In this document: in pieces, positions 1 to 32,697 of the stretch | Numbering within the stretch: the stretch's first letter is position 1 | Layout: the number at the start of each line of letters is the position of its first letter | Origin: Candidatus Parcubacteria bacterium | GTDB taxonomy: Bacteria; Patescibacteriota; Minisyncoccia; Minisyncoccales; JAGMAB01 | Direction of reading: 5' to 3' | Length of the DNA: 32,697 nucleotides | NCBI GenBank assembly: GCA_023131055.1 | Contig: JAGMAB010000003.1 | Span: 1-32,697, forward strand | Position numbers and translations under genes: made by a program | Notes under the pieces: generated by a model | The model's database searches: none | What the model saw: the letters and a program-made list of their open reading frames with translations, nothing else | Told to the model about the DNA's origin: nothing

Positions 1-1308
1 TTTGTGAAGACAAATCAATATTCTTGTTTTCATCAAAAACCGCGAGCGCAAAAGGGGCAGAAAGTAAAAAAAGGAGATGTTTTAGCGGATGGCGGAGCAA
101 TCTCACGGGGCTGTTTGGCTTTGGGCAAGAATATTTTAGTGGCTTTTATTCCCTGGCGGGGAGGAAATTACGAGGACGCTATTATACTATCTGAACGGTT
201 GGTTAAAGATGACGCTTATACATCAATTCATATTGAGAGTTTTGGCTGCGATGTGAGGGATACGAAGTTAGGACCGGAAATTACTTCAGGAGATATTCCC
301 AATGTTTCGGAAGAAAAACTCAAGGATTTGGACGAAGAAGGAATTATTCGCATTGGAGCCGAAGTGGGACCAAATAATATTTTAGTCGGAAAAATTTCGC
401 CAAAAGGCGAGACAGACATTACTGCCGAGGAACGGCTGCTGCGCGCGATTTTTGGAGAAAAAGCAAGAGAAGTTAAAGATACTTCTCTTTTAATGGAACA
501 CGGAAAGAAGGGAAGAGTGGTTGGAGTAAAGGTTTTTTCCAGAGACGCGGGACATAAACTGGAACCCGGAGTAATAAAAAGAATTGAAGTAGAAGTGGCT
601 GAAATCAGAAAAGTTCAGGCAGGAGATAAATTAGCGGGCAGGCACGGAAACAAAGGAGTGGTGTCTATGGTTTTGCAGGAAGAAGAAATGCCGTTCTTGG
701 AAGATGGGACTCCTGTTGATATAATTTTAAATCCATTGGGCGTTGTGTCGCGAATGAATCTTGGACAGATTCTGGAAACGCATCTGGGCTGGGCAGCCAA
801 GAAATTAGGATATTACGCAATAACTCCTTCTTTATCAGGAGCAAACGAGAAAGATATAAAAGAAGAATTAAAAAAAGCCGGTATTCCTGAAGACGGAAAA
901 ATTGTTTTGTATGACGGACGGACCGGTTTGGCTTTTCCGAAAAAAATTACGGCGGGCCAGATTTATATGATGAAATTAATTCATATGGTTGAGGATAAAA
1001 TTCATATGAGAAGCATTGGACCCTATTCTTTAATTACCCAGCAGCCATTGGGCGGAAAAGCGCAATTTGGAGGACAGAGATTTGGAGAAATGGAGGTTTG
1101 GGCTTTGGAGGGTTATGGAGTTGCTCATATTTTACAAGAGATGCTCACGATAAAATCTGATGATGTTTCAGGCAGAGCGACAACTTATGAGGCGATATTA
1201 AAAGGGGAAAAAATAAAAAATCCAAGCATACCCGCTTCTTTTAATTTATTGGTTAATGAATTAAAGGCGTTGGGGCTTAGTGTTGAAGTGAAGGAGAAGC
1301 CGAAATAA
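1..1308 (+). CDS. rpoB: DNA-directed RNA polymerase subunit beta, C-terminal part (truncated by window start)
   Basis: Contains RpoB signatures [71 protein letters not shown] and [33 protein letters not shown]. Frame is open to the window edge; the GTG at 4 is probably internal. Confidence 0.98.
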
Positions 1309-1313
1309 ATTTT

Positions 1314-4300
1314 ATGCGTGTTGAAGATATACAATCAATTAGGATAAAACTTGCTTCGCCAGAGGATATTTTGAATTGGAGCAATGGCGAGGTTATTAAG
1401 CCGGAAACCATTAATTACCGGACTCAAAGGTCTGAAAAAGACGGTCTTTTTTGCGAGAAAATTTTTGGACCTGAAAAGGATTATCAGTGTTATTGCGGAA
1501 AATACAGGGGGATTAAATATAAGGGGATAATCTGCGACAGGTGCGGAGTTGAGCTTATGAAATCACAGGTGAGGCGGGAAAGAATGGGGCATATTAAATT
1601 AGCCGCTCCTGTTTCTCATATTTGGTTTTTACGGGGACTGCCTTCAAGAATGGGTATTGTTTTAAATACGCCTATTCAGCAAATGGAAAAAGTAATTTAT
1701 TTCGCGGCTTATATTATTACAAAAGTTAATGAAGAAGAAAAGAAAAAAACATTAGAACAGGTTGAGAAAGAATACAAGACGAAATCCAAAAAAGACAAAT
1801 CAAAAGAGTTAAAAGCGCTCAGGGATAAAGTAAGGGAGGAAATTTTGAATATTAAGCCAATGAGAGTTCTTTTTGAAAAAGAGTATTCTGATTTTTCTCT
1901 GAAATACGGGGAAATTTTTGAAGCCGGCACCGGCGCGGAAACCTTGAGAAAAATTTTTGCCGAGATTGATACAAAAAAAGAAATAGCTATTTTAAAAAAG
2001 AAATTAGATAATAATTCATCTGATACGCTTCAGCCAATGGAAAAAAGGAAGACACTAAACCGTTTGAAAATTTTTCAGTCGTTTCAAAAATCAGGAGTAA
2101 GGCCGGAATGGATGTTTCTTACTGTCTTGCCTGTATTGCCTCCTGATTTAAGGCCAATGGTTCAATTAGACGGCGGAAGATACGCTTCTTCTGATTTGAA
2201 TGACCTTTATAGGCGGGTAATTAACCGAAATAACCGTCTTAAATATCTTTTGGAAATTGAGGCGCCGGAAGTTATTGTTAGGAATGAAAAAAGAATGCTT
2301 CAGGAAGCAGTAGACGCTCTTATTGATAATGGTATGAGAAAAGGAACAACTACTTTGGCTACTACCGGCGGCAAACGGCTTTTGAAGTCGCTATCCGACA
2401 TATTAAAAGGCAAACAGGGCAGGTTTCGCCAAAATCTTTTGGGAAAAAGAGTTGATTATTCCGGCAGGTCCGTGATTGTGGTCGGACCCGGATTAAAACT
2501 AAACCAGTGCGGTTTGCCGAAAAAAATGGCTTTGGAACTTTTTAAGCCATTTGTGATAAAAAGAATTCTGGACAAAGAACTTGCTTATAATGTGAGGGGA
2601 GCCGGACGAATAATTGAAGAAGAAGGCCCGGAAGTTTGGGAAATCTTGGAAGAAATTGTTAAAGATAAAATGGTTTTGTTAAATCGCGCGCCTACCTTGC
2701 ATCGTTTGGGCATTCAGGCGTTCCAGCCGATTTTAATTGAAGGAGAAGTAATCCAGCTTCATCCTTTATGTTGCAGCGCGTTTAACGCTGACTTTGACGG
2801 AGATCAGATGGCTGTTCATTTGCCTTTGTCTGATGAGGCGCAAAGAGAAGCAAGGGAGATTATGTCGTCTAATTTAAATCTTTTGAAACCCGCTACCGGG
2901 ACTCCTGTGGTTAGTTTGTCTCAGGATATTATTTTAGGCTGTTATTGTTTGACTGAAATTACTCCGGGAGCAAAAGGCGAAGGAAAAGTTTTTAGCGGTA
3001 CTGAAGAGGCAATTTTAGCTTTTGAAGCGGGAAATATTGATATACACGCCAAGATAAAAATACGAGCACCGCTGAAATCAGCGTCAAATCAGCGTATGAA
3101 TCAGCGTCAAATCAGCGGTTTTTTGGAGACGAGTTTGGGGAGAATACTTTTTAACGAAACATTGCCAAAGGATTTTCCTTTTCAAAATAAATTAATAAGG
3201 TCAAAAGAAATAAAAAAAATAGCAAGTTTAATAATCAGTAAATACAAAAGCGAAGAAGCTCAAAAAGCGCTGGACAAAATTAAGGATTTGGGCTTTGAAT
3301 ATTCCAGCCAGTCAGGTATTAGCTGGGGAATTGATGATTTAATTATACCTCCGCAAAAACCAAAAATCATAGAACAAGCGGAAAAAGAAGTGAACCAGAC
3401 AGACAAATATTTTCAAAAAGGATTGCTGTCTCAGGAGGAAAAAACAGCCAAAATAATTGAGATTTGGACAAGAGCAAAGTCAGAAATTGAGGAATTAGTG
3501 CCTAAAACATTGCCAAAAAACGGTTCCGTGTTTCAGATTGTAAATGCCGGAGCCAGAGGTTCCTGGTCTCAGCCGGTTCAAATGAGCGGAATAAAAGGAC
3601 TGGTTATTAATCCTTTGGGACAGATTATTGAATTCCCTGTAAAGCATTGCTATAAAGAAGGATTTGATGTTTTGGAATATTTTATTTCCACTCATGGGGC
3701 GAGAAAAGGAACGGTGGATACCGCGTTGAGGACTTCCGCCGCCGGTTATTTAACCAGACGATTGGTTGATGTGGCGCACGGAGTAATAATAAACAAAGAG
3801 GATTGCGGAGATAAAAAAGGGATTGATGTTTTTCAGGAAGACGCTGATGAAATTGGGCAGAATTTTCTTTTTAAAATCGTGGGCAGGACTTCGTGCGAGG
3901 ATGTTAAAAACATAGTTAAAACAGGGGAGATTATTGATTGGGAAAAAGGCGAGAAAATAATGGCCGCGGGGATTAAAAAAGTCAGGATTCGGTCTCCTTT
4001 GAGCTGCAAGTTATTAAGAGGGATTTGCCAGAAATGTTATGGCTGGGATTCCGGTTTAAACCAACCGATAAAATTAGGAGGCGCGGTCGGAATTATTGCG
4101 GCGCAGGCAATCGGGGAGCCGGGAACCCAATTGACTTTGAAAACATTTCATACAGGAGGTGTTGCGAGCGGAGGCGATATTACTTCAGGTTTGCCGCGGG
4201 TTCAGGAGGTCTTGGAAGTTAGAATACCCGGGGGTAAGGCGGAAATGGTTTTAGAGGACGGGAAAGTTTTGAAAATAACATCGGATAATATAATAAAAAT

Positions 4301-4874
4301 AAAATCCAAAATCGCGAAAAAAGATGAGGTTGTTGAATATAAGATTCCTTTGAACGCGGCTATTTTAGTGAAACCCGGACAGGTTCTTAAAAAAGGCGAC
4401 CAGCTTTGCGAGGGAAATTTAGATTTGAAAGAAGTGTTTAAAGCGGGAGGACAGGAATTGGTCCAGAGATATATTATAAAAGAAATTCAAAGAATTTATG
4501 TTTCTCAAGGAGTTCAAATTCATGACAAGCATATTGAGGTAATTTGCGGACAGATGTTTTCTAGGATGAAGATTAAAGAGCCGGGAGATTCTTTATTCAG
4601 TTCCGGAGAGATTGTTGAACGGGCAAAATTATTTGAAGAAAACGCTCTGCTGAAAAAAGAGAAAAAAAGATTGGCAGTGGCGGTTCCGATTTTATTGGGA
4701 ATTTCCAAAATTGCTTTGACAACTGATTCGTTTTTGTCAGCTGCTTCTTTTCAGGAAACATCCAGAGTTTTGATTAAGGCGGCTATTATCGGGAAGGAGG
4801 ATAAATTGAGAGGATTGAAAGAGAATGTAATAATTGGTAAACTGATACCAGCAGGCACTGGGTTCAAGAAATAG
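1314..4874 (+). CDS. rpoC: DNA-directed RNA polymerase subunit beta'
   Basis: CYCGKYRGIKYKGIICDRCGVE zinc site, NADFDGDQMAVHLPLS catalytic motif, RAPTLHRLGIQAFQP. Lies 5 nt downstream of rpoB. Confidence 0.99.
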   Translation: MRVEDIQSIRIKLASPEDILNWSNGEVIKPETINYRTQRSEKDGLFCEKIFGPEKDYQCYCGKYRGIKYKGIICDRCGVELMKSQVRRERMGHIKLAAPVSHIWFLRGLPSRMGIVLNTPIQQMEKVIYFAAYIITKVNEEEKKKTLEQVEKEYKTKSKKDKSKELKALRDKVREEILNIKPMRVLFEKEYSDFSLKYGEIFEAGTGAETLRKIFAEIDTKKEIAILKKKLDNNSSDTLQPMEKRKTLNRLKIFQSFQKSGVRPEWMFLTVLPVLPPDLRPMVQLDGGRYASSDLNDLYRRVINRNNRLKYLLEIEAPEVIVRNEKRMLQEAVDALIDNGMRKGTTTLATTGGKRLLKSLSDILKGKQGRFRQNLLGKRVDYSGRSVIVVGPGLKLNQCGLPKKMALELFKPFVIKRILDKELAYNVRGAGRIIEEEGPEVWEILEEIVKDKMVLLNRAPTLHRLGIQAFQPILIEGEVIQLHPLCCSAFNADFDGDQMAVHLPLSDEAQREAREIMSSNLNLLKPATGTPVVSLSQDIILGCYCLTEITPGAKGEGKVFSGTEEAILAFEAGNIDIHAKIKIRAPLKSASNQRMNQRQISGFLETSLGRILFNETLPKDFPFQNKLIRSKEIKKIASLIISKYKSEEAQKALDKIKDLGFEYSSQSGISWGIDDLIIPPQKPKIIEQAEKEVNQTDKYFQKGLLSQEEKTAKIIEIWTRAKSEIEELVPKTLPKNGSVFQIVNAGARGSWSQPVQMSGIKGLVINPLGQIIEFPVKHCYKEGFDVLEYFISTHGARKGTVDTALRTSAAGYLTRRLVDVAHGVIINKEDCGDKKGIDVFQEDADEIGQNFLFKIVGRTSCEDVKNIVKTGEIIDWEKGEKIMAAGIKKVRIRSPLSCKLLRGICQKCYGWDSGLNQPIKLGGAVGIIAAQAIGEPGTQLTLKTFHTGGVASGGDITSGLPRVQEVLEVRIPGGKAEMVLEDGKVLKITSDNIIKIKSKIAKKDEVVEYKIPLNAAILVKPGQVLKKGDQLCEGNLDLKEVFKAGGQELVQRYIIKEIQRIYVSQGVQIHDKHIEVICGQMFSRMKIKEPGDSLFSSGEIVERAKLFEENALLKKEKKRLAVAVPILLGISKIALTTDSFLSAASFQETSRVLIKAAIIGKEDKLRGLKENVIIGKLIPAGTGFKK
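3069..3118 (+). repeat. AATCAGCGT short tandem/inverted repeat block inside rpoC
   Basis: ccgctgaaatcagcgtcaaatcagcgtatgaatcagcgtcaaatcagcgg: four AATCAGCG units at ~12 nt spacing plus an outer CCGCTGA/TCAGCGG inverted pair; reading frame kept. Confidence 0.8.
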
Positions 4875-4875
4875 G

Positions 4876-5043
4876 TCGCTCCGCAGAACTGACTCGGGGG
4901 GACACGCAGTCAGCTAGTTATAAAATAGAATTTAATTTCAGCTGCTGCTGTTTCTCGCCGAGCCTTAATTTCCTTAAATAATACAAACTTTTTCTTGGGC
5001 TCGGCTGCGAAGCGTCCCCCCTTATCAGTTCTGCTTCGCTCCC
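4876..5043. repeat. Imperfect long inverted-repeat (MITE/REP-like) element between rpoC and ftsK
   Basis: Left arm CAGAACTGACTCGGGGGGAC (4883-4902) pairs with right arm GTCCCCCCTTATCAGTTCTG (5014-5033); flanked by CGCTCCG/GCTTCGCT. A nested GCCGAGCC...GGGCTCGGC inverted repeat lies inside. Confidence 0.75.
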
Positions 5044-5065
5044 TTAACAGTCTTGCTTTACTCTA

Positions 5066-7177
5066 ATGGCAAAAAAGCATAACAAAAACAAAAAAACTTT
5101 TGAAAAAGAAAAGAAGCGATTTTTGCGGTTTACTCTACCGGAAGAGATTAAAAAATGGATTTGGGGCGTTTGTTTGACGATTTTGGCTATAATTATCGCT
5201 TTGAGTTTTTTTGATTTAGCGGGACCGGCTGGCAAGGCAATGATGTCCGGGTTTCTTTTTTTAATCGGTAAAGCGGTTTTTATTTTGCCTTTGATATTAG
5301 TATTAGCCGGCTTGGTTTTTTTAATAACCAAACGCAAGAAAGTTTTAGGAATTGAGTTTCTGGCAATTTCTATTTTGATTTTCGGCGCTGCCGGACTTCT
5401 TGAGTGTTTAACACCCGACCTTAAACAAGGGGGGTGGCTGGGGTATGTTTTTACCTGGCCATTTCTAAAATTTTTTGGGATTTTGGTAACTCAAATTATT
5501 TCCGGCGGAATAATTCTTATAGGCATTTTAATTTTCTGGCATTTGCTGGGACCGTCAATTAAAGAAGAAAAACCGGATGAAGAAAAGAAACAGGGTCTGA
5601 TTAAAAAAATCTTTGCTCCTAAATTCAAGGTCAAGGAAATTGAGCCAGTTCCAACAGCGCCGGAAAGAGAAAACAAAATTATTGAAAAACCTTTGGAAAT
5701 AAAAGCAAAGCCAATAGGCAAGTATAATCTTCCCGGGTTGGATTTATTGGAGAAAGAAAAAGAAATGCCTTCTGCCGGCGACATACGGGTAAATTCGGCG
5801 ATTATCAAAAAAACATTGGAGAATTTTGATATTCCGGTTGAAATGTCGCAAATAAGCATTGGTCCTACGGTTACCCAGTATTCTTTGAAACCCGCGGAAG
5901 GAATAAAATTAACAAAAATTACTACTTTGTCCAATGATTTGTCTTTGGCTTTGGCAGCGCATCCAATCAGGATAGAGGCGCCTATTCCGGGAAAGCCGTT
6001 GGTGGGGATTGAAGTGCCTAACAGGGCAAGGGCGCGGGTGCGGTTAAGGGATTTAATTGCCAATAATAATTTTTTTCAGGGTTCGTGCCTGAATTTTGCT
6101 TTGGGAAAAGATGTTTCAGGAAATATGATGTATGCGGATTTGGCTCGGATGCCGCATTTGTTAGTTGCCGGCGCTACCGGCACGGGCAAGACAATTTTTT
6201 TGAATACTTTGCTTTTATCGTTTCTTTACAGGAATTCTCCGGAACAATTAAGGTTGATTTTAGTTGACCCTAAAAGAGTGGAATTTCCGGTTTATAAGGA
6301 TTTGCCGCATCTTTTGTGTCCAGTAATTTTTGACGCGCAAAAAACAATTAACGCTTTGAAATGGTTAGTTTCGGAAATGGAAAGAAGATTTGATTTGCTG
6401 GCGGCCGCTAAAACCAGAGACATTGAAAGTTATAATCAAGACAGGGCAAAAGCAGAGGAAGAGCCATTGCCTTATATTGTTTTGGTTATTGACGAGTTGG
6501 CTGATTTAATGGCCGCCCGCGGCAGGGAAATAGAAGGAGCCGTTGTGCGTTTGGCTCAAATGGCGCGCGCGGTAGGAATTCATTTGATTGTGGCGACTCA
6601 AAGGCCTTCTGTTGAAGTCATTACAGGGTTAATTAAAGCAAACATTACCGCGCGTATTACTTTTCAGGTTGCTTCACAAGTTGATTCCAGAACTATTTTA
6701 GATATGGCCGGCGCGGAGAAACTTTTGGGATTAGGGGATTTGCTTTTTATTTCAGCCCAGCTCACAAAACCAAAAAGAATTCAAGGTCCTTTTGTTTCGG
6801 AAAAAGAAGTGAGGAGGGTAGTTCAGTATATAAAAAACCAAAACCCGCAGCTCAAAGATAAAGAAGACGAAGAGGGATTTTTAGAAAATCATTTAGCGGA
6901 AGACCTTGAAAAAAGTCTGGAAACTACGGTTGAAGGAGAAAGCGCGGATTTTTATCAGGGAGAAGATCCTTTATACGAGGAAGCGAAAAGAATAGTAATT
7001 GAATCAAAAAAGGCGTCTGCGTCTCTTTTACAGCGGCGGTTGCGGCTTGGTTACGCGCGCGCGGCGCGCTTAATTGATATGCTGGAAAATAAAGGAATAG
7101 TAGGGCCCGGCGATGGAGCCAAACCGCGCGAGATTTTGATTAAGACAGAAGAAGAGGATGAGTGGCAAAAGGTATAA
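5066..7177 (+). CDS. ftsK: DNA translocase FtsK/SpoIIIE family
   Basis: N-terminal TM segments, Walker A GATGTGKT, VIDELADLMA, ATQRPSVEVITGLIKANITARI, C-terminal gamma-like winged helix (YARAARLIDMLENKGIVGP). Confidence 0.97.
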   Translation: MAKKHNKNKKTFEKEKKRFLRFTLPEEIKKWIWGVCLTILAIIIALSFFDLAGPAGKAMMSGFLFLIGKAVFILPLILVLAGLVFLITKRKKVLGIEFLAISILIFGAAGLLECLTPDLKQGGWLGYVFTWPFLKFFGILVTQIISGGIILIGILIFWHLLGPSIKEEKPDEEKKQGLIKKIFAPKFKVKEIEPVPTAPERENKIIEKPLEIKAKPIGKYNLPGLDLLEKEKEMPSAGDIRVNSAIIKKTLENFDIPVEMSQISIGPTVTQYSLKPAEGIKLTKITTLSNDLSLALAAHPIRIEAPIPGKPLVGIEVPNRARARVRLRDLIANNNFFQGSCLNFALGKDVSGNMMYADLARMPHLLVAGATGTGKTIFLNTLLLSFLYRNSPEQLRLILVDPKRVEFPVYKDLPHLLCPVIFDAQKTINALKWLVSEMERRFDLLAAAKTRDIESYNQDRAKAEEEPLPYIVLVIDELADLMAARGREIEGAVVRLAQMARAVGIHLIVATQRPSVEVITGLIKANITARITFQVASQVDSRTILDMAGAEKLLGLGDLLFISAQLTKPKRIQGPFVSEKEVRRVVQYIKNQNPQLKDKEDEEGFLENHLAEDLEKSLETTVEGESADFYQGEDPLYEEAKRIVIESKKASASLLQRRLRLGYARAARLIDMLENKGIVGPGDGAKPREILIKTEEEDEWQKV

Positions 7178-7184
7178 ATTATTG

Positions 7185-7190
7185 TATAAT
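7185..7190 (+). promoter_or_regulatory. Putative recA -10 box (TATAAT)
   Basis: attgTATAATtaatgcatgc about 10 nt before the inverted-repeat element upstream of recA; no clear -35. Confidence 0.4.
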
Positions 7191-7199
7191 TAATGCATG

Positions 7200-7278
7200 C
7201 CCCGTAGTAGAATTTCAAAAGTCCCTACGGGACAAACGAAAATTTTTTAGAAATTTTATTTGAAATTTCACTACGGGG
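7200..7278. repeat. CCCCGTAGT inverted-repeat element, copy 1 (abuts recA start)
   Basis: Left arm CCCCGTAGTAGAATTTCAAA and right arm TTTGAAATTTCACTACGGGG are near-perfect inverted repeats; the interior holds GTCCCTACGGGAC. Confidence 0.9.
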
Positions 7279-7279
7279 T

Positions 7280-8275
7280 ATGGCAAAAGAAAAAAAAGAA
7301 TTAAAAAAGGACTTGCAGGAAGCGGTGGATGAGATTAAGCAGCGGTTTGGCGAGGGCGCGATTATGACATTGAAAGAAATCAGGCCAGTAGATGTTGATA
7401 TAATTTCTACCGGCTGTATGTCTTTGGATAATATCTTGGGAGTGAACGGAGTTCCGCGAGGCAGGGTAATTGAAATTTTTGGAGGTGAGTCATCTGGAAA
7501 AACTACTTTATCCCTGCATATTTTAGCGGAAGCGCAAAAACAAGGAGGTGTTTGCGCTTTTGTTGACGCGGAACACGCTTTAGACCCTGATTATGCCAAG
7601 AAAATCGGAGTAAATACTGATGATTTAATGATTTCCCAGCCGGATTCAGGCGAACAAGCCCTGCAGATTGTTGAGACATTGGTTAAATCAGGAGAGGTTG
7701 ATGTGATTGTTGTTGATTCAGTTGCGGCTTTGGTTCCTAAAACAGAGATTGACGGAGAAATGGGAGAATTTCAAATAGGGCTTCAGGCGCGTTTAATGTC
7801 GCAGGCGTGCAGAAAACTATCAGGCATTATTTCCAAGACAAAGACACTGGTTGTTTTCTTAAATCAGACGCGGATGAAAATCGGGATTTCTTGGGGAAAT
7901 CCGGAAACAACACCGGGAGGATTGGCGTTAAAATTTTACGCTTCCGTGAGAATAAATTTGAAAAGAATTGCCCAGATAAAATACAAAGATGAAATTATCG
8001 GCAATCGCGTTAGAGCCAAAATTGTTAAAAATAAAGTTGCGGCTCCTTTCAAAACCTGTGAATTTGATATTTATTATAATGAGGGAATATCAAAATTTTC
8101 AGATATTATCAATGTCGGATTAAAAAAAGGAGTAATAAAAAAAGCCGGGAATTCATATAGTTTTGAGAATACCAAGCTTGGAGTTGGTTTTGAAGCAGCC
8201 AAAAAATTCTTGAAAGAAAACCCGGAGATTATGAAAAAGATTAAAAAAGCAATTTTAATCAGTAATGAGGAGTAA
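7280..8275 (+). CDS. recA: Recombinase RecA
   Basis: [13 protein letters not shown] Walker [43 protein letters not shown]. Confidence 0.99.
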
Positions 8276-8311
8276 TGGGGTCAAACCCCTTTCTGTTGGG
8301 GATTGACCCCA
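8276..8311. repeat. GGGGTC...GACCCC hairpin filling the recA/rpsR convergent intergenic space
   Basis: tggggtcaaacccc-tttctgtt-ggggattgacccca: 14-nt arms with one mismatch and an 8-nt loop; spans exactly from after the recA stop to before the rpsR stop. Confidence 0.9.
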
Positions 8312-8512
8312 TCAGTCTTTGGAGGTGTGGGACATTAAACCTAAAACACGAGCCCGCTTTATTGCTTTACTCAATTTTCTTTGATGTTTGGAGCAAACGC
8401 CGGTTCTTTTTTTTGGCCTAATTTTTCCCAAACTGGATATAAAACGGCGGAGCAGTTCCGTGTCTTTGAAATCAATATCTTTAATGTTTTTTTGGCAAAA
8501 ATAACAAGGCAT
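8312..8512 (-). CDS. rpsR: 30S ribosomal protein S18
   Basis: CYFCQKNIKDIDFKDTELLRRFISSLGKIRPKKRTGVCSKHQRKLSKAIKRARVLGLM; rpsF-ssb-rpsR order. Confidence 0.97.
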   Translation of the reverse strand: MPCYFCQKNIKDIDFKDTELLRRFISSLGKIRPKKRTGVCSKHQRKLSKAIKRARVLGLMSHTSKD

Positions 8513-8513
8513 T

Positions 8514-8960
8514 TTATAATGGAATATCTTTTACGTCTATTTCTTTTTCTTCAATAATCGGGATTTCCTCTTTTGGCGCTTCAGGCGCTTCTTTTTCTTG
8601 TAAAGGAATTTCAGGAGCTGGGGCATTCCCGATTGTTCTTGGTCCTAATTGCAATCGTTCGGTAATAATTTCCGTCCGCCAATGTTTATTGCCGCTGGAA
8701 TCCTGCCAGGTTCTGGTTTGAATTCTTCCTTCAATTAAAACCATTGACCCTTTTTTTAAGTATTGCTGGGCGATTTCAGCTGTTTTTCCAAAAGCAACGA
8801 TGTTATGAAATTCGGTTTGTTCCTGTTTTTGTCTGTCTTTATCGTAAAAAACTCTGTTTGTGGCAACTCCAAAATTAGCCACTAATGAGCCGGATGGCAA
8901 GGTTTTTGCTTCCGGGTCTCGGGTAAGATTTCCTAAAACAAACGCTTTATTCAAGTTCAT
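8514..8960 (-). CDS. ssb: Single-stranded DNA-binding protein
   Basis: MNLNKAFVLGNLTRDPEAKTLPSGSLVANFGVATNR...GSMVLIEGRIQTRTWQD OB-fold; conserved context. Confidence 0.97.
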   Translation of the reverse strand: MNLNKAFVLGNLTRDPEAKTLPSGSLVANFGVATNRVFYDKDRQKQEQTEFHNIVAFGKTAEIAQQYLKKGSMVLIEGRIQTRTWQDSSGNKHWRTEIITERLQLGPRTIGNAPAPEIPLQEKEAPEAPKEEIPIIEEKEIDVKDIPL

Positions 8961-8980
8961 ATTTTGTTTTTATTTTAATT

Positions 8981-9361
8981 TTATTCTAAAATTTCTTCTA
9001 ATTTTTTAGCGATATTTTTTAATTCAACCTTTTTTTCTTTTGTTTCAATAATCGGTTTAATCGGTTTAACCCGCTCTTTTTTGAGCTTTGAACTGATACG
9101 GGGTTTGTTCAAGAGCATATAGCGGGAAATTTGTTTTTCCATACTCAATTTTTTCCGGAGAGCTTCCAAGTTTTCAGGGTCGCAGCGAAAATTTAAAGTA
9201 GTTACATAAAATTCATTTTGTCTTTTTCTCATTAAAGGATTTACTGCGTCTAAAACTCCTTTTTCTTCCTGAACCAAAGAACATATTTTCTGGGAAAATT
9301 CTTTGGCTTGTTCTTCTGAAAACTCGTGTGATATTAAATATGTGAGCTCGTAAAGTTTCAT
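8981..9361 (-). CDS. rpsF: 30S ribosomal protein S6
   Basis: MKLYELTYLIS start and S6-like length; upstream of ssb and rpsR. Confidence 0.93.
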   Translation of the reverse strand: MKLYELTYLISHEFSEEQAKEFSQKICSLVQEEKGVLDAVNPLMRKRQNEFYVTTLNFRCDPENLEALRKKLSMEKQISRYMLLNKPRISSKLKKERVKPIKPIIETKEKKVELKNIAKKLEEILE

Positions 9362-9426
9362 ATAACTTGTTGTAAATTCTATAAGAGTATATTATAATAA
9401 AAATATTAACTCGTCAAATAAAAAAA

Positions 9427-10200
9427 ATGAAAAACTTAAAAGAAATAACAAAAGAGGAATTAAAAGCGATAAAAGTAGTAACTTTTGATATAGACGGCGT
9501 GATTATACCAACAGGAACTGAATTAAAAGAAAATCAGGACGGCACTGAATTATATATGAAGTCCAAGCAATTATCAGCGGAATTTATAGAGAATTTGAAG
9601 AAACTTAAAAAATACGTAAAATTAAATTTTTCTTCCGGCAGGAATATCTTATATCTTAAAAGTTTGGTCAATGAAATTTTTGACCGAGATGTTATTCTTC
9701 AAGCGGAAAATGGAAATATTACCTGGCTTGAGGGCAAAATAATCCATCCTGTTTATACTGCGAGATATTTTGATAAATTAAGAGACATAAGGGAAAAAAT
9801 TAAATCAATGATGGTTAGTGATAAAAGAATAAGAGGGTTTGAGCCAAAAATGTTTATTTTGACGCCTCATTGCGAGCAAATGGATGAGATACCTAATTTG
9901 GTTAAACAAGTAGATTCTGAAAACGATTTATATTGTCTTTGGACTAATGAGGGTTATGATATTGGGAGCAAGACAATGAGCAAGGGGGAAGGGATTATTA
10001 ATATAGCCAAAGATTTGAACATTAATGTAAAACAGATTATGACCACCGGGAATAATTATAATGATAAAGAAATGCTTGAAATTGGCAAAGGGGTTTCAGT
10101 GGAGCCGGGCAGGGTTGAGGCGGAATATTTTATTGAACATAAGCCAGAAGAATTAGGCGGTGAATTATTGGCAGAATTTTTACTTAGATATTATCAATGA
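9427..10200 (+). CDS. HAD-superfamily (Cof/SPP-like) phosphatase
   Basis: VVTFDIDGVIIPTG motif I, NFSSGRN motif II, SKGEGI and TGNNYNDKEML motifs III/IV. Confidence 0.85.
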   Translation: MKNLKEITKEELKAIKVVTFDIDGVIIPTGTELKENQDGTELYMKSKQLSAEFIENLKKLKKYVKLNFSSGRNILYLKSLVNEIFDRDVILQAENGNITWLEGKIIHPVYTARYFDKLRDIREKIKSMMVSDKRIRGFEPKMFILTPHCEQMDEIPNLVKQVDSENDLYCLWTNEGYDIGSKTMSKGEGIINIAKDLNINVKQIMTTGNNYNDKEMLEIGKGVSVEPGRVEAEYFIEHKPEELGGELLAEFLLRYYQ

Positions 10201-11175
10201 TTACAATAAGCCCATTTTTTGTTTGACTTGTTGGAGTGTTGTTCGGGCAATGGTTTGAGCTTTTTTAGCGCCTTGATTTAAAATTTCTTTGATATAAACT
10301 TCTCGGGCGACAAGTTCTTTTCTTTTTCTTTGGAAAGGTTCAAGTTTCACAATCAAAAGTTCGGCAAGCTGTTTCTTGAATTCAGCGTATCCTTTTCCTT
10401 TAAATTTTTTCTCCAGTTCTTTTACAGGTTTTTCGGAAAACAGAGAATAAATGGTTAAAAGATTGGATATGCCGGGTTTTCTTTTTAAGTCGTATTTTAT
10501 TGTTTTGCCGGTGTCAGTCACAGCTGACATTATTTTTTTTCTAATGGTTTTTGGTTCGTCAAATAAAAACAAGCAGGACTGGGGTATTGATTTTGACATT
10601 TTCTTTTTCGGATTATTCAGAGCCATAATTTTGGCTCCTATTTTTGGAATTTGGGTTTTAGGAATTTTGAATGTTTCGCCGAATTTTTGATTGAATTTTT
10701 TAGCAAGCATTTTTGTGAGTTCAAGATGCTGTTTTTGGTCTTTGCCAATCGGAACAATGTCGGTTTGATAAAGCAAAATATCAGCTGCCATTAAAATTGG
10801 ATAATTAAGAAGTCCTGCGTTAATGTTTTTTTTGAACTGGCGCGATTTTTCTTTGTATTGGGTCATTCTTTGGAGTTCGCCCACAGGACAAATTGTGTTT
10901 AACAGCCAGGTTAATTCAGTGTGTTCTTTGACTTGGGATTGGACAAAAAGCAGGGATTTTTCCGGTTCAATGCCAATGGCTAAATGAGCAATTGCCGTTT
11001 CCATTATTTTTTTTTGGAAATTTATCGGGTCGTAAGGAATAGTTAAAGAGTGCAAGTCAACAATAGAAAAAATACACTCCTGATTTTTCTGAAGTTCAAC
11101 CCATTGTTTTGTCGCTCCCAAGTAATTTCCAATATGCAGTTGTCCTGTCGGCTGAATGCCGCTAAAAATCCTCAT
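10201..11175 (-). CDS. trpS: Tryptophanyl-tRNA synthetase
   Basis: SGIQPTGQLHIGNYLGA (HIGH) and KKMSKSIP (KMSKS) motifs; PVGKDQKQHLELT region. Confidence 0.97.
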   Translation of the reverse strand: MRIFSGIQPTGQLHIGNYLGATKQWVELQKNQECIFSIVDLHSLTIPYDPINFQKKIMETAIAHLAIGIEPEKSLLFVQSQVKEHTELTWLLNTICPVGELQRMTQYKEKSRQFKKNINAGLLNYPILMAADILLYQTDIVPIGKDQKQHLELTKMLAKKFNQKFGETFKIPKTQIPKIGAKIMALNNPKKKMSKSIPQSCLFLFDEPKTIRKKIMSAVTDTGKTIKYDLKRKPGISNLLTIYSLFSEKPVKELEKKFKGKGYAEFKKQLAELLIVKLEPFQRKRKELVAREVYIKEILNQGAKKAQTIARTTLQQVKQKMGLL

Positions 11176-12857
11176 ACTTCAATTATTACGGGTAATATCA
11201 TTGGTCGGCGCTGGGTTTTTACATATAAGAAATGGCCGAGCTGGTTTCTGATTTCGTCTTTAATATAACTCCAATTTACCGCTCTGCCAGCGCCGGCAGT
11301 TTTATTTATAATATGTATTACTCTTCTTCTTGTTTCCGCTAAAAGGGGTTTTGATTCCCGTAGATAAACAAAGCCTCTTGATATTATGTCGGGCGAACCT
11401 TTGACCTTGCCCGCTTGCCTGTCAACTACGGCTATAATAACAAACATTCCGTCTTTTGACAGCATATGTCTGTCCCGTAAAACAATTTCTCCGACATCGC
11501 CAATTCCCAAACCGTCAACCATTATGTAATTTGACGGCGCTGTTCTTTTGTCGTAAAAAATTCTGTCCTGATTAAGAGTAATTATTTGTCCGTTTTCAGC
11601 GAGCATGATATTTTTTTCTAGTAGACCCATTTCTTGCGCTAATTCAGCGTGAGCTACCAACATTGAATACTGGCCGTGAATAGGCAAAAAGAACTTTGGC
11701 TTCATTATTGCGAGCATTTGTTTCAGTTCTTCTCTTTGCGCGTGGCCGCCGGCATGAATATCCATCATTTTGTAATGAAAGACCTTAACTCCCTGCCTTA
11801 AAATATCGTCTTTCAAAATCTGGACCGTGCGTTCGTTGCCCGGGATAACCGAAGAGGAAAAGATTACTGAATCTCCTTTTTTAAATCTGAGAAATCTGTG
11901 TTCTCTGTTGGTAATGCGCATTAAGACCGCCTCTGTTTCGCCTTGCGCGCCGGTGCATAAAATAGTTATTTTGGAATCAGGATAATCATTGATTTGTTTG
12001 AGCCCGACTAATGTTCCTTTTTTTGTTTTGATATAACCCAATTTCTTGCAGATTTCCACATTTGTTTTCATTGTATAGCCGTCAATGGTTACTTTTCTTC
12101 CGTATTTTTCAGAGAGAGTGATAATTTGCTGGATTCTATTGATAAGAGAGCCGAAAGTAGCTGCGATAATCCTGCCGGGCGCTTTTTGGAAAATTTTTTC
12201 CATATTGTCGTAAATTTCTTTTTCTGAAAGAGAGTGACCTTCTTCTTCCGCGCCGGTAGAGTCAGACATTAAAAGCAGAATTCTTTTTTTGCTCAGGGTT
12301 TCAAGTTTTTCAAAATCAGTTGGCAGGTCATTTATCGGGTGCGGGTCAAATTTGAAATCAGAAGTGTGCAGAATATTGCCGACAGGCGTTTCAATAAAAA
12401 TGCCTAAATTATCAGGAATGTTATGATTTTGCTTGAAAAATTCAATGGAAAAAGGGCCTAATTTTATTTTTGAGCCGTTGTTCACTTGCTGAATATCCAG
12501 TTTTGGCTGATTCGGAAATTCCTCCTGCCTTTTAAGAATTATCGCTTTAGTTAAAGGAGAAGCGAAAATTTCCAAGCCCTGATGCCAGAGTTTTCCAATC
12601 AAATAGGGGACAGCGCCGATATGGTCATAATGGCCGTGAGTAAAAACAATTCCCAAAATGTTTTTTTCCTTGCCTTTGAGATATGAGATATTAGGGATTA
12701 TGCAATCAATTCCGGGCATATCTTCTTCAGGCCAGCGAAGGCCCATATCAATAATCAAAATATCTCTGCCATATTCAAATATGAACATATTTCTTCCCAC
12801 TTCGCCAAGACCGCCAAGAGGAATAATGCGGAGATTTTCTTTGTTTAAATTTGTCAT
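11172..12857 (-). CDS. rnj: Ribonuclease J (metallo-beta-lactamase/beta-CASP)
   Basis: GGLGEVGRNM, FTHGHYDHIGA, SDSTGAEEEGHS, HIHAGGHAQREEL-type motif (DIHAGGHAQREELKQM), SGAQGE-like TGAQGETEAV. Confidence 0.96.
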   Translation of the reverse strand: MTNLNKENLRIIPLGGLGEVGRNMFIFEYGRDILIIDMGLRWPEEDMPGIDCIIPNISYLKGKEKNILGIVFTHGHYDHIGAVPYLIGKLWHQGLEIFASPLTKAIILKRQEEFPNQPKLDIQQVNNGSKIKLGPFSIEFFKQNHNIPDNLGIFIETPVGNILHTSDFKFDPHPINDLPTDFEKLETLSKKRILLLMSDSTGAEEEGHSLSEKEIYDNMEKIFQKAPGRIIAATFGSLINRIQQIITLSEKYGRKVTIDGYTMKTNVEICKKLGYIKTKKGTLVGLKQINDYPDSKITILCTGAQGETEAVLMRITNREHRFLRFKKGDSVIFSSSVIPGNERTVQILKDDILRQGVKVFHYKMMDIHAGGHAQREELKQMLAIMKPKFFLPIHGQYSMLVAHAELAQEMGLLEKNIMLAENGQIITLNQDRIFYDKRTAPSNYIMVDGLGIGDVGEIVLRDRHMLSKDGMFVIIAVVDRQAGKVKGSPDIISRGFVYLRESKPLLAETRRRVIHIINKTAGAGRAVNWSYIKDEIRNQLGHFLYVKTQRRPMILPVIIEV

Positions 12858-12888
12858 TTATTTGTTAGTAATAATTAATAATTTTCAC

Positions 12889-12974
12889 TGGTGCGGGCGA
12901 GAGGATTTGAACCTCCACGGACTTGCGTCCACAGCGTTCTGAACGCTGCGCGTCTGCCATTCCGCCACACCCGC
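12889..12974 (-). tRNA. tRNA-Leu (anticodon CAG), CCA encoded
   Basis: Minus strand GCGGGTGTGGCGGAATGGCAGACGCGCAGCGTTCAGAACGCTGTG...GGTTCAAATCCTCTCGCCCGCACCA; anticodon loop TTCAGAA, class II variable arm. Confidence 0.96.
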
Positions 12975-12983
12975 CGCTTGAGC

Positions 12984-13871
12984 TCATAATTTTAGGTCTT
13001 TAAGATATTGTTTGAAATGATTGTTAAAATCCTGTCGTGAAAGAGCAAATTCTACCACTGTTTTCAGGTATTCAAGTTTGTCGCCGGTATCATAATATTT
13101 AGCGTTTTTTATTTCACAGCCATAAACCGGAAACCCGGTTTTAATTAATTTATTAATGGCGTCAGTGAGCCAAATTTCTCCATCTTTGCCCGGTTTTAAG
13201 TTTTTAATAATATCAAAAATTTCAGGAGGCAAAATATAAGCGCCGTGAGTCGCTAAGTTTGAAGGCGCTTTATTCGGTAAAGGTTTTTCAACTATTTTTT
13301 TAATTTTAAAAACATTTCCATCAAGCGGTTCCATATCAGCAATGCCGTAACGGGAAAGTTGATCTTTTGTTTCAATCCGTACCGCTGAAATTATTACTCC
13401 TTTATATTTTTTATACGCTTCAATCATTTGGGAGAGACGCGGAGGTTGAGCCGTGATAAATTCATCTCCCCATAGCACGGCAAATGGTTCGTCATCAATA
13501 GCCGGCTGGGCAGATAAAATTGGCACGGCATTTCCATAATATTTCCCTTTTTGCCTGATATAAATAAAATTAGCTAATTGAGCAATTTTTTTAATTTGTT
13601 TTAGTCCTTCTTCTTTTCCTTGGGATTCCAAATGTTTTTCCAGTTCAAAAGAACGGTCAAAATGGTCTTCAATTGCCCTTTTTTGCCAGCCGGTAATAAT
13701 AATAATATTTTCAATGCCGGAGGCAACTGCTTCTTCCACCACATACTGAATAATTGGTTTATCCACTACCGGCAGCATTTCTTTCGGCATTGCTTTAGTG
13801 GCTGGCAAGAATCTAGTTCCCCAACCCGCGGCCGGGATTACTACTTTAGTTATTTCTTGCGTTTTAGACAT
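12984..13871 (-). CDS. galU: UTP--glucose-1-phosphate uridylyltransferase
   Basis: VVIPAAGWGTRFLPATKAMPKEMLPVVDKPIIQYVVEEAVASGIENIIIITGWQKRAIEDHFD. Confidence 0.97.
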   Translation of the reverse strand: MSKTQEITKVVIPAAGWGTRFLPATKAMPKEMLPVVDKPIIQYVVEEAVASGIENIIIITGWQKRAIEDHFDRSFELEKHLESQGKEEGLKQIKKIAQLANFIYIRQKGKYYGNAVPILSAQPAIDDEPFAVLWGDEFITAQPPRLSQMIEAYKKYKGVIISAVRIETKDQLSRYGIADMEPLDGNVFKIKKIVEKPLPNKAPSNLATHGAYILPPEIFDIIKNLKPGKDGEIWLTDAINKLIKTGFPVYGCEIKNAKYYDTGDKLEYLKTVVEFALSRQDFNNHFKQYLKDLKL

Positions 13872-14928
13872 ATTTTGTTTTTCCTTGTTTTTTTAATTTT
13901 TCGGTTAATTTTTTGACTTCTTGCGATTTGCGCTTATCACAGACTAAAATTATATCATTAGTTACAGCGATAACCAAGTCTTTTAAGCCGCAAGCCGCCA
14001 CCAACTGCGAGGAGTTTCCATAAACCATAATATTTTTTGAATCAATGCTGATAAAATTACCCTGGGCAAAATTTTTATTTTTCTTGGATAAACAATCTTT
14101 TAACACGCTCCAAGAGCCAATGTCTGACCAGCCGAAATTTACGGGCAGAAAAGCAATATGTTTATAATTCTCAATAATTGAATATTCTAAATTGGCTTTA
14201 TCCATTTCTAAATATTCTTTATCTAAAGTTTTTTTATCTTTCTTGCATTGCTTGATTTTTTGATATCTTTTATAAATATCCGGCACGAATTTTTTGACTA
14301 ATTTTTCAAAAAGTTCTGGCTGGAAAATGAATATTCCGGCATTCCAGAAATATTTTTTTGTTTTTAGATAAACTCGCGCTCTTTTTAAGTTTGGTTTTTC
14401 GCTGAATTGAGTTATATTATAAATTGGCTGTTTGTCTATTTTTTTTATCAATTTTCCCATTTTGAAATATCCAAGTCCTGTGTCGGGAAAATTTGGTTTG
14501 ACGCCAAAAATTAGGATATAATCTGGCTGCTGCTCAATAAATTTTTTGCCGATTAAAATTGCTTGCTGAAATTTTTGTTTATTTTTTATTAAATGGTCTG
14601 AAGGAAAAATAGCTATTGGTTCTTTCATTTCTTTTGGAGAGAGATTTGCCATAAACAAGCAAATTGCGGCTATTCTTTCTCTTTGCGCCGGTTCTAAAAT
14701 TATATTTTTTTTAGGCAAATCAGGAATTTGTTTTTTTACTTCTTTTTTATACTGCTGGTTAGTGGCAATAAAAATATCTGACCAAGGGAAGAGGGGATGC
14801 AGGCGCGCCACTGTTTCCTGAAGCATAGTTTTTTTGCCCAGCAATTTTTGAAATTGTTTTGGCTGGTGCTGTCGGCTGATTGGCCAAAGCCGCGTGCCTT
14901 GGCCCCCGGCCAAAATTAAAAGTTTCAT
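13864..14928 (-). CDS. manC: Mannose-1-phosphate guanylyltransferase
   Basis: LILAGGQGTRLWPISRQHQPKQFQKLLGKKTMLQETVARL, FPSDHLI, FSEKPNLKRARVYL, NAGIFIF, GWSDIGSW. Confidence 0.93.
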   Translation of the reverse strand: MKLLILAGGQGTRLWPISRQHQPKQFQKLLGKKTMLQETVARLHPLFPWSDIFIATNQQYKKEVKKQIPDLPKKNIILEPAQRERIAAICLFMANLSPKEMKEPIAIFPSDHLIKNKQKFQQAILIGKKFIEQQPDYILIFGVKPNFPDTGLGYFKMGKLIKKIDKQPIYNITQFSEKPNLKRARVYLKTKKYFWNAGIFIFQPELFEKLVKKFVPDIYKRYQKIKQCKKDKKTLDKEYLEMDKANLEYSIIENYKHIAFLPVNFGWSDIGSWSVLKDCLSKKNKNFAQGNFISIDSKNIMVYGNSSQLVAACGLKDLVIAVTNDIILVCDKRKSQEVKKLTEKLKKQGKTKYV

Positions 14929-15494
14929 TTCAAAAAATCTAAGTTTTTAGGCATTGATTTTAATGGTTTTTCAAAACGCAATTTCGGGACTTTTTTATAG
15001 TTTTTGTTTTTAATCCAGCCAGATTTGGTGTAAAAATATCCCGCGCCTTTCATTTTTTCCAGTTCTTCATAAACATTTTTATTTTTCACGGAAACCCAAT
15101 TCGCAATTTTCAGTTCTTTTTTAGAGGGATTGATAATTATAGCGGCGAATTTTTCAGGGAATATTACGCATTCTCCTTTTTTTGCCTCAACTGCCACAAT
15201 GTCTTCAATAATTTTTCCTTTTGCTTTTTGCATTAAGAAAATTGCTTTTCCTTTAAGCACGGTGTAGAGTTCTTGATATTTTCTGGAATTTCTATTGCCT
15301 TTGGTTCTTACAAATTCTTTGCCAAGCATTTTTGGCGGGATTATAGTAATGTCATATCTAATTTCTCCTTTTCTCTTCACTCCTCTATATATATAGTAAA
15401 GCTCAAAATTAGCAGCGGTTTTCAGCCAGTCTTTGTCATAAAGCACTTTCTTTAAGTCATATAGAAATCGTATTTCCGGTTTTTTCATTTCCAT
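14925..15494 (-). CDS. Cupin-type (archaeal-type) glucose-6-phosphate isomerase homologue, degenerate metal site
   Basis: YDITIIPPKMLGKEFVRTKG....YQELYTVLKGKAIFLMQ matches the PGI cupin fold, but the expected GHxH is GNRNS and the third His position is Ala. Confidence 0.75.
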   Translation of the reverse strand: MEMKKPEIRFLYDLKKVLYDKDWLKTAANFELYYIYRGVKRKGEIRYDITIIPPKMLGKEFVRTKGNRNSRKYQELYTVLKGKAIFLMQKAKGKIIEDIVAVEAKKGECVIFPEKFAAIIINPSKKELKIANWVSVKNKNVYEELEKMKGAGYFYTKSGWIKNKNYKKVPKLRFEKPLKSMPKNLDFLK

Positions 15495-17416
15495 ACTCTT
15501 TTTGTTTTAATGTACCAATTTTCTATGCCTGAAAATCTTTTTGAAGGGTCGGTGATTATTTTTGTATTTATTCCTTTAATTTCTTGCTGTACGGAAAAAA
15601 GATAATCAGGATTGTATAAGAATACTGCTTGTGTATCGCTAATCAAAATGTTTTGGAATTCTTCCAGGTTTTCTTTTCTTGTTTCTTTATCCATTGACGC
15701 GCGGGCTGATTCCAGTAATTTATCCGCGGTTTTGCTTCCAAAGCCGGTTAAATTTAACCCAGGGTCTTTTTTCTGCGAAGAGTGCCAAAACGGGAAAGGG
15801 TCGGGAATTGCCCCTAGAACTTCTCCGAATAATAAAACTTCAAAATCTCTTGGCTTGATAATTTCTCTTTCCAGAAAAGAAATGTCATAGGTTTTAATTT
15901 CTACTTCAACTCCCAATGCCTGCCATTGAGTTTTTAGAAGAGAGGCAACCGCGATTAATATTGGCTGGTTCACCGTGGTTAAGCAAAGTTTCATTGGAAT
16001 TATTTCTTCAGGCGGTTTCAGACAAATTTCATTAAGTTTCGCGCGTGTTGTTTTTTTAACCTGTCCGGTGCCATTTTCAAGACCAAAAGGCGCTAAAATA
16101 TCTTGTTTGTATTTTTCCTGAAACCTGATTACCGCTTGTTTGGTTTTACTGCCGAAATAACCGGTGATTTCTCCTTCAGGATATATTTCAGGGTCTTTGG
16201 CAAGGCATTTCTGAAGCTCTTTTACTTCCAAACCCTTGGATCCGGTTTGCAGATTGCTTTTGAACTGGAAAGATGATTCTTTTTTAACAATTTTTATTCT
16301 TTGATTGTTTTCATTGGCGACAAATCCAGTATTGTCTAAAATCTCTTTGGCTTTTTCCAAATCAAATTCATATATATATGAAGGTTTTTCAAATCCATAG
16401 ATTTCGGGCAGAATAGGGGAATCAACAATTTTTGCCTGGTTTTCCAAAACCTGTTCTATGATTTCTTGTTTATTGGTTCCATAATTCAGAGCGAGTCTTA
16501 CATCTTTTTCATCCAGTATTTTTGCGCCTTCAGTTGCGTTGTCAGAATTAAAAAACAGGGCAAAATATCTTGGCATAGACAGATTGAGGATGTTGGGGTC
16601 TGACCCCGCCATTTCCTTGTCTAACTGGTCTTTTGTATTAAAAAAAAGAAAAGAGACACGGGAAAGATAGGGTCCTTCGCCAAAATATTTTGGATTAGAT
16701 TCCATTATTAAAGATTTTATATTGCCTTTTTCATCCTGTGATAAACTTTTAAATTGATAAGGACCTGAACTAATCGGTTTTAAATTGTAAGGAGACAAAG
16801 GAAAATTTTGCTCGGAAACATCTTTCCAAATATGCTCGGGAATTATTTTTAAACAGCAGTTTTCAAGGAAAACAGCGGAAGAATCCTTTAATATAAAACG
16901 CACGCCGTATTCAGAGATTTTTTCTATTTTTACGCCAAGCCATCTTGCCCGTAAAGGGCTTTTTATCTCCGGATTTTGAATTGTTTTTATCGTGAAAATT
17001 ACATCGTCTGCTGTTATTAGTTTTTTGTCTGACCAGACAGCATTTTCTTTTAATTTAAACTCGTAAATTTTTCCTTGTTCTAAAATTTCAAAGCTTTCAA
17101 CTAAATCCGGAACAATGCCGTTGACGGAATTATGCTTCATTAAGCCGGCAAACAAAATTTCAACCAGGTCCCGGTCAACATCAGAAACATCAGCGTAAAT
17201 TGGATTGATAAATCTTGGAAAACCAACAACTCCTTCTATATATTGTCCCGCTCTTGCTGGCTTGACTTCCGTGTTGTTGAAATAAAAACTAATTAAAAGA
17301 AAACTTGCTGAAAAGAAAAATAAAATCAAAAAAGCAAAAAAAACATTTTTTTCTTTTTTAGTTAATATATTTAAAAATTGCCTCCACCGAAATAGAATTA
17401 AAAGAGGTTTTTTCAT
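15485..17416 (-). CDS. Extracellular solute-binding protein family 5 (oligopeptide-type) with nested peptidoglycan-binding domain
   Basis: N-terminal TM, FPRFINPIYADVSDVDRDLVEILFAGLMK, WSDKKLITADDVIFTIK, SSGPYQFKS. An internal PG_binding_1-like segment LQTGSKGLEVKELQKCLAKDPEIYPEGEITGYFGSKTKQAVIRFQEKY is inserted. Confidence 0.88.
   Translation of the reverse strand: MKKPLLILFRWRQFLNILTKKEKNVFFAFLILFFFSASFLLISFYFNNTEVKPARAGQYIEGVVGFPRFINPIYADVSDVDRDLVEILFAGLMKHNSVNGIVPDLVESFEILEQGKIYEFKLKENAVWSDKKLITADDVIFTIKTIQNPEIKSPLRARWLGVKIEKISEYGVRFILKDSSAVFLENCCLKIIPEHIWKDVSEQNFPLSPYNLKPISSGPYQFKSLSQDEKGNIKSLIMESNPKYFGEGPYLSRVSFLFFNTKDQLDKEMAGSDPNILNLSMPRYFALFFNSDNATEGAKILDEKDVRLALNYGTNKQEIIEQVLENQAKIVDSPILPEIYGFEKPSYIYEFDLEKAKEILDNTGFVANENNQRIKIVKKESSFQFKSNLQTGSKGLEVKELQKCLAKDPEIYPEGEITGYFGSKTKQAVIRFQEKYKQDILAPFGLENGTGQVKKTTRAKLNEICLKPPEEIIPMKLCLTTVNQPILIAVASLLKTQWQALGVEVEIKTYDISFLEREIIKPRDFEVLLFGEVLGAIPDPFPFWHSSQKKDPGLNLTGFGSKTADKLLESARASMDKETRKENLEEFQNILISDTQAVFLYNPDYLFSVQQEIKGINTKIITDPSKRFSGIENWYIKTKRVWK
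16595..16607. repeat. GGGGTCTGACCCC palindrome inside the solute-binding-protein CDS
   Basis: Perfect GGGGTC-T-GACCCC; read on the minus strand within ATGGCGGGGTCAGACCCCAAC, encoding MAGSDPN. Confidence 0.9.
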
Positions 17417-17417
17417 C

Positions 17418-17669
17418 TTAGAGAATAAGGTTTAACAGAGTGAGAATGATGAACAAGGCGCCCAAAAATATTGTTGCCACGAAAATTTTTTGCTGAATGC
17501 CCCGTTTGCTTGAATAAGAACCGCCGCCTCCACCTCCGCCGCCGCCGCCTCCTCCAAAAGCCGAACCCAAAGCCGTGCCTCTTTGCTGTAAGAGAATAAA
17601 AATAATTAAGAGCACAGATACGATGATTTGAATTATTGGCAAAAATTCTTTCATAAATTTATTGTTCAA
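17418..17669 (-). CDS. secG: Preprotein translocase subunit SecG
   Basis: Two TM segments with LLQQRGTALGSAFGGGGG motif typical of SecG; unusual Gly12 run. Confidence 0.9.
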   Translation of the reverse strand: MNNKFMKEFLPIIQIIVSVLLIIFILLQQRGTALGSAFGGGGGGGGGGGGSYSSKRGIQQKIFVATIFLGALFIILTLLNLIL

Positions 17670-18024
17670 TTATTGTTTTGTTGTTTGGTTTATACAGACC
17701 TAAGAGAAAACTTACGAGCCAGATTAGTAATGTTGCGTAAAACAAGGAAATAATTCCTTGAATAATTATTTCTACGAATAAAATATCAATAACCCAGATT
17801 ATAGCCATATTTATTACCAAGCCGAATAATCCGAAAGTGAGCATTCTTAGGGGCGAGGTAATCATTTTCAAAATCGGTTTGATAAAAAAGTTGATTAACC
17901 CGAGAATAAAACCGGCTAAAACAATAATTTGCCAGTTGCCGATAAATTCCACGCCGGGAATAAATTTCATAGCTAAGAAAAGCCCTAAAATTCCGGCAAA
18001 GATTTGCATCACTAAACTTCTCAT
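17659..18024 (-). CDS. Phage holin family / DUF (superfamily IV holin-like, 4 TM) membrane protein
   Basis: Four hydrophobic segments; AGFILGLINFFIKPILKMITSPLRMLTFGLFGLVINMAIIWVIDILF resembles Phage_holin_4_2 family proteins. Confidence 0.75.
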   Translation of the reverse strand: MRSLVMQIFAGILGLFLAMKFIPGVEFIGNWQIIVLAGFILGLINFFIKPILKMITSPLRMLTFGLFGLVINMAIIWVIDILFVEIIIQGIISLFYATLLIWLVSFLLGLYKPNNKTIIEQ

Positions 18025-18078
18025 TGAATTTACTTTATCAAAGAATGATTATTTTAGCAATAGCGAGTATTGGTTTAT

Positions 18079-18108
18079 GACAATATAGCGCGATCGTTGA
18101 ATATTGTC
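18079..18108. promoter_or_regulatory. 30-bp dyad (site A) upstream of groES
   Basis: GACAATATAGCGCGATCGTTGAATATTGTC: perfect 8-bp outer arms and a coaxial CGATCG centre; 10 bp upstream of a putative -35. Confidence 0.6.
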
Positions 18109-18118
18109 AGAGATTGAT

Positions 18119-18146
18119 TTGACAAATTTTTGTAAATTAGTAAAAT
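18119..18146 (+). promoter_or_regulatory. Putative sigma70-type promoter for groESL
   Basis: TTGACA (18119-18124), 16-nt spacer, TAAAAT (18141-18146); groES ATG at 18186. Confidence 0.65.
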
Positions 18147-18185
18147 GGATTTTATAATCATTAATTATTAATCATTACATTTATT

Positions 18186-18476
18186 ATGACAATAAAGCCA
18201 TTAAGAGATTATATCTTAATTGAACCGATTAAAGAAGAGGAGAAAACAAAATCAGGGATTTTGCTTCCTGAAACAGCTGAAAAAGAAAGACCAGAGCAGG
18301 GCAGGGTGATTTCCGTGGGACCCGGCAGGAAAACCGATGAAGGTAAAATTATTCCTTTGGATGTAAGAGAGGGGCAAAAAGTCTTGTTCACTAAATACGC
18401 TCCTAATGAAATAAAAGTCGCGGATAAAGAATATTTAATTGCCAAAGAAGAAGATATTTTGGCGATTTTAGAATAA
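18186..18476 (+). CDS. groES: Co-chaperonin GroES
   Basis: IKPLRDYILIEPIKEEEKTKSGILLPETAEKERPEQGRVISVGPG. Confidence 0.98.
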   Translation: MTIKPLRDYILIEPIKEEEKTKSGILLPETAEKERPEQGRVISVGPGRKTDEGKIIPLDVREGQKVLFTKYAPNEIKVADKEYLIAKEEDILAILE

Positions 18477-18499
18477 AATCGCGAATTTTTAATTTTTAA

Positions 18500-20161
<1,662 letters not shown>

Positions 20162-20185
20162 TGAAATCATTTATCATTGATTGAT

Positions 20186-20215
20186 CACAATTTCCAGCGA
20201 TCGTTGTATGTTGTG
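20186..20215. promoter_or_regulatory. 30-bp dyad (site B) downstream of groEL
   Basis: CACAATTTCCAGCGATCGTTGTATGTTGTG: 22/30 identical, ungapped, to site A, same coaxial CGATCG centre. Confidence 0.5.
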
Positions 20216-20219
20216 ACTG

Positions 20220-20243
20220 AAACTCGGCTTAGCCGAGTTTTTG
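20220..20243 (+). terminator. Rho-independent terminator of groESL
   Basis: AAACTCGGC-tta-GCCGAGTTTTT. Confidence 0.9.
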
Positions 20244-20266
20244 GTTGTTGACGGTTGTTTGATGAT

Positions 20267-20295
20267 TTGTTAATCTAAAGTTACTGAATTAGAAT
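20267..20295 (+). promoter_or_regulatory. Putative promoter of a 39-aa small ORF
   Basis: TTGTTA (20267-20272), 17-nt spacer, TAGAAT (20290-20295). Confidence 0.5.
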
Positions 20296-20330
20296 ATTCC
20301 CAATTAAATAGGGAAAAAGGTGAAAAAAAA

Positions 20331-20450
20331 ATGGATAAAAACGATTATATAAACTTAGGAGCAACCAGCCTAATGAATAAAGTGGTAAAGGAAAGAAGAG
20401 AAGAACAAAAGAAAGCAAGAGAAAGAGAGGAGAAAATAGAGATAACATAG
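20331..20450 (+). CDS. Small highly charged protein (39 aa), not in the ORF track
   Basis: ATG...TAG translating to MDKNDYINLGATSLMNKVVKERREEQKKAREREEKIEIT; AAGGTG upstream; bracketed by a promoter-like sequence and a terminator. Confidence 0.6.
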   Translation: MDKNDYINLGATSLMNKVVKERREEQKKAREREEKIEIT

Positions 20451-20464
20451 TTCTTTATTTTTAT

Positions 20465-20490
20465 GGGACGCTTTTCGTCCCTTATTTTTT
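20465..20490 (+). terminator. Rho-independent terminator after the 39-aa ORF
   Basis: GGGACG-cttt-tCGTCCC followed by TTATTTTTTTT. Confidence 0.85.
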
Positions 20491-20550
20491 TTGACAAAAA
20501 TTTACTCTAAATCACTGATCGTAATCAGTTATTTATGTAAAATGGATTTT

Positions 20551-20578
20551 TTGAACTGAAAAATTTTAATGGTAGAAT
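20551..20578 (+). promoter_or_regulatory. Putative promoter of the ABC transporter gene
   Basis: TTGAAC (20551-20556), 16-nt spacer, TAGAAT (20573-20578). An ACTGAT-cgta-ATCAGT dyad lies upstream at 20514-20529. Confidence 0.45.
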
Positions 20579-20606
20579 AAATCTATTGAGTTCGGAAATC
20601 AATATT

Positions 20607-22352
20607 ATGACGGAGATTTTGCAAGAATTCAAAATTATCTGGCAGTATCTGGAAAAATACAAAAAAGCGGTTATTAATACTGCTGTTTTAGCAATGGTTG
20701 GAGCGGCTATTACCGCTATTATTCCTTATATTTACGGCAGGTTAGTGGACGCGGTTTCCATAAGCGCGTTTAGTTTGGATTTTGTTTTAGCGCTTTTAGG
20801 AATCTGGGTGTTAATAACTTTATGTTCTGCTGTTTTGAGAAAAATTATTGCGCAAAGAGCCGGTTTTATTTCCGTGGACGCTTTATGCGATTTATTTTAT
20901 CAACAAGCAGAGCATATTATCAATCTGCCTTTGAGTTTTCATAAAGAAAAAAAATTAGGCGAAATTTTGTCAAAAATCACGCGCGCCGCGGAACACTTGC
21001 GGGAAATTATTGATTTTACGGTTTTTAACATACTCCCTCGGTTTTTTACTGTTTTTATCGGAGTTATTATTTTATTTTTTGTGGACTGGCGGTTATCTTT
21101 AGGCGCGTTTGTTGTTTTTTTCGCTTCAATACTATTTACTCTTTACAGAACGCATTTGACTTTAGACGCGTCAAGAAAAATGAACAAAAAATATGATAAA
21201 GGTTTGGGTATTTTAAATGATTCTTTTTTAAATATTCAGACAATCAAATCCTGCGCCGCAGAAGATTTTCAAAAAAATAAAATTCATTTGGCTTACAGAA
21301 AAGGAGTGAATCCGGCTTTTAAAAAACTGATTGTTCTTTGGGATAATACTATTTTTTTCCAGCAAATTATTTTTTCTTTGGGATTTGTAATGGTTTTTGC
21401 TTACGCGATTTTTCTTTTAAAAATCAATCAAATTTCCAGCGGCGAGTTAATAATGTTTTTAGGTTATTTAAATCTTATTCAGGTGCCTTTATCTGATTTG
21501 CTTTGGCAATGGCATTCTTTTCAGAAAGGAATGACCGTAATTAAAAGAGTGAGAGAAATTTTAGAAATAAAAACAGAAGATTATAATCTATCAGGCGAGG
21601 TTTTGAAAGAGGCAAAGGGAAAAGTTGAATTCAAAAATGTTAGTTTTGGCTATCAAAACAAAAATTTGATTTTAAACGAAATTAATCTTCTTGCTTTGCC
21701 CGGACAGAAAATCGCTGTTGTGGGCGGCAGCGGGGAAGGAAAAACCACTTTGGTTGATTTACTTTCTCTTTATTTCCTGCCTTCAAAAGGAAAAATTTTA
21801 ATTGACGGAATAGATGTGAGAAATTTAAACCTCCAGTTTTTAAGAAAAATCATTGCTTATGTGCCGCAGGAAATAATTTTATTTAACGATACCATTAAAA
21901 ATAATATCCGTTATGGAAAACCGGACGCTGCGGATGAAGAAATTGTCGCGGCGGTCAAAGCGGCTAACGCTGACAGGTTTATTGAAACCCTGCCCAAAAA
22001 ATACGAGCAATTAGTGGGGGAGAGAGGAATTAAACTTTCTACGGGTCAGAAGCAGAGATTGGCTATTGCCCGGGCTTTAATACGCGACCCTAAAATTTTA
22101 ATTTTAGACGAGGCAACTTCGTCATTGGATGTTGAATCGGAAAAATTAGTTCAGGACGCGCTGGAAAAGTTAATTGAGAACCGGACAACTTTTATTATTG
22201 CCCATCGTTTAAGTACTATCAGAAAAGCCAACAAGATTTTGGTTCTTGAAAAAGGCAGAATTATAGAACAGGGAACTCATCAGGAACTTATTAAGAAAAA
22301 AGAAGTTTATTTCAAATTCTATTCATTGCAGTTTCAAAAAACCGGGAATTGA
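20607..22352 (+). CDS. ABC transporter ATP-binding/permease protein (exporter type, MsbA/MDR-like)
   Basis: Six-TM domain; Walker A GGSGEGKTT, Q-loop YVPQEI, LSTGQKQRLAIARAL signature, LILDEATSSLD. Start moved to ATG 20607 because TTG 20586 coincides with the predicted TSS. Confidence 0.93.
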   Translation: MTEILQEFKIIWQYLEKYKKAVINTAVLAMVGAAITAIIPYIYGRLVDAVSISAFSLDFVLALLGIWVLITLCSAVLRKIIAQRAGFISVDALCDLFYQQAEHIINLPLSFHKEKKLGEILSKITRAAEHLREIIDFTVFNILPRFFTVFIGVIILFFVDWRLSLGAFVVFFASILFTLYRTHLTLDASRKMNKKYDKGLGILNDSFLNIQTIKSCAAEDFQKNKIHLAYRKGVNPAFKKLIVLWDNTIFFQQIIFSLGFVMVFAYAIFLLKINQISSGELIMFLGYLNLIQVPLSDLLWQWHSFQKGMTVIKRVREILEIKTEDYNLSGEVLKEAKGKVEFKNVSFGYQNKNLILNEINLLALPGQKIAVVGGSGEGKTTLVDLLSLYFLPSKGKILIDGIDVRNLNLQFLRKIIAYVPQEIILFNDTIKNNIRYGKPDAADEEIVAAVKAANADRFIETLPKKYEQLVGERGIKLSTGQKQRLAIARALIRDPKILILDEATSSLDVESEKLVQDALEKLIENRTTFIIAHRLSTIRKANKILVLEKGRIIEQGTHQELIKKKEVYFKFYSLQFQKTGN

Positions 22353-22375
22353 AGTATAATGAAGATATAATTTTT

Positions 22376-23065
22376 ATGCCCAAAAACAATAAATTCGTAG
22401 TGGCTATTGGCGGTTCCATTATTTGCCCTAAAGAGATTGATATAGATTTTTTGAAAAAGTTTTATATTTTTATTAAAAAAGAATTAAAAAAAGGCAAAAA
22501 ATTTGTTTTGGTTGCCGGAGGAGGAAGCGTGGCGCGCCAGTATCAGAAAGCGGCTGTTAAAATTACAAAAATAGTTGACGAGGACAAGGACTGGCTTGGA
22601 ATTTACGCCACCAGGATTAATGCTCATCTTTTAAGAGTGATTTTTAGAGATAAAGCGAATCCGGTAGTTTTTGACGAAAGGTTTAGATTGAAGGGATTTG
22701 ATAAAGAGCCAATAATTATTGGTTCCGGCTGGGACCCCGGCTGGTCAACTGATTTTGATTCAATTCAGATAGCGGTTGATTTAAAAATAAAAAAAGTTAT
22801 TATATTAGGCAAGCCGTCTTATGTTTATACGAGTGATCCTCAAAAAGATAAAAAGGCAAGGCCTATTAGAGAATTAAGATGGGGGGATTATCTTAAAATG
22901 ATTCCCAAAAAATGGTTGCCCGGATTGCATTCTCCGGTAGATCCTGTTGCGGCAAGGTTGGCGAAAAAAGAGGGGATAACAGCCATAGTGGCTGATGGAA
23001 AAGATTTATCTAATTTTAAAAATATACTGCAAGGCAGAAAATTTAATGGAACAACAATAAGTTAG
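22376..23065 (+). CDS. pyrH: UMP kinase, archaeal-type amino acid kinase family
   Basis: KFVVAIGGSIICP, VLVAGGGSVARQYQKAA, GWDPGWSTDFDSIQIAVDL, TSDPQKDKKARPI. ATG 22376 (MPKNNK) preferred over the track start at 22349. Confidence 0.8.
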   Translation: MPKNNKFVVAIGGSIICPKEIDIDFLKKFYIFIKKELKKGKKFVLVAGGGSVARQYQKAAVKITKIVDEDKDWLGIYATRINAHLLRVIFRDKANPVVFDERFRLKGFDKEPIIIGSGWDPGWSTDFDSIQIAVDLKIKKVIILGKPSYVYTSDPQKDKKARPIRELRWGDYLKMIPKKWLPGLHSPVDPVAARLAKKEGITAIVADGKDLSNFKNILQGRKFNGTTIS

Positions 23066-23072
23066 AAAACAA

Positions 23073-23160
23073 GGAGAGGTACCAAAGCGGTTTAATGGAA
23101 CGGCTTGGAAAGCCGTGGCTCTTTAGAGCCTCCAGGGTTCGAATCCCTGTCTCTCCGCCA
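23073..23160 (+). tRNA. tRNA-Ser (anticodon GGA), CCA encoded
   Basis: GGAGAGGTACCAAAGCGGTTTAATGGAACGGCTTGGAAAGCCGTGGCTCTTTAGAGCCTCCAGGGTTCGAATCCCTGTCTCTCCGCCA; anticodon loop TTGGAAA, long variable arm. Confidence 0.97.
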
Positions 23161-23415
23161 GTTAGGACACTTTGACATTAGTTTTTACTTTTTGCCAAAA
23201 TTTGAGCGTATTTCGCGGATTTTACGAATTTGATAGCGGGTTCGAACCAATTTTTAAGTGTTTAAGGTCGGGTCTTAAACACGCTTAAAAGGCTTAAAAA
23301 AGAGGGAAATGAGTCGGTGTCAAATTGCCGAGCAAAAAAATTAAAAGAATAAATATTTTTACAAGATATATTATTGTATAATTTTGCTATTGTTAGTATA
23401 ATATAGGTAAGAATT

Positions 23416-23910
23416 ATGGCTATAAACAAGAAAAAATACGAACAGGTTATTATTTATTTGTGTTCAAAACTAAAAGGAGAAGTCAGAGGTAAAAAGAAAC
23501 TGGCTAAACTTTTGTATTATTCTGATTTTGATTTTTTTGAAAAATTTCAAAAATCTATAACAGGTGATGTTTATAACGCTTATCCAAAAGGACCATTGCC
23601 TGCAATGCTCAATAAAATAACTTCAGAGATGATTAAAAAGCACTCGCTTAAAATGAATTCTGTAAAAGAATGGGGTGAAGAATATGCTCCTACAGAAGTA
23701 TATAAATGCTCTGCTGAACCAGATTTGTCAGTTTTCAATAAAGACGAGCTGAAAATGCTTGATCGCATTGTTCGCAGATATGGATCTTTAAATGGTGAAC
23801 AATTAGCTGAACTTTCGCATGCCGAAGCACCTTATACGGCGACAGAACCATATGAGGAAATTCCTTACGAATTTACTTATTATCGGGGAACCGATTTTAG
23901 CGACCTATGA
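23416..23910 (+). CDS. Panacea/DUF4065 (SocA-like) antitoxin
   Basis: KLLYYSDFDFFEKFQKSITGDVYNAYPKGPLP and LKMLDRIVRRYGSLNGEQLAELSHAEAPYTAT match Panacea-domain proteins by recall. Confidence 0.85.
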   Translation: MAINKKKYEQVIIYLCSKLKGEVRGKKKLAKLLYYSDFDFFEKFQKSITGDVYNAYPKGPLPAMLNKITSEMIKKHSLKMNSVKEWGEEYAPTEVYKCSAEPDLSVFNKDELKMLDRIVRRYGSLNGEQLAELSHAEAPYTATEPYEEIPYEFTYYRGTDFSDL

Positions 23911-24278
23911 TAGTATTTCAATATCATTCGGCATTTGAAAAAGAAATCGCCGCACTTAAAAAGCGGCGATTACGATATATAGAGGAAAGCTTGCGCGGTT
24001 TTCAAAAGTTATGTGAACTTCATTTCCATCCAACAAATCCAGAAGCAAGGATTGATCCGGGGAAACTACATCGCGTTACACAGAATGACATTTGGACAAT
24101 GTGGAAAATAGAGTTAGCGGTGATTAAATCTGGATTACGTCCGAATCAATATCCTAGAATATGGTTTGTCGTGAGTGGAGCGACTATTGCCTTTCTTTGT
24201 ATTATTGATCATATAAAAAATTATAAAGATAGTGAAATGGACCGATTGGCACTTTCAAGAGCCACAGATTTATTTTGA
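23907..24278 (+). CDS. Putative toxin partner of the Panacea antitoxin (RelE/HigB-like size)
   Basis: ATGA overlap with the antitoxin gene; basic 123-aa protein with LHRVTQNDIWTMWKIELAVI...RIWFVVSGATIAFLCIIDHIKNYKD strand-rich core. Confidence 0.6.
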   Translation: MIVFQYHSAFEKEIAALKKRRLRYIEESLRGFQKLCELHFHPTNPEARIDPGKLHRVTQNDIWTMWKIELAVIKSGLRPNQYPRIWFVVSGATIAFLCIIDHIKNYKDSEMDRLALSRATDLF

Positions 24279-24295
24279 ATTATGAACTAATAAAT

Positions 24296-24352
24296 ATGAA
24301 AAAACAATCAAAAGATAAAGTTGTGGCAATTTTTGAAGGCAAAAAAATTTAG
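24296..24352 (+). pseudogene. 17-codon-scale remnant resembling the N-terminus of a Bro-N/phage antirepressor
   Basis: MKKQSKDKVVAIFEGKKI*: resembles the usual N-terminal 'AIFEGKxIRR' start of Bro-N family proteins, cut by a stop. Confidence 0.45.
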
Positions 24353-24361
24353 CCAAAAATT

Positions 24362-24595
24362 ATGATTGATTCATTATTTAATTTAAACGCTTCATTGACT
24401 GCTCAAAGTCCGGCTTTGCTTTTGATGGTGCTTTGGGTTTTGCCGTGGAAAGGCGTGGCATTATGGAAAGCGTCTAAAAACAACCACAAAAAGTGGTTTA
24501 TCGCCTTGCTTATTTTAAACACTTTAGCTATTTTAGAGATAGTATATATTTTTTGGTTTTCTAAACAAAAATCAAAAGAACAAGAAGTTAAATAA
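24362..24595 (+). CDS. DUF5652-type small membrane protein
   Basis: LPWKGVALWKASKNNHKKWFIALLILNTLAILEIVYIFWFSK, characteristic of DUF5652 in Patescibacteria. Confidence 0.75.
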   Translation: MIDSLFNLNASLTAQSPALLLMVLWVLPWKGVALWKASKNNHKKWFIALLILNTLAILEIVYIFWFSKQKSKEQEVK

Positions 24596-24599
24596 ATTT

Positions 24600-25088
24600 A
24601 TGGATTTTTACGGAATTAAAATTATTTGTATTTTAATAGCTGCTTTTCTTTCCAACAGATTTTTGAGAGTTTTCATTGAAAGAATAATTAAAAAAAGAAT
24701 TGGAGACAAAATTAAAGCAATCCAAAGGAAAAGAGTAGAAACTTTAACCGGTATTTTAGGAACAACTTTAAAATTTACAATCTGGATTACAGCTTTCTTG
24801 ATGATTTTGCCAGAATTTGGAATAAATATCGCCCCAATTTTAGCCGGGGCGGGTTTGATAGGATTGGCGGTAGGCATGGCTTCCAAAGACATAATTTCTT
24901 CTTTTATCTCCGGCTTTTTTATAATTTTAGAAGACCAATATAATATCGGAGACAGGGTGAAGATTGCCGGGATTGAAGGAGAGGTAAAAGAAATTACTTT
25001 GAGAAAAACAATTATTAAAGATGAAAAAGGCGTTTTTCATTTCATTCCTAATAATCAAGTAAAAACAGTGTCTAAAAAAATTAATTAG
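24600..25088 (+). CDS. Short MscS-family mechanosensitive channel protein
   Basis: AGAGLIGLAVGMASKDIISSFISGFFIILEDQYNIGDRVKIAGIEGEVKEITLRKTIIKDEKGVFHFIPN. Confidence 0.88.
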   Translation: MDFYGIKIICILIAAFLSNRFLRVFIERIIKKRIGDKIKAIQRKRVETLTGILGTTLKFTIWITAFLMILPEFGINIAPILAGAGLIGLAVGMASKDIISSFISGFFIILEDQYNIGDRVKIAGIEGEVKEITLRKTIIKDEKGVFHFIPNNQVKTVSKKIN

Positions 25089-26181
25089 TATGCTTTTTTA
25101 AAATTTCATAATAAACTTTTTCATAATTATCAACCATTTTTTCAATGGTAAAGTTTTCTTCTACATGTTTGCGGCAATTATACCGCATTTTTTTATACTC
25201 GGTTTCCGGCATCTGATAGATTTTTTTTACTGCTTGTACCATTGAATTCAAATTATTCGGTTTGCATATAAAGCCGGTTATTCCATCTTTAATTATTTCC
25301 GGCACACTGCCGCGATTAAAAGCAATTACCGGCGTCCCGCAAGCCATAGCTTCAATCATCACTAATCCAAATGGTTCGTTCCATTGAATAGGAATGAGAA
25401 GAACTTTTGCTTTAGAATAAGCTCTAAACCATTCCGGAGAATATTTCTTAACCATACCGTGGTAAGAAATTTTTTTATTAGTAAAAGGTAAAATAGATTT
25501 TTTCAGATAATTTTTTTCTCCGGGACCATAAATATTAAGATTAACTTTGGCTCTTTGGGCGGTTTTAATCGCAAATTCTATTCCTTTCTCTTTGGAAATT
25601 CTGTTCATAAAAAGACAATAATCTTGCGGTGTTTGGTTAAAAGGATAATCATCAACATTAACTCCGTGATAGATAGTAGAAATATAATTAATGTCTGGGA
25701 AAGTTTTTCTTTGGGAGTTGGAAATTGATATAAGATTAGATTGTTTGAAAAAATTCATTAACGGTTTAAAAGAAGGTATAAAATTTTCGTGTATTGTAAA
25801 AATTACAGGGCATTTGGCAAATTTAATAAAAGGCTCGCCAAAGATTACTCTGCCAACATGAAGATGGATTAGGTCATACTTGTCAGAGTTATTAATTAAT
25901 TCACTGATATAAGTTATTCTGTAAGCAATATGTAAATCTTTTACCCATTCTTCAGATTGATAGGCGTAATCAAGTTTATGCGGCGGTAAGCCCAAATCAA
26001 TTATTTTTGCCCCTTTCATTGCTGATCCTTTTGATGCGTAAATGGTAATATCGTGGCCTTTTTTTACCATTCCTTTAGCAATATCAAGCATTACGCCGGC
26101 ATTAGCCGCAATAATGTTTTTCGGAGGCGGGAAAATGGTTCTATTTGAGCAATAATAAGCAATTTTTAGCTTTTGTTTCAT
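25081..26181 (-). CDS. Glycosyltransferase family 4
   Basis: PIQWNEPFGLVMIEAMACGTPVIAFNRGSVPEII E-x7-E motif; MNRISKEKGIEFAIKTA. Confidence 0.92.
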   Translation of the reverse strand: MKQKLKIAYYCSNRTIFPPPKNIIAANAGVMLDIAKGMVKKGHDITIYASKGSAMKGAKIIDLGLPPHKLDYAYQSEEWVKDLHIAYRITYISELINNSDKYDLIHLHVGRVIFGEPFIKFAKCPVIFTIHENFIPSFKPLMNFFKQSNLISISNSQRKTFPDINYISTIYHGVNVDDYPFNQTPQDYCLFMNRISKEKGIEFAIKTAQRAKVNLNIYGPGEKNYLKKSILPFTNKKISYHGMVKKYSPEWFRAYSKAKVLLIPIQWNEPFGLVMIEAMACGTPVIAFNRGSVPEIIKDGITGFICKPNNLNSMVQAVKKIYQMPETEYKKMRYNCRKHVEENFTIEKMVDNYEKVYYEILKKHTN

Positions 26182-27476
26182 AATAATTCTTGGTATAGTT
26201 TTGCTATTTCAGCAGAAACTTTTTTCCAACCGTAATTTTCTTTTACCATTTCTTCAGCATTTTTAATTAATTTATTTTTCAGCTTTTTGTTTGTAAAGAG
26301 TTCCACAATTTTATTTGCAAGAATTCTATGGTTTCCCGGCGGAAAGAGAAGCCCTGTCTTTCTGTTTTGCACTACATAAGAAAGTCCTCCGACATTTGAA
26401 GCGATAACCGGCACGCCGCAACGCATTGCTTCTAATGTAGTCATGCCAAATGGTTCATAATAGGGAGGGGTTATAAAAATATTGCTGGATGAATAATAAT
26501 AACGAAGTTTTTTTTGATCCTTTCTTCCTAAAAATAGAACTTTTTCTTCAATTCCTAATTCTTTAGTTATGTCTTTTAAGCGGTTTATTTCTTGTTTGTC
26601 AGATTTGTCTCCTTTTTTGCCGATTTTTCCTCCAATGACCATTATCTTTAGATTTTTTCTTAACGCGTACAACTTTTTCAGAACTAAAGGAAAAGCTTGA
26701 ATTATTATTTCAATTCCTTTACGCCACTCTATGCGTCCAACATATATGATAATTTTGTCTTTTCTGGAAAAGTTATTAATGTAATTTCTAGCATTTTCAA
26801 AATTTATTTTTCTAAAACGTTTTAAATTAACGCCGCAAGGAATGATTTTTATCTTATCTTCCAAATCAAAATCGTAATAACGCATAATATCTCTCTTTTC
26901 AGGAGGACTGGTAGCAATTATTCTATCAGTTGTATTCATGATTTCTTTTTCAGCCCTTAATCGTTTCTCAGATTGTTCAACATCAATCTCTTTTTCAAAT
27001 TTTTCTAAGGTGCGATGGCGAATATGACCCAATGAATGAAAGGTTTCTACCATAGGAATATTGAGTATCCTTTTAATTTGAGCGGCTACCCATCCGCCTA
27101 AATAATAATTCCCATGAACCATGCTATAATTGAGCTTATTTTCTTCTTTATAAGCAAGAAAATTACCAAGAAATTCTGGTAATTTTTCAAATAGTTTATC
27201 TCTCGCTATGGAATAGCGAGGACCTGCTTTTATGTATATAATGTTTACGTTTTTTCCATAATTTCTAACCATTTTTCTTCTTTTTCTGGTTAATCTGGTA
27301 AAGATATCAACCGCCCAGCCCATTTTCCCTAAAGATTTACTTAACTCGGAAACATAAACATTTTGTCCTCCCGTATAATGTCCTCCTAATTTAGCCGAAG
27401 GATCAGAATGAACGCTAATTATTGCTATTCTTTTACGATTGTTATTTTTTTTGTGATTTTCTTTTTTATTGCTCAT
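26178..27476 (-). CDS. Glycosyltransferase family 4 (sucrose-phosphate-synthase-like)
   Basis: GGHYTGGQNVYVSELSKSLGKMGWAVDIFTR, VGRIEWRKGIEIIIQAF, PPYYEPFGMTTLEAMRCGVPVIASNVGGLSYVV. Confidence 0.92.
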   Translation of the reverse strand: MSNKKENHKKNNNRKRIAIISVHSDPSAKLGGHYTGGQNVYVSELSKSLGKMGWAVDIFTRLTRKRRKMVRNYGKNVNIIYIKAGPRYSIARDKLFEKLPEFLGNFLAYKEENKLNYSMVHGNYYLGGWVAAQIKRILNIPMVETFHSLGHIRHRTLEKFEKEIDVEQSEKRLRAEKEIMNTTDRIIATSPPEKRDIMRYYDFDLEDKIKIIPCGVNLKRFRKINFENARNYINNFSRKDKIIIYVGRIEWRKGIEIIIQAFPLVLKKLYALRKNLKIMVIGGKIGKKGDKSDKQEINRLKDITKELGIEEKVLFLGRKDQKKLRYYYSSSNIFITPPYYEPFGMTTLEAMRCGVPVIASNVGGLSYVVQNRKTGLLFPPGNHRILANKIVELFTNKKLKNKLIKNAEEMVKENYGWKKVSAEIAKLYQELL

Positions 27477-27491
27477 TTTTTTAAAACAGGG

Positions 27492-29006
27492 TTAAGAAGA
27501 GTGGTATTTTAGAGTAAGCCGAAATACATAAAGATATTCCTTAGCTGATTTTTCCCAGGAAAAATCTTTTTCCATTGCTCTTTTTATCATTCGTTTCCAG
27601 GAATCTTTAAATCCAAAAGACGCGTAAGCTTTGGTTATTGTCATTAGCAGAGCTGAAGCATCATATTTTTCAAAAACAAAGCCAATTCCCTGATTTTTTT
27701 CCGGCAAAAAGTCCTTTACTGTGTCTGCCAAACCGCCGATTTTTCTGACTATGGGAATAGAGCCGTATCTGGCAGCCTGCATCTGGGTTAAGCCGCAGGC
27801 ATCAGATCTTGAAGGCATTAAAAAAGCGTCTGAACCGGCAAAAACAAGATGTGGCAAAATAGTGTCAAACTCAAAATTATAAGCAATCTTTTTCGGATAT
27901 CTTTCCGCCTTTTTTTTAATTAACTCTTTGTACCGGGGTTCACCGTCTCCGACAAAAACCATTTGCAAGGCAAGGTTTTTTAAAAGAGGCGTTATTATTT
28001 TTTCCAATAAGTCAAATCCTTTTTCTTCGCTTAAACGGGAAACCATGCCGATAAGAAATATATTTTCATTTTCAGGGAGCCCGAAATGTTTTTGAAGATA
28101 GACCTTGTTTTCTTTTTTCTTTTCAACCATTAAGGAACTATAATTAACAGGAACATAAGGACTTGTCTTTGGGTCATAATAAGAATAGTCAATTCCGTTA
28201 AGGATGCCGAAAAGACGGTTTCTTTTTTCTTTAAACAGGTTTTCCAAACCTTCGCCGTATTCTTTAGTCTGGATTTCTTGGGCATGAGTGGGAGAAACAG
28301 TAATCATTGTATCGCTGTAAAGAATTCCCCGTAAAAGCCAATTAAGCTTTTCCAGGCGGGGATTAAAAAAATCAGGAATTGGTTCGTGTCCTGAATCCTT
28401 TTCTGATTCCTGTAGGAATTTAAAATCCTGCATTCCTTGATAAAGAATACAGTGCATAGAAAAAGCACTTGCTATCTTGGATAAAACAGGGTCTTCTTTA
28501 TAAGTAGTTCTTAAATAATTGGGAATAAGACCTGTCCGCCAGTTGCAGGGAACAATTATATCCGGAATCCATTTTGAATGTTTTAGAAATTCTAAAACCC
28601 CTCGGCAGAGAAGTGCCCATCTAATTTGGTCATCAGAGTATCCGTGAATGTTAGCCCTTTTTCCGTAATATTCTTCATTTTCCAAAAAATAAGCAGGGAC
28701 TGATTCTTCGCCTGAATATTTTTTAACATTACAAACTAAAAAAGGAGTTTTTTCAGAATCAGTAGGAACTTTTAAGTCCTTTATTTCTGTTTCTAATTTA
28801 TATTTTTTGTCTATGCTTTGATAATATGGGAGTATTATTCTTACATCCTGGCCGAGATTTCTCAGCGCCAAAGGAAGCGAAGCCATTACATCAGCTGTTC
28901 CGCTGTCTTTGGCAAAAGGCGTTGCTGATGTGCCGGCAAATAAAATTTTAAGTTCTTTTTTAACTATTTTTTTAGTAATTTTTTTGAATTTAAAAAAATC
29001 AAGCAT
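27492..29006 (-). CDS. glgA: Glycogen/starch synthase-like glycosyltransferase (GT5), divergent
   Basis: GTADVMASLPLALRNLGQDVRIILPYY, ILNGIDYSYYDP, MVSRLSEEKGFDLL, MPSRSDACGLTQMQAARYGSIPIVRKIGGLADTV. Confidence 0.85.
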   Translation of the reverse strand: MLDFFKFKKITKKIVKKELKILFAGTSATPFAKDSGTADVMASLPLALRNLGQDVRIILPYYQSIDKKYKLETEIKDLKVPTDSEKTPFLVCNVKKYSGEESVPAYFLENEEYYGKRANIHGYSDDQIRWALLCRGVLEFLKHSKWIPDIIVPCNWRTGLIPNYLRTTYKEDPVLSKIASAFSMHCILYQGMQDFKFLQESEKDSGHEPIPDFFNPRLEKLNWLLRGILYSDTMITVSPTHAQEIQTKEYGEGLENLFKEKRNRLFGILNGIDYSYYDPKTSPYVPVNYSSLMVEKKKENKVYLQKHFGLPENENIFLIGMVSRLSEEKGFDLLEKIITPLLKNLALQMVFVGDGEPRYKELIKKKAERYPKKIAYNFEFDTILPHLVFAGSDAFLMPSRSDACGLTQMQAARYGSIPIVRKIGGLADTVKDFLPEKNQGIGFVFEKYDASALLMTITKAYASFGFKDSWKRMIKRAMEKDFSWEKSAKEYLYVFRLTLKYHSS

Positions 29007-29083
29007 AATTTTTAAAATATTTTTTAAATCCCGCTAAAAGCGGGATATACTCTATTGTATCTTTACCGGAGTTGTTATGTCAA

Positions 29084-29158
29084 CCCCGTAGTGAAAATTG
29101 GACAAAGATTTCTGAAAGAAATCTTAATTGCGTAGCTAGTCCAATTTCTACTACGGGG
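29084..29158. repeat. CCCCGTAGT inverted-repeat element, copy 2 (upstream of dnaG)
   Basis: Left arm CCCCGTAGTGAAAATTGGAC, right arm GTCCAATTTCTACTACGGGG; interior hairpin AAGATTTC-tgaaa-GAAATCTT. Confidence 0.9.
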
Positions 29159-29170
29159 TCAAGCAAAAAA

Positions 29171-29199
29171 TTGATTTTTTTCCGAAAAAGTGGTAAAAT
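29171..29199 (+). promoter_or_regulatory. Putative dnaG-rpoD promoter
   Basis: TTGATT (29171-29176), 17-nt spacer, TAAAAT (29194-29199); predicted TSS only a few nt before ATG 29211. Confidence 0.55.
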
Positions 29200-29210
29200 T
29201 TTAATGATTT

Positions 29211-30950
29211 ATGATAAATTCTCCAATTGACGAAATTAAAACTAGATTGGATGTGGTGGAAGTAATCGGCTCTTATATTAAACTGCAAAAAGTCGGGATA
29301 AATTACCGGGCAATTTGTCCTTTTCATTCGGAAAAAAAACCTTCTTTTTTTGTTTCGCCACAGCGCCAGATGTGGCACTGTTTCGGAGCCTGCGGCGAGG
29401 GCGGAGATATTTTCAAATTCGTGATGAAAATAGAGGGAGTGGAATTCGGCGACGCTTTGAAAATTTTAGCGCAAAAAGCGGGAGTGGAATTAAAAAGGCA
29501 GGATCCGAAACTGCTCAGCGAAAGACAACGACTTTACGAAATTTGCGAACTTACCGCAAGATTTTTTGAAAAACAGCTTGAATCAAAATCTGGCGAAGAA
29601 GTTAAAAAATATCTTGCAAAAAGAGGAATTTCCGAGCAAAGTATAAAAAAATGGAGAATCGGATATTCGCCTGATGTTTGGCAGGGCTTGTCTGATTTTC
29701 TTGTTTCTGATGGATATAAAAGAGAAGAAATTGAGAGAGCCGGCTTAGCGATAAAATCTGAAAAAGGATTAAGCGCTTTTTATGACCGGTTTCGCGGCAG
29801 GATTATTTTTCCTATTTTTGATTTGAATTCCCAGGTAATTGGTTTTACCGGAAGGATTTTTGGACAGAAAGCAAAAGAAGAAGTTGCAAAATATGTGAAT
29901 ACTCCAAATACTTTGCTTTACGACAAAAGCAGAATTCTTTATGGATTAGATAAAGCAAAAATAGCGATTAGAAAAGAAAATCAATGTATTTTAGTGGAAG
30001 GGCAGACAGATGTTATTATGGTTTCCCAAGCAGGGTTTGAAAATGTGGTCGCTACTTCCGGCACTGCTTTGACAGACGAGCAGTTGAGAATCTTAAAACG
30101 ATACTCTAATAATTTGCTTTTGTCTTTTGATATGGATATTGCCGGAGACGCGGCAACCAAGAGGGGAATTGATTTAGCCCAAACCAGGGAGTTTGGCATA
30201 AAAGTAATAACTATGCCAGAGGGTAAAGACCCGGCAGACATTGTTTTTCAAAATCCCCAGCAATGGAAGAAATTAGTTGACAAGGCAAAATCAATTTACG
30301 AGTTTTATTTTGATACCGCTTTTTTGCGATTTAATCCCAAGACATTAGACGGAAAAAAAGAAATAGCGAGAAATCTTTTGCCCGCGCTAAAAAGAATTCC
30401 CAATAAAATAGAGCAATCTTTTTGGGTTCAGCGATTAGCTCAGAAATTGGAAGTTAAAGAAAAAGATATTGAAGAGGAAATGAGAAAAGCGTCCGCGAGT
30501 GGTGGTTGGCGGGGTCAGATCCCGACACAATTGGCGGGGTCTGACCCCGACAGTTCCGGCCGGAATCCAAAATCCCGCAAAGAGAAAATAGAAGAAAGGA
30601 TTATTTCTTTAATCTTGAAATCCAAACAAAGCATAGACCTTGTTGAGAAAAACTTACTTTCTTTTTTTTCTCAACAAGCGCAGGAAATTTTGATTAGATT
30701 AAAAAAAGGCAAAAAAATGAACTCAGAGTTTTTTAACGAGCTTTCTTTGAAATCTGAAAATGAGGAAATAGAAAAAAAAGAAATAATTCCGGAGATAAAA
30801 TGCTGTCTGCTGGAATTGCGGTCTTTGAAAATTAAAAATAAATTAGACCAGATTTCACAGGAAATTAAAAAAGCGGAACAGGAAAAAAATATAAAAAAAA
30901 CTGAAAATTTAAGCCAGGAATTTAATCTTTTATCTAAAGAATTAAAATGA
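29211..30950 (+). CDS. dnaG: DNA primase
   Basis: [36 protein letters not shown] zinc motif, [44 protein letters not shown] toprim, [15 protein letters not shown]. Confidence 0.97.
30506..30552. repeat. Tandem pair of TTGGCGGGGTC(A/T)GA(T/C)CCCGACA palindromic units inside dnaG
   Basis: Units 30506-30527 and 30531-30552 (25-nt period, 2 mismatches in 22 nt); frame kept, encoding ...[17 protein letters not shown]. Confidence 0.92.
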
Positions 30951-32032
30951 AAAAGAAAAAAGTAAAAAAAATCAAAAAACCTATTTTGTCAAAAGAATTA
31001 CAGCAATTAATTGACAAAGGCAAACAGCGCGGCTTTGTTACTTTTTCAGAAATTTTATATTTTTTTCCGGATATAGAAAAAAACATCAATCGGTTGGAAA
31101 AACTTTACGATGACTTGGAAAAACAAGAAATTGAAATAAAAGAAGCCAAAGAATTTTTGGAAATTCCAAAAGAGACAGAAAAAAAGTTAAAAGTTTCCAG
31201 GGCGAAAATTGACCCTATCCAAATGTATTTGAAAGAAATCGGCTCTTATTCTTTTATTACCGCAAATCAGGAAAAAGAATTGTCCAAGAAAATTGAAAAA
31301 GGCGACGAAACAGCAAAAAACAAATTAATGAAAGCGAATTTGCGGTTAGTGGTTTCCATTGCCAAAAGATATATTGGCCGTTCTCCTAATTTGACCTTAC
31401 TTGATTTGATTCAGGAAGGCAATATCGGCTTGCGGAGAGCGGTAGAGAAATTTGACTGGAGAAGAGGTTATAAATTTTCTACTTACGCTACCTGGTGGAT
31501 TCGCCAGGCAATCACCAGAGCGCTGGCTGACCAATCCAGAACAATCAGAATTCCTGTTCATATGGTGGAGACCATTTCAAAATATACTCAGACGAGAAGG
31601 CGGCTTTTGCAGGATTTGGGCAGAGAGCCTCTGCCTGAGGAAATCGCGGCTGAAATGGAGCTTGAAGTGGAAAAAGTCCGCCACATTCAGAAAATTTCAC
31701 AGGAAACCATTTCTCTGGAAACGCCGGTAGGGGACGATGAAGAAGACAGTGTTTTGTCTGAATTTGTAAAAGATGAAAAAATAATTTCTCCTTCTTTGGA
31801 AGCTGGCAGAACTTTGCTTAAAGAACGGTTAAAAGAAATTTTAATTGATTTAACTCCGCGCGAGCAAAAGATATTAGAGATGAGATTTGGCTTAAAAGAT
31901 GGAATTACACATACTTTGGAAGAAGTGGGGCAGGTATTCGGCGTGACACGGGAAAGAATTCGCCAGATTGAAGCCAAATCCCTGGAAAGAATCCGCGAAC
32001 ACGAAAAACTAAAAAAACTAAAAGGATATTGA
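30947..32032 (+). CDS. rpoD: RNA polymerase primary sigma factor (sigma70/RpoD)
   Basis: [76 protein letters not shown]; region 4 [32 protein letters not shown] overlap with dnaG. Confidence 0.98.
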
Positions 32033-32067
32033 TTTATTATCAATAATCATTTATCATTAATTATTAT

Positions 32068-32139
32068 TCCGCGGTGGCGCAATGGTAGCGCGAGAGACTG
32101 TTAATCCCTAGGTTGTAGGTTCGAATCCTACCCGCGGAG
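32068..32139 (+). tRNA. tRNA-Asn (anticodon GTT), CCA not encoded
   Basis: TCCGCGGTGGCGCAATGGTAGCGCGAGAGACTGTTAATCCCTAGGTTGTAGGTTCGAATCCTACCCGCGGAG; next bases are caaag. Confidence 0.95.
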
Positions 32140-32150
32140 CAAAGTGGCGA

Positions 32151-32178
32151 AAGCAGGGGATAGCCCCCTGCTTTTTGT
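32151..32178 (+). terminator. Rho-independent terminator after tRNA-Asn
   Basis: AGCAGGGG-ata-gCCCCCTGCTTTTTG. Confidence 0.85.
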
Positions 32179-32220
32179 TTTTGTTTTGCTTTTTTAGAAA
32201 TCGTAAATTATCAAAAACGG

Positions 32221-32256
32221 CAGAAACTTCCATACTACGTAGTATGGAAGTTTCTG
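32221..32256. repeat. 36-bp perfect palindrome
   Basis: CAGAAACTTCCATACTAC|GTAGTATGGAAGTTTCTG: 18-bp arms, no mismatch, no spacer. Confidence 0.97.
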
Positions 32257-32330
32257 TTCAAATGCGAAATGATTGAAAAAAAGCGAAAAATGAGGTAAAT
32301 TAAACCAAAGCGGGTTAGAAAAACAAAACT

Positions 32331-32697
32331 ATGACAAACCAAAAATTTAATAAAGGTGAAATTGTAATTTATCAAACCTCTAAAAAAGAGGTTGAGTTAA
32401 AAGTGCGGCTGGAAAAAGAAACAGTATGGTTAACACAGGCGCAGATTGCCTTGCTTTTTGGTACGCAAAGGCCGGCAATTACTAAACATTTAAACAATAT
32501 TTTTAAATCCAGAGAATTAGATAAAAATTCAGTTAGTTCCATTTTGGAACATGCTGCCACAGATGGGAAAATATACAAAACCCAATTTTATAATTTAGAC
32601 ACAATTATCTCTATTGGTTATAGAGTTAATTCTAAACGCGCTACGCAATTTAGAATCTGGGCGACAAAAACTTTAAAAGACCATTTAATTAAGGGTT
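32331..32697 (+). CDS. RhuM-family (virulence_RhuM) protein, N-terminal part, truncated by window end
   Basis: Frame open to window end: MTNQKFNKGEIVIYQTSKKEVELKVRLEKETVWLTQAQIALLFGTQRPAITKHLNNIFKSRELDKNSVSS...YNLDTIISIGYRVNSKRATQFRIWATKTLKDHLIKG. Confidence 0.9.
   Translation, partial: MTNQKFNKGEIVIYQTSKKEVELKVRLEKETVWLTQAQIALLFGTQRPAITKHLNNIFKSRELDKNSVSSILEHAATDGKIYKTQFYNLDTIISIGYRVNSKRATQFRIWATKTLKDHLIKG

Follow-up and report, generated by a model that had tools for sequence, protein, structure and literature searches.

The window, by which we mean the whole 32,697-nt stretch analysed, belongs to a Patescibacteria-type genome of 0.5 Mb and carries, in order, the end of rpoB, rpoC, ftsK and recA. 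The identity of recA is certain (Pfam RecA, E 3e-125). Between the ftsK stop at 7177 and the recA ATG at 7280 lie TATAAT, TAATGC, an ATG at 7197–7199, a 79-bp inverted repeat and T-ATG (Table 1). As an earlier note on this DNA had described, the repeat (CCCCGTAGTAGAATTTC...GAAATTTCACTACGGGG) fills the gap between the TATAAT at 7185–7190 and the recA ATG at 7280: it occupies 7200–7278, beginning 10 nt past the box and stopping one base short of the start codon. The long hairpin expected there is borne out by RNA folding of 7195–7300, which gives −40.3 kcal/mol; shuffled sequences give −15.9 ± 3.0 (z −8.1), and none of 200 reaches the same stability. The predicted fold of the element consists of one outer stem and two inner hairpins. 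The flanks, CATG at 7196–7199 and TATG at 7279–7282, are a duplicated target with one mismatch and lengthen the stem into the start codon. A second copy of similar architecture lies at 29084–29158, where its left end adjoins the −35 box (TTGACA) of a minus-strand starch-synthase-like gene; its pattern has zero matches in shuffles.

Table 1 Features of the recA leader and the second element copy in the window
Feature	Position	Strand	Basis or remark
Predicted −10 box, TATAAT	7185..7190	+	6 nt 5′ of first ATG
Left target copy, CATG (ancestral start-codon site)	7196..7199	+	one mismatch vs right copy
17-codon reading frame from old start codon (putative uORF)	7197..7250	+	ends 29 nt before recA ATG
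79-bp MITE-like mobile element, non-autonomous; TAGA arm first	7200..7278	+	71/79 bases = rtcB copy
Outer stem, 5′ arm	7200..7219	+	fold; covariation
Conserved A-C mismatch and G-T wobble (partners 7269 and 7268)	7209..7210	+	TGAA/TAGA arms in 115/131
Inner hairpin 1, GTCCC-TAC-GGGAC	7221..7233	+	fold
Inner hairpin 2 (8 bp, 3-nt loop)	7239..7257	+	fold
Outer stem, 3′ arm	7259..7278	+	fold
Right target copy TATG, provides present recA start codon	7279..7282	+	sequence of flank
recA	7280..8275	+	Pfam RecA
Second copy, 75 bp, perfect TCAA duplication	29084..29158	+	pattern search of window

The earlier note had allowed that the repeat might simply have inserted at this position, and comparison with relatives settles the matter in that direction. 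The element belongs to a dispersed family with 4-bp duplications, and the site is empty in relatives, including one of the same genus: all 29 other recA genes inspected, a check that the note had proposed, lack it. The congener (L071, 90% identical RecA protein) reads TATAATTAACTT-ATG, with the same −10-to-ATG spacing as in the window. A −10-like box lies 3–9 nt 5′ of the ATG in 19 of the 29 genes, which makes a leaderless recA probable in this order; most of the 29, the congener's among them, look leaderless. Since the TATAAT of the window sits 6 nt before the first ATG, the ancestral recA mRNA here was probably leaderless as well. A near copy of the element, identical at 71 of 79 bases, occupies the start codon of a gene recognised as rtcB by its protein sequence, in a genome of another genus (G015), and is flanked by a perfect TATG duplication. 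The recA hairpin is thus an inserted element and no dedicated recA regulator, and the best reading is that recA, probably leaderless before, acquired its structured leader through the insertion.

A kinship search returned relatives with genomes of 0.3–1.5 Mb, and a strict-pattern search found copies in 18 of 147 of them. The family set used below comprises 131 deduplicated elements with flanks, taken from fetched sites. All 131 reside in Patescibacteria-type genomes, with Parcubacteria, Nealsonbacteria, Uhrbacteria, Portnoybacteria, Kaiserbacteria and Taylorbacteria among the named carriers; a search of viral contigs gave no match. A perfect 4-bp target duplication flanks 81 of the elements, and every one of these 81 targets conforms to YNNR (25% by chance). 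Like other MITEs, the copies are short and dispersed, end in inverted repeats, duplicate a target of fixed length (4 bp, with one mismatch in the recA copy) and have bigger coding relatives with the same ends, the GIY-YIG elements described below. The two arms evolve together. Pairing holds in 94% of the cells when 34 distinct arm pairs are compared; double changes number 82, whereas shuffling yields 19.7 and slid controls never exceed 16. In 115 of the 131 elements one arm carries TGAA and the other TAGA, so that an A-C mismatch next to a G-T wobble is constant; two TAGA arms occur in five elements and two TGAA arms in none. Ordinary transposon ends must match a protein, not one another, and the covarying arms and fixed mismatch therefore suggest that a folded strand is what is recognised. 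Two arrangements within the family may be recorded separately. In one genome (L050, L051 and L052; G068 C6) elements of 61–68 bp stand in tandem with 66-bp spacing and a common TTGA, a nested-insertion pattern; in Portnoybacteria a 125-bp element (L187/L201, 764–888) lies in the anticodon loop of an apparent tRNA-Gly with a CAAG duplication and itself holds an apparently complete tRNA-Gly.

Insertion sites differ with element length. Of 58 elements longer than 95 bp, 24 sit on start codons, whereas 2.7% of noncoding YNNR background sites do. Their hosts include rpsL (two families), rpsU, lysS, glyS, leuS, hisS, folD, ftsH, ftsX and recO; here and below, host genes other than recA were named by eye from the protein sequence and not by database assignment. 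The short class is frequently found at −35 boxes rather than at start codons: duplications of the TTGA/CTTG type fall on −35 boxes in 27 of 38 cases, compared with 18% of such background sites. Two candidate causes of targeting were set aside. Leaderless promoters occur at 13 of 25 start sites and at 30% of genes, a weak excess, and matches of an internal GGGG motif to the target, judged by eye, are too weak and inconsistent for a guide.

A 154-nt element (L183) that retains a 33-aa GIY-YIG remnant prompted a search for GIY-YIG genes, which was later widened. Full-length relatives measure about 280–350 bp, have the ends of the short elements and encode a single protein, a GIY-YIG nuclease. In total 23 GIY-YIG genes lie between GTA-type ends whose arms are complementary; perfect duplications flank 16 of them, and 19 are on start codons, including those of dnaE, hrcA, groES and proS. 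Random intervals from the same loci show an inverted repeat together with a duplication in 3 of 157 cases. At start codons the nuclease gene is oriented in the sense of the host gene, and its stop mostly lies 9–30 nt before the element end, near the host ATG. Eight copies (L278, L286, L304, L319, L323, L325, L327 and L330) have a nuclease frame whose first in-frame ATG is the original ATG of the host. The proteins score above the cut-off for Pfam PF01541 and contain the catalytic Y, Y-x-G, R, H and E, with Y6, Y17, G19, R27, H31 and E63 invariant. The nearest solved structures, at weak E-values, are SLX1 structure-specific nucleases and UPF0213, and a match to TIGR01453 is likewise weak. Small GIY-YIG nucleases occur in all 16 genomes checked, and a search of the window's assembly (87% complete) for an autonomous copy found none.

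Taken together, we consider it highly probable that the recA hairpin is a MITE-like insertion from a Patescibacteria family whose full-length elements encode a GIY-YIG nuclease and target start codons. On insertion a YNNR target of 4 bp is duplicated, and in the most striking cases this is the start codon itself (YATG), so that the host gene regains an ATG directly 3′ of the element. From the association of nuclease and ends we infer that the GIY-YIG protein is the mobiliser: it would make 4-nt staggered cuts at start codons and would move both full-length and shortened copies by way of their folded ends, with the covarying stem and A-C mismatch. The host promoter and original ATG would then drive expression of the nuclease, and the host gene may be translated by coupling or re-initiation. 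This suggests how compact genomes bear insertions at essential genes such as dnaE, rpsL, lysS and recA, the duplicated ATG preserving a start. Counting against this explanation are the failure to find an autonomous copy in the window's assembly, the frequent placement of the short class at −35 boxes and the single base by which the duplication at recA departs from a perfect one.

It is possible, although we think it unlikely, that a conventional DNA transposase moves the MITEs in trans and that the GIY-YIG gene is cargo of some copies. The terminal inverted repeats and fixed-length YNNR duplications do resemble DDE transposition, and the short class favours TTGA/CTTG promoter sites. However, DDE_Tnp_1 (PF01609), which with Y1_Tnp made up the transposase families searched, is absent from 29 of 30 genomes, and the nuclease is present in every full-length copy between these ends, a count obtained with GIY-YIG as the search bait. 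Y1 genes are common in these genomes but are associated with other hairpins. The inspected Y1 loci lack the element ends, except for one contig (G015 C108) that also carries a start-codon element. Mobilisation by a Y1/REP route was rejected on these grounds, together with the duplications of the present family. Y1 transposase genes with GTAG hairpins of their own, REP-like in appearance, were seen at L255 (1205–1970) and L003 (1171–1213).

The consequences for recA can be followed in the predicted leader. Transcription probably still begins at 7197, 6–7 nt past the −10 box, giving an mRNA that would start AUG-CCCC. The two target copies pair with one another and thereby cover the recA AUG. The proposed burial of the initiation region holds in the prediction for the first two bases of the AUG, whose unpaired probabilities are 0.04 (A) and 0.16 (U), and fails for the G (1.0); without the element the three values are 0.98, 0.96 and 1.0. 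A Shine-Dalgarno sequence is indeed missing before recA, as had been pointed out, but this is not unusual, since only 28 of 365 gene starts at related loci (7.7%) have one. Ribosomes would translate the 17-codon frame from the old ATG and then begin recA at 7280 on the partly buried AUG. With the AUG so placed, the model suggests that translation is probably lowered yet not blocked, and the stop of the 17-codon frame 29 nt before the new ATG would make re-initiation possible. Some degree of recA repression is likely on this model, and read-through from ftsK into recA is possible.

That the hairpin is instead a true regulatory leader under selection, acting as a thermometer or as a protein-binding or RNase III site, seems to us very improbable. 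The partly paired AUG and a fold far more stable than shuffles would suit such a leader, but the 29 other recA genes do without the element, and the same element with its duplications stands on unrelated genes. The temperature control raised in the earlier note finds no support, as the predicted fold is the same at 15, 25 and 37 °C, which argues against a thermometer. Evolved control of recA is equally unsupported: an element at recA occurs only in this genome, and a 90% identical copy sits on rtcB. An interruption of recA was seen elsewhere (G004 C2:20137–22395), where about 1.27 kb separates the two parts of the gene inside a single open frame of 767 aa, an arrangement resembling a RecA intein.

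Hardly probable at all is a small intron or bypass element, cut from the mRNA or skipped by the ribosome to restore the original start codon: long start-codon copies persist in essential genes and have in common, read in the sense of the gene, a pseudoknot-like pairing (combined p 4e-8 under a constraint chosen after inspecting some of them), but removal is unnecessary given the downstream ATG, Rfam gives no match, and all five short copies within reading frames have a length plus 4 divisible by 3 and leave the gene frame free of stops, so that they appear to be translated through rather than spliced out or bypassed. Rfam covariance models matched neither the window element nor, at E 1, any of 8 loci. 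The pseudoknot-like pairing lies near both ends (L195–L236) and is enriched in start-codon copies (p 0.27 in the others); a free search for it in long copies is not significant, and significance appears only under position limits picked after inspection, so the pairing is treated as a lead.

In group I introns and free-standing GIY-YIG homing endonucleases such as I-TevI and Seg, a small nuclease is the sole mobility protein. The lone small GIY-YIG nuclease is common to these systems and the present elements; unlike them, the present elements occupy many unrelated sites with target duplication, lack an intron fold and show no visible requirement for a homologous allele. REP elements are not known to generate target duplications. 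REP/REPIN sequences and their TnpAREP (Y1) systems share with our family a GTAG at the hairpin foot, and Y1 genes occur in these genomes; in contrast, the present elements have duplications and the local Y1 genes have other hairpins. Insertions in CPR rRNA genes hold GIY-YIG genes and are unlike both group I and group II introns (PMC11270868); they concern rRNA genes, and the portions of that account consulted mention neither inverted ends nor 4-bp duplications nor start-codon sites. As far as the cited excerpts go, the Correia/NEMIS, RUP and BOX MITEs are likewise short, have terminal inverted repeats and a target duplication, are dispersed near genes and form hairpins in RNA, whereas a 4-bp YNNR target, start-codon and −35 placement, a covarying stem, a conserved mismatch and a GIY-YIG parent set the present family apart (PMC10969869, PMC2229807, PMC3049150). 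A literature search in a library with few subscription journals and preprints returned no account of inverted-repeat GIY-YIG elements at start codons. MITEs as such are already known, and we class the recA element as one that belongs to an undescribed type of element; nuclease-encoding relatives on many start codons point to a kind of mobile element not described before. We are evenly divided on the larger claim of a new class of DNA transposon dependent on a lone GIY-YIG nuclease: such an element would insert at start codons while duplicating 4 bp, commandeer the host promoter and ATG for its own expression, leave the host gene a new ATG and spawn MITEs, the recA hairpin among them. The possible new transposition mechanism becomes directly testable.

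Small GIY-YIG nucleases are mostly unexplained, and the foldback, duplication and start-codon context of many of them makes it likely that they serve as proteins of mobile elements. The sole small GIY-YIG gene of the window genome (L273 1430–1900; G000 C11) is a distant relative inside tRNA repeats. These repeats are 5′ parts of an apparent initiator tRNA, which suggests a further GIY-YIG mobile element with the CAT anticodon as its target. Other small GIY-YIG genes (L277, L279, L283, L290, L299 and L302) lie between different, mostly C-rich inverted repeats, and the kind may therefore extend beyond the CCCCGTAGT family.
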